DNA from: a virus
IMG/VR virus record: IMGVR_UViG_3300047446_000185
Location: 1-44,592 of that record
Length of the DNA: 44,592 nt
Direction: 5' to 3' (one strand)
Below, one piece after another: positions 1 to 44,592 of this stretch; the stretch's first letter is position 1, and the number at the start of each line of letters is the position of its first letter. The position numbers and the translations under genes were made by a program. The notes below the pieces were generated by a model. That model had not been told where the DNA came from, made no database searches, and saw nothing but the letters and a program-made list of their open reading frames with translations.

Positions 1-41
1 GTCCTCCGGTCCCTGGCCCTTGGGGGTCTCCCCCCACCCTG

Positions 42-58
42 GTCACGCTGGGTGACGG
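42..58. repeat. Inverted repeat near left end, possible terminase-binding site
   Basis: GTCAC-N5-GTGACGG lies at the extreme left end and overlaps the stop of the HNH gene. The same arms with the same 5-nt spacer occur at 44526-44542 near the right end, so in the circular form the pair brackets the putative cos junction. Inferred as cosB-like terminase or HNH recognition sites; the cut site itself cannot be seen. Confidence 0.45.
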
Positions 59-375
59 TGGCTGGCTTGCCCGCCTGCTACGCGGTTACATCGCGCGTGC
101 TCAGGACCCGTCCATGCCGTCCGGTCGGGTGTGTGCCCGAGGTCCCATCCCATGCCGAGCCAGATGCGACGCTGCGGCATGACGCACACGATGGCGTGGC
201 AGTCGACCATGCCGGCCTCGACCTTGGGCTTCCACTGTTCACGCAGTCGCTCGTGTCCTCGGTCGTACCCGCGCTGCTGTCTGCTGCCTCGTGCCCGTTC
301 CCGCTCGGTGGTATGGGTCGGGCAGTGGCGGTGCTCGGTGATCTCGGGGCAGCCGGGCTGTGCGCAGACCTTCAT
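43..375 (-). CDS. HNH endonuclease (packaging-associated)
   Basis: Small HNH nuclease of the type found beside terminase in cos phages, where HNH is thought to act with the large terminase in cutting cos. The N-terminus has a zinc-ribbon-like C-x4-C and a C-x2-H. The C-terminal half carries the HNH signature WDLGH, then GPEHARCN, then GGQASH. In the circular genome it lies directly upstream of the small terminase on the same strand. The ATG at 375 (MKVCAQPGC) was chosen because the zinc motif starts there. GTG at 387 or 393, or ATG at 453, are possible and would add up to 26 residues. Confidence 0.85.
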   Translation of the reverse strand: MKVCAQPGCPEITEHRHCPTHTTERERARGSRQQRGYDRGHERLREQWKPKVEAGMVDCHAIVCVMPQRRIWLGMGWDLGHTPDRTAWTGPEHARCNRVAGGQASHRHPA

Positions 376-518
376 CCGGCGGGGCACGGTCACCTGCCTG
401 GATACGACGAAGCCCTCACCATGGGCGAGGGCTCGGTCAGGCGCTGGGTACACGTCTGGATGTGCAGATGATGGATTCAGGATGGATCTTTGTCAAGCCC
501 GCCCGTCATCTCTGCAGG

Positions 519-950
519 TCAGCTGGCGTGTGGCCGCCATTCCTCGCGGTAGCCGGGCCGGTCGGCGTACGGCAGGGCGAGCAGGCGCACGAGCACGTCA
601 CCGAGGTAGGGCTCGGTGACCTCGTCGCGTGGGCGAGTGCGCCGATCGAGGTCGACTGACATATCGAGTCCGGTCGCGTCCTCCACTACCTCGTCCAGGA
701 TCCGCCGCTTGGCGTCCACCTCGGCCAGCACGCGCGCCGGATCCCAGCGGGCGATGTGCTCTGCCGTTTCGTCGTCGATGCCGCCGCCCCACGGTCCGGT
801 GGCGAAGTAGCCGCTGCCGCCGGTGCCTGACACGTACAGGCTGCCCTCATCGGTGCGGCTCCAGCGCTCGGTACCGCCGCCCTCGGATGCACTCGCCACC
901 CGCTCGTCCTCGTCCAGCTGGGCGCGCAGCCAGGTCACCAGGTCGCCCAT
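519..950 (-). CDS. DUF6221 family protein
   Basis: A 143-residue protein. The N-terminal helix LVTWLRAQLDEDE, the middle motif IARWDPARVLAEVDAKRRILDE and the C-terminal LLALPYADRPGYREEWRP match the conserved skeleton I associate with DUF6221, a family common in Streptomyces and actinophages and of unknown function. No catalytic motif is visible. The ATG at 950 follows a GGGGTGATGGC ribosome site. The gene overlaps its upstream neighbour slightly and is the last early gene before HNH. About 140 bp between the HNH start and this stop contain nothing I can assign. Confidence 0.75.
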   Translation of the reverse strand: MGDLVTWLRAQLDEDERVASASEGGGTERWSRTDEGSLYVSGTGGSGYFATGPWGGGIDDETAEHIARWDPARVLAEVDAKRRILDEVVEDATGLDMSVDLDRRTRPRDEVTEPYLGDVLVRLLALPYADRPGYREEWRPHAS

Positions 951-954
951 GCCA

Positions 955-1164
955 TCACCCCTCGACGACACGGCAGCCGCCCTCGATCTCGCGGTACGCG
1001 CCGTCGATCAGCTCCAGCACCCGCACCTGGTCGCCGACCTTGACGTCACCCGATTGGATCACCAGGTACCTGGGTGGATCTGCGGACAGGGGCACCGCAC
1101 GCTCCATGCGAATGGTCAGGTGGTCCCCGACACGGATCCGCTCCAGTGGCTCCCGGTCAGTCAT
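955..1164 (-). CDS. Hypothetical protein, 69 aa
   Basis: Small protein with alternating hydrophobic and charged residues (IRVGDHLTIRM, GDVKVGDQVRVLEL), which suggests a compact beta-barrel-like fold. No family is recognised. Its ATG overlaps the stop of the upstream HTH gene (ATGA at 1161-1164), which supports both the start and membership of the early operon. Confidence 0.6.
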   Translation of the reverse strand: MTDREPLERIRVGDHLTIRMERAVPLSADPPRYLVIQSGDVKVGDQVRVLELIDGAYREIEGGCRVVEG

Positions 1165-2246
1165 GCGCTCAGCCTCTCATCCTCGGCCTTAATGGCCGTT
1201 CGTCGTGCTCGCTTTGCCTGCTCGGTGGCGCGCCGTGCCGCGTCTGCGGCGGCAAGGTCGAGGACGTCGCCGACGTAGTGCAGCCGCGGCCCGCGCGCGG
1301 CCAGTTCGTCGGCGATCGCGGCCTCGCGTGCAGCCCGGTCCTCGCCCTTGAGGGCGTCGTCCAGCGGCGGATCGGTCCACTCGATGACCAGGTCCGCGCT
1401 GGTTCGCCAGTACGTCCGCAGTGCGCCGCGGTTGGCCCAGGTCCGGATGGTCTTGACGTTGAGCCGGTGCGCTTCGGCGATGTCGCGGGCCTCGAAGGCG
1501 TGCTCGCGCACCTCGCCGTTCAGCCATGCCTCGCGTTCGCTGGTGGCGACCTCCGCGCCGCAGGCCTTGCACCGGCCGGTCTTGGCGCCGTGGTAGCCGT
1601 AGACGTCGCCGACGCAGATCTGCCCTTCGGCGTCGGTGGCCACCTTCGCGTGGCAGCCCGTGAAGCAGAAGCAGGCCGTGCAGGCCGCCAGCTTCGCCGT
1701 GGGGGTGTCGGGGCGGCATGAGCACTCCCCGGGGCAGGGCGTGGCCGTTGCGGCCAGCACGGAGCCGCAGGGGCCGAGGAATTTCTGCTCACCGGGCCCG
1801 TTGACGACGCCGCGCAGCCGGCCGGCGCAGTCGGCGATCTCGTCGAACGCCCGGATGGCGTACGGCTCGGCACCGTCGAGCGCGTGCCGCATCCACTCGA
1901 TCTGGGCCTGCAGCGCGCGGGCGGCGACGACGATCGGGTCGCGGCCGAGGTGTCGCGGTGCGCTCTGGCCGCGCGTGTCGGCGATGTCGCGGGCGAGCGT
2001 GGTGAGCGTGTTCTGGACCTCGTCGAGCGTGTCCGTGGCGCCGTCGTTGAGGGGCGGGCGCGAGCCGGGCTTGTTGCTGCCGGAGCCGCCGCCGCGGCGG
2101 ACCAGCCCGGCGGCGACGAGGCGCGCGTCGGGCGCCAGGCCAGCGATGAGGGCAAGCTTGTCGCCGGCGCGGTTGCAGCAGCCGGAGCACGCGTACCCGT
2201 CGGGCGTGGGGCGCGTCTCACAGCACACGCAGAGGTTGTCGCTCAC
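1161..2246 (-). CDS. Zinc-finger / helix-turn-helix DNA-binding protein
   Basis: A 361-residue protein in two parts. The N-terminal ~30 residues hold paired cysteines (CVCC and CSGCC). A second cysteine-rich stretch in the middle (CSC, CTACFCFTGC, CKACG) suggests several zinc sites. The C-terminal third contains FEARDIAEAHRLNVKTIRTWANRGAL, a MerR/sigma-like helix-turn-helix. It probably binds DNA and may regulate phage genes; its target is unknown. The GTG at 2246 has a GGGAGGA ribosome site 5 nt upstream and overlaps the previous stop as GTGA. Confidence 0.7.
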   Translation of the reverse strand: MSDNLCVCCETRPTPDGYACSGCCNRAGDKLALIAGLAPDARLVAAGLVRRGGGSGSNKPGSRPPLNDGATDTLDEVQNTLTTLARDIADTRGQSAPRHLGRDPIVVAARALQAQIEWMRHALDGAEPYAIRAFDEIADCAGRLRGVVNGPGEQKFLGPCGSVLAATATPCPGECSCRPDTPTAKLAACTACFCFTGCHAKVATDAEGQICVGDVYGYHGAKTGRCKACGAEVATSEREAWLNGEVREHAFEARDIAEAHRLNVKTIRTWANRGALRTYWRTSADLVIEWTDPPLDDALKGEDRAAREAAIADELAARGPRLHYVGDVLDLAAADAARRATEQAKRARRTAIKAEDERLSA

Positions 2247-2503
2247 GCGTCCTCCCGTGGGATGAGGGCCAGGTCGTAGCCGAGGGCGTCGGCGAGCGCG
2301 AACAGGCGGCGGGCCCGGCACTCGGCGCCACCGTTGAGCCAGGTGAAGACCTGCTGGAGGTAGCAGCGACCCATGCGGCGGGCGATCTCGTCGTAGGTCA
2401 GGTGCTGGCTTTCACGACTGGCGGCGAAGGCGGCCATCATGTGCTCGTAGTCGCGTACGACGTAGCCGGTGAGCTGCTGGCGGCCGGGCTTCGGGGCGCT
2501 CAT
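2243..2503 (-). CDS. Small helix-turn-helix protein (XRE-like)
   Basis: An 86-residue protein. Residues ~33-75 (LTYDEIARRMGRCYLQQVFTWLNGG, then RARRLFALADALGYDLALI) have the layout of an XRE/lambda-repressor HTH: a helix, a turn, a recognition helix and a hydrophobic cap ending in a strand. It is a probable DNA-binding regulator within the early operon. The stop is shared with the start of the next gene (GTGA), implying translational coupling. Confidence 0.65.
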   Translation of the reverse strand: MSAPKPGRQQLTGYVVRDYEHMMAAFAASRESQHLTYDEIARRMGRCYLQQVFTWLNGGAECRARRLFALADALGYDLALIPREDA

Positions 2504-2925
2504 GCGTTTTCCTGCCAGACGGTGGACGTGTCGCGTACGGGACGGCCGGACAGCACCAGCGACCAGTGCGGGCCGCGCCCGACCGGCCAGTAGCTGTGGA
2601 TGGCGTCGAGCGGGCACCGGTAGGGCCGCAGCGGCCTGCGGATCACGGTGGCGCCGGCGGCCAGTCCGCCGCGCATCCCGGCGTCGATGTTGATGCGGGC
2701 CTGGCCGTCGGGCTGGCGGGTGGCGATGAGCCGGTAGGCGCGGCCGGGGATCCGGATGTGGCGGGTTTCGGCGTAGCGGCCGAGCAGGGGCAGGCTGATG
2801 AACGGGGCGCGGTGGTTGTGGGGTGCGTGGCTGCCGTCGCCGGTCCAGTGGTGTAGGCGGATGCGGTAGCCGGCGAGGTTGAGCAGGGTGGTTTCGTGCA
2901 GGCCGAGGGGGTGGCGGTCGCTCAC
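2500..2925 (-). CDS. Cupin-like protein
   Basis: A 141-residue protein. The segment RIRLHHWTGDGSHAPHNHRAPFIS gives the H-x-H metal motif and conserved glycines of cupin motif 1, followed by strands and a late HSYWPV that could supply the third histidine. It resembles cysteine-dioxygenase-type cupins, but the substrate cannot be told. The GTG at 2925 overlaps the WhiB stop (GTGA). Function in the phage is unknown; it could modify a small metabolite or be a non-enzymatic sensor. Confidence 0.55.
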   Translation of the reverse strand: MSDRHPLGLHETTLLNLAGYRIRLHHWTGDGSHAPHNHRAPFISLPLLGRYAETRHIRIPGRAYRLIATRQPDGQARINIDAGMRGGLAAGATVIRRPLRPYRCPLDAIHSYWPVGRGPHWSLVLSGRPVRDTSTVWQENA

Positions 2926-3185
2926 CGGACATCGCCTCCGTGCATGGCGGCGCGTTCGTCGGGGCTGGTTCCGGCCCAAATCCCGAAGCTCTGCCGGGTT
3001 TCGAGGGCCCAGTCGAGGCAGGGCTGGCGGTGGGGGCAGCGTCCGCAGATGTCGCGGGCTTGGCGGGCTTGGCTGCGGTGGTCGGGGTAGAAGATCCCGA
3101 AGTCGGTGTCGGCGCAGGCGCGGTCGGGTAGGGCGGCGACGGGTGGGGTGGCTTGGGCGGCGAGGGTTTCGACGTGGCGGGCCAT
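2922..3185 (-). CDS. whiB: WhiB-family iron-sulfur regulator
   Basis: An 87-residue Wbl protein. It has the four cluster-binding cysteines C24, C47, C50 and C56 in the C-xn-C-x2-C-x5-C order, followed by the turn motif GIWAGTSPDER. Wbl proteins bind a 4Fe-4S cluster and act with the principal sigma factor in actinobacteria. Phage copies such as that of mycobacteriophage TM4 are known to interfere with host division and superinfection. The ATG at 3185 is preceded by GGAGG embedded in the last codons of the upstream gene. Confidence 0.92.
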   Translation of the reverse strand: MARHVETLAAQATPPVAALPDRACADTDFGIFYPDHRSQARQARDICGRCPHRQPCLDWALETRQSFGIWAGTSPDERAAMHGGDVR

Positions 3186-3187
3186 GG

Positions 3188-3616
3188 TCAGGAGACCTCC
3201 GTTTCGGCGGCAACGCGTGCGCGGGCGTGGTGGCGATCCCGTGCAGCTCTCGCCCGATCGTCCTTGCATGGCTGACACGCTGGCTCGCCCCGCCGTCGGT
3301 GTGCCTGGTATCCGGCCTCGGTGCCGCAGGTCACGCGAGGTCCATCCGGCGTGACCTCGCCGAGGCGAACGGCGCGGTAGTACGCCTGCGCGACTGCGTG
3401 ACGGTCGATGCCGAGCGCTTCGGCCATGGCTGTGCGAGATAGTCCAGCGGTGCGCATCGATATGTATCGACTGGCGAAGTCGTCGGCCGGAAGGGTGGTA
3501 CGAGGGAAGTGGCCGAGCGTTCCGGCTTTGGCGTGGTGGTTGTAGCAGGGGCGGCAGAGCCCGCGAGCGAAGTACAGCGATAGCGGGTGGCAGTCGGGGA
3601 TTTTCTTGCTGGCCAT
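3188..3616 (-). CDS. Zinc-finger and HTH protein
   Basis: A 142-residue protein. The N-terminus carries C-x11-C-x2-C with following histidines (LCRPCYNHH), a central HTH-like stretch (GLSRTAMAEALGIDRHAVAQAYY), and a C-terminal CGTEAGYQAHRRRGEPACQPCKDDRA motif that is widespread in actinobacterial and actinophage small proteins. It probably binds nucleic acid. Its end encodes TEVS and contains the ribosome site of WhiB, just as the end of the replication gene does for this gene. Confidence 0.65.
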   Translation of the reverse strand: MASKKIPDCHPLSLYFARGLCRPCYNHHAKAGTLGHFPRTTLPADDFASRYISMRTAGLSRTAMAEALGIDRHAVAQAYYRAVRLGEVTPDGPRVTCGTEAGYQAHRRRGEPACQPCKDDRARAARDRHHARARVAAETEVS

Positions 3617-4374
3617 CAGGAGACTTCCGTGTCGGCGGCGAGTTGGGCTTGGTGTTCGGCTTTGCGGACGGCGACGCGGGCCATGGCTTCGGCGACGGTG
3701 TCCTGCGCTCGGCCGGTACGCCGCGGCGGCGGCCGGTAGGGCGGCTCGTCGGGTGCGTTGGCGGTTCCGGGGAAGAGTGCGATGACGGGGGCAGGCTTTG
3801 CGTCGGGCGGCTTCGCGCGCAAAGGGCGAGAGGTCGTCTGAAGATCAACACTTATTCCTTGGTTTTCTCGCTCCTCTTGATCCTCTTCCTCCTTAGTGCG
3901 ACGGTTTCCGTCGTACGTCGCGTCAGAAACCGTCGTACGTTGCGTCACTTTCCGTCGTACGTCGTTGCCAGAAACCGTCGTACGTTGTGGATCTTTGGCG
4001 GGCTTCGACGTGCGACGCTTTCCGTCGTGCGTCTCCTCCCACTTCTGGCGCTCGGAGTCGGCCCGGTCGGAGATGTTCAGGCGGTAGCGAGCGGTCGTAT
4101 TCCCGTCCGCTCGGGCGGCCGACCCGCGGTCCACGGTCACCGCTCCGGCGTCGAGCAGCGGCTGCATCGCGCGCGAGACCGCGCGGAGGTCGGCGCGGTC
4201 CGGGTTCTCGCGACCAAGGGCGAACTCGGCGAGCGCTTCCTGTCCTTGGCCGTACCACGGCCAGTCGTCCATGTCCTTGGAGACCAGGGACATGTAGGTC
4301 AGCAGCATCATCGAGGCGCCGGGGACCTTCCCGGCCCAGCGGCGGAACGCGGCGAGCGCATTCGAGGCGCCCAT
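3616..4374 (-). CDS. Replication initiator with internal origin (lambda O-like layout)
   Basis: A 252-residue protein. Residues ~1-85 (RRWAGKVPGASMMLLTYMSLVSKD, then ALAEFALGRENPDRADLRAVSRAMQPLLDAGAVTV) fit a winged-helix replication-initiator domain. Residues ~115-160 are a repetitive linker (THDGKRRT, QRTTVSDATYDGNRRT) encoded by the iteron array. Residues 161-171 are acidic, and the tail is proline-rich. Phage initiators such as lambda O carry their origin inside the gene in the same order: binding domain, iterons, AT-rich stretch. Start at ATG 4374; an in-frame ATG at 4401 is also possible. No helicase or loader gene is recognisable nearby. Confidence 0.65.
   Translation of the reverse strand: MGASNALAAFRRWAGKVPGASMMLLTYMSLVSKDMDDWPWYGQGQEALAEFALGRENPDRADLRAVSRAMQPLLDAGAVTVDRGSAARADGNTTARYRLNISDRADSERQKWEETHDGKRRTSKPAKDPQRTTVSGNDVRRKVTQRTTVSDATYDGNRRTKEEEDQEERENQGISVDLQTTSRPLRAKPPDAKPAPVIALFPGTANAPDEPPYRPPPRRTGRAQDTVAEAMARVAVRKAEHQAQLAADTEVS
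3840..3899. other. AT-richer stretch, candidate origin unwinding region
   Basis: About 45% GC by hand count, in a window that is mostly far higher. It is strongly purine-rich on the minus strand and lies directly on the downstream (gene 3') side of the iterons. It encodes the acidic linker KEEEDQEERENQG. In lambda the AT-rich unwinding region sits at the same place relative to the iterons. GATC sites occur at 3843 and 3879. Confidence 0.45.
3905..4032. repeat. Iteron array (candidate replication origin)
   Basis: The core CCGTCGTACGT occurs at 3908-3918, 3930-3940, 3952-3962 and 3975-3985, with 22, 22 and 23 bp spacing (two helical turns). A one-mismatch copy is at 4022-4032. The copies are alternately preceded by TTT and AAA. 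The array lies wholly inside the replication-initiator gene. Even helical spacing and the co-encoded initiator make this the best origin candidate in the window. Confidence 0.7.
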
Positions 4375-4477
4375 CAGGCGTACGCCTGTTCGGTGGCGCA
4401 AGACACGGTGTTGCAGATGCGCACGTTTCTAGCGCGGCATGGCAGCATGAGGGCATAGCCCCTTCCTGCTGGGAAGC

Positions 4478-4548
4478 ATGGGATAAGGGCTCCAGACCGG
4501 ATGGGCGGCGCAAACGCTCGTCCGGTCGCCCTATTTATGACATCCCAT
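4478..4548. repeat. Nested inverted repeat upstream of replication gene
   Basis: The outer arms ATGGGAT (4478-4484) and ATCCCAT (4542-4548) are perfect complements. The middle arms AAGGGC (4485-4490) and GCCCT (4528-4532) pair. The inner arms 4495-4507 and 4515-4527 form a 13-bp stem with two G-T wobbles around a 7-nt loop. Either a protein-binding dyad or a long imperfect RNA hairpin. Confidence 0.55.
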
Positions 4549-4649
4549 TGTCCCAGCTCACGCCGCATGTGGATCTCCCGGCGCGCCGGTTGCCGTGTCT
4601 TATCGATCACTCTATTTCCACCCGCTGATCATGTGACGTTTCAATTGCC

Positions 4650-4666
4650 TTGCGGCCCGGCCGCAA
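4650..4666 (-). terminator. Dyad downstream of the methyltransferase
   Basis: The perfect 8-bp inverted repeat TTGCGGCC / GGCCGCAA with a 1-nt centre lies 27 nt past the methyltransferase stop. There is no T-run after it. GC-rich, tract-less terminators are usual in actinobacteria, but an operator is equally possible. Confidence 0.3.
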
Positions 4667-4693
4667 ATGCTCACGGAATGGCACGGGCCAATG

Positions 4694-5545
4694 TCAGGCA
4701 GCTCCCTTCTCGGAGAATTCGAATAGCGTCGGCGCGTTGCCGAGCGGCCGGTTGGACCAGAGGACCTCAGTCCGCGCGCCGTCGGTGCCGCCTTGACTCG
4801 TGCGAGCGGCGATGGTGATCCGATCCCAGCCCGCATACAGCTCGTCGTACAGCGGGCTGGGATAGCCGGAGAGCACGACTGCGGCCCGGGCCGCGTGCAG
4901 CGCCTCCGCCAGCTGCCGGTGTGAGGCCTCATCGCGCATCTCGTGCCGGTACTGGTTGCCCCAGTTGCGGGTATCGCCGAGGTACGGCGGATCGACGTAG
5001 AGCAGCGACTCGTCGTGCTGGCCGTAGTCGGTGATGACGTCGAGCCCGGGCCGGCATTCGAGGGTGACCTGTGCGAGCCGGTCGAGGCACGGGGCGAGCC
5101 GGGCGCGGTAGGCCTCGAGGTAACCGGGCATCGAGAGGTTGGACCCTCGAGGCCCGACGAAGTACCGCCAGCCGGTCGTGCGGCGAAGCTGCCCGCCGCG
5201 ACCCTGCGCCAGCCGCACCCAGACCCGCCGCGCCACCTCCAGCTCGTCGTCCGGCGGTGCACTGTTGAGCACCGTGTCGTACTCGGCCCGGGAGTGGGGC
5301 GTCAGTGCACAGACCCGTTCCAGGTCCTCGCTGCGGTCGCGCAGTACCCGCCAGAACGTCATCAGCTCGCGGTCGAGGTCGTTGACCGTCTCCATGCGGC
5401 TGGCCGGTTTGGCAAGCAGCACGGCAAGACTCCCGCAGTACGGCTCGACATAGTGCAGGTGTTCGGGCAGGAGCGCGACGATCCGCTCTGCCAGGGTCTG
5501 CTTGCCGCCGAAGTAGACGATGGGCGGCCGTGCGCCGGCGCTCAC
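4694..5545 (-). CDS. DNA adenine-N6 methyltransferase (D12/Dam class)
   Basis: A 283-residue enzyme transferring methyl from S-adenosylmethionine to adenine in DNA. It shows FGGK near the N-terminus (F12-K15, AdoMet binding), VEPYCGSLAV (~33-42), NDLDRELMTFW (~55-65) and the catalytic DPPY (D185-Y188), in the order typical of D12-class enzymes. No restriction partner is adjacent, so it is probably an orphan used for protection from host restriction or for replication control. The GTG at 5545 has AAGGAGG upstream and overlaps the previous stop as GTGA. Target specificity cannot be read from the sequence. Confidence 0.92.
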   Translation of the reverse strand: MSAGARPPIVYFGGKQTLAERIVALLPEHLHYVEPYCGSLAVLLAKPASRMETVNDLDRELMTFWRVLRDRSEDLERVCALTPHSRAEYDTVLNSAPPDDELEVARRVWVRLAQGRGGQLRRTTGWRYFVGPRGSNLSMPGYLEAYRARLAPCLDRLAQVTLECRPGLDVITDYGQHDESLLYVDPPYLGDTRNWGNQYRHEMRDEASHRQLAEALHAARAAVVLSGYPSPLYDELYAGWDRITIAARTSQGGTDGARTEVLWSNRPLGNAPTLFEFSEKGAA

Positions 5546-5760
5546 CGGTCGCCTCCTTCGCCGGCCCACCGGCGGTGCTCGGCCTGCTCCGGTGGCGCGT
5601 CGGGCAGGGTGTGGCGTGGATCGCCCGCCACGATGGCGACCCCGCACCGGGAGCAGTAGGCGTGGCCTTTCTGGTCGGCCGGGACGTCGGGGTCGACCAC
5701 GGGCAGGTGAAGGGGCACAGGGCTCTTGGTGGGCCGGTGCTGGCGGGCGGGCTGGGTCAT
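5542..5760 (-). CDS. Hypothetical protein with CxxC, 72 aa
   Basis: The proline- and histidine-rich N-terminus is followed by HAYCSRCGVAIVAGDPRHTL, a single C-x2-C that could form half a zinc knuckle. It is coupled to the methyltransferase gene by a GTGA overlap and to its upstream neighbour by ATGA. No family recognised. Confidence 0.6.
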   Translation of the reverse strand: MTQPARQHRPTKSPVPLHLPVVDPDVPADQKGHAYCSRCGVAIVAGDPRHTLPDAPPEQAEHRRWAGEGGDR

Positions 5761-6026
5761 GGCGTGTCGTCCGTCCGATGCCACGGGCACTGCTCCACCA
5801 GGCCAGTCGCGCAGAACGGGCACGGGTCCGGCGGTGGGATGCGGACCCGGGGCCGATCCGGCACGATCTCGTAGTCCCGCTCGACGATGGCGAGCACGGC
5901 GGCCAGGCCGCGATCGAGGATGTCGTGACCGCCGAGCGGGGCGCCCTCCGCCACCAGCTCCTCGGCGCGCCGGTTCTGCGCCTCGCGGAAGGCGCGCTTC
6001 ATCTCGTCGGTCAGCTCGATCACCAC
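5757..6026 (-). CDS. Hypothetical protein, 89 aa (paralogue of next gene upstream)
   Basis: The core LTDEMKRAFREAQ, then DILDRGLAAVLAIVERD, is shared with the protein encoded at 6020-6262 (PTDEMVSAYIAGQ, then IEDGLAAVLVLIERD), so the two look like a tandem duplication. This copy has an extra helical insertion and a C-terminal CPFCATGLVEQCPWH zinc-like motif. The GTG at 6026 was chosen for the overlap with the upstream stop. Function unknown. Confidence 0.65.
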   Translation of the reverse strand: MVIELTDEMKRAFREAQNRRAEELVAEGAPLGGHDILDRGLAAVLAIVERDYEIVPDRPRVRIPPPDPCPFCATGLVEQCPWHRTDDTP

Positions 6027-6262
6027 ATCGACAGCCCTCCGGAGCCGACGCGTCCATGACGTTGGCTGGCGACGTGCGGGGCGCGCTCGCAGGGCCCATC
6101 GGGTCCGGCCGCTCCACAGGTGAGCGTCGGAAGCGGTGCCCGGAGGCCGAGGTCCCGTTCAATCAGGACAAGCACCGCGGCCAGGCCGTCTTCGATAGAG
6201 CCATCACCTGCGTCTTGCCCAGCGATGTACGCCGAGACCATCTCGTCGGTCGGCTCGATCAC
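6020..6262 (-). CDS. Hypothetical protein, 80 aa (tandem paralogue)
   Basis: Shares the TDEM...DGLAAVLVLIERD core with its downstream neighbour. The C-terminal half (CGAAGPDGPCERAPHVASQRHG) has two cysteines and histidines that could bind metal. It is coupled to the gene upstream (ATGA at 6259-6262) and overlaps the one downstream. Function unknown. Confidence 0.65.
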   Translation of the reverse strand: MIEPTDEMVSAYIAGQDAGDGSIEDGLAAVLVLIERDLGLRAPLPTLTCGAAGPDGPCERAPHVASQRHGRVGSGGLSMW

Positions 6263-6444
6263 AGCAGCCCCCGCTCGGCGAAGGCGTGCTCGGTGACCAC
6301 GACGGGCGGCCAGTCGTCGCTGTGGCCCGCGTCGTCATCCGGGCCATCGTCCCCATCAGCGAACGGGCAGCCCTCGCGCCGGGTGCAGTAGCAGACCTCG
6401 CCGGGCGCGCTGTGGACGTTGCATTGCGGTTCGTCGTCATCCAC
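6259..6444 (-). CDS. Hypothetical acidic protein, 61 aa
   Basis: The N-terminus has CNVHSAPGEVCYCTRREGC, a four-cysteine/histidine cluster that could bind zinc. It is followed by the very acidic DGDDGPDDDAGHSDDW. The GTG at 6444 has GGAGG 6 nt upstream. Function unknown; the acidic run could mimic DNA, but that is speculation. Confidence 0.6.
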   Translation of the reverse strand: MDDDEPQCNVHSAPGEVCYCTRREGCPFADGDDGPDDDAGHSDDWPPVVVTEHAFAERGLL

Positions 6445-6694
6445 GATTGCCTCCGGGCCGCATGCAGTGGCAGCCGCACGGCTTGTCCTTGGCCAGCGCC
6501 GCCCAGCCCTGCTCCGACGTGGGTGCGGCGATGCCCGCGTGGTCCAGGTCGTCGCTGTCCATCCAGGAGTGCGGCTCGTCCGGGCAGCCGCCGAACTGGC
6601 AGGGCGTGCACTTCGCGTAGCAGACGACGTAGTCGCCGCGCTGGACTGCGGCGGCAAGCTCGGCCACCTCGGCGGGGATCGGGATCTCAGCCAC
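6437..6694 (-). CDS. Hypothetical cysteine-rich protein, 85 aa
   Basis: Contains VVCYAKCTPCQFGGCPDEPHSW and a C-terminal CGCHCMRP, so up to seven cysteines arranged as possible zinc sites. The N-terminal helix is PAEVAELAAAVQRGDY. The GTG at 6694 overlaps the preceding gene's end by 8 nt. Function unknown; similar small cysteine-rich proteins are common in actinophage early regions. Confidence 0.6.
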   Translation of the reverse strand: MAEIPIPAEVAELAAAVQRGDYVVCYAKCTPCQFGGCPDEPHSWMDSDDLDHAGIAAPTSEQGWAALAKDKPCGCHCMRPGGNRG

Positions 6695-6932
6695 GGTCCA
6701 CCTGCTCGCGGACCTCGGCGGACATGAGCTTGCCGCAGTAGCAGCAGCCCACCCGGGCCAGATCGTCACGGCAGCCCTGCGGGATCGGCCGCCACGGCAG
6801 CATGGCGCGCACGCCCTCGTCGCGGGTGCGCTTGGAGTCCAGCACCCAGGAGACGAGGTCGGCCCAGCACTGGCTGGGGAGCCGGTCGAGGTGGCGGGCG
6901 ATCCACCAGCGCAGCCGGTCGGGGCGGCTCAC
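6687..6932 (-). CDS. Hypothetical protein, 81 aa
   Basis: Basic, tryptophan-containing N-terminus (RLRWWIARHLDRLPSQCWADLVSWVL) and a C-terminal VGCCYCGKLMS knuckle. The GTG at 6932 overlaps the upstream stop (GTGA). No family recognised. Confidence 0.55.
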   Translation of the reverse strand: MSRPDRLRWWIARHLDRLPSQCWADLVSWVLDSKRTRDEGVRAMLPWRPIPQGCRDDLARVGCCYCGKLMSAEVREQVDRG

Positions 6933-7294
6933 GTCGGCACCACCACGAGGCGGCCCGCGCGCTCGGCGACGGCATCTCGCAGCTTCCGGCCGCGGCGCTT
7001 CCACCGGTTCTCGTCCGGCCAGTCGCGGTAGTGCACCCAGTTGAACAGCGTGAGCGCGTCGGTGAACAGGCCGAACCAGGAGTGCGCGTGCCAGTGGTCG
7101 ACGGCGGCGAGCGCGATGCACGGCGGGACCACGATCCACAGCTCCTGGTGGATGCGCGCGAACGCCTGCCACATCGCGTCGAGGAGCTGCGAGCCGGGCT
7201 TGATCATGCCGAGGAGGCTGCCCATCAGGGCGACCGCCAGGCTGAGGGTCCACATCAGGTAGATGCCAGTTGCGAGCACCTTGATCCAGGTCAC
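6929..7294 (-). CDS. Small membrane protein, 121 aa
   Basis: Two hydrophobic stretches (residues ~8-30, ATGIYLMWTLSLAVALMGSLLG, and ~50-66, LWIVVPPCIALAAVDHW) suggest two membrane passes, followed by a basic C-terminal tail. It is coupled by GTGA to the upstream gene. Its position in the early region, away from the lysis genes, argues against a holin; a role in host take-over or exclusion is possible but unproven. Confidence 0.55.
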   Translation of the reverse strand: MTWIKVLATGIYLMWTLSLAVALMGSLLGMIKPGSQLLDAMWQAFARIHQELWIVVPPCIALAAVDHWHAHSWFGLFTDALTLFNWVHYRDWPDENRWKRRGRKLRDAVAERAGRLVVVPT

Positions 7295-7488
7295 TTCTCG
7301 GCCCTCCAAACACAGTCCTGGCAGGACGCCGAATCGTTGGTGAGGACCGCGCCCTTCCTGGCGCTGAACCAGCGCGCGCACCACGTCCGGTACATGCGGC
7401 CGGTGGCCCGGCTGCTGGCCGCGTAGAGGCCGTGAATGCCGTCGGCGGTGCGGACCTGCTGGGCGGTGCGGTCGATGAGGTCGCTCAC
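7291..7488 (-). CDS. Hypothetical protein, 65 aa
   Basis: Basic small protein with GIHGLYAASSRATGRMYRTWCARWF and a terminal CQDCVW. The GTG at 7488 and the stop at 7291 both overlap neighbours as GTGA, placing it firmly in the operon. Function unknown. Confidence 0.55.
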   Translation of the reverse strand: MSDLIDRTAQQVRTADGIHGLYAASSRATGRMYRTWCARWFSARKGAVLTNDSASCQDCVWRAEK

Positions 7489-7727
7489 GGCGCACCAGCC
7501 GGCGCGCTGCCGCCCTCGGCGAGGGCGATGCCCGCCTTGGCCATGGCCAGCGTGGCGTACGTCTGGGCGACGGCGGCCTGCGCGTGCGCGAGCTGAACAA
7601 CCTCCGGGTTCGGCACTCCGCCGCGCCGCGTCTTGTGCTCGTTGAGCGAGGCAATGCACGACGCCAGGTTGTTCTCGGCGTCGGTCAGCCTGGTCTCGGC
7701 CGCGTGCAGTAGCTCGGCGGGCGTCAT
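7485..7727 (-). CDS. Hypothetical helical protein, 80 aa
   Basis: Almost entirely predicted helical: LLHAAETRLTDAENNLASCIASLNEHKTRR and VVQLAHAQAAVAQTYATLAMAKAGIALAE. It probably forms a coiled-coil dimer. Overlaps with both neighbours support the start at 7727. Function unknown. Confidence 0.6.
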   Translation of the reverse strand: MTPAELLHAAETRLTDAENNLASCIASLNEHKTRRGGVPNPEVVQLAHAQAAVAQTYATLAMAKAGIALAEGGSAPAGAP

Positions 7728-8392
7728 GATCCGCCCTCGCCGCCCGGGTTGGTCGTGGTCATGGTCGGTGCTCCCTCGGTGATCGGATTCGGACAACGGA
7801 TATGGGCCAGCTCGTCGACGCCGGGCAGTAGCTCGTACGCCTCGCCGCGCCGGATCTCCTGCTCGCAGCGCACGCAGTCCCGCCCGCCGTCAGGGGCGAC
7901 AACCCACTGCCGGGCGGCGCGCAGCAGTCGGACCTCTTTGCTGGCGGTGGCCACCTCGGCGCGGGCAAGGTCGCGCTGGCTGCGCAGGCTGTCGATCACC
8001 GCGTCCTGCCCGCTCTCCAGGTGCCGGATGTCCTCCAGGTAGCCGTCGGTCAGCCGCCGGAGTTGCTTCAACTCCTCGCGCACCTGCTCCAGGTCGGCAG
8101 CGCGCCGCACGGCCTCGTCGCGTTCCCGCTCGGTCCGGGTCAGGTCGGCCTGCGAGGCAGCGAGAGCGGCTTGGACACGGCGCAGCATGGCCGAGGTGGA
8201 CTCCCCGCCCGGCATCAGCGGCCGGTGACTGCCGGAGGTTTCGGCCTGCCCGCGCACCATCCGGTTGTAGTGCGGGTTATCGCGCTGGAACTTGCCGTCG
8301 ACTGTGCTGACGCACGGCTCACCCGGCGGCTGATCGCAGCCGGGCAGTCCGCACCGGACGGTCAGCGCCGCCGCCCGCTCGGCCGCGTTCAC
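7724..8392 (-). CDS. Coiled-coil protein with terminal zinc motifs
   Basis: A 222-residue protein. The N-terminal VRCGLPGCDQPPGEPCVS looks like a small zinc finger of the type seen in many actinophage proteins. A long central coiled coil (~70-160: VQAALAASQADLTRTERER, DLEQVREELKQLRRL) follows, then DCVRCEQEIRRGEAYELLPGVDELAHIRC near the C-terminus as a second zinc site. The GTG at 8392 overlaps the previous stop. Possible structural or DNA-associated role; not identified. Confidence 0.65.
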   Translation of the reverse strand: MNAAERAAALTVRCGLPGCDQPPGEPCVSTVDGKFQRDNPHYNRMVRGQAETSGSHRPLMPGGESTSAMLRRVQAALAASQADLTRTERERDEAVRRAADLEQVREELKQLRRLTDGYLEDIRHLESGQDAVIDSLRSQRDLARAEVATASKEVRLLRAARQWVVAPDGGRDCVRCEQEIRRGEAYELLPGVDELAHIRCPNPITEGAPTMTTTNPGGEGGS

Positions 8393-8670
8393 GATGTCCG
8401 CCCTGGGATGACCGGTACCGCCGGGCGCACCGGCAACGGCTCCGGCCCCTCGAGCGGCTCCGGCGCGATCAGCGCGCTGCGCACGTCCAGCAGCAGATCC
8501 CGCATCGCCGTACGCGACAGCTCGGCGGTCAAACCCGCCTCGATCAGCGTCAACGCCCGGGTACGCCGGTCGTGCATGTCGAACAGGGCGGACGCGCGCA
8601 TCGCGGGCACCTCGTCCGGCACCGGCAGCACGACCGGGACGGGCTTACGGCGCCACCTCCACTCAGCCAC
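8389..8670 (-). CDS. Hypothetical protein, 93 aa
   Basis: The proline- and valine-rich N-terminus is followed by a helical core (FDMHDRRTRALTLIEAGLTAELSRTAMRDLLLDVRSALI). The GTG at 8670 has GGTGAGG upstream and overlaps the end of the preceding gene. No recognised domain. Confidence 0.55.
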   Translation of the reverse strand: MAEWRWRRKPVPVVLPVPDEVPAMRASALFDMHDRRTRALTLIEAGLTAELSRTAMRDLLLDVRSALIAPEPLEGPEPLPVRPAVPVIPGRTS

Positions 8671-9601
8671 GGCCCTCACCGCCTTGCCGCTGCGCGATCC
8701 ACTGCTGCATCTCGACGGCGGTCAGGCCGTTGCACCGGATACCCGGCGCGGCCTCACGGGCCAGCCGCAGCGCCTCCTGCTCGGTGAACCGGTGCTCGGC
8801 AAGCCATTCGTCGGTGCGCTCCGACGGCAGCGACTCCCAATCCCACTCGCCATCGCGGCCGAGACACTGCCGGTGCCGGGACACGGCCCACAGGTCGCGG
8901 CCCCGGTACGCGACGGTGATTGCGTACGAGCTGGCGTTGATGTCATCCTCGGGCAGGACGCTGACGGTGTACTCGGTCACGCGGGCGACGGGCTCAGCCA
9001 CGGCCGCTCCGGCGTGCTGAGCCCGGTCGTACGCGGCGATGCCCTCGACGACCGCGAAGCAGCACCACAGGAACGACCAGTCCCAGTCGGTGAAGTTCCA
9101 CTCCCACGTGTCGCTGAATAGCCCGGCCTGTTCGGCGTCGGCGAGCATCTCCCGCGCAGTTTCGGCCCACTGACCGTCGCCGTCGCCCATCCGCCCGAGC
9201 AGCTCGGCGCGCGCTTCCCGCTGCTCCTTCGACAGGTTCGGCACCGGCCGCCGCTTCAGCTCATCGCCGACGATCTGCTTGAAGGTGTCCTCCGAGTGGC
9301 GGCGGGCACGCTCCCTGCCGTCCTGCAGCTTCTCCGACCAGTAGACCGGGTTGATGCCATATTTGCTGCCCCGGAAGAACGTGAACATGTCCTCGACGCG
9401 GGAGAACACGTAGTGGTCGACGTCTCCGCCGACGGCGAGGAAACCGGGCCAGGTGACCAGCTCGTACCAGTAGAAGCTGCTCTCCGGTGCCCTGAACCGT
9501 AGATGCCGGTACAGGCCGTCGTCGTGCAGCACCGTCATCTCATGCTTGGCGGTCTCCTTGGCGAATCGCGCGGCCATCCTGGCAATCGAGTCCTCAGCCA
9601 C
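8663..9601 (-). CDS. Conserved phage hypothetical protein, 312 aa
   Basis: Tryptophan- and charge-rich protein: residues ~25-75 (LYRHLRFRAPESSFYWYELVTWPGFLAV) form a likely beta sheet that resembles a motif I have seen in hypothetical proteins of high-GC phages. A helical middle section and EWNFTDWDWSFLWCCFAVVEGIAAYD (~165-195) follow. No catalytic signature is visible. The GTG at 9601 overlaps the upstream gene. Function unknown. Confidence 0.65.
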   Translation of the reverse strand: MAEDSIARMAARFAKETAKHEMTVLHDDGLYRHLRFRAPESSFYWYELVTWPGFLAVGGDVDHYVFSRVEDMFTFFRGSKYGINPVYWSEKLQDGRERARRHSEDTFKQIVGDELKRRPVPNLSKEQREARAELLGRMGDGDGQWAETAREMLADAEQAGLFSDTWEWNFTDWDWSFLWCCFAVVEGIAAYDRAQHAGAAVAEPVARVTEYTVSVLPEDDINASSYAITVAYRGRDLWAVSRHRQCLGRDGEWDWESLPSERTDEWLAEHRFTEQEALRLAREAAPGIRCNGLTAVEMQQWIAQRQGGEGRG

Positions 9602-9779
9602 GGCTCACCGCCTCGACGACCTGCGCGACGTACCGGCGGCAACCGCACGTCGACGACGAACACGCCTTCCGCTCGGCCTTGTCGTTGAGCACGTGCAACG
9701 TCTCCAAGTCGCCGCACCCGCAACGGCCCGGCTCGTACGGCAACTGCCCGGTCGCCGCGCCAGGATCCCGGCGGCTCAC
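9594..9779 (-). CDS. Hypothetical zinc-ribbon protein, 61 aa
   Basis: Four or five cysteines in CGCGDLETLHVLNDKAERKACSSSTCGCRRY fit a compact zinc ribbon. GTGA overlap at the start, short overlap at the end. Similar small proteins are frequent in actinophage early operons. Function unknown. Confidence 0.6.
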   Translation of the reverse strand: MSRRDPGAATGQLPYEPGRCGCGDLETLHVLNDKAERKACSSSTCGCRRYVAQVVEAVSRG

Positions 9780-10198
9780 CGCCGCACCGCCAGCTCGTGA
9801 TCGGCCCACGGCAGCAGCGCGTACACCTCGGGGTCGGTCCAGCCGCGCGAAAAGAGCGGCCGGTCGGGCATGCGCGATTCCGCGATCCGGTGCGCTCGCA
9901 TGCATGCGTCGTAGCCCGCCCGGTACGCGGTCGAGAACCGCAGCGGGACGATGCCGAGCGCGGCGAGCACATCGACCGCCTCGGCGATGTCAGCTACCCA
10001 GTAGTCCCGCCCGCTCGAGCGGCCGCGATAGATCGACAGGTACTCGCCGTCTTCACGGTCGTAGTCGATGCCAAGCCACTGCTCGCGCGGGCCGCTCTGG
10101 CGGGTCCACCGGTAGTGCCAGCGCCCCCACTCCATGCCGCCGTCGGCACGGGCCCAGCGGAACACGGCGAGCAGCAGCGTGCGCTCAGCGCGGGTCAC
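9776..10198 (-). CDS. Hypothetical protein, 140 aa
   Basis: Aromatic-rich protein: GGMEWGRWHYRWTRQSG, WLGIDYDREDGEYLSIYRGRSSGRDYW and a helical DIAEAVDVLAALGIVP, then RAGYDACMRAHR. The GTG at 10198 overlaps the stop of the recombination protein (GTGA). No known family; location next to recombination genes is its only clue. Confidence 0.55.
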   Translation of the reverse strand: MTRAERTLLLAVFRWARADGGMEWGRWHYRWTRQSGPREQWLGIDYDREDGEYLSIYRGRSSGRDYWVADIAEAVDVLAALGIVPLRFSTAYRAGYDACMRAHRIAESRMPDRPLFSRGWTDPEVYALLPWADHELAVRR

Positions 10199-11115
10199 GA
10201 CGTCGCCGCCGGAATGACGTCGTGTCCGTCGAAGCCCGCGTACTCCGGCCCGGTCGGGTGCCCGGCGCGGAGATTGCACGGACCGTCGGGGGTCTCGAAT
10301 CCGCACGCCGGCGGCGGACCGGCCGACGCGGGTGGCGTGCCGGTGATCTCGGCGGCCGTCACCCGCTCCGGCGGGAACTCCTCGTCCACCGTGGTCTCAT
10401 GCCGCTCAATGGTCCGGAACACCACCCCCAGGTCGGCGACGTCGGCCGCCGTCCACTGCCCACGCTTGCGGCCGAGCCGGGTCTCGATCTGCAGCACCGT
10501 CACGCCGTAGGTGGACTTGAACGCGGCCGCCATGTCGGCGATCCGCTTCGTCAGCGGCTGGCCGTCGCCCTTCTCGATCGTCTTCGCGCAGTGGGTCTTG
10601 GCGTCCTCGACGAAGTCGGCCGGCAGGGCGGACAGGATGCACTCGCGGACCGCCCGCGCGCCGATGTTCTGGTTGTTGAGGTAGATGTCAGTGAGGTCGG
10701 TCAGCTTGGCGCCGCCGCCCATGCGCCGGTGCGGGACCTGGAAGGTCCGCGACGATCGGACGTTGGTCTGCTGATCCCAGGCGTACGCCCGGATCTCGGA
10801 CATGCCGCGCTCGTCGTCGCGGGACAGCTCGTGCACGCCGTAGTCGAGGTTGCCCCAGATCCGGGCGAGCTCCCGGGCGAGGTGCACGGTGGGTCCGTTG
10901 CCGCGGTTCTTGACGTTGTAGAAGGCGCGAGCCGCGAGGCCGAGCCGGTGGCAGGACGCCTCCATTTCGGCCCAGGCGCGGTTCATGTCGCGGGGGCACT
11001 GCTGGGCGACCTGGACGGCGGCGGCGACCTCGGCGACGGCGCGCGCCTGCTCGACGGCGGTGGTCTGGGTGACGTGGACCGGGGCGGGTGCGGCCCGGTC
11101 GAGTGCGTTGGTCAT
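10195..11115 (-). CDS. Putative single-strand annealing recombinase (RecT-like)
   Basis: A 306-residue protein. The core GNGPTVHLARELARIWGNLDYGVHEL, EIRAYAWDQQTNVRSSRTFQV and LTDLTDIYLNNQNIGARAVRECILSALP resembles a phage family found beside exonucleases and thought to anneal single strands. The C-terminus carries CGFETPDGPC, a small zinc-like motif. The partner PD-(D/E)XK exonuclease lies upstream with an HNH-AP2 gene between them, so together they would form a RecE/RecT-type system. ATGA overlap at the start. Assignment is from context and remembered motif, not a search. Confidence 0.6.
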   Translation of the reverse strand: MTNALDRAAPAPVHVTQTTAVEQARAVAEVAAAVQVAQQCPRDMNRAWAEMEASCHRLGLAARAFYNVKNRGNGPTVHLARELARIWGNLDYGVHELSRDDERGMSEIRAYAWDQQTNVRSSRTFQVPHRRMGGGAKLTDLTDIYLNNQNIGARAVRECILSALPADFVEDAKTHCAKTIEKGDGQPLTKRIADMAAAFKSTYGVTVLQIETRLGRKRGQWTAADVADLGVVFRTIERHETTVDEEFPPERVTAAEITGTPPASAGPPPACGFETPDGPCNLRAGHPTGPEYAGFDGHDVIPAATS

Positions 11116-11600
11116 GCTGCTGATTCCTCCGGAAAGTTGAGCCGAGCGAACTCGCCGTACAGCTCGCGGGCAGCGGCGTCGTACGCCCGCGCCGCGTCCG
11201 CAGGGTCATCGAAAAGGCCGAGCCGGATCGACCCGCCCTTGCCGATGCGTGCGATCCAGCGGTCGCGATGGCGGGATACGCCCTTGAATCCAGACCGGTT
11301 GTCGCGCCGGACGGGAGCGTTAGCGTTGTTCTGCGCGATCGTCGCCGGTCGAAGATTGGCGCGCCTGTTGTCCAGGCCGTCACCGTTGCGGTGGTCCACC
11401 ATCGACCAGCCGGTCAGGACATGGTGCATCTGCTGGGTGGTGGTCCGGCCGGGTCGGCCGGTCGGAGCGGACCGCTGCGCATAGGCGGTTTGTCGGCTCG
11501 GCCGCGTCGACCACGAGCTGCCACGAACGACCTCGTAGTCGTCGACGTCGACGAGCGCGACGCGGCTGAGGGTCAGCGGGATCTCCACAAAGGCCCGCAT
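11112..11600 (-). CDS. HNH-AP2 endonuclease (homing type)
   Basis: A 162-residue protein. The HNH part is MVDHRNGDGLDNRRANLRPAT (D69, H70, N72, N78 and N82, with HH at 59-60). The AP2 DNA-binding part is RSGFKGVSRHRDRWIARIGKGGSIRLGLFDDPADAARAYDAAARELYGEFARLNFP (about 102-157). Such HNH-AP2 proteins are free-standing homing endonucleases. It sits exactly between exonuclease and annealing genes with a 1-nt overlap upstream and ATGA downstream, so it has been accommodated in the operon without breaking coupling. Confidence 0.92.
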   Translation of the reverse strand: MRAFVEIPLTLSRVALVDVDDYEVVRGSSWSTRPSRQTAYAQRSAPTGRPGRTTTQQMHHVLTGWSMVDHRNGDGLDNRRANLRPATIAQNNANAPVRRDNRSGFKGVSRHRDRWIARIGKGGSIRLGLFDDPADAARAYDAAARELYGEFARLNFPEESAA

Positions 11601-12493
11601 CACCAAACCTGGCCGTTCAACTCGCGCGTCTCCCAAGGGGGCAACTCGGCCAAGACGACATCGTCGGCGTATCCGGGCCACCGCCCCGAGGCCTCGCATT
11701 CGGCGTACGTCCGCAGCGCTTCCCGCATCCGGATCTCGCCCATCCGCATCGCCGTCGGATCCGGCTGCACCACCGTCACGAGGTACGGCGGGGTCTTCTC
11801 CTGCGCTACCAGCAGCCCGACCGCCTGGTCGTCGCCGAGGTTCAGCGCCCGCACGCCGGCCAGATACCAGGCCAGCTGGATGTGGTAGCCGTGGTCGCCC
11901 ATGGCCCGGGCGAACTTGTCCGGGGCCGCGCTGGCGCAGGACTTGTAGTCCGGCACGAACAGCCGCCGCCCGGGCAGCGGGAAGCGCAGCCAGTCCAGCA
12001 GCGCCCGGCACCACACGCCGGTCTCCTTGTCCTGCCACACCAGGGTCTGCTCAGCCTCGCCGGTGCCGGGCTCGAACAGCTGGCCCGCGAACGGGTGCTC
12101 CCGCAGCTTCGCGGCCATGGCGTGCACGGCCTCGTACTCCGGCCGCTTCAGCGGGATGTCCCCGTCGGCCCGGATCTCGGCGAGCTGCTTCTTGACCTCG
12201 TTGGTGTCCCAGCGCGCCTTGTCGACGAGCACCAGCTTCGGGCCGGCGCCGAGGACGACCTTGTGCGCGGCGGAGCCGACCTCCCAGACCCGCTTGGTCG
12301 GGTGGCCGTGTTCGCGCTCGTACTGGAACAGCTCGGGGCAGGACGGTGGCAGCAGCGCGCGGGCGCCGGTCGAGGACAGCGAGCCGCCGGCGACCGGGTC
12401 AGCGTGGTAGCGCTCGGCCGGCAGGTCGTAGACGCCGGGCCCGGTGATCTCGACGAGCGCGTCGGCCGGCGGAATGGTCAGCTGCTCGGTCAT
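11600..12493 (-). CDS. PD-(D/E)XK exonuclease (RecE/YqaJ/Cas4-like)
   Basis: A 297-residue nuclease. Motifs in order: GSAAHKVVLG (H77), an acidic EQTLVWQ near 148, ALLDWL (D167), PDYKSC (D182-x-K184) and YHIQLAWYL (Q206). This matches phage exonucleases that resect double-stranded ends for single-strand annealing recombination. The probable annealing partner is two genes downstream. The ATG at 12493 overlaps the previous stop by one base. Confidence 0.82.
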   Translation of the reverse strand: MTEQLTIPPADALVEITGPGVYDLPAERYHADPVAGGSLSSTGARALLPPSCPELFQYEREHGHPTKRVWEVGSAAHKVVLGAGPKLVLVDKARWDTNEVKKQLAEIRADGDIPLKRPEYEAVHAMAAKLREHPFAGQLFEPGTGEAEQTLVWQDKETGVWCRALLDWLRFPLPGRRLFVPDYKSCASAAPDKFARAMGDHGYHIQLAWYLAGVRALNLGDDQAVGLLVAQEKTPPYLVTVVQPDPTAMRMGEIRMREALRTYAECEASGRWPGYADDVVLAELPPWETRELNGQVW

Positions 12494-12729
12494 CAGCTCA
12501 CCCAGGACCGGTAGCGGTTGGTCAGCGGCGACAGCTCGACGTGGCGGCGTACCCGGCGGTCACGTTCGTCGTCGACGAGGCCGCGCATCCGCTGGCCGAG
12601 CAGGCTGGAGTAGCGGGCTTCGGCGCGCTGGGCGAGGTGGATGAGCTGCCGGTCGTCGGCCTCGATGAGCTCTTCCCGGTAGCGGGCGAGGACCTGCTCG
12701 GTGAGCTTGGCCATCTGCTCGGCGGTCAT
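12493..12729 (-). CDS. Hypothetical helical protein, 78 aa
   Basis: All-helical small protein (MAKLTEQVLARYREELIEADDRQLIHLAQRAEARYSSLL). It ends in a basic segment. Overlaps both neighbours. Directly upstream of the exonuclease; an accessory role is possible but no family is recognised. Confidence 0.55.
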   Translation of the reverse strand: MTAEQMAKLTEQVLARYREELIEADDRQLIHLAQRAEARYSSLLGQRMRGLVDDERDRRVRRHVELSPLTNRYRSWVS

Positions 12730-13010
12730 CGCTCGGCCGCCGGTCGTGCGCGGTGGTCGTGGTTCAGCTCGCGCAGGTAGGCGCGGTGCTTGCGGCGCGT
12801 CGCCGCCCGCCGGGTGAACGCGCGCCCGGACCGGATGGTCACGCCGTCCTCGTCGATCCACCACCTGTAGTGGCGCAGCCAGGCGTCGCGGTCGTAGCCC
12901 TCGTGCTGGCTGAGTCGTGACTGGCGGCGGGCTTCGGTTTGGGCGCGGTCGTGGGCGGTGCGGATGGCGGCCGCGAACGCCGACTCGTCGGAGCTGTCGG
13001 GGCGCGTCAT
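12726..13010 (-). CDS. Hypothetical basic protein, 94 aa
   Basis: Charged, arginine-rich protein with HEGYDRDAWLRHYRWWIDEDGVTIRSGRAFTRRAATRRKHRAYLREL. Possibly nucleic-acid binding from its charge alone. ATGA overlaps at both ends. Confidence 0.55.
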   Translation of the reverse strand: MTRPDSSDESAFAAAIRTAHDRAQTEARRQSRLSQHEGYDRDAWLRHYRWWIDEDGVTIRSGRAFTRRAATRRKHRAYLRELNHDHRARPAAER

Positions 13011-13573
13011 GCGACACCGTCCCGGCGCTCGTCGAACGCCGCCTCGATCTCGGCCAGCCGCGCCGCAGGCACCAGCTCCCCCACCGACGGGATTGTGGCG
13101 AGAAACTGCCGGGCCGCGTCCGTTTCGATCGTCTGCAATGCCAACTGCTGCAGTAGGTCGGCCTCCTGCCGATCCAGGCCGAGCAGCGCCGTCCTAACCT
13201 GCGCCTCGACGCCCGCGACCATCGCCCGGTGAAGCTGGCTGCGGTCCTCGGTGTAGGAACTCAGCCGCGGCGTCTGGAGCCGCACCGGCCTACGGATCGA
13301 AACGCCCTCGGTCTCGCCACGCGCGCCGATGATGAGGTCCGTGATCTCCCGGCTCGCCTGCTCGGCGATCTCCGCAATGCGGAAGTTGAGGTCCTCGATC
13401 TGCTTGTCCTGGGCCCGGTACCGCTCGACCAGCCGCGCCTCAGCGTCCGCGAGCAGCTCCATGCGGCGCTGCGCGACATCGGCGCGGAGCACCTTCAGCC
13501 GCTGGCGGACGACGGTGCGCAGCTCGCGGCGCTCGCCCGGAGTCATCGCGGCGTTCGGCGTCGGCGCGGTCAC
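13007..13573 (-). CDS. Hypothetical coiled-coil protein, 188 aa
   Basis: Long helical protein: RTVVRQRLKVLRADVAQRRMELLADAEARLVERYRAQDKQIEDL forms a coiled coil (~20-65), followed by a mixed middle (VSIRRPVRLQTPRLS) and further helices. The GTG at 13573 overlaps the previous stop. Similar early proteins occur in actinophages; function unknown. Confidence 0.6.
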   Translation of the reverse strand: MTAPTPNAAMTPGERRELRTVVRQRLKVLRADVAQRRMELLADAEARLVERYRAQDKQIEDLNFRIAEIAEQASREITDLIIGARGETEGVSIRRPVRLQTPRLSSYTEDRSQLHRAMVAGVEAQVRTALLGLDRQEADLLQQLALQTIETDAARQFLATIPSVGELVPAARLAEIEAAFDERRDGVA

Positions 13574-13842
13574 TGCGGCACCTCGATCTCCGAGATGTGC
13601 ACCAGCACGCCGAGCCCGCCGACCTTGCCGTACAGCACCTCGTTGTCGGGCGGCAGCCCGGCCAGGCCCGCCCGGATGCCGTACTGCATCGCCGCCGGGT
13701 TCCCGCTGGCGTCCATCCACGAACCACCGGCGACGTTGAGCCACCAGTCCTCGACGCGGTACTCCTGCCCGCCGATGCGCTCGACGTCGGCGCGGATCTT
13801 CACCGTCTTGCCCGCGTACGCGGACGGCTCGCGGGAGGTCAT
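13570..13842 (-). CDS. Hypothetical protein, 90 aa
   Basis: Mostly beta: TVKIRADVERIGGQEYRVEDWWLNVAGGSWMD and VLYGKVGGLGVLVHISEIEV. The second strand-pair looks like a small OB/SH3-type barrel, but no family can be named. ATGA overlap at the start and GTGA at the end. Confidence 0.55.
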   Translation of the reverse strand: MTSREPSAYAGKTVKIRADVERIGGQEYRVEDWWLNVAGGSWMDASGNPAAMQYGIRAGLAGLPPDNEVLYGKVGGLGVLVHISEIEVPQ

Positions 13843-14261
13843 CGCAGCACCACCAGGGCGGCGATCCCGGCCAGCTGCAGCACGACCGTGGCCACCGAGC
13901 CCAGCCCGGCACCGACCGCCAGATACGCCCACGCGGGACGCAGCTCACGGACCCGGCGGCGGCCACGGTAGAACCACGGCCGGGCGACCTTCGGCGGCGA
14001 CGGCAGCGGCATGGGCGGCGGCAGGATCGGCGGCTCCTGCAACGCCTCCGCCTCCGGCCACGTCGGCAACCACACCGGCAACTCACCGGTCTCGACCGCA
14101 GAGTCCGGGTCGGCGTCGGCCAGGCGCAAGGCCGGGCGCACGCCGTTGGTGTACGGCGCCATGTTGCGGGTGCGCTCGCCGACGTCCAGGCGGTGCGTGT
14201 CGACGATGTCGGGGTGCAGGATGGCGCCCGAATCGGTCGGGCCCGCAGCGAGGATGGTCAT
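13839..14261 (-). CDS. Single-pass membrane protein, 140 aa
   Basis: The hydrophilic N-terminal ~105 residues include a proline-rich PPILPPPMPLPSPP. They are followed by arginine-rich RGRRRVREL and a C-terminal hydrophobic segment (AWAYLAVGAGLGSVATVVLQ and onwards) that would anchor the protein with its N-terminus in the cytoplasm (positive-inside). Function unknown. Coupled (ATGA) to the repeat protein gene. Confidence 0.6.
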   Translation of the reverse strand: MTILAAGPTDSGAILHPDIVDTHRLDVGERTRNMAPYTNGVRPALRLADADPDSAVETGELPVWLPTWPEAEALQEPPILPPPMPLPSPPKVARPWFYRGRRRVRELRPAWAYLAVGAGLGSVATVVLQLAGIAALVVLR

Positions 14262-15082
14262 CGTCCGCCGTCCTGACCGGCGGTGACCATCGTGGAGAAC
14301 AGGACGATCGCCGAGTCCTGGAGCTGGTCGACGGTCGGTTTCAGGGCGTCCCGAGCGGCGTCCCGAGCGGCGTCCCCAGCGGCGGCCCGAGCGGCGTCCC
14401 CAGCGGCGGCCCCAGCGGCGGCCCCAGCGGCGGCCCAAGCGGCGGCCCCAGCGGCGTCCCCAGCGGCGTCCCCAGCGGCGGCCCCAGCGGCGTCCCCAGC
14501 GGCGTCCCCAGCGGCGGCCCCAGCGGCGTCCCCAGCGGCGTCCCCAGCGGCGGCCCAAGCGGCGGCCCAAGCGGCGGCCCCAGCGGCGGCCCAAGCGGCG
14601 GCCCAAGCGGCGGCCCCAGCGGCGGCCCCAGCGGCGGCCCCAGCGGCGGCCCCAGCGGCACGCGCCTTGTCGGCGCTCAACCGAACCACGGGACCTGCAG
14701 CCTCCGCAGCGGCCAGGTCCACGATGCGGCGCAACGCACGCAACTCCGCAGCCTCGGCGGTCAGGCCCGCGAGATCCAGCCACGCCGGGGTGTACGTGCG
14801 GATCAGCCAGTCCAGCGCCAGATAGCCGCGCGTCTCGTCGAGGCCGTCACCGGCCGTGCCCAGCATGGCCGGGAGTGTCGGCTTCAGCAGCTGCCGCTTG
14901 GCGTCGTCGAGCCGGTCGTTGAGTTCGCGGCCGAATCCGCCGAGGATCGGCGAGACGCAGGCCGGGTGGTCGGAGTGCTTCTCACCAGCCATGTAGGAAG
15001 CGGCCTCTAGCAGGCACAAGCCCTGGTCGGGGTTGTCGTGGCCGCCTTTGGCGAGTTGCAGGGTGTCCAGGTTGATGTTCAT
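14258..15082 (-). CDS. Alanine-rich tetrapeptide-repeat protein
   Basis: A 274-residue protein. Residues 1-~140 are an ordinary helical domain (GLCLLEAASYMAGEKHSDHPACVSPILGGFGRELND; LALDWLIRTYTPAWLDLAGL). Residues ~141-248 are about 27 four-residue units of form (A/D)AA(G/W/R), and the end is DALKPTVDQLQDSAIVLFSTM. The N-terminal domain looks like a family seen in actinobacteria and their phages, remembered only as hypothetical. The ATG at 15082 has AAGGAC upstream. Function unknown; the repeat should form a long helix or superhelix. Confidence 0.8.
   Translation of the reverse strand: MNINLDTLQLAKGGHDNPDQGLCLLEAASYMAGEKHSDHPACVSPILGGFGRELNDRLDDAKRQLLKPTLPAMLGTAGDGLDETRGYLALDWLIRTYTPAWLDLAGLTAEAAELRALRRIVDLAAAEAAGPVVRLSADKARAAGAAAGAAAGAAAGAAAWAAAWAAAGAAAWAAAWAAAGDAAGDAAGAAAGDAAGDAAGAAAGDAAGDAAGAAAWAAAGAAAGAAAGDAARAAAGDAARDAARDALKPTVDQLQDSAIVLFSTMVTAGQDGGR
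14337..14660. repeat. 12-bp tandem repeat, about 27 copies
   Basis: The plus-strand unit is about AGCGGCGGCCCC, with single-base variants (GGC/GTC, CCCC/CCCA/CCCG) that toggle the coded residues between G, W, D and R. All six reading directions across the repeat lack stops in most frames, which creates long false ORFs. This is a coding minisatellite prone to slipped-strand length change. Confidence 0.92.
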
Positions 15083-15206
15083 CTCTATGTCCTTCGGTCG
15101 TGCATATGCGGGTTGGGTGGCCCGGGCCGCGAGCGCTAGCGCCGCCCACGGACCGGGCCGGGTGCCGGGCCCGACGACCAGAGAGGTGGCCGACGGACCC
15201 GGCAGA
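15083..15206. other. Intergenic GC-rich dyads
   Basis: 124 bp between the repeat-protein gene and the next gene upstream. It contains the palindrome GCGCTAGCGC (15133-15142) and several GGCCCGG/CCGGGCC complements that could form hairpins. It is likely a transcriptional punctuation or leader for the repeat-protein gene. No gene seen. Confidence 0.35.
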
Positions 15207-15581
15207 TCAGGAGGAGGTGTCGCTCGCGGGCTCGTCGACGGGGGCGCGGCCGATCACCCGGCCGTCCGGCACCTCGTCGGACTGGATCGGCTCCATCGAC
15301 TCGGCGATCCGGTCGGCCAGCGGGGCGCTCGACTCCCACGGCTTCAGCTTCAGCTCGGCGGGGATGACGATCCGGGCGTGCTCGATCAGCCCGTACTCCT
15401 CGCCGCCGGCGGCCTCGACGCTGGGGTACTCCGCGGCCCAGACGCCGTCGAACATGGCGTTCATGACCTGCGTGCACTGCTCGAGGCTCGGCGCGATGAC
15501 CGTGGCGTAGTAGCCGAGCAGCTTCTTGCCGGTGAACGGGCAGCGCTGGCCGTAGCCGAAGGTGAAGATCCGGGTCTCCAT
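15207..15581 (-). CDS. Hypothetical protein, 124 aa (tandem paralogue A)
   Basis: The N-terminal motif IFTFGYGQRCPFTGKKLLGYYATVIAPSLEQCTQVM...WAAEYP matches the next gene upstream (YFSFGGGQRDPKTGESLRDKYATVIAADADACRTAM...WCGEYV). The two form a tandem pair sharing an FxFGxGQRxPxTG...YATVIA domain of unknown function. The C-terminal halves differ. The TGATG overlap at 15581 fixes the start. Confidence 0.7.
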   Translation of the reverse strand: METRIFTFGYGQRCPFTGKKLLGYYATVIAPSLEQCTQVMNAMFDGVWAAEYPSVEAAGGEEYGLIEHARIVIPAELKLKPWESSAPLADRIAESMEPIQSDEVPDGRVIGRAPVDEPASDTSS

Positions 15582-15976
15582 CACGCCACCCACGCGTCGT
15601 GAGACTCGACCAGCAGCGACCTGCCATGCTCGCCGACGTGCACCAGCTCGCCGTCAAGAACCCGGATCAGGCCGCCGCAGTCCGTGCAGAGCAGCTTCGG
15701 CGCGTCGTCGCCAGTCGCGTCGATCAACTCGTGCTGTGTCCAGCGCGGGATCCACTTGTCGGCATGCGCCGTGCCGGGGACGTACTCGCCGCACCACTCC
15801 CGCCCGTGCACGGCGAACATCGCGGTCCGGCAGGCGTCGGCGTCCGCCGCGATCACCGTGGCGTACTTGTCGCGCAGGCTTTCGCCGGTTTTCGGGTCCC
15901 TCTGGCCGCCGCCGAAGCTGAAGTACCGGGTCACCGGCTGGTCTGTGGTCTCGGCCGGGGATACGGTTTCGTTCAT
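15581..15976 (-). CDS. Hypothetical protein, 131 aa (tandem paralogue B)
   Basis: Carries the same YFSFGGGQRDPKTG...YATVIA domain (residues ~18-70) as its downstream neighbour. It adds a C-terminal zinc-like LLCTDCGGLIRVLDGELVHVGEH. The ATG at 15976 has AGAGAGG upstream and follows a strong hairpin at 16011-16044, so this gene may begin a new translational or transcriptional unit. Confidence 0.7.
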   Translation of the reverse strand: MNETVSPAETTDQPVTRYFSFGGGQRDPKTGESLRDKYATVIAADADACRTAMFAVHGREWCGEYVPGTAHADKWIPRWTQHELIDATGDDAPKLLCTDCGGLIRVLDGELVHVGEHGRSLLVESHDAWVA

Positions 15977-16010
15977 CGGATTGACCTCTCTCTCGTTGGG
16001 GTTTGGTCCG

Positions 16011-16044
16011 GCGGGCCGTCCGGTGGGGAAGACCGGCGGCCCGC
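16011..16044 (-). terminator. Strong GC-rich hairpin (tract-less terminator or attenuator)
   Basis: GCGGGCCG plus CCGGT (16011-16024, with a single bulged base) pairs with ACCGG plus CGGCCCGC (16032-16044) around a 7-nt loop, giving 13 base pairs. It lies just past the stop of the 41-residue gene and before the next ribosome site. No T-run follows, as is usual in high-GC hosts. Confidence 0.5.
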
Positions 16045-16049
16045 GATCG

Positions 16050-16175
16050 TCAGAGGGTGCCGCTGAGCGGCTTGCCCTTCTTCGGCTTGTTGCCGCCCTT
16101 GGGCTTCGCACCCTTCGGCGGCTTCTTCGGCTGATTGGGCGGCTTGCCGCCGGTGATCAGGTCCCACAGGTTCAC
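16050..16175 (-). CDS. Small Lys/Pro-rich protein, 41 aa
   Basis: GTG at 16175 overlaps the upstream stop as GTGA, the coupling pattern used across this operon. The product starts VNLWDLITGG and continues as a basic KPP/KPK-rich tail ending KPLSGTL. The amphipathic start plus cationic tail could bind membrane or nucleic acid, but no function is known. Supported by coupling and by the lack of other coding in the gap. Confidence 0.5.
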   Translation of the reverse strand: MNLWDLITGGKPPNQPKKPPKGAKPKGGNKPKKGKPLSGTL

Positions 16176-16678
16176 CGCGGCGGCACCGGCAGCGGCGGCG
16201 GCGGGATGGGTGCCGGGATGGGCGGCCACCCGCCCGCACCGTCACGGTCCGGATCGTGGTCGAGGCTGTAGTGCCTGCGCAGGTAGTTGCGGTCGAGCAT
16301 CTTGTTCCAGCGCCAGGCGTCCATCTCGGCGTACGACATCTGGTAGACCCAGTCCGTGGCGAGCTGCTGGCAGACCCGCGTGTAGGTGGCGTCCTGGAGG
16401 CCGACCCCCGGCCTGACGCCGTTGCCTGTTGGCGCTCGCTGTGAGAGACGCGGCCGGGGGTCGGAGCTTGCGCCTGCACCGAGGTCCACCACGGTCTCGG
16501 TGCTTCCGCGCGCCGCGGGTCCAAGCGCGGCGGCAGGGCCGGGCGTCGGCCCCTTCCCAGGTGCGACTGGGGCTTGAACCGGCTCGCCGGTCGTAGCGAC
16601 CGGGGGGTCCCGGCGAGCCGGAGTCAGAGGGACGAGCGGCTGGTGACCGCGCGACGCATCAGGAGGAGTCAGTGCCAT
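16172..16678 (-). CDS. Hypothetical proline-rich protein, 168 aa
   Basis: The disordered N-terminal ~95 residues are rich in Pro, Ala and Gly. A folded core LQDATYTRVCQQLATDWVYQMSYAEMDAWRWNKMLDRNYLRRHYSLD follows, then a polyproline tail (IPAPIPPPPLPVPP). The ATG at 16678 overlaps the end of the 39-residue membrane peptide gene by 10 nt. No clear ribosome site, so expression probably depends on coupling. Function unknown. Confidence 0.55.
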   Translation of the reverse strand: MALTPPDASRGHQPLVPLTPARRDPPVATTGEPVQAPVAPGKGPTPGPAAALGPAARGSTETVVDLGAGASSDPRPRLSQRAPTGNGVRPGVGLQDATYTRVCQQLATDWVYQMSYAEMDAWRWNKMLDRNYLRRHYSLDHDPDRDGAGGWPPIPAPIPPPPLPVPPR

Positions 16679-16788
16679 ATCGCACCGACCGCGCCGAAAC
16701 CGATCAAGAAGCAACCGGGCACGAGCAGCAGCAGGGCCGGCAGCAGGTCGATGACACGGCCGAGGGCGGACAGGACGTGGCGGATCAT
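16669..16788 (-). CDS. Membrane micropeptide, 39 aa
   Basis: A single hydrophobic span (VIDLLPALLLLVPGCFLIGF, ~13-32) follows a short basic N-terminus (MIRHVLSALGR). The ATG at 16788 forms ATGA with the upstream stop, and the stop overlaps the next gene's start. The size and topology fit a one-pass inner-membrane peptide; phage peptides of this kind may modulate host membrane proteins, but that is inference. Confidence 0.5.
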   Translation of the reverse strand: MIRHVLSALGRVIDLLPALLLLVPGCFLIGFGAVGAIWH

Positions 16789-17468
16789 GCGGCACCGCCG
16801 GCACTGTCGATGCCCGGGCCGGTCGGCGGACGGAGCGCGGCACCGGCCGGCCCGGGAGCAGGAGGAGGCGTCGTGTCCGCGCCGCCGCGCGCCAGCCGGT
16901 CCACAACCTTCTTGAGGTCTTCGTCGACCATCTCCGACAAGCCATTGAGTGCGTTTCGGCACATCTCGGCGACCTGATCTACGGCCGCCACGCGCTTAGT
17001 GGCGCGAGTCAGGCGCATGCGCCTGTCGCCGGAGTGCTTGATCAGCCATAGGAGGCCGGAAATATCGGTACAGCCAACCGACGGGTAAGCGCCCACGGCT
17101 GGGACGCACGCCTGACGGTCCAGCTTTGCGCCGACGAGTGACACGTCCGCTGGCACGTCGTAGGACTGGGACCACCAGCGCCCGTAACCGTCCGCCTGCT
17201 GAAACGCGCGCCGGATCCGGGCGGGCTTGGTGAGGTCAAGCTTCAGTTCGACTAGCCGGGTTGCGGACACACCATCGCGGAGGACGAGGTCGATGCGTCC
17301 CCAGCCGGGAACCACGACTTCCTCTTGGACAAGCCAGCCGAAGGCGTGGGCGAAGGTTGCTAGGTTGCGGCGCAGATCGGCCTCGGTCGGGCCGTTGGTC
17401 ACCATGATGACCTCGTCCTGGACGAAGACGCTGCCGAAGACACTGCGGAGATCACGCCGGTCGGTCAT
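16785..17468 (-). CDS. PD-(D/E)XK-like nuclease
   Basis: A 227-residue protein. The segment GWGRIDLVLRDGVSATRLVELKLDLTKPARIRRAFQQADGY contains D60, E74-x-K76 and Q90/Q91, the order expected for a PD-(D/E)XK active site. The preceding helix LATFAHAFGWLVQEEV resembles the fold's first helix. The C-terminal ~30 residues are a disordered Pro/Gly tail. It is the second gene of the early operon, distinct from the exonuclease at 11600-12493. A host-DNA-damaging or defence-related role is possible; substrate unknown. Confidence 0.6.
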   Translation of the reverse strand: MTDRRDLRSVFGSVFVQDEVIMVTNGPTEADLRRNLATFAHAFGWLVQEEVVVPGWGRIDLVLRDGVSATRLVELKLDLTKPARIRRAFQQADGYGRWWSQSYDVPADVSLVGAKLDRQACVPAVGAYPSVGCTDISGLLWLIKHSGDRRMRLTRATKRVAAVDQVAEMCRNALNGLSEMVDEDLKKVVDRLARGGADTTPPPAPGPAGAALRPPTGPGIDSAGGAA

Positions 17469-17692
17469 GCCGCGCCCAGGAGGCTGTTGAGGTAGGCGAT
17501 CAGCGCCTCGCGGGTGATCCTTCGGGAGCGGCCGATCTTGACCGACTCGATGGCGCCGGTGTGAACGAGATGCCAGACCAGTCGGGGGCTGAGATCGAGC
17601 AACTCGGCCGCGTGGGGGACGGTGTATGCAAGGGCATCCGACGATCCGGCACCCCCGTCCATGGGGTTGAACTTGATTGCGACTTCGTGCAT
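17465..17692 (-). CDS. xis: Excisionase/Cro-like HTH protein
   Basis: A 75-residue protein. YTVPHAAELLDLSPRLVWHLVHTGAIESVKIGRSRRITREALIAYLNSLL is the winged-HTH of the excisionase (MerR-like) group. It heads the leftward early operon and faces the repressor, so it could be the excisionase, a Cro-like switch protein, or both. The ATG at 17692 was chosen because a -10-like TACCTT ends 6 nt before it and no ribosome site is present, as in a leaderless mRNA. A GTG at 17728 is the alternative. Confidence 0.75.
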   Translation of the reverse strand: MHEVAIKFNPMDGGAGSSDALAYTVPHAAELLDLSPRLVWHLVHTGAIESVKIGRSRRITREALIAYLNSLLGAA

Positions 17693-17698
17693 GGAGTC

Positions 17699-17704
17699 AA
17701 GGTA
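17699..17704 (-). promoter_or_regulatory. Candidate -10 box of the early operon (leaderless start)
   Basis: TACCTT on the minus strand fits TANNNT and is followed by 6 nt and then ATG at 17692. The -35 region is poorly matched. Together with the mirrored arrangement at the repressor gene it suggests divergent leaderless promoters at the lysis-lysogeny switch. Confidence 0.45.
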
Positions 17705-17871
17705 GCGCGACTCGATGCACGAAGCCACTCATACGTTCGGCTGATTCCCCGGTTGCGTCTCGTCGCTAGCGTGTAAACCATGCAACCCAGTGCAGTGTTC
17801 AGGTCTGTCCGGCGGAGAGCGGCACCGACCCGGCCATCCGGACGACTTCGCTCACGGTGTCAATCCCGCCC

Positions 17872-17898
17872 ACGGGACAACAGGCCCACAAACGGGAC
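17872..17898. promoter_or_regulatory. Direct repeats upstream of repressor, possible operator
   Basis: ACGGGAC occurs at 17872-17878 and 17892-17898, 20 bp apart (about two helical turns), just upstream of the repressor's -10 box. This could be an autoregulatory operator. Only two copies, so weak. Confidence 0.3.
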
Positions 17899-17899
17899 T

Positions 17900-17905
17900 T
17901 ACCGT
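17900..17905 (+). promoter_or_regulatory. Candidate -10 box of repressor (leaderless start)
   Basis: TACCGT followed by 6 nt and then GTG at 17912, with no ribosome site between. The same geometry is seen on the opposite strand at 17699-17704. Confidence 0.45.
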
Positions 17906-17911
17906 TACGCC

Positions 17912-18352
17912 GTGGCAGAGCCGCTCGATCCCGCCGTAGCCCGCGCCCGGTTCGCCGTCTTCGTCGAGCGCGCGCTCGAAGCTGCGCGGGGACGTGGCAT
18001 GACGGACCGCAAGATCTACAAGGCCAGCGGCGTCGCCTCAAGCACATTTCACCGCTGGCGGCTCGGCCAGGGCACAGAACTACCTCAGATCTCCAAAGTC
18101 CGCGCCTTCTGCTCGGCCACCGGGGCAAGCATCGACGACGCGATGAAGGCGCTCGGCATGACCGATGCCGCGCACGAGCCCACCCCCGAACCGCCGCTAC
18201 CCAACGACGTGCGGATCATCCTGCGCCGGCTCGCGGACCCGAACACCCCAGAGGTTCAGAAGCAGCTCATCCGCATGACGCTGCAGATGCTCGCCGAGCG
18301 CACCTATCCCCCCACCTCCGCCGATGAGAGGCCACGGCAGGAAGCAGGCTGA
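17912..18352 (+). CDS. Immunity repressor-like HTH protein
   Basis: A 146-residue protein. Residues ~10-75 (FAVFVERALEAARGRGMTDRKIYKASGVASSTFHRWRLGQGTELPQISKVRAFCSATGASIDDAMKALG) form an XRE-type HTH with recognition helix SSTFHRWRL. The C-terminal helical region (VRIILRRLADPNTPEVQKQLIRMTLQML) is likely for dimerisation. It lies between the divergent early promoter and integrase, the usual place for the repressor, and its stop is 1 nt before the integrase start. The GTG at 17912 was chosen over an in-frame ATG at 17780 because the extra residues look non-coding. Confidence 0.75.
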   Translation: MAEPLDPAVARARFAVFVERALEAARGRGMTDRKIYKASGVASSTFHRWRLGQGTELPQISKVRAFCSATGASIDDAMKALGMTDAAHEPTPEPPLPNDVRIILRRLADPNTPEVQKQLIRMTLQMLAERTYPPTSADERPRQEAG

Positions 18353-18353
18353 C

Positions 18354-19601
18354 ATGGCCAAGCGCTACCCCACGATCACGGAAGGCGCCGACGGCCAGTG
18401 GCACGCCTGGGTCGTGGTCGGCACCAAGGCGAACGGCCGCCCCGACCAACGCCACGTCAAGCGCGCGACCTACGACGAGGTCGAGGATCGGGTCGACGAG
18501 CTGCTCGCGCAGAAGAAGACGGGACGCGTGCAGAAGGGCGGCCGATCACCGCTCGCCGAGACCTGGATCGAGACGGTCTACTTCGAGAACGTGGCGCCGC
18601 TCAACTGCGACTACTCGACCATCGAGGGCGCGCGTAAAAAGCTGCGCCGCTACGCCTGGCCGGTGATGGGCAAGGTCCCCATGGGCCGGCTCAAGGCCGA
18701 GAACATCACCGCCGTCTACGTGGGGATGATCCGCGCCGGTCTGGCCGAGGCGACCATCCTCCAGGTGCATCACATCATCATGCCCGCGCTCAAGGTGGCG
18801 TTCCGGCAGGGCGTGCTGAACCACAACCTCGCCGAGTTGGTCGAGCGGCCGAAGTTCAAGCCGAAGCCGATGGCGGCGCCCAGCCTCGGCGCCGCGGAGC
18901 GGGTGCTGGCCGTGACCGACAAGCGCCGCAGCGCCGCGCGCTGGCGGTGCGGGCTCGGGCTCGGGCTGCGCCAGGGCGAGGCGCTCGGCCTGCGCTGGCC
19001 GTTCGTCGACATTGACTCCGCCGAGCCGAGCGCGAGGATCCACTGGCAGTTGCACCGCCGGCCGTTCCGGCACGGCTGCGGCGACGTGCCGTGCGGACGG
19101 CGGCGGGGCGGGAACTGCCCGCAGCGTGTTCTTCTGCTCCGCAAAGGTGAGGTCCAGGTTGAGGGCGGGCTGATCCTCAAGAAGCCGAAGGGCAGCAGCT
19201 ACGGCGAGATCCCGTTACCGCCGGAGTTCGTCGAGGAGCTGCGGCGGCACCGGGAGATTCAGGGCCTGGAGAAGCTGATGGGTGGCGCCGCCTACGCCGG
19301 GCACGATTTCGTGTTCGCGCGGCTCGACGGCGGTCCGATCAGCCCGGAAGCGGACTGGGCCGAATGGCAGGAGATCGAGGAGGAGGCGGGCGTCCGGGGC
19401 ATCCGGGTGCACGACGGCCGGCATTTCACCGCGTCGTTCCTGCTTGCGCTGGGCGTCGACTCGCGGGTCGTGCAGACGATCCTGCGGCACTCCAGCATCA
19501 AGGTCACCGAGGCGTACATGGATGTTGCGAAGGACCTGAAGCGAGAGGCGACGAGCCGGATCGGCAAGGCGCTGCCCGCGCCTAAACGTGACCGTGCGTG
19601 A
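18354..19601 (+). CDS. int: Tyrosine-type site-specific integrase
   Basis: A 415-residue recombinase that joins attP to a host tRNA site. It has an arm-binding N-terminus (~1-65), a SAM-like core-binding domain (~65-170) and a catalytic domain with R206 (GLRQGEALGLRW), H353-x2-R356 (HDGRHF), H379 (LRHSS) and Tyr388 (TEAYMD). The insertion HGCGDVPCGRRRGGNC (~240-255) has H/C residues that may bind zinc, as in many actinobacterial integrases. It is co-transcribed with the repressor (1-nt gap) and the attP core lies ~75 bp downstream. Confidence 0.97.
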   Translation: MAKRYPTITEGADGQWHAWVVVGTKANGRPDQRHVKRATYDEVEDRVDELLAQKKTGRVQKGGRSPLAETWIETVYFENVAPLNCDYSTIEGARKKLRRYAWPVMGKVPMGRLKAENITAVYVGMIRAGLAEATILQVHHIIMPALKVAFRQGVLNHNLAELVERPKFKPKPMAAPSLGAAERVLAVTDKRRSAARWRCGLGLGLRQGEALGLRWPFVDIDSAEPSARIHWQLHRRPFRHGCGDVPCGRRRGGNCPQRVLLLRKGEVQVEGGLILKKPKGSSYGEIPLPPEFVEELRRHREIQGLEKLMGGAAYAGHDFVFARLDGGPISPEADWAEWQEIEEEAGVRGIRVHDGRHFTASFLLALGVDSRVVQTILRHSSIKVTEAYMDVAKDLKREATSRIGKALPAPKRDRA

Positions 19602-19616
19602 GTCCGGCCGGGAGCC

Positions 19617-19639
19617 AGGAGGGTGTAGTACACCCTCCT
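19617..19639. repeat. Perfect 11-bp palindrome after integrase
   Basis: AGGAGGGTGTA-G-TACACCCTCCT begins 16 nt after the integrase stop and overlaps the left attP arm repeat. It could serve as an integrase terminator, as an arm site, or both. Confidence 0.55.
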
Positions 19640-19656
19640 GTACACCCTTGATCTTG
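19621..19656 (+). repeat. attP left arm direct repeat
   Basis: A 36-bp element with two GTACACCCT boxes 12 bp apart, ending TTGATCTTG. It is repeated with 33/36 identity at 19789-19824 on the other side of the attP core. Probable integrase arm-type binding site. Confidence 0.7.
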
Positions 19657-19675
19657 GCGGGCATGGCAGACGTGC

Positions 19676-19720
19676 TGGTGGGGCGGGCGGGACTCGAACC
19701 CGCGACCGAGGGATTATGAG
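19676..19720 (-). other. attP: attP core (3' half of a CAU-anticodon tRNA)
   Basis: Read on the minus strand, this gives the anticodon loop CTCATAA, the anticodon-stem 3' side, the T arm GCGGG-TTCGAGT-CCCGC, the acceptor 3' strand CCGCCCC, a discriminator A and CCA. The 5' half of the tRNA is missing, so it is not a gene but the part that rebuilds the host tRNA (CAU anticodon; Met or Ile type) after integration. Its intact state shows the window is not an integrated prophage. Confidence 0.88.
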
Positions 19721-19788
19721 TGAGTCGATGTTCACTGCACCCCACTGCATGGCCTGCATTTCCGTAGTCTGTGCAGACTCCCGCAGCG

Positions 19789-19824
19789 GGGTGCAGTACA
19801 CCCTCAAGTACACCCTTGATCTTG
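19789..19824 (+). repeat. attP right arm direct repeat
   Basis: Second copy of the 36-bp arm element, in the same orientation, 168 bp from the first. It differs at three positions and keeps both GTACACCCT boxes and the TTGATCTTG end. Confidence 0.7.
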
Positions 19825-19829
19825 CACGC

Positions 19830-20402
19830 TCAGTGATCGGTCCATGGATCGTCCAGACGACGGGCGATCCTGCGTGCCGCCTCCATCGTCTCGGGATCCA
19901 GACCCGAAGGCGCAACCACCTCCGGGCGGCCCCGCCAGAACACGAACGCCATGGCGAAGAGCGCGACGACGGCGGCTGTCAGAATCGCGATCAAGTCGTA
20001 CCAGCCGCCAGGCCCGCCTTCCGGGGGGCCAGCCGGCCCGACGGCGACTCTAGGCAGTGCTGGCACGGTCGTACGCAGTGCAGGCGTCGGCGATGGCGCC
20101 GGTGTGCGCGTGTCCCGCCGTGCGGCACTCCGCCTGCTCGGTTCGTTCATGCCCACTGCCGCATTCCCCCTCGTGATGGTGTTGATCGGCTCTGCGTTAG
20201 TCGGCTCCGTCGTCGTCTTCGGCCGCGTCGTCGGCTCCGCCTCGGTGCCGGCCGTCGTCGGGCTGCCACCGGGCAGCAGGTCGATCGACACGTCGACGGC
20301 TGGCAGGGGCAGGATGGGCCCCGGATCGGCGGCGGCCGGGTCGGCGGCCAGTCCGACGATGAGGCAGGCCAGTCCGGCGACTATGCCGGTTTGGCTGTGC
20401 AT
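19830..20402 (-). CDS. Secreted, C-terminally anchored protein
   Basis: A 190-residue protein. Residues 1-~25 (MHSQTGIVAGLACLIVGLAA, then DPAAADP) are a signal peptide with a plausible cleavage after AAA. A long low-complexity Thr/Pro/Glu-rich stretch follows, then a membrane span (YDLIAILTAAVVALFAMAFVFW, ~138-159) and a short charged tail. The topology would place the Thr/Pro region outside the cell. It sits next to attP, the classic location for lysogenic-conversion genes. The ATG has GGGAG 6 nt upstream. Function unknown. Confidence 0.65.
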   Translation of the reverse strand: MHSQTGIVAGLACLIVGLAADPAAADPGPILPLPAVDVSIDLLPGGSPTTAGTEAEPTTRPKTTTEPTNAEPINTITRGNAAVGMNEPSRRSAARRDTRTPAPSPTPALRTTVPALPRVAVGPAGPPEGGPGGWYDLIAILTAAVVALFAMAFVFWRGRPEVVAPSGLDPETMEAARRIARRLDDPWTDH

Positions 20403-20624
20403 GATGGCTCCCTTGGTGGATTGGGTTGCCGGGCGCGCGAGTGACCAGTCAACGCCTGGTGATCGGCCGATACATCCTCCGTGACCATGACCGGCTTTGG
20501 GACTGATCGTCAGACCGACATGGTCCGTCCAGATCGGATAGTTGACCTAGAGTTGCTAGATCATCGCCCACGGTGCACACTGCGCGTTGCGCCCCGCCAC
20601 CACTCCACACGCGAAGGACGCGCG
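20403..20624. promoter_or_regulatory. Divergent intergenic region
   Basis: 222 bp between the anchored-protein gene and the DUF4190-like gene. It is lower in GC than its surroundings and holds AGTTG-ACCTAG / AGTTG-CTAG near-repeats around 20540-20560, with CTAG-AGTTG-CTAG as a small dyad. It probably contains both divergent promoters, but no confident -35/-10 pair could be assigned. Confidence 0.35.
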
Positions 20625-20954
20625 ATGAACCGACCCGACGAGCAGTTGCAGCCATCCGATGACGAGGCGCTGGAGGAGTTCTACCCGCCGGCCGAAGAGG
20701 CTCCGACGCTGGTGCTGACGAGCCCTTGGGCCGTCTCCTCTTTTGTCGTCGGGCTGCTGTCGTTTTTCTTGATCGCCACGCCCTTGTGCCTGCCTGTCGC
20801 GATCCTCGCCGTGGTGTTCAGCCATAGCGCGCGCAAGCAGATCAGGACGGGCTTGCGCGGCGGATCGAGTTGGGCCATGTGCGGGCTGATCGTCGGCTAC
20901 ATGGTGCTCGTGGCGAGGATTTCGATCAGCATCATCATGACCTACATCAGCTGA
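20625..20954 (+). CDS. DUF4190-like membrane protein
   Basis: A 109-residue protein. An acidic N-terminal tail (DDEALEEFYPPAEEAP) is followed by TSPWAVSSFVVGLLSFFLIATPLCLPVAILAVVFSHSARKQIRTG and a second span (MCGLIVGYMVLVARISISII). This is the two-pass layout with a small polar loop I associate with DUF4190. Such proteins are common in actinobacteria; their function is unknown. The ATG at 20625 has AAGGAC upstream. It ends exactly where the convergent next gene ends (20954/20955). A surface or exclusion role in the lysogen is possible. Confidence 0.72.
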   Translation: MNRPDEQLQPSDDEALEEFYPPAEEAPTLVLTSPWAVSSFVVGLLSFFLIATPLCLPVAILAVVFSHSARKQIRTGLRGGSSWAMCGLIVGYMVLVARISISIIMTYIS

Positions 20955-21461
20955 TCACACCGTGCGCTGACTGCCCTGCGTGCGGCACCACTCGCCGTCG
21001 ACCTGGTGCGGTGGCACCTCGCTGCCGGCCCTCACGTCCAGCACGCTGGCGCACGCCGGGCATCTCGACCGGACCGGGACACTGCCCCTGCTCCAACCCA
21101 CCGCGCACCTTTCGGCAGTGCCAGGGATGTCGTGCGGCGAAAGGTCGCTGCCGGCCGGTTCGAGAATCCGCCACCCGCACTCCGGGCAGCAGCTGACGAC
21201 CGCCTCGATCGCCGTGGCGAGAGCCTCCGGGTCTGCGCCATGGGTGTCGCGCTCTTTGTGACCGTGACCGTCGCGGGTGGCGTAGAAGCCCGCCGCCCGC
21301 CGCCCGTACGCCGACATCCAGGTCACCTGCCAGGCCGGGTGGGCCGCCTCGATCTGCTCGCAGGCCTCGAGTGCGTCCGGCGGCCAGTGGAGGCTTTCGG
21401 CGAGCAGCCTGCGGTTGCTCCAGGCCAGTTCGCGGCCCGGCGGTACGACCTTGTCGGTCAC
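20955..21461 (-). CDS. Hypothetical zinc-ribbon protein, 168 aa
   Basis: The N-terminal domain (LAWSNRRLLAESLHWPPDALEACEQIEAAHPAWQVTWMSAYGRRAAGFYATRDGH) is alpha/beta. The C-terminal half has CCPECGWR and CPACASVL knuckles plus further Cys/His residues. It is convergent with and adjoining the DUF4190-like gene and divergent from the small HTH gene. The GTG at 21461 has GAGGG upstream. Function unknown; may bind nucleic acid or a peptide. Confidence 0.6.
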   Translation of the reverse strand: MTDKVVPPGRELAWSNRRLLAESLHWPPDALEACEQIEAAHPAWQVTWMSAYGRRAAGFYATRDGHGHKERDTHGADPEALATAIEAVVSCCPECGWRILEPAGSDLSPHDIPGTAERCAVGWSRGSVPVRSRCPACASVLDVRAGSEVPPHQVDGEWCRTQGSQRTV

Positions 21462-21564
21462 GTCGCTGCCCTCGTGCTCGGGCGCGCGGTTGCCCAGCGA
21501 GGCGGCGGACCCGCGCACCCGTGAGGAAGTCCGCCGCCTCGTGTGGGCGAGGTTACGCCACGAC

Positions 21565-21594
21565 AACCCAACGTTCCAGACCCAATGTTGGGTT
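21565..21594. promoter_or_regulatory. Inverted-repeat operator candidate
   Basis: AACCCAACGTT and AATGTTGGGTT form an 11-bp dyad with one mismatch and an 8-nt spacer. It lies between the divergent genes at 21461 and 21635, in front of a gene for an HTH protein. Likely operator for that regulator. Confidence 0.5.
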
Positions 21595-21621
21595 TACGTC
21601 ACGCCAAGATCACGGACTGTC

Positions 21622-21627
21622 TACCTT
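21622..21627 (+). promoter_or_regulatory. Candidate -10 box (leaderless start)
   Basis: TACCTT followed by 7 nt and ATG at 21635. The same hexamer precedes the excisionase-like gene. The CTGGGG between box and ATG is not a convincing ribosome site. Confidence 0.4.
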
Positions 21628-21634
21628 CTGGGGT

Positions 21635-21829
21635 ATGGCAGAGCTGCAGCCGATGGGCCCGGAGGAGATCCGCGACCGGCTCGGCGTGTCCCGGCAGCGG
21701 GCGTACATCGTGATCAACCGCAAGGACTTCCCCGACCCGTGGCGTGAGCTCGCGATGGGCAAGGTGTGGCGCTCCACCGACGTCGAGGCGTGGATCCGCG
21801 AGCACCGGCCCGAGCTGGCCAGCGACTGA
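21635..21829 (+). CDS. Small HTH protein (AlpA/excisionase-like)
   Basis: A 64-residue protein. MGPEEIRDRLGVSRQRAYIVINRKDFPDPWRELAMGKVWRSTDVEAWIREHRPE is a typical AlpA/helix-turn-helix_17 fold (EIxxxLGVSRxRxxxxxxxxxFPxP...VWxxxDVxxW). It could regulate the accessory genes or act as a second directionality factor. It has its own upstream dyad and a strong downstream terminator, so it is a monocistronic unit. Confidence 0.8.
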   Translation: MAELQPMGPEEIRDRLGVSRQRAYIVINRKDFPDPWRELAMGKVWRSTDVEAWIREHRPELASD

Positions 21830-21845
21830 CCCCGGACACAGAGAA

Positions 21846-21885
21846 GCGCCGCCCCAGACCCGAAGGTCCGAGGCGGCGCAGTTTT
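21846..21885 (+). terminator. Rho-independent terminator
   Basis: GCGCCGCC (21846-21853) pairs with GGCGGCGC (21872-21879), an inner GACC/GGTC adds to the stem, and AGTTTT follows. It lies 17 nt after the HTH gene stop and separates it from the convergent lysis operon. Confidence 0.85.
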
Positions 21886-21899
21886 GTCAGAGGTGCGTG

Positions 21900-22196
21900 C
21901 TATACGCGGGGCGGCCAGTGCCAGGTGCCGCCTTCGTACGACCGCGCGGTCGGAGCGCCGGGCGTGTCGCTGGTGCCACCCTCGTCGAACTTGACGTTGG
22001 TGTTGAAGAACAGGCCGGTCGGGTTCAGCACGCACAGGTCGACGTACGGCACGCCGTGCTCGGGCACCGGGTCGGAGCCGTGTACGGCGGTGATGATCGC
22101 GGCGCGGGGCAGCGAGGTGTACGCCTGGGTGCCGTCGGCCTTCGGCGGGGTGCCGTGGCTGACGTAGTGGACGATGCGACCGATGGACGGCTGCAT
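21900..22196 (-). CDS. Conserved phage hypothetical protein, 98 aa
   Basis: MQPSIGRIVHYVSHGTPP, then SLPRAAIITAVHG, VDLCVLNPTGLFFNTNVKFDEGGTSDTPG and GTWHWPPRV. I recall this beta-rich pattern (GRIVHYVSxGTP...LCVLNPTGxFF...GTWHWPxRV) as widespread in actinobacterial phages, and its role is not established. It is the last gene of the lysis operon. Confidence 0.72.
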   Translation of the reverse strand: MQPSIGRIVHYVSHGTPPKADGTQAYTSLPRAAIITAVHGSDPVPEHGVPYVDLCVLNPTGLFFNTNVKFDEGGTSDTPGAPTARSYEGGTWHWPPRV

Positions 22197-22209
22197 GGTG
22201 CTCCTTTTG

Positions 22210-22440
22210 CTAGTTGGCGGTCGTCTTGACCGCGCTCGGGTCGTTGGGCTGGCCGATGCCGGACGTGACGATCGAGGTCAGCAGCGACGCGACAGCGGCC
22301 AGGCCGCCGACCGATGCGACGGTGCCCCAGTTGACGTCGAGCAGGCCGATGCCGTTGCCGGTGAGCAGCGCCAGGCTGGCCTGGGCGAAGGTCTTGACCG
22401 CACGCTCGGCGGCCTGCTCCCAGAAGTTGGCGGTGAACAT
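22210..22440 (-). CDS. Holin (r1t-like)
   Basis: A 76-residue protein. FWEQAAERAVKTFAQASLALLTGNGIGLLDVNWGTVASVGGLAAVASLLTSIVTSGIG matches the r1t-type holin layout: an amphipathic AERAVKTFAQ helix, a first span, a short DVNW link and a second span. Holins form membrane holes that release endolysin. The ATG has AAGGAG 6-8 nt upstream. It lies downstream of the endolysin in the same operon. Confidence 0.82.
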   Translation of the reverse strand: MFTANFWEQAAERAVKTFAQASLALLTGNGIGLLDVNWGTVASVGGLAAVASLLTSIVTSGIGQPNDPSAVKTTAN

Positions 22441-22464
22441 GATCAGTCTCCTTTCGAACAGTCG

Positions 22465-22470
22465 TACGAT
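22465..22470 (+). promoter_or_regulatory. Candidate -10 box (leaderless start)
   Basis: TACGAT followed by exactly 6 nt (GCGGGG) and ATG at 22477. Same geometry as the repressor and excisionase starts. It overlaps the ribosome-site region of the divergent holin. Confidence 0.4.
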
Positions 22471-22476
22471 GCGGGG

Positions 22477-22728
22477 ATGGAACGGGTCGACCTGGCGCGG
22501 GAGCACTCCGCCGAGCGGCAGCGCTGGCGCAGCGGCGACGTCTGGGACGCGGGCGCCGCGAAGGTGACCATCGGGGAGATGTCCGGCGGCCGCTGGTATG
22601 TGCGGGTCTACGACGGCGGACGGCCGCAGAAGGCCATCGCCTACCGGGGTCCGCACGCCGAGCACTACGCGCGGGGCACGGCCAGGCGGTGGATGCGCAC
22701 GATCGGCGGCGCCTGGGTCGACTGGTGA
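22477..22728 (+). CDS. Hypothetical protein, 83 aa, opposing the lysis operon
   Basis: MERVDLAREHSAERQRWRSGDVWDAG, AKVTIGEMSGGRWYVRVYDGGRPQKAIAYRG and a helical C-terminus. It is a compact alpha-beta protein of unknown function and the only plus-strand gene inside the minus-strand lysis block. It fills the gap between holin and the next lysis gene. Its start has no ribosome site but a -10-like box 6 nt upstream, suggesting separate, possibly lysogenic, expression. Confidence 0.6.
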   Translation: MERVDLAREHSAERQRWRSGDVWDAGAAKVTIGEMSGGRWYVRVYDGGRPQKAIAYRGPHAEHYARGTARRWMRTIGGAWVDW

Positions 22729-22983
22729 CTAGCTCGGCGGGCAGTGCAGGTCATGGCGCAACTGCGCCATATTCGCCGCCATCGTCTTGCCCGCCGCCGT
22801 CGTCGGCGGCGACTGCCGCCACGCGTCATCCAGCGTGATCACCACCGAGCACCACTTGCGGTCCGACTCGGCGTTCACCCGCAGCGAGATCACCACGGAC
22901 GCGATGAACAACCCGACCGCCGACGCCAGCATCGCCGCCCGCCACACCCAACCCGAACGCTGCCGGTCCGCCGGGGCCGTCAC
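22729..22983 (-). CDS. Small membrane protein of the lysis module, 84 aa
   Basis: Basic N-terminus, one membrane span (AAMLASAVGLFIASVVISLRV, ~17-37), then a polar periplasmic-type tail with two cysteines. N-in topology and location between endolysin and holin fit an accessory lysis protein (Rz-like or second holin), though homology is not recognised. GTGA overlap with the upstream gene. Confidence 0.65.
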   Translation of the reverse strand: MTAPADRQRSGWVWRAAMLASAVGLFIASVVISLRVNAESDRKWCSVVITLDDAWRQSPPTTAAGKTMAANMAQLRHDLHCPPS

Positions 22984-23270
22984 CGGTCAGCTCCCGAGCT
23001 TGACGACGATGGCGGCGACGGCGGTGGCGACACCTCCGGCGGAGAGCCCGATTGCCCAGACCCGGTACCGAGCTTCGAAGCGAGAAGCTGCACGAGGTGT
23101 GGGGCGAGCTGGCTGAACCCCGGCACGCCGACCAGCAGCGCGCCGGTCGTCAACGCCCACAGGTTGAAGTCCTGCGACGGGACGAACGCCACCTGGTGCA
23201 CGATCAGCGCCCACCCGCCCAGGTACGACACGGCGTCCTTGACGGCGCCCGGCTTGCGACGCGTGCTCAT
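22980..23270 (-). CDS. Membrane protein of the lysis module, holin candidate, 96 aa
   Basis: Basic N-terminus (STRRKPGAVKD), hydrophobic stretches VSYLGGWALIVHQVAFV and LWALTTGALLVGVPGF, and a Ser/Pro-rich tail. Two weak spans are typical of class II holins. It sits directly downstream of the endolysin. Which of the two neighbouring proteins, or the r1t-like one, sets lysis timing cannot be said. Confidence 0.6.
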   Translation of the reverse strand: MSTRRKPGAVKDAVSYLGGWALIVHQVAFVPSQDFNLWALTTGALLVGVPGFSQLAPHLVQLLASKLGTGSGQSGSPPEVSPPPSPPSSSSSGADR

Positions 23271-23313
23271 ACATACGTCAGCCCGTCAGCCGCAGCAGCC
23301 CGCGCGGTCGGCA

Positions 23314-24066
23314 TCATGCCGTAGGAGCGGTCAGCTTGGTCAGGATCTCTTCGACGTCCCCGGCGACGGCGAGCAGCTGGGCGAGCGGCGAGCCCGGCGC
23401 CAGCTTGGCGTTGGCCGTGTCCTTGGCGTCGCCGACCAGCACGCCACGCAGTTTCGCCACATCCCGCAGCACGTCCCCGACGGTCCGGTTCGGGTTGGCG
23501 ACATCGCCGATCTTGTCGGTGAGCGCGAGTCCGCTGAGGGCGGCCGCGCCGTCGGTGGTCTTCGACCAGCCGGTCATCAGCTTGTTGAACGTGGCCTGGT
23601 CCATCGGAAGGTCTCCCTCGATTCGTTGGGCGAGTGCGTGGACGGCGCTCGCGGTGCCGACGATTTCCCAGTGCATCGGGTCGGGGCGGCCCGTATAGTC
23701 GCCGCCCCAGCGCAGCACCCCGCCCGCTTCCGCGAGGATGGTGTGGCAGGCCTTGATCTGGGCGCTGCTGAAGTTGCGTGTGGTTGCGACGCCCATCGGG
23801 TGCTGGTCGGCGTTGAGGTCGATGGCGGTGCCGCTCGCGTGGTTACTGATCGTCGAGCCGCCCTCGATCGGCTTGACGTACCAGCCCCAGCACGTGCCCT
23901 TGGCCAGGGGTTCGACCGTCTTGTGGTACCGCTCGGCGAGCCACCGGAAGACGATCGCGACGTCGCCCTTGAGTACACCGTTCGGGACGGTCACGCCGGC
24001 GTACAGCGGTGCCGTGTCCTGCTGGCCGGCCGACGCTACGGGCCAGCCGTTCTGGCTGTGACTCAC
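23314..24066 (-). CDS. Endolysin, M15 peptidase type
   Basis: A 250-residue cell-wall hydrolase. The catalytic domain (~30-145) has the M15 zinc ligands H76 and D83 (NHASGTAIDLN) and H132 (DPMHWEI), expected to cut D-Ala-containing stem peptides. The C-terminal ~100 residues (SKTTDGAAALSGLALTDKIGDVANPNRTVGDVLRDVAKLRG...) are helical and may bind the wall or mediate assembly. The GTG at 24066 overlaps the stop of the small gene upstream. No signal peptide, consistent with holin-dependent export. Confidence 0.88.
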   Translation of the reverse strand: MSHSQNGWPVASAGQQDTAPLYAGVTVPNGVLKGDVAIVFRWLAERYHKTVEPLAKGTCWGWYVKPIEGGSTISNHASGTAIDLNADQHPMGVATTRNFSSAQIKACHTILAEAGGVLRWGGDYTGRPDPMHWEIVGTASAVHALAQRIEGDLPMDQATFNKLMTGWSKTTDGAAALSGLALTDKIGDVANPNRTVGDVLRDVAKLRGVLVGDAKDTANAKLAPGSPLAQLLAVAGDVEEILTKLTAPTA

Positions 24067-24260
24067 GACGGCAGCACCCCGGTGAAGACGTGGTACATGA
24101 CGCAGGTCAGGCCGGGACGACCCTGCATGTTCTCCAGCCCGCGGTATTCACCCACGGTCCAGCCGAGGGCGACGGCCTTGGTGTTGGCCTGCTCGGTCAC
24201 CCACTCGTCGATCTCGAGGTGCTCGTCGGCGCACACCAGGATCGTCGGCAGCATGGGCAT
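24063..24260 (-). CDS. Hypothetical protein, 65 aa
   Basis: MPMLPTILVCADEHLEIDEWVTEQANTKAVALGWTVGEYRGL and a beta C-terminus. Coupled to the endolysin by a 4-nt overlap; AAGGGG ribosome site upstream. No family recognised. Confidence 0.6.
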   Translation of the reverse strand: MPMLPTILVCADEHLEIDEWVTEQANTKAVALGWTVGEYRGLENMQGRPGLTCVMYHVFTGVLPS

Positions 24261-24272
24261 GGGGTTCCCCTT

Positions 24273-25124
24273 CTAGATGGTGGGTGGGGTCGTGGCCGGC
24301 GCGTCCGCACACCTGATCCGCAGCCAGGCCGCATAGGCGAGGGGCTTGTCGGTGATGATCCCGTCGACCGGGTAGTTCACCAGCCGCGGCCAGTCCAGCG
24401 GGTTGTCGAGCGTCCACGCGAACAGCTCGATGCCGGCGGCGTGCCACTCGTTGAACCGGTCGATGGTGTAGCTCGGCCCGTACTTCTCGAACGACTGGCC
24501 CTGGGCCAGCACGTCGGCCGCCGAGATGTAGCCGGTCTGCTGGATCAGCGCGGTCCGCACGTTCGGGTCCCGCTCGTGGATCTGCGCCAGGATCGCCGTG
24601 TCGAACGACGAGACCGTGATTGCGGCCCGGCCGACCGTGATGTCGATGCGGTTCCAGAAGTTCGACCACTGCGTCGCGTTGGCCGGCATCACCTTGAGCT
24701 CGAGCAGGACCCGCGCGCCGTGCTGCTGGGCGAGGTTCAGCAGTTCCCATTCGGTGGGGATCTGCTGGCCGTCGTCGGTGGGGATGCGCACGCTGCCGGA
24801 CGCCTGCAGGTCGGCGATCACGCCGGTGTCCGGGCTGGTGCGGTCGACGGTCTCGTCGTGCAGGATCACGCCGACGTTCTTGGAGTCGAACCGCAGATCC
24901 GCCTCCCAGATCATCGCGCCGGCCTGGCTCGCGGCCGAGTCGAACGCCAGCAGCGTGTTCTCGGTGAACATCTCGTTGCCGCCGCGGTGCGCCACGGTCG
25001 TGGGCGGGTTCGCGCAGGAGGTGATCACCGGCGGCGCCGCGAGCGCGGAGGGCAGCCTGGCTGCGGCGATCGTGACGGCGGCGAGCAGCAGCACGGCGGC
25101 GGCCGCGAGCAGCCGGCGGCTCAT
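24273..25124 (-). CDS. Exported glycerophosphodiester phosphodiesterase
   Basis: A 283-residue protein. It has a signal peptide (RRLLAAAAVLLLAAVTIAAA, then RLPSALA), probable cleavage near residue 29, then a GDPD TIM barrel: H46-R47, E55-N56, E74-x-D76, H89-D90 and ELKV. All main catalytic and metal residues are present. GDPDs hydrolyse glycerophosphodiesters; related enzymes can act on teichoic acids. The signal peptide argues that it is secreted by the host cell, unlike a virion tail enzyme. The ATG at 25124 shares ATGA with the tail gene upstream; a longer in-frame opening to 25682 is only a shadow. Confidence 0.88.
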   Translation of the reverse strand: MSRRLLAAAAVLLLAAVTIAAARLPSALAAPPVITSCANPPTTVAHRGGNEMFTENTLLAFDSAASQAGAMIWEADLRFDSKNVGVILHDETVDRTSPDTGVIADLQASGSVRIPTDDGQQIPTEWELLNLAQQHGARVLLELKVMPANATQWSNFWNRIDITVGRAAITVSSFDTAILAQIHERDPNVRTALIQQTGYISAADVLAQGQSFEKYGPSYTIDRFNEWHAAGIELFAWTLDNPLDWPRLVNYPVDGIITDKPLAYAAWLRIRCADAPATTPPTI

Positions 25125-25666
25125 CCGGGAAGCACCACGATCGAACGGCGACGGAACGTGCCGGTCCCGCCGGTGACCCGGTACTCCATGGTGTAGGTGT
25201 TCGATCCCGGCGTGACGGTCAGCCGGACCGCACGGGATGTGGTGACGTCGACGAAGGCTGATCCGCCTGCCGGTTGCTGCACGTCGAGGCAGTAGTTGTC
25301 GGAGGACGCGATCGTGGTGGCGCCGGACACCGCCACCGACGTGATCGTCTCCTGCGAGGCCGAGTTGTTGTTCATCTGCGCGGTGAACCACACGATGGCG
25401 CGCGCGTCCGAGGTGGCGGTGACGGCGGGCCCGGCTGTGGCGAGATTCGTGTAGCTGGTGTTGGCGGAGGTCTCGGAGGTGTTCACCGTGTTCGAGCCGG
25501 GGTCGCGCTGGATGACGCTGTTCACCCCGTTGGCGACGATGAAGCCGCCCGCCCCGGTGGCTTTCGCGGGGGCGGACTCGTTGAGGTTGTCGCGCACGTA
25601 CTGGTTGAACTGGGCGGCGGTGAACGCCGTGTTCGCGACCGCGGTCATCGGTGCCGACCAGGACAT
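25121..25666 (-). CDS. Minor tail / tail fibre-like protein, 181 aa
   Basis: N-terminal WSAPMTAVANTAFTAAQFNQYVRDNLNESAPAKATGAGGFIVANGVN is a motif common in phage tail fibres and distal tail proteins (FTAAQFNxYVRDNLxE). The rest is beta-rich with Thr/Ser repeats (TSETSANTSYTNL). A likely virion appendage; host contact possible. Confidence 0.72.
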   Translation of the reverse strand: MSWSAPMTAVANTAFTAAQFNQYVRDNLNESAPAKATGAGGFIVANGVNSVIQRDPGSNTVNTSETSANTSYTNLATAGPAVTATSDARAIVWFTAQMNNNSASQETITSVAVSGATTIASSDNYCLDVQQPAGGSAFVDVTTSRAVRLTVTPGSNTYTMEYRVTGGTGTFRRRSIVVLPG

Positions 25667-26094
25667 CAGGCGGTCTCCTCATGTTCGTGCGTCTCGGCGA
25701 TCAGGTCGGCGACCGTCTGCCCGTCGGGGTGGCGCGTCGCGAGGGCCTGCCGGTGTCCCGCCGGTGCCCAGTTGCGGGTCTGCGGGACGGGGCGCACGGC
25801 GAGCGCGTCGGTGATGGCGTCCGGATCGGGCGGCCACACGACCTCGGCGAGCAGGCGGCAGTTGGAGCAGTGCAGCATCGTCTGCTTCGGGCTCAGCGAT
25901 TCGGCGTTCGCGCAGTGCCTGCGTGTGCAGTCGGCGATCCACCGGCCGTGGTTGACGTACGCGTACGCCGGCGTGCCCGGCGGCCGGCACGGGCACGCTT
26001 CGGCGCCCATGAACGTGCGGCCGAGGTGTTCGCAGCCAGGTATGTGATGCACGAGGTTCAGCTGCGGTAGCAGCTCGGCGATGCCTGGCGTCAT
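25666..26094 (-). CDS. Hypothetical zinc-binding protein, 142 aa
   Basis: Cys/His-rich: HIPGCEHLGRTFMGAEACPCRPPG, IADCTRRHCANAE and LHCSNCRLLAEVVWP give several metal-site pairs. The C-terminus includes LATRHPDGQTVADLIAETHEHEE. It lies between two tail genes and probably belongs to the tail module or its assembly. No known family. Confidence 0.6.
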   Translation of the reverse strand: MTPGIAELLPQLNLVHHIPGCEHLGRTFMGAEACPCRPPGTPAYAYVNHGRWIADCTRRHCANAESLSPKQTMLHCSNCRLLAEVVWPPDPDAITDALAVRPVPQTRNWAPAGHRQALATRHPDGQTVADLIAETHEHEETA

Positions 26095-26104
26095 CGTGGG
26101 TCTC

Positions 26105-28447
26105 CTAGGTGGCGAAGACGGCCTGGTCGAAGCCGTGGCCGGTCTGGTCGAAGATGAACATCGTGTTGGGGTCGTCGCCGCCCCGGATGCCGAACTTGCC
26201 GTCGTTGAAGCCCTTGCCGGCGACGTCGAAGGTGAACACCGGTGACACCGCGACGGGTGCCTTCTCGAGGCCGAACGTGGTCCGGTGGTCGGCGCCGCCC
26301 TGGGTGACGGTGTGCGCGATCTGCTCGACGTAGCAGTCGGCGTCCAGGCCCGTGTGGGGCTCGACGACGTGGACCAGATCGGAGAGGTTGCGGCTCAGCT
26401 GCTCGAGCAGCCGGACGGGGCTGCCGCCGCCGACCATCGACACCGAGATGGTCGGCACCCGGTCGGCCCGCTTGCCGAGGATCAGGTCGATGATCGCCGC
26501 GGCGTCCTGCACCGAGGCCCACACCGGGTCGCGGCCGGTCGGCAGGGATCGGCGTCCGAACTTGCCGATGCTGGTGGCGTCCTCGCCGGAGATGACTGCG
26601 GTGGTGACCGTGTTCAGGGCGATGCCGCGCACCTGAAGGTTGTCGACGATCGCGGTGCCGCCGATGGCGAGGATCGAGACGGTGGTCGATTCCCCGGAGG
26701 TGCGTGACAGGGCGACCGAGACCGTGCCGCTCACAAGGGTGTAGTCGGTGACCGCGACCGGTGTGAGCGCGCCGAAGAACGGCGTGCTGCCTTTGGCTTC
26801 CAAGGTCGCGGTCTGGCCGGCGGAGAGGGTGATGCGGCCCGGCGCGGTCCACACCGCGGCGAGCCCGCCGGCCGGCTGACGGATCGCGACGTTGAAGCTG
26901 ATCGCGTTGACGATCTCTTTCCAGCCGTGGTTGTAGTCCGCCGGCGCGGAGACCAGCGGCTCGACGGCGCCGGACGACCGCCAGGTGGCTTGCACCACCT
27001 GGGACGCGGTGCGCAGCAGCCGGTGGTGCCGGTCGCGGAACACGATGCGGCCGTCAGCGTCGACGGTGACGAGGGCGGTCGGGCCTTCGGAATCGACCAG
27101 GTTGAGCACCGCGTCGAGGGCGTCCGCGTCCTCGAGCCACCACCACGGGATGACCGTGGCGCCCGGGTCGAGGTCGCGCAGGTCCGCCGGCCAGCCGACG
27201 GCGTCGAGGACCAGGCCGATGGCGTCGCCGGTGCGCACCGACGTGTAGAGGCTGGTCGAGACCGATACACCGTTCAGCCGGCCGAGCGCGTCTATGCACG
27301 TCACGTCGACGGAGCGCTGGCCGATCTCCGGCTTCACCTTGAAGTCGTCGAGGAAGCCTCGATACAGGGTGTACGTCGTGCCGTCGTAGTCGACCTGGAA
27401 CAGGGTGCGCCGTCCGGGCTGGACCAGGCCGTCCAGCGGCGACGACGTGTTCTCCGGGCTGTAGTCGCGGCTGAGGTTGTTCAGCTCGTAGTTGGCGGTG
27501 CCAGCCGAGATGGGCGACAGCGCCCGGGCCTGGTCGCGCCCGTAGCGCACGTTGACCGGGGTGCGCCCGTCGAGGGTGCGTGAGGTGACGTCCTCGCCGC
27601 TGTCGTCGAAGTCGCCGTCGTCGTTCCAGTCGATCATCAGCCGGTACGACGGGGCCGCCACCGGGGCAACCGCTGAGGCTGCGGCGGCCGGCCGCAGCAG
27701 GACAACGTCCGCGGCGCGGCGCGGCGCAGTAGCGGCGGTGACGACCAGCGCGCGGGTGGTAGGGCCGGACACCGGCGCCTGAATCTCCGGCACCGGCCGC
27801 AGCAGCGTCGCGTCGCCGACCAGCCGGCGGGCCGGCGCGGTGACGACGAGCGGCCCGCGGGTGGAGGACGTCGCCACACCGAGGGTGTTGACGTTGTCGA
27901 CCTCGCCGAAGTTGTTCGTGCCGTTGTTGCGGTGGCATTCGAAGAAGATCTGCAGATCGGTCGCCGCGGTCAGCCAGGCCGGGGCGGCAAGCGTGCGCCG
28001 CGTCGTCCAGGTCGTGCCGTCCGGGGCGGTCTGGAACAGGATGTTGCTGCCGGACTTGAGGATGCGCATCCACGCGTGGGTCGTGCCGCTGTAGGTGATC
28101 GGGCTGGCCGAGCCGTCGAAGAAGCTCGTCCGGCTGACGCAGTAGAACTGGCCGGCGGTCTGGTCGATGTAGAAGCCGACGTCGGTGCCGGCCGCTTGGC
28201 CGGCCGAGTACAGCAGCATCTCCAGGTAGCACTCGCTGGTGGCGCTGGCGAGCGCCGGCGGGAACAGTTGGGCGTAGACGTCGTCCCAGGTGTAGACCGT
28301 GCCGGTGGCGTACGCGCTGTAGCCGGTGTCGCAGGTGATCCGGGCCCGGCCGCCGGTCTCGCTGGGCGTGCCGTAGTTGCCGGCCCAGATGCCGGTGTTG
28401 ATGCTGTTGTCGTCGAAGTTGTCGACGACGGTGCTGGTGTTGGCCAT
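26105..28447 (-). CDS. Large minor tail (tail tip) protein, 780 aa
   Basis: The N-terminal ~190 residues resemble a lectin/laminin-G-like jelly roll (VDNFDDNSINTGIWAGNYGTPSETGGRARI...AWMRILKSGSNILFQTAPDGTTWTTRRTL). A Pro/Ala linker follows, then MIDWNDDGDFDDSGEDVTSRTLDGRTPVNVRYGRD and a long region with RTLFQVDYDGTTYTLYRGFLDDF, typical of actinophage tip proteins. It follows the tape measure directly (1-nt gap). The jelly roll may bind a surface sugar of the host. Confidence 0.82.
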   Translation of the reverse strand: MANTSTVVDNFDDNSINTGIWAGNYGTPSETGGRARITCDTGYSAYATGTVYTWDDVYAQLFPPALASATSECYLEMLLYSAGQAAGTDVGFYIDQTAGQFYCVSRTSFFDGSASPITYSGTTHAWMRILKSGSNILFQTAPDGTTWTTRRTLAAPAWLTAATDLQIFFECHRNNGTNNFGEVDNVNTLGVATSSTRGPLVVTAPARRLVGDATLLRPVPEIQAPVSGPTTRALVVTAATAPRRAADVVLLRPAAAASAVAPVAAPSYRLMIDWNDDGDFDDSGEDVTSRTLDGRTPVNVRYGRDQARALSPISAGTANYELNNLSRDYSPENTSSPLDGLVQPGRRTLFQVDYDGTTYTLYRGFLDDFKVKPEIGQRSVDVTCIDALGRLNGVSVSTSLYTSVRTGDAIGLVLDAVGWPADLRDLDPGATVIPWWWLEDADALDAVLNLVDSEGPTALVTVDADGRIVFRDRHHRLLRTASQVVQATWRSSGAVEPLVSAPADYNHGWKEIVNAISFNVAIRQPAGGLAAVWTAPGRITLSAGQTATLEAKGSTPFFGALTPVAVTDYTLVSGTVSVALSRTSGESTTVSILAIGGTAIVDNLQVRGIALNTVTTAVISGEDATSIGKFGRRSLPTGRDPVWASVQDAAAIIDLILGKRADRVPTISVSMVGGGSPVRLLEQLSRNLSDLVHVVEPHTGLDADCYVEQIAHTVTQGGADHRTTFGLEKAPVAVSPVFTFDVAGKGFNDGKFGIRGGDDPNTMFIFDQTGHGFDQAVFAT

Positions 28448-28448
28448 G

Positions 28449-31400
28449 TCAGCCGTTCCAGCGGCTCGAACGCTTCAGCGTTTCGACCGTGCCGACCAGC
28501 CAGGTCTGCAGCTCGTGCGGCGAGCCGATGGGCCCGCTGTTGTGGAAGTGCAGGTTGACGACTCCGCCGCCGCGGGCGCCGGAGTCGGACAGGTAGGTCG
28601 GGGTGACCCGCTCCGGCTGGTAGTTCTCACCGAAGCTGTAGGTACGCCCGGACGCGCCGACCCCGAAGATCGGCTCGCGGATCGTGCCGCCGTTCTTCAT
28701 CGCCCAGTGATCGTGGGCGTTGCCGCCGGCGAAGTTGTGCTGCCGGTAGATCGCGCCGGTGTAGGTGTGCCGCTTGCCGTTGTGGATGTTCAGCGGGTTC
28801 CACGGGGTGATCAGTTCCTTGGTCCGCGACTTGTAGTGCAGGTTGATCCACTCGGCGAGCGGCCGCGACGCCGGGAAGTCGACGGCCCGGCCGATCGCGT
28901 GGTACGAACGATTCCCGGACAGGGTGCGCGCGCCGGCCCGGAAGTCGGACAGCACGGCCATGCCGGGGAAGGCGGCCCGTACGACCGCTTCCATCCACCG
29001 GTACGTCTGCCCCGAGGGCGGGCCTACTGCGGCGGCGACGTCCTTCGCCGACGGGATCCGGGTCATCGCCGCGGTGACCGGGAACGGCCATTGCACCCGT
29101 CCGCCTTCGGCGTAGCCGACCTCGCCGGTCTCGTTCATCCGGTCCAGCAGGCCCGGGTTTTCGCGCTCGAGCTTGCGGCGCGACTGTTTGCGGATGACGA
29201 ATTCGTCGGCGTGCACGATGCCCGCCGGGTCGAGCGTGTCGCCCGGTCCGGTCCAGCCGCCGCGGTCGTAGCCGGCGAACATGCGCCGGGCCGGGCCGGG
29301 CAGCTGGGTGCCGTTCTTCAGCGCCGTCTGGATCTGGGACAGCAGCGCGAGTTTCTGCCCGACAGGCTTGTCCCCGGTCATCTTGACGTTGGTGTTCACC
29401 TCGGGCGGGATGTCCCGGTACTTTCTGATCAGCTTGTCGATCTCGCCGCGGTTGAAGCCCATCTGCTTGAGGGTGTCCCGCAGGGCGTCGATCTGGCTGC
29501 GGTACTTGGTGTTCGCCTCGTCGACCTTGCCCGTGGTCTTGATCTCGGCCTCGCGCATGTCCTCGATAGCGCTGATCCGGTCGAGCACCGCTGACCGGTT
29601 CTTGCGGCCCTCGTCGGTGTTCAGCGACAGCGTGTGGGCGCCGTCCTTGAACTCCTTGTTGGTCGCGACCTCGGTTTCCTTCAGCTTGAGCGCGGCCTGA
29701 TCGGCGGACATGTACTGCTTGAACAGCGATTCCAGTTGCTGCTCGAGCGCGTCCGCCTCGGCCTTCTGCTTCTTCATCTCCTCGGTCATCTCGGCCGTGT
29801 CGCCCGCCGCGCCCTGCTCGGCGCCGCCCAGGGCGCCCACCGAGTCGGCGGCCTGCATGGACTGGGTGTTGAGTTCGCCGACCTTCTTGTAGGCGTTCGG
29901 CAGCAGCTTCGCCAGCTGGTCGGTGTCCAGGCCGGACCGGGAGAGCGCGTCGTTCCACAGCTGCGACGCCTTCTGCGCGTCGTTCGTCGTGGCCATGACG
30001 GAGGTCAGAGCCTCGTCGTAGGCGCCCATCGCGTCCGTCGCGGAGTTGAACGAGGCACCCTGCGTCGACTCGTTGAGGGCATCGATGGCGGAGCCGACAC
30101 CCGGTATCGAGCTGGTCAGGTCGTTGAAGCCCTTGACCCATCCGTGGGTGGCGGACTCCGCAAGACCCGCCTGGCGCCGGAAGTCCACCATGTTCTGACC
30201 GAAGTCAGTGGTCAGCTCACCGGCCACCTTGCCGGTGTTGGCGTAGTTCGTGAGCGCCGCTGTCAGCTTGTCGACGTTTGCCGCGTCGTTGCCCATCGCG
30301 TCGAAGACGGCGCCGGCGATCTCGAGTGCGACGAACACGGCCACGGCGGCGGCGGCCGCCTTGCGCGTCTTCTCAAGTCCGGCCGCCGCCTTCTCGCCGG
30401 CCGGGCCGGCCGCGATCAGCTGCTCGGTAACCGACGCGACAGCCGCGCGGTACTTCACCCAGCCCACGCCGGCGAGCAGCGCCGCGCCACCCACGCCGGC
30501 CAGGACGGTAAGGCTGCCGCCGACGGCGGACGGTAGCTGACCGAACTGGTCGACCAGGGCGTTGACGGCCTTGGTGATGACCCGTAGGCCGCTATTGGCG
30601 CCCGAGCCGCCCTCGATGGCCATCGTCTCGAGTGAGCCCTTGAGCCGCTCGAGGTCCCCGGCGAGGTTGTCCGTCTTGATCGCAGCAGTCTCGGCCGCGT
30701 AGCCGGCGTCGTTGGTCTTGTCGATCCAGCCCTGGATGCCCTCGGCGCCCTGCTCGTAGAGGATGTTCGCCGCGCGGGTGGCGTCCGAGCCGAAGATCTG
30801 AGCGAACGCGTTCGCGCGCAATTCCGGGGTCAGCTTGGACAACTTGTCCTTGAGCACGCCGGCGAACTGGGTGATGCCGATGAACTGACCTTGGGTGTCG
30901 TAGGCCGAGATGCCCAGCTCGTCCATCAGCTCGCGGGTCTTGCCGGACGGCGCCTGCAGGGACTGCAGCATCGTCTTGAAGCTGGTGCCGGCGTCGGAGC
31001 CGATCAGCCCGGCGTTCGCGAAAGCGGCCAGCGTGCCGGTGGTCTGCTCGATGGTCAGACCCGTCGACGCGGCGATGAGGCCGGACTGGTTGAGTGCGGC
31101 GCCCAGGTCCTGCACCGAACCCTGGGCCTTGCCGGCGCCGGCGGCGAGCAGGTCGGCGACGTGCGGGACGTCGGAGCCCTTGAGCTTGAACTGGGTCAGC
31201 GCGCTGGCCGCCGTCTCCGCCGCGGTGCCGACGTCGATCTCCCCGGCCGCCGCCAGCGACAACGCGCCCTTCAGCCCGCCGCCCAGAACGTCGGAGGTCG
31301 ACACGCCCGCCTTGGACAGTTCCTCGATGCCCTTGGCCGCCTCGGTCGCCGAGAACGCGGTGTCCTTGCCGGCCTGGATCGCGGCGCCGCGCAGCTTGTC

Positions 31401-31664
31401 CATGTCGTCGGCGGAGGCATGGGTGGCGGCCCGCACGGAGGACATCTGCTTGTCGAAATCGGCAGCCATCTTGACCGCCGCGCCGGCGGCGCCGAGCAGA
31501 CCGAGGCCGAGGCCGGCAGCCGCGTTCGTGACGTGGTCGAGCTTGCCCTCCTTGTTGGCCTTGTCCAGCTGCCCACCGAGGGTCTTCGCCTCACCGCCGG
31601 CCTGGCGCATCTTGCGCTGGTAGTCGGAGATGTCCGCCATGAGTTTCACGCCGACGGTGCGCAC
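28449..31664 (-). CDS. Tape measure protein with M15-like peptidase domain
   Basis: A 1071-residue protein that sets tail length and is threaded through the tube. The N-terminal helix bundle (DISDYQRKMRQAGGEAKTLGGQLDKANKEG) leads to the TP901-type core (KQMSSVRAATHASADDMDKLRGAAIQAGKDTAFSATEAAKGIEELSKAG). Alanine-rich hydrophobic helices are central. The C-terminus has an M15-like domain (SYHAIGRAVDFPASRPLAEW and AHDHWAM), which could open peptidoglycan at infection. The GTG at 31664 has AAGAGG just upstream; the upstream in-frame ATG at 31766 would overlap the chaperone and look non-coding. Confidence 0.93.
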   Translation of the reverse strand: MRTVGVKLMADISDYQRKMRQAGGEAKTLGGQLDKANKEGKLDHVTNAAAGLGLGLLGAAGAAVKMAADFDKQMSSVRAATHASADDMDKLRGAAIQAGKDTAFSATEAAKGIEELSKAGVSTSDVLGGGLKGALSLAAAGEIDVGTAAETAASALTQFKLKGSDVPHVADLLAAGAGKAQGSVQDLGAALNQSGLIAASTGLTIEQTTGTLAAFANAGLIGSDAGTSFKTMLQSLQAPSGKTRELMDELGISAYDTQGQFIGITQFAGVLKDKLSKLTPELRANAFAQIFGSDATRAANILYEQGAEGIQGWIDKTNDAGYAAETAAIKTDNLAGDLERLKGSLETMAIEGGSGANSGLRVITKAVNALVDQFGQLPSAVGGSLTVLAGVGGAALLAGVGWVKYRAAVASVTEQLIAAGPAGEKAAAGLEKTRKAAAAAVAVFVALEIAGAVFDAMGNDAANVDKLTAALTNYANTGKVAGELTTDFGQNMVDFRRQAGLAESATHGWVKGFNDLTSSIPGVGSAIDALNESTQGASFNSATDAMGAYDEALTSVMATTNDAQKASQLWNDALSRSGLDTDQLAKLLPNAYKKVGELNTQSMQAADSVGALGGAEQGAAGDTAEMTEEMKKQKAEADALEQQLESLFKQYMSADQAALKLKETEVATNKEFKDGAHTLSLNTDEGRKNRSAVLDRISAIEDMREAEIKTTGKVDEANTKYRSQIDALRDTLKQMGFNRGEIDKLIRKYRDIPPEVNTNVKMTGDKPVGQKLALLSQIQTALKNGTQLPGPARRMFAGYDRGGWTGPGDTLDPAGIVHADEFVIRKQSRRKLERENPGLLDRMNETGEVGYAEGGRVQWPFPVTAAMTRIPSAKDVAAAVGPPSGQTYRWMEAVVRAAFPGMAVLSDFRAGARTLSGNRSYHAIGRAVDFPASRPLAEWINLHYKSRTKELITPWNPLNIHNGKRHTYTGAIYRQHNFAGGNAHDHWAMKNGGTIREPIFGVGASGRTYSFGENYQPERVTPTYLSDSGARGGGVVNLHFHNSGPIGSPHELQTWLVGTVETLKRSSRWNG

Positions 31665-31668
31665 GCCA

Positions 31669-32085
31669 TCACCTCTTCTCGACGATCCACAGCCGGGCCG
31701 GGGCGTTGGGGTTCGGCTTGTCGCCGTCGACGTCGCGCTGGGCTTCGAGGATCGACAGGCGGGCACGGCAGACGATCCGGGACGCGACGAACGCCGGGCC
31801 GGTCTCCTCGTGGCTCAGCGAGTCCTCACTGAGGTGGCCGCAGCCGCACGGGCACAGCCACGAGCGGTACATGGCGAGGGCCAGCAACTCGGCGCGGTCC
31901 TGCTCGGTCCAGGACGGCTCCCGGGTCGTCACCGACCGCATCAGCCGGCCGGCGTCGTCGTGCTCGTATTCGGTGGTCTCGGCCGGTTCCCGGCCGTCCA
32001 GCCGCGACGGCGGGACGCCGAGGCGCTCGGCGGTCTCTATTCGCCGCTTGAATTCCGCTTCACCAGCGATGCGGCGCGCGAGAAA
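31669..32085 (-). CDS. Tail assembly chaperone, frameshift extension (T part)
   Basis: No stop occurs in this frame from the slippery CCCTTTC (32088-32082 on the minus strand) to the TGA at 31669-31671, giving a ~137-residue extension (LARRIAGEAEFKRRIETAERLGVPPSRL...LARLWIVEKR-type end) joined to residue 171 of the upstream protein. It contains LCPCGCGHLSEDSL, a cysteine cluster. Phages of this type make G and GT from one gene by -1 frameshift; GT helps load tail tube protein on the tape measure. The only in-frame ATG (31941) is well inside, so independent initiation is less likely. Confidence 0.8.
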   Translation of the reverse strand, partial: FLARRIAGEAEFKRRIETAERLGVPPSRLDGREPAETTEYEHDDAGRLMRSVTTREPSWTEQDRAELLALAMYRSWLCPCGCGHLSEDSLSHEETGPAFVASRIVCRARLSILEAQRDVDGDKPNPNAPARLWIVEKR

Positions 32086-32594
32086 GGGACGTCCACCTCG
32101 CCGCGGTTGACGAACCAGGCCGCGTCGGCGAGGTTGCCCTGCTGCCGGTCGGTGAGCTTGGCGTCCAGCTCGTCCCAGTCGACCTCTTCCGGTGGCGGGT
32201 CGATGAGGCAGGCCCGTACCAGCGCGGTCAGCATCGTCTCGTAGTTGGCCATCATGTAGCGGTCCTGCTCTACGACCGAGCCGTCCTCGTCGCGCCGCGG
32301 CGGGTGGGCGGCGACCATCGCCCGGAAGTCCGGCTTCGGGATGGCGCGGAACCGGAAGTCGTAGGTGTGTTCCCGCATCTCGGCCTCGAGGGCTTCGATG
32401 CGCTCGACGATCTCGCCGACGCCGTTGCCGGCGAGGCTGTCGGCGGGCTTCTTCTGCGCCACCTCGAGGTCGCGTTCGGCGGCTTCGTGGTCGGCGACCA
32501 GGTCGCCGCGCAGGCAGATCGGGACGCTATTCTCGGGCAGTTTCGCCTCGGCCAGCATGGCCTTGAAGTTCTTCAGGGTGCTCTTGCCGCTCAC
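32037..32594 (-). CDS. Tail assembly chaperone (G part)
   Basis: A 185-residue protein. MSGKSTLKNFKAMLAEAKLPENSVPICLRGDLVADHEAAERDLEVAQ, a coiled segment (~55-75) and EVDWDELDAKLTDRQQGNLADAAWFVNRGEVDVPF. It lies between tail tube and tape measure, the standard position. Start at GTG 32594 with AGGAG 5 nt upstream; that ribosome site is buried in a 12-bp hairpin. Its last 14 codons follow the frameshift site, where a fraction of ribosomes would shift to the extension. Confidence 0.85.
   Translation of the reverse strand: MSGKSTLKNFKAMLAEAKLPENSVPICLRGDLVADHEAAERDLEVAQKKPADSLAGNGVGEIVERIEALEAEMREHTYDFRFRAIPKPDFRAMVAAHPPRRDEDGSVVEQDRYMMANYETMLTALVRACLIDPPPEEVDWDELDAKLTDRQQGNLADAAWFVNRGEVDVPFSRAASLVKRNSSGE
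32082..32088 (-). promoter_or_regulatory. Slippery heptamer for -1 frameshift
   Basis: C CCT TTC in the zero frame fits X XXY YYZ exactly; after the slip the tRNAs re-pair on CCC and TTT. It sits 14 codons before the end of the chaperone frame, and the -1 frame is open onwards for 138 codons. Conserved frameshifting at this position is established for many dsDNA phage tail genes. Confidence 0.8.
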
Positions 32595-32599
32595 GTACT

Positions 32600-32651
32600 C
32601 TCCTGGCGGGTTGGCGCAGGGCCGGACACCCGCCAGGAGGCCCGGCCCTGC
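32600..32651 (-). promoter_or_regulatory. Interleaved hairpins covering the chaperone ribosome site
   Basis: Read 5' to 3' on the minus strand: GCAGGGCCGG (32651-32642), CTCCTGGCGGGT (32639-32628), CCGGCCCTGC (32625-32616) and ACCCGCCAGGAG (32611-32600). Arms 1+3 pair perfectly (10 bp) and arms 2+4 pair perfectly (12 bp), so the two hairpins exclude each other or form a pseudoknot. Arm 4 contains AGGAG, the chaperone ribosome site, 5 nt before its GTG. Confidence 0.75.
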
Positions 32652-32654
32652 ACG

Positions 32655-32680
32655 AAAAAAGCCCCCGAGTCCGGGAGCCG
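32655..32680 (-). terminator. Rho-independent terminator after major tail protein
   Basis: GCTCCCG-GACT-CGGGGGC (one T-G pair) is followed by six T on the minus strand. It lies about 25 nt past the tail tube stop and before the chaperone leader, so it would lower chaperone expression relative to tail tube protein. Confidence 0.85.
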
Positions 32681-32705
32681 TGGTGCGGTTGACAGTTCTT
32701 GACGG

Positions 32706-33185
32706 TTACGCGACTGCGGCGCGCATCGCGGGCGACGAGGTGATTTTGATCGGGATCTCGTACCGTTCGACCGTGTTCGGCTCCGGGTCCATCCGGGCGA
32801 TCTCGCCGCACAGCGCCGGATACACCTCGATGGCCTGGGCTGAGGCCCACGCGGTCGTCGAGGCGATCGAGCGGCGCACCACCACATAGCCGGCCGTGTC
32901 GCGGATCAGCGTCGTGAAGATGGTGTCCGTGCCGGACTGCTTCTTCAGCCGCAGCAGCGTGCCGGAGAAGCTGGTACGGCCGTTGACCGTGGTGTTGAAC
33001 GTCGAGTCCAGCGCGGAGGTGTCGACGTCGGCGGTGTCCGGCCGGAAGCCGGCCAGGCCGTCCGCGGTCTGCGTCGACTGCAGCGCGATGCCCGCGTTCA
33101 GTTCCGTGGTGGTCGGCGCGTTGATGTTCGCGATGGTCGTGACCCAGTAGACCCGGGTCTTGCCGTCGCTGGTGATGTCAGGCAC
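32706..33185 (-). CDS. Major tail (tube) protein
   Basis: A 159-residue protein. VYWVTTIANINAPTTTELNAGIALQS, then TSFSGTLLRLKKQSGTDTIFTTLIRDTAGYVVVRRS and EVYPALCGEIARMDPEPNTVERYEIPIKI, a pattern typical of actinophage tail tube proteins. It is followed by a strong terminator and then chaperones, as expected for the most abundant tail protein. GTG start at 33185. Confidence 0.88.
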   Translation of the reverse strand: MPDITSDGKTRVYWVTTIANINAPTTTELNAGIALQSTQTADGLAGFRPDTADVDTSALDSTFNTTVNGRTSFSGTLLRLKKQSGTDTIFTTLIRDTAGYVVVRRSIASTTAWASAQAIEVYPALCGEIARMDPEPNTVERYEIPIKITSSPAMRAAVA

Positions 33186-33191
33186 TGGTCA

Positions 33192-33506
33192 CTACTCCTT
33201 GATCTTGTCGGCGCTGGCCGCGAGCTTGGGGGACGGGGAACTCGTGGGCGCCGCGGCGGGTTCGTCGTAGCCGTCCGGGCCGCACGGGAACCAGCCCAGG
33301 CCCTCGTGCAGCAGGGCGGCCTCGTGGTTGAGCACGCCCTTGCCGCCGTGGTCGGCGTTTCGCACCCACTGGAACTCGAGGCCCACCGGCTCGGACGTCT
33401 CGGTCCAGCCGCGGACCTGGGTCCACTCGGCGAGCGCTTCGGCGCCCTGGACCTTCGCCTTGACGCCCTCCGGGTCGGCGATCCAGTGCAGGTTCTTGTC
33501 GGTCAT
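33192..33506 (-). CDS. Hypothetical neck/tail protein, 104 aa
   Basis: MTDKNLHWIADPEGVKAKVQGAEALAEWTQVRGWTETSEPVGLEFQWVRNADHGGKGVLNHEAALLHEGLGWFPCGPDGYDEP and a Pro/Ala tail. It lies just before the tail tube gene. In related phages a small protein here is often virion-associated; no function is known. The ATG at 33506 is preferred over the longer in-frame opening to 34010. Confidence 0.6.
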   Translation of the reverse strand: MTDKNLHWIADPEGVKAKVQGAEALAEWTQVRGWTETSEPVGLEFQWVRNADHGGKGVLNHEAALLHEGLGWFPCGPDGYDEPAAAPTSSPSPKLAASADKIKE

Positions 33507-33520
33507 CGCGTCAGTCCCTT

Positions 33521-33862
33521 TCAGGCCGCGTACAGCTCGTAGGTCACGCCGGTCAGCGCGCCGGAGAACGTGACCGTGGCGACGCCCGAGGCGTTGATGG
33601 CCGAGCGGGGGACGAGGATCATCCGCACGCCCGTGGCCGGGGCGGCGACGGGCGTGACCGTCCCGGGGTTGCTGGACGGGGTGAAGCCGGGGTCGAGGGT
33701 TGCGACGTTCGTGGCGGTGCCGGTCGTGATGACCCGCAGGAACACGCCGTTCACGCCGAAGCTGGACGCGGCGATCGTGTCGGATGCCGTAGGTGTGATC
33801 GGCGTGGGTGTGGTGCCGGTCGTGACGACCGACTGGGATGCCTGGAGCGCCACGCGGCGCAC
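33521..33862 (-). CDS. Small structural protein, 113 aa
   Basis: TGTTPTPITPTASDTIAASSFGVNGVFLRVITTGTATNVATLDPG, VRMILVPRSAINASGVATVTFSGALTGVTYELYAA: an all-beta domain I recall in small virion proteins of actinophages, similar to head or tail decoration proteins. GTG at 33862; the gap to the next gene upstream is ~55 bp. Confidence 0.65.
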   Translation of the reverse strand: MRRVALQASQSVVTTGTTPTPITPTASDTIAASSFGVNGVFLRVITTGTATNVATLDPGFTPSSNPGTVTPVAAPATGVRMILVPRSAINASGVATVTFSGALTGVTYELYAA

Positions 33863-33918
33863 CCCCTTCAGATGGATGGGCAGGGTGAAGCCGCCGGAGT
33901 GCCGGCGAAAACGTCGGG

Positions 33919-34341
33919 TCAGCCGGGGACGCTGGTGAAGCCGTAGACGTCGACCTGGTCGACGTACAGCGCGCCCGTGTCCTCGTCGCGGGCGGCGGGC
34001 TGACCCTCACGCCACCGGATCGGGAAGCACGAGCGGCCGGCCACGACCGGCGTGCGGTTCAGCACCGCCGCCCGGGTCCGTCCGGCCTCGATGCGGGCGG
34101 CCATCGCGTTGCCGCCCACGTTGTGGCAGTAGGCCCACAGCTCGACGACGTCGGAGTCGAAGTCCAGGGACACCTTGTCGGGCGCGACCAGGCCATCCGG
34201 CGTGCCGATGTAGAAATACACGAGGACGTACGGCAGGCTCTGGCCGTCCGGGACCTTGCCGTCGAGCACCACCAGGGCGGGCGCCGTGTTGTCCGCGTCG
34301 AGTAGGTCCAGGAACGCCTGAGCATGCGGCTGGGCGGTCAC
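33919..34341 (-). CDS. Tail terminator-like protein, 140 aa
   Basis: VTAQPHAQAFLDLLDADNTAPALVVLDGKVPDGQSLPYVLVYFYIG, DVVELWAYCHNVGGNAMAARIEAGRTRAAVLNR and TGALYVDQVDVYGFTSVPG have the alpha-beta pattern (DxVELWAYCHNxG, RTRAAVL) of tail terminator proteins that cap the tube. The GTG at 34341 forms GTGA with the previous stop. Confidence 0.75.
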   Translation of the reverse strand: MTAQPHAQAFLDLLDADNTAPALVVLDGKVPDGQSLPYVLVYFYIGTPDGLVAPDKVSLDFDSDVVELWAYCHNVGGNAMAARIEAGRTRAAVLNRTPVVAGRSCFPIRWREGQPAARDEDTGALYVDQVDVYGFTSVPG

Positions 34342-34739
34342 CGCTCGCCCAGCGCCTTCGCGGCGGCGTCCTGCATGGCCTTGGCCAGCTTCGGTTCCTC
34401 GGCTTCGCCGGCCGGGCCCATGTGCGGGTGCGGCGGGCTGGTCGGCGAGCCGAACTCGAACAGGTTGCCCAGCGCGCCCTGCCGCTTGTTCTTGTCCGGG
34501 CCTATCTCCGCCCACGCGCCCTTGAGCGTCTCGTGCGTGTCATAGGTGATGGCCCTCGGGTAGGCCGGGGCGTGCCGCTTCACGACCGGAGAGATGCGGC
34601 GCTGGGCGTCGGTCTTGATGTTCTGCGCGCCGCGCTTCACGATGCTGCGCGCGTCCGCCGGGGCCACACCGGCGGCGTCGGTGAGGATCTGCGCCAGGTC
34701 GAAGACCTCGCCGGCATCGACCTGGATGTCGCCGGCCAT
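34338..34739 (-). CDS. HK97 gp10-like neck protein
   Basis: A 133-residue protein. LTDAAGVAPADARSIVKRGAQNIKTDAQRRISPVVKRHAPAYPRAITYDTHETLKGAWAEIGPDKNKRQGALGNLFEFGSPTSPPHPHM matches the gp10 family: an N-terminal helix, a strand pair, and the GxLxxFxEFGTxxxPPxPxM-type motif. It joins head and tail. Confidence 0.85.
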   Translation of the reverse strand: MAGDIQVDAGEVFDLAQILTDAAGVAPADARSIVKRGAQNIKTDAQRRISPVVKRHAPAYPRAITYDTHETLKGAWAEIGPDKNKRQGALGNLFEFGSPTSPPHPHMGPAGEAEEPKLAKAMQDAAAKALGER

Positions 34740-34740
34740 C

Positions 34741-35139
34741 TCAGTCCGTCCTCTCCGTGACGCCGACGCGGCGCGCGGAGGCGTCCGTCTTGTGGAACAG
34801 GTCGCGGATGAGGAAGGTCCGGCCGACCAGATCGCCGTCCTGGGAGGCGGTGATGGTGACCTGGTCGCCGACCTCGAGGCCCGTGACCGTCATCGGCAGC
34901 TGGACGGTCAGGCGCAGCTGCAGTTGGTAGTCCTCGCCGGCGTCGTGCTGGTCGGCCTGCGCGAGGGACTGCTGCACCCGGCACTTGCCGCTGTACGGAT
35001 TCGGAACCAGGTAGGCCGGGATGACCACGCCGGAGCTCGGCACGGTCGTCTCGCCGGTCACCCGGCGGATGGTGCACGCGTCGACCATGCCCGCCTCGGC
35101 GGCGGCCTGCGCGCGGGCGATCACCAACGTGCGCGACAT
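34741..35139 (-). CDS. Head-tail connector, DUF6093-like
   Basis: A 132-residue protein. MVDACTIRRVTGETTVPSSGVVIPAYLVPNPYSGKCRVQQSLAQADQHDAGEDYQLQLRLTVQLPMTVTGLEVGDQVTITASQDGDLVGRTFLIRDLFHKTDASARRVGV matches the stopper-type fold annotated in actinophages as DUF6093. ATG at 35139; the longer in-frame opening to 35199 overlaps the neighbour. Likely seals the portal after packaging. Confidence 0.75.
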   Translation of the reverse strand: MSRTLVIARAQAAAEAGMVDACTIRRVTGETTVPSSGVVIPAYLVPNPYSGKCRVQQSLAQADQHDAGEDYQLQLRLTVQLPMTVTGLEVGDQVTITASQDGDLVGRTFLIRDLFHKTDASARRVGVTERTD

Positions 35140-35141
35140 GC

Positions 35142-35612
35142 TCAGCAGCGCTCGAAGACGAGAGTCGCGCGACAGTTCACGGCCGCCGGCGCCGTGCACC
35201 GGATGACGAAGCCGTTGCTGACCGGGCTGTCCGGCGTCGCGCCGGCGTAGTCGCGGATCACCGTGCCGCCGTTCGGGGTCACCAGGAACGAGTCGATCGG
35301 CGTGAGCACCGTCGGCTCTGACGTCGAGGCGTAGAAGCCGGTGAAGCCGTTGGTGATCGTGCGGCCGGCGATCTGGTTGACTGTCGCGGTCGTGTTGCCG
35401 GTGCCCGGGGTGGAGTTCGTCGCGAACGTTGACGCGCAGATCTCCACCAGCACCGGCACCGCCGAGGCGGTCACACCGTCGAACGCCAGCTCGTAGCCGA
35501 TCAGGTCGACGCCGAACTGGGCCGGCGCGATGACCGCCAGCACCGTTTTCGCGGTCGCTGCGGACAGGGCGACCGCGGCGCCGGTCTGGACGCTGTATCG
35601 GGCCTTGGACAT
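35142..35612 (-). CDS. Hypothetical virion protein, 156 aa
   Basis: Beta-rich Ala/Thr protein (YSVQTGAAVALSAATAKTVLAVIAPAQFGVDLIGYELAFDGVTASAVPVLVEICASTF). Placed among connector genes, and composition resembles decoration proteins. No family named. Function unknown. Confidence 0.62.
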   Translation of the reverse strand: MSKARYSVQTGAAVALSAATAKTVLAVIAPAQFGVDLIGYELAFDGVTASAVPVLVEICASTFATNSTPGTGNTTATVNQIAGRTITNGFTGFYASTSEPTVLTPIDSFLVTPNGGTVIRDYAGATPDSPVSNGFVIRCTAPAAVNCRATLVFERC

Positions 35613-35631
35613 GGGATGTCTCCTACCGCTC

Positions 35632-36231
35632 TCAGATGACCCGGACCATGCGGGCCTTGGGCCCGTACTGCTTGCTCAGCAACGCCCGCAGGCTGGGTGC
35701 AGCGTCGAGCGCCGTCGACGCCGAGGCGTACGCCACCGCGTAGTCGTCGATAGATTCGCGGATGGTGCCATCGGGGTTGGTGAACAGCCCCCGCGCCAGG
35801 CTCAGGACCGCGCCGCGCCCCAACTGCAGCAGCTGGTCGCCGGTCGCGAGGCCGTGCGTGAAGGTTGGGACCACCGTGGACGGCTCACCGCAGTAGGTCT
35901 GCCAGCCGCAGCCACGCCACAGCCGGTTCCCGACCAGCCGGTAGGTGGCCGGGCCGGACCCGGCCGCGCCGGCCGTGAGCGTGACGCCGTCCAGCGTGAC
36001 CGACGCCACCGACACGACCGGGATCTGCGGCAGGCGCAGCCACTGCTCCGTCGTGCCCGGCAGCGTCAGCACGTCCCCGGCCACGCGCACGATGCGCTGC
36101 CCGCCCGCGGCGGCCTGGACGACGCCCGTGCATACCTCTATGGCCAGCGTCGCGCTGGCCGTGTTGATCGTGAGGACGTCGCGCTGCAGCAGGGAAGCGA
36201 GGTCCGCGACGGTCGCCAGCATGTCGGCCAT
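35632..36231 (-). CDS. Head-tail adaptor (gp6-like connector)
   Basis: A 199-residue protein. MADMLATVADLASLLQRDVLTINTASATLAIEVCTGVVQAAAGGQRIVRV, LPQIPVVSVASVTLDG, then a TFTHGLATGDQLLQLGRGAVLSLARGLFTNPDGTIRESIDDYAVAYA segment: the usual actinophage adaptor that docks under the portal. It begins ~20 nt after the next structural gene. Confidence 0.8.
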   Translation of the reverse strand: MADMLATVADLASLLQRDVLTINTASATLAIEVCTGVVQAAAGGQRIVRVAGDVLTLPGTTEQWLRLPQIPVVSVASVTLDGVTLTAGAAGSGPATYRLVGNRLWRGCGWQTYCGEPSTVVPTFTHGLATGDQLLQLGRGAVLSLARGLFTNPDGTIRESIDDYAVAYASASTALDAAPSLRALLSKQYGPKARMVRVI

Positions 36232-36253
36232 GAGAACCCCGCCCCCTTGTCGA

Positions 36254-36841
36254 TCAGGTCAGGACGACGTACGGCGCGAACTGCGCGACCGTCGGCGTCG
36301 CGATGGTGGACGGGGCCGTCGTGGTCAGCGCCGAGCCTGAGGTCTGGGCCAGATTCCGCTCGCCGGCGACGATCGGGGCGACGGCGACCGAGCCGAGCAG
36401 CGTCGGAGGCGTGGTGGCCTTGACGTGGATGGCCACCCAGTAGACGCCCGTGGTCCGGATCGTCTGCGCGGTGGCCAGCGGGAGCGTCTTGGTGGTGCTT
36501 GCCGCCCACGCGGCAGTCAGCTGGTCGGCGGTCTGCGCGAGCAGCGCCGGGGTGGCCGCGTTGTCGTACAGCGCGAACCACCAGTTCGTCGGCGTGCCGG
36601 CCGCGGTGGCGCCGGAGCGCGCCGAGATGTTCGTGACGACGTCGCCGGCAGCCAGGAACACCGGCACGCTCGTCATGACCTGGGTGGTCAATGCGACGTT
36701 GCCGGTGTCCGACGCCGAGTCGTACAGGCCGACACGGGGCTGACTCGAGCGGAAAAAGGTGGTCGGGGTCGACGGCATCGAGGCGGCGTAGGCCGCGAGC
36801 GCGTCCCGCGGGCTGCCCTGGAAAAGGCCGAGCTGGGTCAT
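36254..36841 (-). CDS. Hypothetical virion protein, 195 aa (possible head fibre)
   Basis: The core PRVGLYDSASDTGNVALTTQVMTSVPVFLAAGDVVTNISARSGATAAGTPTNWWFALYDNAATPALLAQTADQLTAAWAASTTKTLPLATAQTIRTTGVYWVAIHVKA is a beta-sandwich pattern I recall in head fibre or decoration proteins. It follows capsid directly. Function not established. Confidence 0.65.
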   Translation of the reverse strand: MTQLGLFQGSPRDALAAYAASMPSTPTTFFRSSQPRVGLYDSASDTGNVALTTQVMTSVPVFLAAGDVVTNISARSGATAAGTPTNWWFALYDNAATPALLAQTADQLTAAWAASTTKTLPLATAQTIRTTGVYWVAIHVKATTPPTLLGSVAVAPIVAGERNLAQTSGSALTTTAPSTIATPTVAQFAPYVVLT

Positions 36842-37158
36842 TGCGGAATCTCCTTGGCGGCGTAGTGGTCGACCAGCTGGTCGCGGGACATGGTGGCCAC
36901 CTGCTCGGCCGGCAGGTCGCCAGCGGCGGTCGCGTACGCCCGCCAGGCCTCGGTGCTGGCGGACTTCTTCGGCATGCCGTCCGGCTCGGCTTCCTCCGGC
37001 GGCTGCTCGACGAGCTCTTCGACGCCGTAGCCGCGCGCCCGGGCGTAGTCCAGCTCGGCCACGTGTTCGTCGCCGGCGAGCGCCTCGCCGTTGGTGAAGA
37101 CCAGTCGCCCGAGCCGGCCGGAGTGATCGGCGACGGGGCTGGTGACGCGGTACCGCAT
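36838..37158 (-). CDS. Hypothetical capsid-associated protein, 106 aa
   Basis: The N-terminal barrel (RVTSPVADHSGRLGRLVFTNGEALAGDEHVAELDYARARGYGVEEL) is followed by a charged linker and a short helical domain (AWRAYATAAGDLPAEQVATMSRDQLVDHYAAKE) resembling a small DNA- or protein-binding fold. It overlaps the capsid stop (ATGA). Longer in-frame opening to 37620 is a shadow. Confidence 0.65.
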   Translation of the reverse strand: MRYRVTSPVADHSGRLGRLVFTNGEALAGDEHVAELDYARARGYGVEELVEQPPEEAEPDGMPKKSASTEAWRAYATAAGDLPAEQVATMSRDQLVDHYAAKEIPQ

Positions 37159-38156
37159 CACTGCACCGTGATGTTCCGGTACACGGCGGCGGCCTTGGTG
37201 TTCTTGAGCACCATGGTCACCGGGCCCATCTCGACCTCGCCGCTCTTGAGGGCGCCGACTGTGGAGAAGTCCGGCATGATCGTGTTCAGCAGCGGCGAGT
37301 TGGCGACCGAGGCGCCGTGGAAGGCGTCCAGGCCGAACGTGACCGCGTAGATGGCGGTGGCGTTCGCGGTGATCGGGATGATCGGCGACGCCCCGTCGGC
37401 GCGGTCGCCGAGGTCGACGAGCACCCAGTCGCCGTACATCGTGATCTGCCGCCCGAGCTCGTCCTTCTCCGAGGTGGCCAGACTCGCCCAGCGGGCCAGC
37501 GCCTTGAGCCGCATGACCGACTTGGTGTTGCCGAGGATCGCCTTGCGGCCAGGCGGCAGCGCGCCCGGAGCGCCCTGGTCGCCGGAGCCGACGTGGCTCG
37601 GCACCAGCCGCGACAGCCACTCGTCCAGCTTGTCCAGCTCCTGGTTCGCCGCGACCTGCGTGGCCACGGTCGCCCAGTTCGTGGCTGTGGTCAGCTCGGT
37701 CGCGGTGCCGGTGAGGGCCTTGTCCAGGCCGTCGAAGCCGTTGGCGTCCACCGCGGTGTCGCCGAGGATGACCTCCTGCGCGAACCGGGTCTGGATCGAC
37801 GTCAGCAGCTGCTGCATCTGGAACGTGACCTCGTTGGTCGCGGCCGGGCCGAGGTTGGCCAGCACGCGGTCCACCGTGAACGCTCCACCGAGCGGCTTCA
37901 GGTCCGTCGTGTACCGGGTACGGGTCGCCTGCCCCGGGGTGTACTCGGTGTTCAGCGCGCGGAACGCGGCCGGCGCGGCGGTGGTCAGCCGGGTGTAGCC
38001 GTAGGTGAGGGTTCCACCGCCGGTGCCGGGCGTGGCCGTGTCATCGAAGACGATCTGGTCCAGCAGCCAGCCGCCGTAGCGGCGCAGGTTGTCGATGACC
38101 GCGAAGTCGATGTCGTTGAGGGTGTTGACCTGCGCTTGCGCGAGGGTGATCGGCAT
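37158..38156 (-). CDS. Major capsid protein (HK97-fold expected)
   Basis: A 332-residue protein. N-terminal MPITLAQAQVNTLNDIDFAVIDNLRRYGGWLLDQIVFDD, then EYTPGQATRTRYTTDLKPLGGAFTVDRVLANLGPAATNEVTFQMQQLLTSIQTRFAQEVILGD and a late DWVLVDLGDR...IYAVTFGLDAFHG. The order and length fit HK97-type capsids of actinophages, and the adjacent gene is a scaffold. ATG at 38156 has AGGAG upstream. Confidence 0.93.
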   Translation of the reverse strand: MPITLAQAQVNTLNDIDFAVIDNLRRYGGWLLDQIVFDDTATPGTGGGTLTYGYTRLTTAAPAAFRALNTEYTPGQATRTRYTTDLKPLGGAFTVDRVLANLGPAATNEVTFQMQQLLTSIQTRFAQEVILGDTAVDANGFDGLDKALTGTATELTTATNWATVATQVAANQELDKLDEWLSRLVPSHVGSGDQGAPGALPPGRKAILGNTKSVMRLKALARWASLATSEKDELGRQITMYGDWVLVDLGDRADGASPIIPITANATAIYAVTFGLDAFHGASVANSPLLNTIMPDFSTVGALKSGEVEMGPVTMVLKNTKAAAVYRNITVQ

Positions 38157-38184
38157 TTCTGCTCTCCTGTTGGGGGCGCAGCCG

Positions 38185-38694
38185 TCAGCTCTTGCTCAGC
38201 GCAGTCTTGACGGCTTGTCCGAGTGATGCGGAACGGGTCTTCGTTTCACCCCGGGCGCCCTGGGATGGGTCCGGCTTCGGTGAGGTCGGCTTGGCCGCGG
38301 TGGCCGGGAAGTCGACGAGGATCTCGTCGGCTTTCGCCTCGAGTTCCTCGCGGTTGGCGCCGGTCAGGTATTTCGCCTGCGCCGTGGTGAGACCCTTTTC
38401 GGCGGCGATCTCGAGGCGCGTCGCGCGCAGCTCGGCGTCGGCGGCGCGCTGCTCGGCGGCAGCACGCTTCTCGGCCTCCGACTTCTCCGCGTCCGCACGG
38501 TCCTGGTCGGCCTTGCGGTACTTCGCCAACTCCCGCTCGGCCGCCTTGCGCTGCTCGCGCTCGGCCGCGAGGGCCTTCTTGCCGGCGTCGCCGAGTGGTT
38601 CGGTGTCGGGCTTCTCGTCGGCCGGCGGGTCGCCCGCTGGCTTCGGGTCGGCAGTGGTGTCCGGCTCGGCCGGCTCTTGGACGGGTGCGGTCAT
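38185..38694 (-). CDS. Scaffolding protein
   Basis: A 169-residue protein. Proline/acidic N-terminus, long charged coiled coil (KKALAAEREQRKAAERELAKYRKADQDRADAEKSEAEKRAAAEQRAADAELRATRLEIAAEKGLT, ~40-105), then QAKYLTGANREELEAKADEILVDFP and a basic C-terminus that binds capsid. Standard scaffold layout, directly before capsid. Confidence 0.9.
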   Translation of the reverse strand: MTAPVQEPAEPDTTADPKPAGDPPADEKPDTEPLGDAGKKALAAEREQRKAAERELAKYRKADQDRADAEKSEAEKRAAAEQRAADAELRATRLEIAAEKGLTTAQAKYLTGANREELEAKADEILVDFPATAAKPTSPKPDPSQGARGETKTRSASLGQAVKTALSKS

Positions 38695-38766
38695 CGCGAC
38701 CTCTTCGTGTGTCGACCGGCATCGCGCCGGATCGGAACTTCGGCCTCGCGGCGTGCGCGAGGTGGT

Positions 38767-38967
38767 CTATGCGAGGCGTGTGGCCACGTAGCCGTTCGAC
38801 CAGCCGTCGAGGGAGGCGACCAGCTGGTCGGTGCCGTCGGCGAGCCGGGCCCGGGACTCGATCAGGTCGCGGGCGTCGCCGGTGTCGTAGGTGATGTGGG
38901 CGCCGTCGACGGTGACCGTGTCGTAGACCTCGCCCGTGCGGGCGTCGACCAGCTGGATGACGGTCAT
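38767..38967 (-). CDS. Hypothetical protein, 66 aa
   Basis: MTVIQLVDARTGEVYDTVTVDGAHITYDTGDARDLIESRARLADGTDQLVASLDGWSNGYVATRLA: strand-rich start and helical middle. ATGA overlap with the MuF gene; placed between MuF and scaffold. No family known. Confidence 0.65.
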   Translation of the reverse strand: MTVIQLVDARTGEVYDTVTVDGAHITYDTGDARDLIESRARLADGTDQLVASLDGWSNGYVATRLA

Positions 38968-40850
38968 GGCCTGATCCTGTTCACGGTGCCGCGCGCCCAC
39001 GGCCGCAGCTGCCGCAGCCGGGCAAGCGAGTAGTCGAGGTAGTTGCCCCGGCCCAGCTCGTCGAAGTCCGGCCGCAACGCCACCAGGCGCTGTTCCACCC
39101 AGTCGATGTCCGCCGGGGTCAGGTCGTTGGGGATGTAGCCCTGGTTCGGCAGGTGGGCGAATCCTCCGTTGAACAGCTTCGCGAACCCGCTCTTGAAGCG
39201 CGGCTCCTCATGCTCGATCGCCGTCGGGGTGATCCTTGAGATGGGCCACGCGAGACCATGGTCGATCCCGACGATGCTGCCGTCGGGACGCACCAGCCAG
39301 TTCGCGTCGTGCCGGTCGTCGTTGGCGATCAGCAGATCCAGCAGACCCAGCCTGTGACCCGGATCGCCGGACTCCCTCACGAACCCGCTGATCGCCGGGA
39401 TCTGCTCGGCGCGCCCCATGCCCCGGAACAGCCAGATGCCCGGCTTGGCGTCCGGCACGTACTCCATGAAGATCTCGGTCTCGCCGGTGCGGACGACCGC
39501 CGGGATCGGTGCGCGCAGAGCGCGGCCGACCTTCTCCGCCAGCACCTCGTTCTCGGTCAGCCGCACATTCGAATACCCGAAGATCGGCTCACGCGCCGTC
39601 TTGCGGACCGCCTGGCTGCCGTCGTTGAACGTCACCAGATGCACGTCGCCGATGGCGCCGCCCGACAGTTTCTCCGACTCGCGGATGCCGCTGGCGATGC
39701 TGCGCTCGAGCACGGCACGAGCATCGGGAGCCACTGGCTTCGGCGTCACGGCGGCCTTGGGTGCCGCAGGCACGCGTGCCGCACGGACTGGGCGTGCAAT
39801 CGGCGGCAGGCCGGTCCTGGCCGTCGCGGGGCGCTCGAGTAGGTAGCCGTTGCGGCGCAGCAGCCGTATCGCTTCTTCGCGATCGTTGCCCGCGATCTGG
39901 TAGATGGATTCCGGCATCAACCGTGGCGCCCTGGCGCCGAGCCGGCGGCCAGCGACGCCCCGGGTCGTGGTGCCCTCGGTAGTGATGAACAGGTCCCGGC
40001 CGAAGACGTTGCGGGTCTCCAGCCGGCCGACCTCGCGACCGCCGCGCAAGGCCCGCAACTCTTCGGCAGAGAGGCGAGCGCCAGCGGGAGCCAAGCCGAA
40101 CGCGCCACGGCGGGCGTTGACGACCTGGCCGATGTCGGCGCCGTCTCGGATGGCCTGTGCGCCAGCCTTCGTGAACGCCTTGTCCTGCTGGGTGCGGCTC
40201 AGCGAGTCGAAGTAGGCGGCCGGGTTGGTCCGTATCTCGTCCGCGTGGTCCTCGGCGGCCGGGACGTGGACGCAGTCGCAGCGCGGGTGACGCAGGAACC
40301 CGGCGTTCCACCGGTACCGGCGGCCGGCCAGCACCACGCACCGGGAGCACGACCTGCCGACCAGCATCCGCACATAGCCGACGTTCGCGTGCCCGACGAG
40401 CGCGACCTGGTCGGCGACCCGGCCAGCGTCGGCGACCTGGGTGCGCACGATCATGTCGAGGTTCGCGAAACCGGCGGCCATCGCCCGGTCGATCGTCACG
40501 CCGCTGCCGATCGCCGCCTTGACAAGCGTTACCGAGTTGAACAGCAGCGAATCCAGCGGCCGCCCGTCCGACGCCACGCCGACCAGCGCGTTCGGGTTCA
40601 CCACCGCGGCGGATACTGAATCCACACCCTCTTCGGCGAGCGCCTCGCCTACATATCCATCGGCCGTGCGGGCGGCTGCGAGCTGCGCGCCTGCGACGCC
40701 GGCGTGCAGTTGGGGTGCCAGGGCTGACCATGAGGCGTCGAGGCTGGCCGGATCCATGTGCTGCCACGACTGCAGCGCGAGCCGGCCGACCGCCTCTGTC
40801 AGCCGATGACGTCCTTCGTGGTGCCGGCGGGCGACATCCTCAACCGACAT
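38964..40850 (-). CDS. MuF-type capsid protein fused to a kinase-like domain
   Basis: A 628-residue minor capsid protein. Residues ~1-210 are the MuF head-morphogenesis domain with zinc-type cysteines C168-x2-C171 and C191-x-C193 (HPRCDC). A linker (~340-380) leads to a kinase-like domain (~395-595): glycine loop SGGAIGDVHLVTFNDGSQAVRK (K417), helix-C acid ~E434-E440, catalytic NDDRHDAN (D512, R513, H514, N517) and metal motif IDHG (D530). DRHxxN and IDHG resemble PI3/4-kinases. MuF proteins with C-terminal toxin domains are known from temperate phages, so it may be an injected effector. It overlaps portal by 11 nt. Confidence 0.88.
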   Translation of the reverse strand: MSVEDVARRHHEGRHRLTEAVGRLALQSWQHMDPASLDASWSALAPQLHAGVAGAQLAAARTADGYVGEALAEEGVDSVSAAVVNPNALVGVASDGRPLDSLLFNSVTLVKAAIGSGVTIDRAMAAGFANLDMIVRTQVADAGRVADQVALVGHANVGYVRMLVGRSCSRCVVLAGRRYRWNAGFLRHPRCDCVHVPAAEDHADEIRTNPAAYFDSLSRTQQDKAFTKAGAQAIRDGADIGQVVNARRGAFGLAPAGARLSAEELRALRGGREVGRLETRNVFGRDLFITTEGTTTRGVAGRRLGARAPRLMPESIYQIAGNDREEAIRLLRRNGYLLERPATARTGLPPIARPVRAARVPAAPKAAVTPKPVAPDARAVLERSIASGIRESEKLSGGAIGDVHLVTFNDGSQAVRKTAREPIFGYSNVRLTENEVLAEKVGRALRAPIPAVVRTGETEIFMEYVPDAKPGIWLFRGMGRAEQIPAISGFVRESGDPGHRLGLLDLLIANDDRHDANWLVRPDGSIVGIDHGLAWPISRITPTAIEHEEPRFKSGFAKLFNGGFAHLPNQGYIPNDLTPADIDWVEQRLVALRPDFDELGRGNYLDYSLARLRQLRPWARGTVNRIRP

Positions 40851-42228
40851 CGGCCGGCACCGCAGCCGGCTCGGCCGGGACGCCGCCGGCGCCGAGGTCG
40901 CGGGCGATCGACGCCAGCGGGTCCTGCGCGGCGCGCTCCTGGTCGTCCTGCTCCATGCGTTCGATCTGCGCGTCGGTGTACTGCAGGTCCTCGCGGGTCT
41001 GCCGCAGCGTCGTGATCCCGGCGGTGTACTTCTTCACCGCGGCGTCGGCGGTCTGCGCGATCGTCGGAGTCGACGCGTCACGCCAGATCGTCTCCAGCCG
41101 CTTCCACTTCGGATCGTCGTCGCCGATCAGCATCCGGGAGATCTGCATGGCCTTCTCGTAGGCGCCGCCGAACGCCCGCTGCTTACGTTCGGCCCGCTTC
41201 ACCAGCCGGGCCTCGGCCGAGCGGATCGCATCCGCCGACGGTGGGTTGTCGGTGGCCAGGCCCAGAAAGTGCGGAGGCAAACCCGACAGCGACGCGACCA
41301 GTCGCGCCAGCTGGTTGATGGACTCGTGGAAGTTCGACAGCTGCGCCGCCGCGAACTCGAATTCCCGGACGACCTTCTCGTCGTCCGGGATCGTCAGCAG
41401 CCGCCCCATCAGCGCCTTCATCGGGCTGATCGAGTTGCCGTCCTCGTCCTCGAAGTCGCCCGGGCCGACACCGAAGATGCCTCGCAGCGGAACCGCGATG
41501 AACTCGGCGGCCACCATCATGTCCGTCGCCAGCTTGTTCGCCGCCCGGGCGAGCGGCAGGATCGGATCCAGCTCGGAGCGGCCACGCCAGTCCGCCAGCC
41601 GCGCCCGGTTCACCATCGGCACGATCGGCGTCACGCCCAGCCCATGCTCATCCCGGTCGATCAGCGTCCACTCGCGGGTGATGTCGTAGTAGCTGGTCTG
41701 GTTCGGCTCGTACAGCGTCGCGTACCACTCCGCCGGCCGGATCCCGTCAGCGTCGCGGCCGTACTTGCGGATCGCCGCCCGCACGGCTCGGGTCCGCGGG
41801 TTGATGTCGGCGTACACCTCCAGCGGCGACTCGAAGGTCAGCAGCGGGGTATCCGCGTCGTCCTCGTTGGTGCCGACCGCGATGTACGAGCGGCGCATCG
41901 TCAGCGCGTCGACCGTGGCCATCTGCGACTGCTCGTCGGCAGAGTTCTCCTGCCACACCCGCCACAGCTCGTCGTCGGCGTCGCCCTTCGGCAACCGGAA
42001 CCCCTCGACGTCGAGGCGCTCCTCGAGGGAGTCGACGACCAGCTGCGGCCATGCGATCACGACCTGCTGAACGCGCTCGCCCAGCTCGGCCTGAATCTCC
42101 GGATGCATGTACGCCCGCGGCGAGCGCAGCTCATACTCGTTGTTTAGCGCCCGCAGCTGGGGCTTCTCGATCTCGTGCGCGTTCAGCAGCCGGTAGATGA
42201 GGTCGCGCTCGGAATCGGGGAGGGCCAT
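40840..42228 (-). CDS. Portal protein
   Basis: A 462-residue protein. MALPDSERDLIYRLLNAHEIEKPQLRALNNEYELRSPRAYMHPEIQAELGERVQQVVIAWPQLVVDSLEERLDVEGFRLP, a ring-forming core (FAAAQLSNFHESINQLARLVASLSGLPPHFLGL), and an acidic C-terminus match SPP1/actinophage-type portals that form the packaging vertex. ATG 42228 (GGGGAG upstream) is chosen; in-frame codons to 42312 overlap the terminase end and look non-coding. Confidence 0.93.
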   Translation of the reverse strand: MALPDSERDLIYRLLNAHEIEKPQLRALNNEYELRSPRAYMHPEIQAELGERVQQVVIAWPQLVVDSLEERLDVEGFRLPKGDADDELWRVWQENSADEQSQMATVDALTMRRSYIAVGTNEDDADTPLLTFESPLEVYADINPRTRAVRAAIRKYGRDADGIRPAEWYATLYEPNQTSYYDITREWTLIDRDEHGLGVTPIVPMVNRARLADWRGRSELDPILPLARAANKLATDMMVAAEFIAVPLRGIFGVGPGDFEDEDGNSISPMKALMGRLLTIPDDEKVVREFEFAAAQLSNFHESINQLARLVASLSGLPPHFLGLATDNPPSADAIRSAEARLVKRAERKQRAFGGAYEKAMQISRMLIGDDDPKWKRLETIWRDASTPTIAQTADAAVKKYTAGITTLRQTREDLQYTDAQIERMEQDDQERAAQDPLASIARDLGAGGVPAEPAAVPADVG

Positions 42229-42241
42229 GTGGTCGCTCCCC

Positions 42242-43954
42242 TCAGCGCGAGTAGACGGTGACCTTGCGGCGGACTCGGGGCTTCGGCCACAGGCCGGCTG
42301 CGGTGACGTCACCGGCGGCCTCGTTGCACAGGATCGAGCTGACCGTGCCGTCGATCTTCTGGGTCTGACTCGGCTTGCCGAGCACGTACCGCAGATTCGG
42401 CCGGGCCAGCTTCCGGGTATTGCGCACCATCACGGCGATCTGCGCGTCGCCGTCGTGGGTGAACACCGTGTCCGCCTTGCAGACGTCGGTGTGCAGCCGG
42501 ACCGCGGCGGCGTGCATCTGGACGATCCGGTAGGTCTCCCAGCGCAGCACGACCTTCTCGCCGTGCTTCGACTCCCAGTCCTGGCCCTCGGACTTCCAGC
42601 CGGGCGGGTCGTAGTACAGTCGGGCGACCTGGAAGGCCTCGAAGACCTCTTCGATCGCGGCGGCCACCTCGAGCCGCGGGACCTGGCCGCCGAACTCGGC
42701 GGGGTTCCAGATCGTCGGCCGGCGATCCGGACCGTACCGCGGGGTGAACTGGTAGCCGTCCTCGGTCTGCAGCCGCAGCACCGTCCAGTCGTCGGTGTCC
42801 GAGCCGTCGAAACCGCCCACCACCGCCGCACCCGAGATGACCTCACGCGGCGGCGTGCCGACCGGCATCACCTTCTGCCACGCCCGGCCGTCCCAGCGTT
42901 CGCCGTCCATCCACGAGCCGGCGCCGTAGACGATCCGGTTACCGAAGAACCGCTCCGCCTGCGCCGGGTCCTCATCCATCAACTCTTCGGCCTCGGCGTT
43001 GATGCCGTGCAGGTCCGCGTGCGGCGAGCCCTTGTAATTGATGGCGTGGATCCGCCGGCGCTCCGCCCGCACCGTGTACTTCAGGTCGGCCGGCGGCGGC
43101 TCGTAGAACTTGAAGATGTCCCTCTTCGTCGACTCGTGCGTCGTCTGCGCGGTCGAGTTCTGCGACGGATCGAAGCAGTTCGTCGTCTCCCCGGACCGGC
43201 CGCCCATCGCCGCCGCACCGCGGCGCATCGTCTGCGCCACGCTGACCAGCTTGTTGGTCGCGGTGTACAGCTGCGACTCGTCCTGCAGGCAGAAGTTGAT
43301 CGGGTTGCCGAGCCGCGACAGCGCCGAGCTGGTGACGACGTCGATGCGGTTCTCGTCCGGGTCGCCGCCCTCGTCGCGCAGCCGGATGAAGCCCTCGCGG
43401 ACCATCATCCGATCTTTGAGCCGCGGGTTGCGAGCCATCGCCTTCAGCGGCCGGTACACGTTGTCGACCTGATCCTCGGACGTGGCCAGCAGCTGGATCA
43501 GCGGCGTCGGCCACGCGTGGCCCATCGCCTCGCCCGGCCGGTAGCGGTACACCCAGCCGCACGAGCAGCCGTTGTCCTCGCACACGTACGCGTCGTTCTC
43601 GCCGGCCCAGTCGTAGAACAGCACCGGCCCGAGTCCCTCGGCGCACACCCACGCCGCCGACCACGGCCCCTTGCCGGTCTTCTGCGGGGCGATGACCTGG
43701 CTGCGCCGGTAGAAGAACGCGGCCGACCGGATCGGGATCGCGTCCGGGTCACCGGCAAGGTAGTCCGGGTCCTGGCGAGCGTCCGGCTTGACCCGGTAGT
43801 GGTTCGCGGTGCACCACAGCTGCCAGTCGTACATCCGGAACGGCCGGCCCTTGCGGAAACCGTCCGGGATGACGCAGTGCCGCTCGATCCAAGCCGGGAC
43901 CACCCAGAGGGTGGGGAAGTCGACGACGTACGCGGGCCGGCTAGCCGGCGGCAC
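42242..43954 (-). CDS. terL: Terminase large subunit
   Basis: A 570-residue packaging motor. ATPase: Walker A-like SQVIAPQKTGKGPWSA (K92-G96), Walker B FCLQDESQ (D225-E226), coupling motif around NCFDPSQNS (260-266). Nuclease: GGFDGSDTDD (D383), YYDPPGW (D449) and KIDG (D535). All expected acidic residues are present. Follows the small subunit by a short overlap (43941-43954) and precedes portal. ATP-driven DNA translocation and cos cutting are the expected roles. Confidence 0.96.
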   Translation of the reverse strand: MPPASRPAYVVDFPTLWVVPAWIERHCVIPDGFRKGRPFRMYDWQLWCTANHYRVKPDARQDPDYLAGDPDAIPIRSAAFFYRRSQVIAPQKTGKGPWSAAWVCAEGLGPVLFYDWAGENDAYVCEDNGCSCGWVYRYRPGEAMGHAWPTPLIQLLATSEDQVDNVYRPLKAMARNPRLKDRMMVREGFIRLRDEGGDPDENRIDVVTSSALSRLGNPINFCLQDESQLYTATNKLVSVAQTMRRGAAAMGGRSGETTNCFDPSQNSTAQTTHESTKRDIFKFYEPPPADLKYTVRAERRRIHAINYKGSPHADLHGINAEAEELMDEDPAQAERFFGNRIVYGAGSWMDGERWDGRAWQKVMPVGTPPREVISGAAVVGGFDGSDTDDWTVLRLQTEDGYQFTPRYGPDRRPTIWNPAEFGGQVPRLEVAAAIEEVFEAFQVARLYYDPPGWKSEGQDWESKHGEKVVLRWETYRIVQMHAAAVRLHTDVCKADTVFTHDGDAQIAVMVRNTRKLARPNLRYVLGKPSQTQKIDGTVSSILCNEAAGDVTAAGLWPKPRVRRKVTVYSR

Positions 43955-44486
43955 CCTGGATCACAGCGAAGCGGCCCCGGACGTCGTCCGGCTCATCGAC
44001 GGGGGCGGCGGAGTGTTCGGCGCGCTTCTCGGCGACCTGGTCGACGGCGATCTTCCAGCCGTTCTCCTTCAGCCCGGCCGGCGTCATCCCTATCTGATCG
44101 GCGAAACGGTGCACCGAGTTCTTGTCGGCCGCCGTGGCGTCGCCGGACTCGCAGACCGCCATGGTGCGGACCCACATCGCGACGATCGGCCAGCGCCACC
44201 GCTCCCGCGCCCAGGCCGCGGCCATCGGCGTGCACCAGGCCTGCGCCCACAGCTCGAGCTCGCGGTCGTAGCGGGCCTCGGTCGCCTCGTCGTCCAGCTC
44301 CTTGTGCCGGACCTTGTCCTCGAACCAGACGTCGTACACCGGGATCTTCGGCAACGGGAACGCCGGCGGCTCGCCGTCGTAGCCCTCGGCCGGCAAGGCG
44401 TCGAGCCGGAAGCCGCGGCGGTCGCTGCGGCCAGAAGTCGGATCCGGCGCCGGGCCGGACCGGTTGCGTGCTCCACCACGTGGCAT
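43941..44486 (-). CDS. terS: Terminase small subunit
   Basis: A 181-residue protein. The disordered N-terminus (GGARNRSGPAPDPTSGRSDR) precedes PVYDVWFEDKVRHKELDDEATEARYDRELELWAQAWCTPMAAAWARERWRWPIVAMWVRTMAVCESGDATAADKNSVHRFADQIGMTPAGLKENGWKI. It matches small terminases of actinophages by layout and position. ATG at 44486 has GAGGAG 7 nt upstream; the ATG at 44516 is the alternative. Confidence 0.83.
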   Translation of the reverse strand: MPRGGARNRSGPAPDPTSGRSDRRGFRLDALPAEGYDGEPPAFPLPKIPVYDVWFEDKVRHKELDDEATEARYDRELELWAQAWCTPMAAAWARERWRWPIVAMWVRTMAVCESGDATAADKNSVHRFADQIGMTPAGLKENGWKIAVDQVAEKRAEHSAAPVDEPDDVRGRFAVIQGAAG

Positions 44487-44523
44487 GTCGATCTCCTCAG
44501 CCGCATCGCGCGGCATCGGGTGG

Positions 44524-44542
44524 CCGTCACATCGCGTGACGG
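44524..44542. repeat. Inverted repeat near right end, possible terminase-binding site
   Basis: CCGTCAC-ATCGC-GTGACGG: a perfect 7-bp dyad with a 5-nt spacer. The core GTCAC-N5-GTGACGG also occurs at 42-58. It lies upstream of the small terminase gene, ~55 bp from the window end, where cos-binding sites are expected. Confidence 0.45.
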
Positions 44543-44592
44543 TCCAAGGTCAATCTGGTGATCTGAACCCTCCGCGCGGGTCAGAGCCCTCC

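Follow-up and report, generated by a model that had tools for sequence, protein, structure and literature searches.

A candidate H-type RNA pseudoknot with alternative 3' partners between the tail tube gene and the next gene in phages of Actinobacteria

Introduction

In the S15 (rpsO) and S4 (alpha operon) operators, a pseudoknot at the ribosome-binding region controls translation initiation, and in the preQ1-I and SAM-II riboswitches, which are of the H type, the loop-tail helix contains or abuts the Shine-Dalgarno sequence. The pseudoknots of programmed frameshifting, by comparison, lie inside coding sequence and after a slippery site. In phage T4, a pseudoknot upstream of the ribosome site of gene 32, together with repeats extending into that site, serves translational control; a 2010 paper noted that perhaps no other viral pseudoknot was yet known to autoregulate translation, and it also mentions the rpsO pseudoknot (PMC3014915). 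The SAS/ESAS elements of cluster K mycobacteriophages occur at many non-structural genes and have a 13-bp box that is conserved, together with repeats of 17 bp (PMC3203893).

The locus described here lies in IMG/VR virus record IMGVR_UViG_3300047446_000185, of which positions 1 to 44,592 (44,592 nt) were analysed as a whole and are referred to as the window. Similar to the S15 and S4 operators, the element at this locus combines a predicted pseudoknot with a ribosome-binding region; however, those operators have a protein ligand, belong to cellular genes and offer their loop a single partner with no tandem alternatives. The frameshift pseudoknots share with it the H-type fold and a place in the phage tail gene region, but the present element stands before a start codon and not within coding sequence. 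The likeness to gene 32 of T4, T2 and RB69 is a coaxial H-type pseudoknot in phage mRNA, upstream of the ribosome site and with repeats running into it; there, however, gp32 binds repeats of the form UUAA(A), and the pseudoknot is some 67 nt upstream (PMC3014915). The repeats of the present element are GC-rich rather than unstructured and A+U-rich, complement the element's own loop and reach the start codon, and no protein partner is known. The SAS/ESAS likewise place an inverted repeat with a spacer just upstream of phage translation starts (PMC3203893), whereas the present element occupies one tail junction, has no sequence conserved across families and has loop-tail pairing. Identity with the SAS/ESAS was rejected, as the conserved 13-bp GGGATAGGAGCCC box is absent from the window element sequence.

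Results

Two interleaved helices precede the chaperone gene in the window

A preliminary description of this DNA had placed four interleaved arms at 32600-32651 on the minus strand, in the order B5'-A5'-B3'-A3' and with 10 (B) and 12 (A) perfect pairs, and a base-by-base check returned exactly this arrangement. Also confirmed were its claims that A3' holds the AGGAG of the chaperone gene, the element thus sitting on the ribosome site of the next gene, and that the element follows a terminator. The features, all on the minus strand, are as follows.

32706..33185 (-): major tail (tail tube) protein gene, upstream of the element (PF25595, E 4.7e-46; phrog_2491, major tail protein)
32679-32655 (-): intrinsic terminator, GGCTCCCGGACTCGGGGGC then TTTTTT (a GC-rich hairpin followed by a T run)
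32653-32640 (-): 5' arm of the extended S1 (B), GTGCAGGGCCGGGC (window scan and S1 covariation)
32651-32642 (-): B5' core, GCAGGGCCGG (base-by-base check)
32639-32628 (-): A5' loop arm, CTCCTGGCGGGT (base-by-base check, loop-tail coevolution)
32627-32614 (-): 3' arm of the extended S1 (B), GTCCGGCCCTGCGC (window scan, base-by-base check)
32625-32616 (-): B3' core, CCGGCCCTGC (base-by-base check)
32611-32600 (-): A3', a single copy that holds the Shine-Dalgarno AGGAG, ACCCGCCAGGAG (base-by-base check)
32037..32594 (-): tail assembly chaperone gene, the presumed target (phrog_20192, E 5e-4, weak; tblastn)

The minus-strand order is therefore tail tube gene (stop codon TAA at 32708-32706), terminator, element and chaperone gene, the last starting with GTG at 32594-32592, five bases past A3'. 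When B is extended to S1, by pairing GTGCAGGGCCGGGC with GTCCGGCCCTGCGC, one mismatch is included. The chaperone assignment is based on the weak PHROG match and on a resemblance, by tblastn, to tail assembly chaperones annotated in Arthrobacter phages. A second reading frame (31672-32110, minus strand) overlaps the chaperone frame at its end and extends to about 31670, an arrangement expected of a frameshifted chaperone pair; no classic slippery heptamer was seen in this overlapping frame.

Both strands of the window were scanned for stems of at least 10 pairs with a 7-20 nt loop that pairs over at least 6 bp just downstream. The element ranked first with a score of 69.0 (next independent site, 57.5), and none of 120 dinucleotide-shuffled windows reached 69, the best shuffled score being 63. 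The element in the window is not a product of chance. Plain minimum-energy RNA folding, a check proposed in the preliminary description, bore out B and did not show A: B (S1) alone appeared, with an unremarkable z of -1.6, and pseudoknots are invisible to this method. Rfam gave no match on the element in the window region (two weak chance matches fell elsewhere in the region) or in 13 relatives, a nucleotide search of phage records with the window junction gave no match, and no paper describing the element was found in the literature, all in keeping with the earlier statement that no described switch of this form is known at this locus.

The architecture recurs downstream of tail tube genes

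A scan with the chaperone protein yielded 14 loci that have, 3' of the tail tube gene, a T run, CGTGC and interleaved arms; the fourteenth, L012, lies on the contig of L029, in which the element was read. A scan with the tail tube protein yielded 69 loci, and their junctions show the common layout in unrelated letters, far beyond the TTTTTTCGTGC group. For example, L025 reads GCAGGGGCGGACC-ac-CTGGCCC-GGTCCGCCCCTGC followed by GGGCCAGG twice, L067 has the loop CGCCAGCCC with GGGCTGGCG and GGGCTGG and ends at ATG, and L055 has the loop CCCCTCGACGTG with CACGTCGAGGGG and ACGTCGAGG. A matching element was present in all ten IMG/VR relatives found with the tail protein of Footloose, and none was found in the Montesquieu scan. 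Altogether, 123 loci (85 distinct) have an element of common architecture downstream of the tail tube gene, and their loops comprise 48 different sequences; these loci are not independent, as many are close relatives, and the 48 loop cores represent perhaps 15-20 families by eye. The element also occurs in two Actinoplanes genomes (L145, L149), where it sits in what look like prophages.

Among named phages, the Arthrobacter phages Eileen, Isolde, Anekin, Persistence and Tiff81 have the loop TTGTGGGA with copies TCCCACAA, a G-U or perfect middle copy, and CCCACA-GGAG, and the Arthrobacter phages Seahorse and Hestia have the loop GTTGTGGGAC with three GTCCCAC copies, the third between the Shine-Dalgarno sequence and ATG. 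Microbacterium phage Footloose has three GGTGAG, and Brevibacterium phage AGM1 has three CAGGAGA, an element that was read directly and is absent from the strict scan listing. Faja, TripleJ and Glutamicibacter phage Montesquieu carry the element as well. By the strict scan, the junction is the sole place in Eileen and in Footloose with two or more loop complements, and the background across 1.4 Mb of scanned strands was four unrelated two-copy sites.

The tail protein of Mycobacterium phage D29 has matches in 1,190 records, of which ten phages were read; the spread of D29-type elements over the remainder is an extrapolation. The element was found in the Mycobacterium phages D29, PackMan, Panamaxus, Poompha, Switzer and Benedict and in KatherineG (Gordonia), Nancinator (Rhodococcus), and GreenWeasel and Pavo (Streptomyces). 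In D29-type elements the hairpin has 10-14 bp and the loop arm is, for example, TTGGCGGGC or TGCGGACC; one or two perfect copies are followed by a last copy at the start site, which often includes one or two G-U pairs. At the junction of D29 genes 23 and 24 (L178, 2580-2600), CTTGACAGCCACC stands directly 3' of the tail tube stop, which we take to be the reverse complement of the cluster A stoperator, presumably GGTGGMTGTCAAG; CTTGACA recurs at the equivalent spot in the other Mycobacterium, Gordonia and Rhodococcus phages that were read. Judged from these comparisons, the element appears to have been retained in phages of eight or more genera of Actinobacteria.

Several candidates were set aside. 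Matches to the motif TTTTTCGTGC(S)(S)GGCCG outside the tail tube context are mostly without the element, so the motif itself is not the element; two motif matches do carry it (L087, L093), with a tail protein too distant for the tblastn used. Two automatic matches (L059, L060) were dropped because their stems lie inside coding sequence. Related phages whose chaperone start overlaps the tail tube stop (L077-L080, L147, L148) are without the element, which can be read as consistent with translational coupling as an alternative, and in phiC31 there is no intergenic space 3' of the major tail gene. Bifidobacterium phage Bbif-1 (L158, 1725-1820) has a strong S1 hairpin at the junction for which no loop partner is convincing, and may represent a degenerate form of the element or a different one. 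Three loci (L018, L019, L022) have about 130-230 nt of extra DNA between the tail tube stop and the terminator, and the gap after the tail tube stop in L048 (2486-2600) contains a tRNA-like stretch, GGGAATTGAACCCC, in which ARAGORN called no tRNA.

Loop and tail change together on the sense strand

Across the 123 loci (85 distinct), S1 spans 12-17 positions and the loop-tail helix (S2) 6-12 bp. The sites had been selected for complementarity, and therefore cross-matching and shuffles, not raw pair counts, are the test of S2. The 48 loop cores complement their own tails over a mean of 8.1 bp versus 3.5 bp for other tails; pairing of at least 6 bp was found for 98% of own combinations, 13% of crossed combinations and 10% of shuffled ones, and none of 20,000 permutations fitted loops to tails as well. 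All four Watson-Crick pairs occur at each of seven S2 positions, in first and last copies alike. These pairs were counted by a script in the pairing register, since a MAFFT alignment (A2) aligned the copies by sequence and not by register and was rejected. In the largest subgroup (31 distinct S1 sequences), 100% of cells were paired and 17 had changed on both sides, versus 4.6 after shuffling and 0-3 with slid partners. The preliminary description had named compensatory changes in relatives as a test, and their presence favours the structure. Covariation across dozens of phages indicates that both helices are real and selected.

A phage or host protein (a tail protein, the chaperone or a ribosomal protein) could bind the pseudoknot and its repeats for autogenous control in the manner of T4 gp32, and tandem repeats would suit cooperative binding; the layout of T4 gene 32, a 5' pseudoknot with repeats that run into the ribosome site, is alike (PMC3014915). 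However, across the 48 loop cores not one nucleotide of loop or repeats is constant from family to family, and the repeats change with the loop instead of keeping to any fixed motif, so that recognition by a protein would have to be of shape only; we consider a protein operator unlikely. The same comparison separates the element from the preQ1-I and SAM-II riboswitches, which also have a loop-tail helix at or near the Shine-Dalgarno sequence but have a conserved ligand pocket; the 48 loop cores share no motif that could correspond to ligand-binding nucleotides, and the element has no Rfam match.

Complementarity alone is strand-blind, and a palindrome followed by direct repeats resembles an iteron array, as might be bound as DNA at an origin, a packaging site or a recombination site. 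Under symmetric scoring, however, G-U outnumbered A-C combinations on the sense strand by 60 to 13 in S1 and by 50 to 17 in S2, which points to sense-strand RNA and not DNA. DNA iterons were rejected on this excess, and the fixed placement before a start codon also speaks against a DNA-level element, which we regard as extremely improbable. Comparison among the phages shows the two helices, their conservation, their position and their existence as sense-strand RNA.

The family favours a pseudoknot over exclusive hairpins

In the window and across the family, the two helices are interleaved and the loop of one can pair downstream of it, as in an H-type pseudoknot. The loop arm is flush with the 3' arm of S1 in 75 of 85 distinct elements, and the helices lie 0-1 nt apart in 81 of 85, an arrangement that permits coaxial stacking; in the window the spacing is 2 nt with the 10-bp B and 0 with the extended S1. 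By a loose criterion, nine of the 85 elements have one A3' copy, 55 have two, and 21 have three or four (13, 50 and 15 when only copies before the called start are counted). Single-copy members have longer helices (9.2 versus 8.0 bp). In 74 elements in which copies were compared, the first was stronger in 34, both were equal in 25, and the last was stronger in 15.

The preliminary description preferred a kinetic switch in which B and A are mutually exclusive hairpins, B forming first and keeping the ribosome site free, and A hiding the site once B is disrupted. At 17 loci, however, S1 has a hairpin energy of -26 to -34 kcal/mol, while the A helix alone, with S1 open, has about -8 to -26 (in relatives often no more than -8 to -20), and in most relatives A alone cannot rival S1 (at L028, -10 versus -34 kcal/mol). 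An exclusive switch also has no role for the flush loop arm or the tandem A3' copies. Taken together, the strength of S1, the flush arm and the tandem copies point to an H-type pseudoknot with competing 3' partners as the design of the family, and not to two rival hairpins, and a switch of this kind is quite unlikely as the general explanation.

In the window itself, by contrast, the exclusive reading may hold, since B and A are nearly balanced (-29.4 versus -25.9 kcal/mol) and a crossing loop of 2-6 nt speaks against a full pseudoknot. A small number of relatives resemble the window in having a single long A3' (L101, 10 bp; L017, 9 bp). The crossing loops of last copies are mostly at least 10 nt across the family, and those of first copies are 0-19 nt. 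In the GTGCCCGG subgroup and the window, the first-copy crossing loop is 2-5 nt beside an S1 of 12-14 bp, which is too short unless outer S1 pairs open, and the geometry is likewise strained for the first copy in the GTGC subgroup. The earlier remark that a pseudoknot is an option but a strained one is apt for the window; for the family the pseudoknot is favoured.

The last copy lies at the start of the next gene

With starts called by a simple rule (an open frame plus a purine-rich box), the last A3' copy reaches at most 3 nt into the called start and stops no more than 19 nt short of it (median, 8) in 78 of 78 elements, so that, as with gene 32, the pseudoknot lies upstream at the ribosome site of the gene that it would regulate. 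The last copy contains the Shine-Dalgarno sequence in the window and L101, precedes it in the GTTCGGG-TAGGAG group, and follows it in Seahorse and the D29 group. Compared across the phages, the constant feature is that the ribosome landing site is covered, and not that the Shine-Dalgarno sequence itself is paired.

The gene that follows is not always the chaperone gene. The link to the chaperone claimed earlier fits the window, where that gene is next, but in several relatives another small gene follows the element: at six loci (L007, L008, L009, L010, L013, L014) the chaperone gene is set apart from the element by extra coding sequence. There the element stays with the tail tube gene and its last copy lies at the start of the inserted gene, so the spot between element and chaperone gene looks like an insertion point. 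In Arthrobacter phage TripleJ (L166, MN234178, about 2007-2130), gp14 has its annotated start (locus 2071) within the element and a second loop complement, AACCTTGGAGG, stands 7 nt before a later ATG, which suggests that gp14 probably starts at this later ATG.

An effect on RNA stability or transcription, through protection of the mRNA end, processing, or polymerase pausing or termination, with changes in translation being secondary, would agree with the terminator before S1 in the window and the TTTTTTCGTGC subgroup. It would also agree with the large demand for tail tube relative to downstream products. However, terminators are missing from many other relatives, including whole families without one at the junction, and the last copy stays within 20 nt of the start codon in 78 of 78 elements, whatever gene follows; a primary role in stability or transcription is very unlikely.

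Discussion

These data lead us to propose, with a probability of roughly 0.6, that the element is a cis-acting H-type RNA pseudoknot with alternative 3' partners that limits translation of the gene after the tail tube gene. A pseudoknot of the H type at a translation start is of a known kind; what appears new, and was not found described, is the tandem array of alternative partners for one loop.

The element would lie in a late polycistronic mRNA, at the junction of the tail tube gene and the next gene, usually that of the chaperone. The late genes of D29 are transcribed from the left end as far as the gene 32.1-33 region (PMC5712189), which places the junction within one transcript, and the element would therefore act inside one mRNA. 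S1 (B) would fold first, stay folded, and offer an arm of 6-12 nt at the 3' side of its loop; with S1 always formed in most members, A could form only on top of it, as a pseudoknot. Pairing of the loop arm with a downstream A3' would give a coaxially stacked H-type pseudoknot, and pairing with the start-proximal copy would cover the ribosome landing site, block 30S binding and lower translation of the next gene. The upstream copies, one or two in most phages, would compete for the loop, and pairing there would leave the ribosome site free. From this layout we infer repression, competition between the copies, and stoichiometry as the purpose: chaperone output would be tuned, and kept low relative to tail tube, by the balance among the pairings. 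In the window, where one long A3' copy (12 bp) includes AGGAG, partial opening of S1 or true exclusion of one helix by the other may apply.

The upstream copies are usually as strong as the last or stronger, as would suit a device that turns output down without shutting it off; by the same token, the last copy is often not the stronger one and may not win often enough to repress. The pseudoknot could activate instead of repress, and any reason given for keeping two or three copies is a guess. A more specific version, which we offer tentatively, is a ligand-free two-state switch in which one loop chooses between a decoy copy (site open) and the start-site copy (site closed), the strength of pairing fixing the ratio of tail tube to chaperone; such a switch would have persisted in phages of eight or more genera of Actinobacteria, its loop and copies exchanging their bases in concert. 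Because the tandem copies coevolve, compensatory mutation offers a direct test of the mechanism.

If the proposed role holds, a pseudoknot at this junction would be a solution widely shared among actinobacterial phages, one of them being the M. smegmatis phage D29, which is in standard laboratory use. It would bear on the question of how siphophages maintain far more tail tube than chaperone when both come from a single late transcript. The element may also aid annotation, as it would mark the true start of the gene after the tail tube gene.
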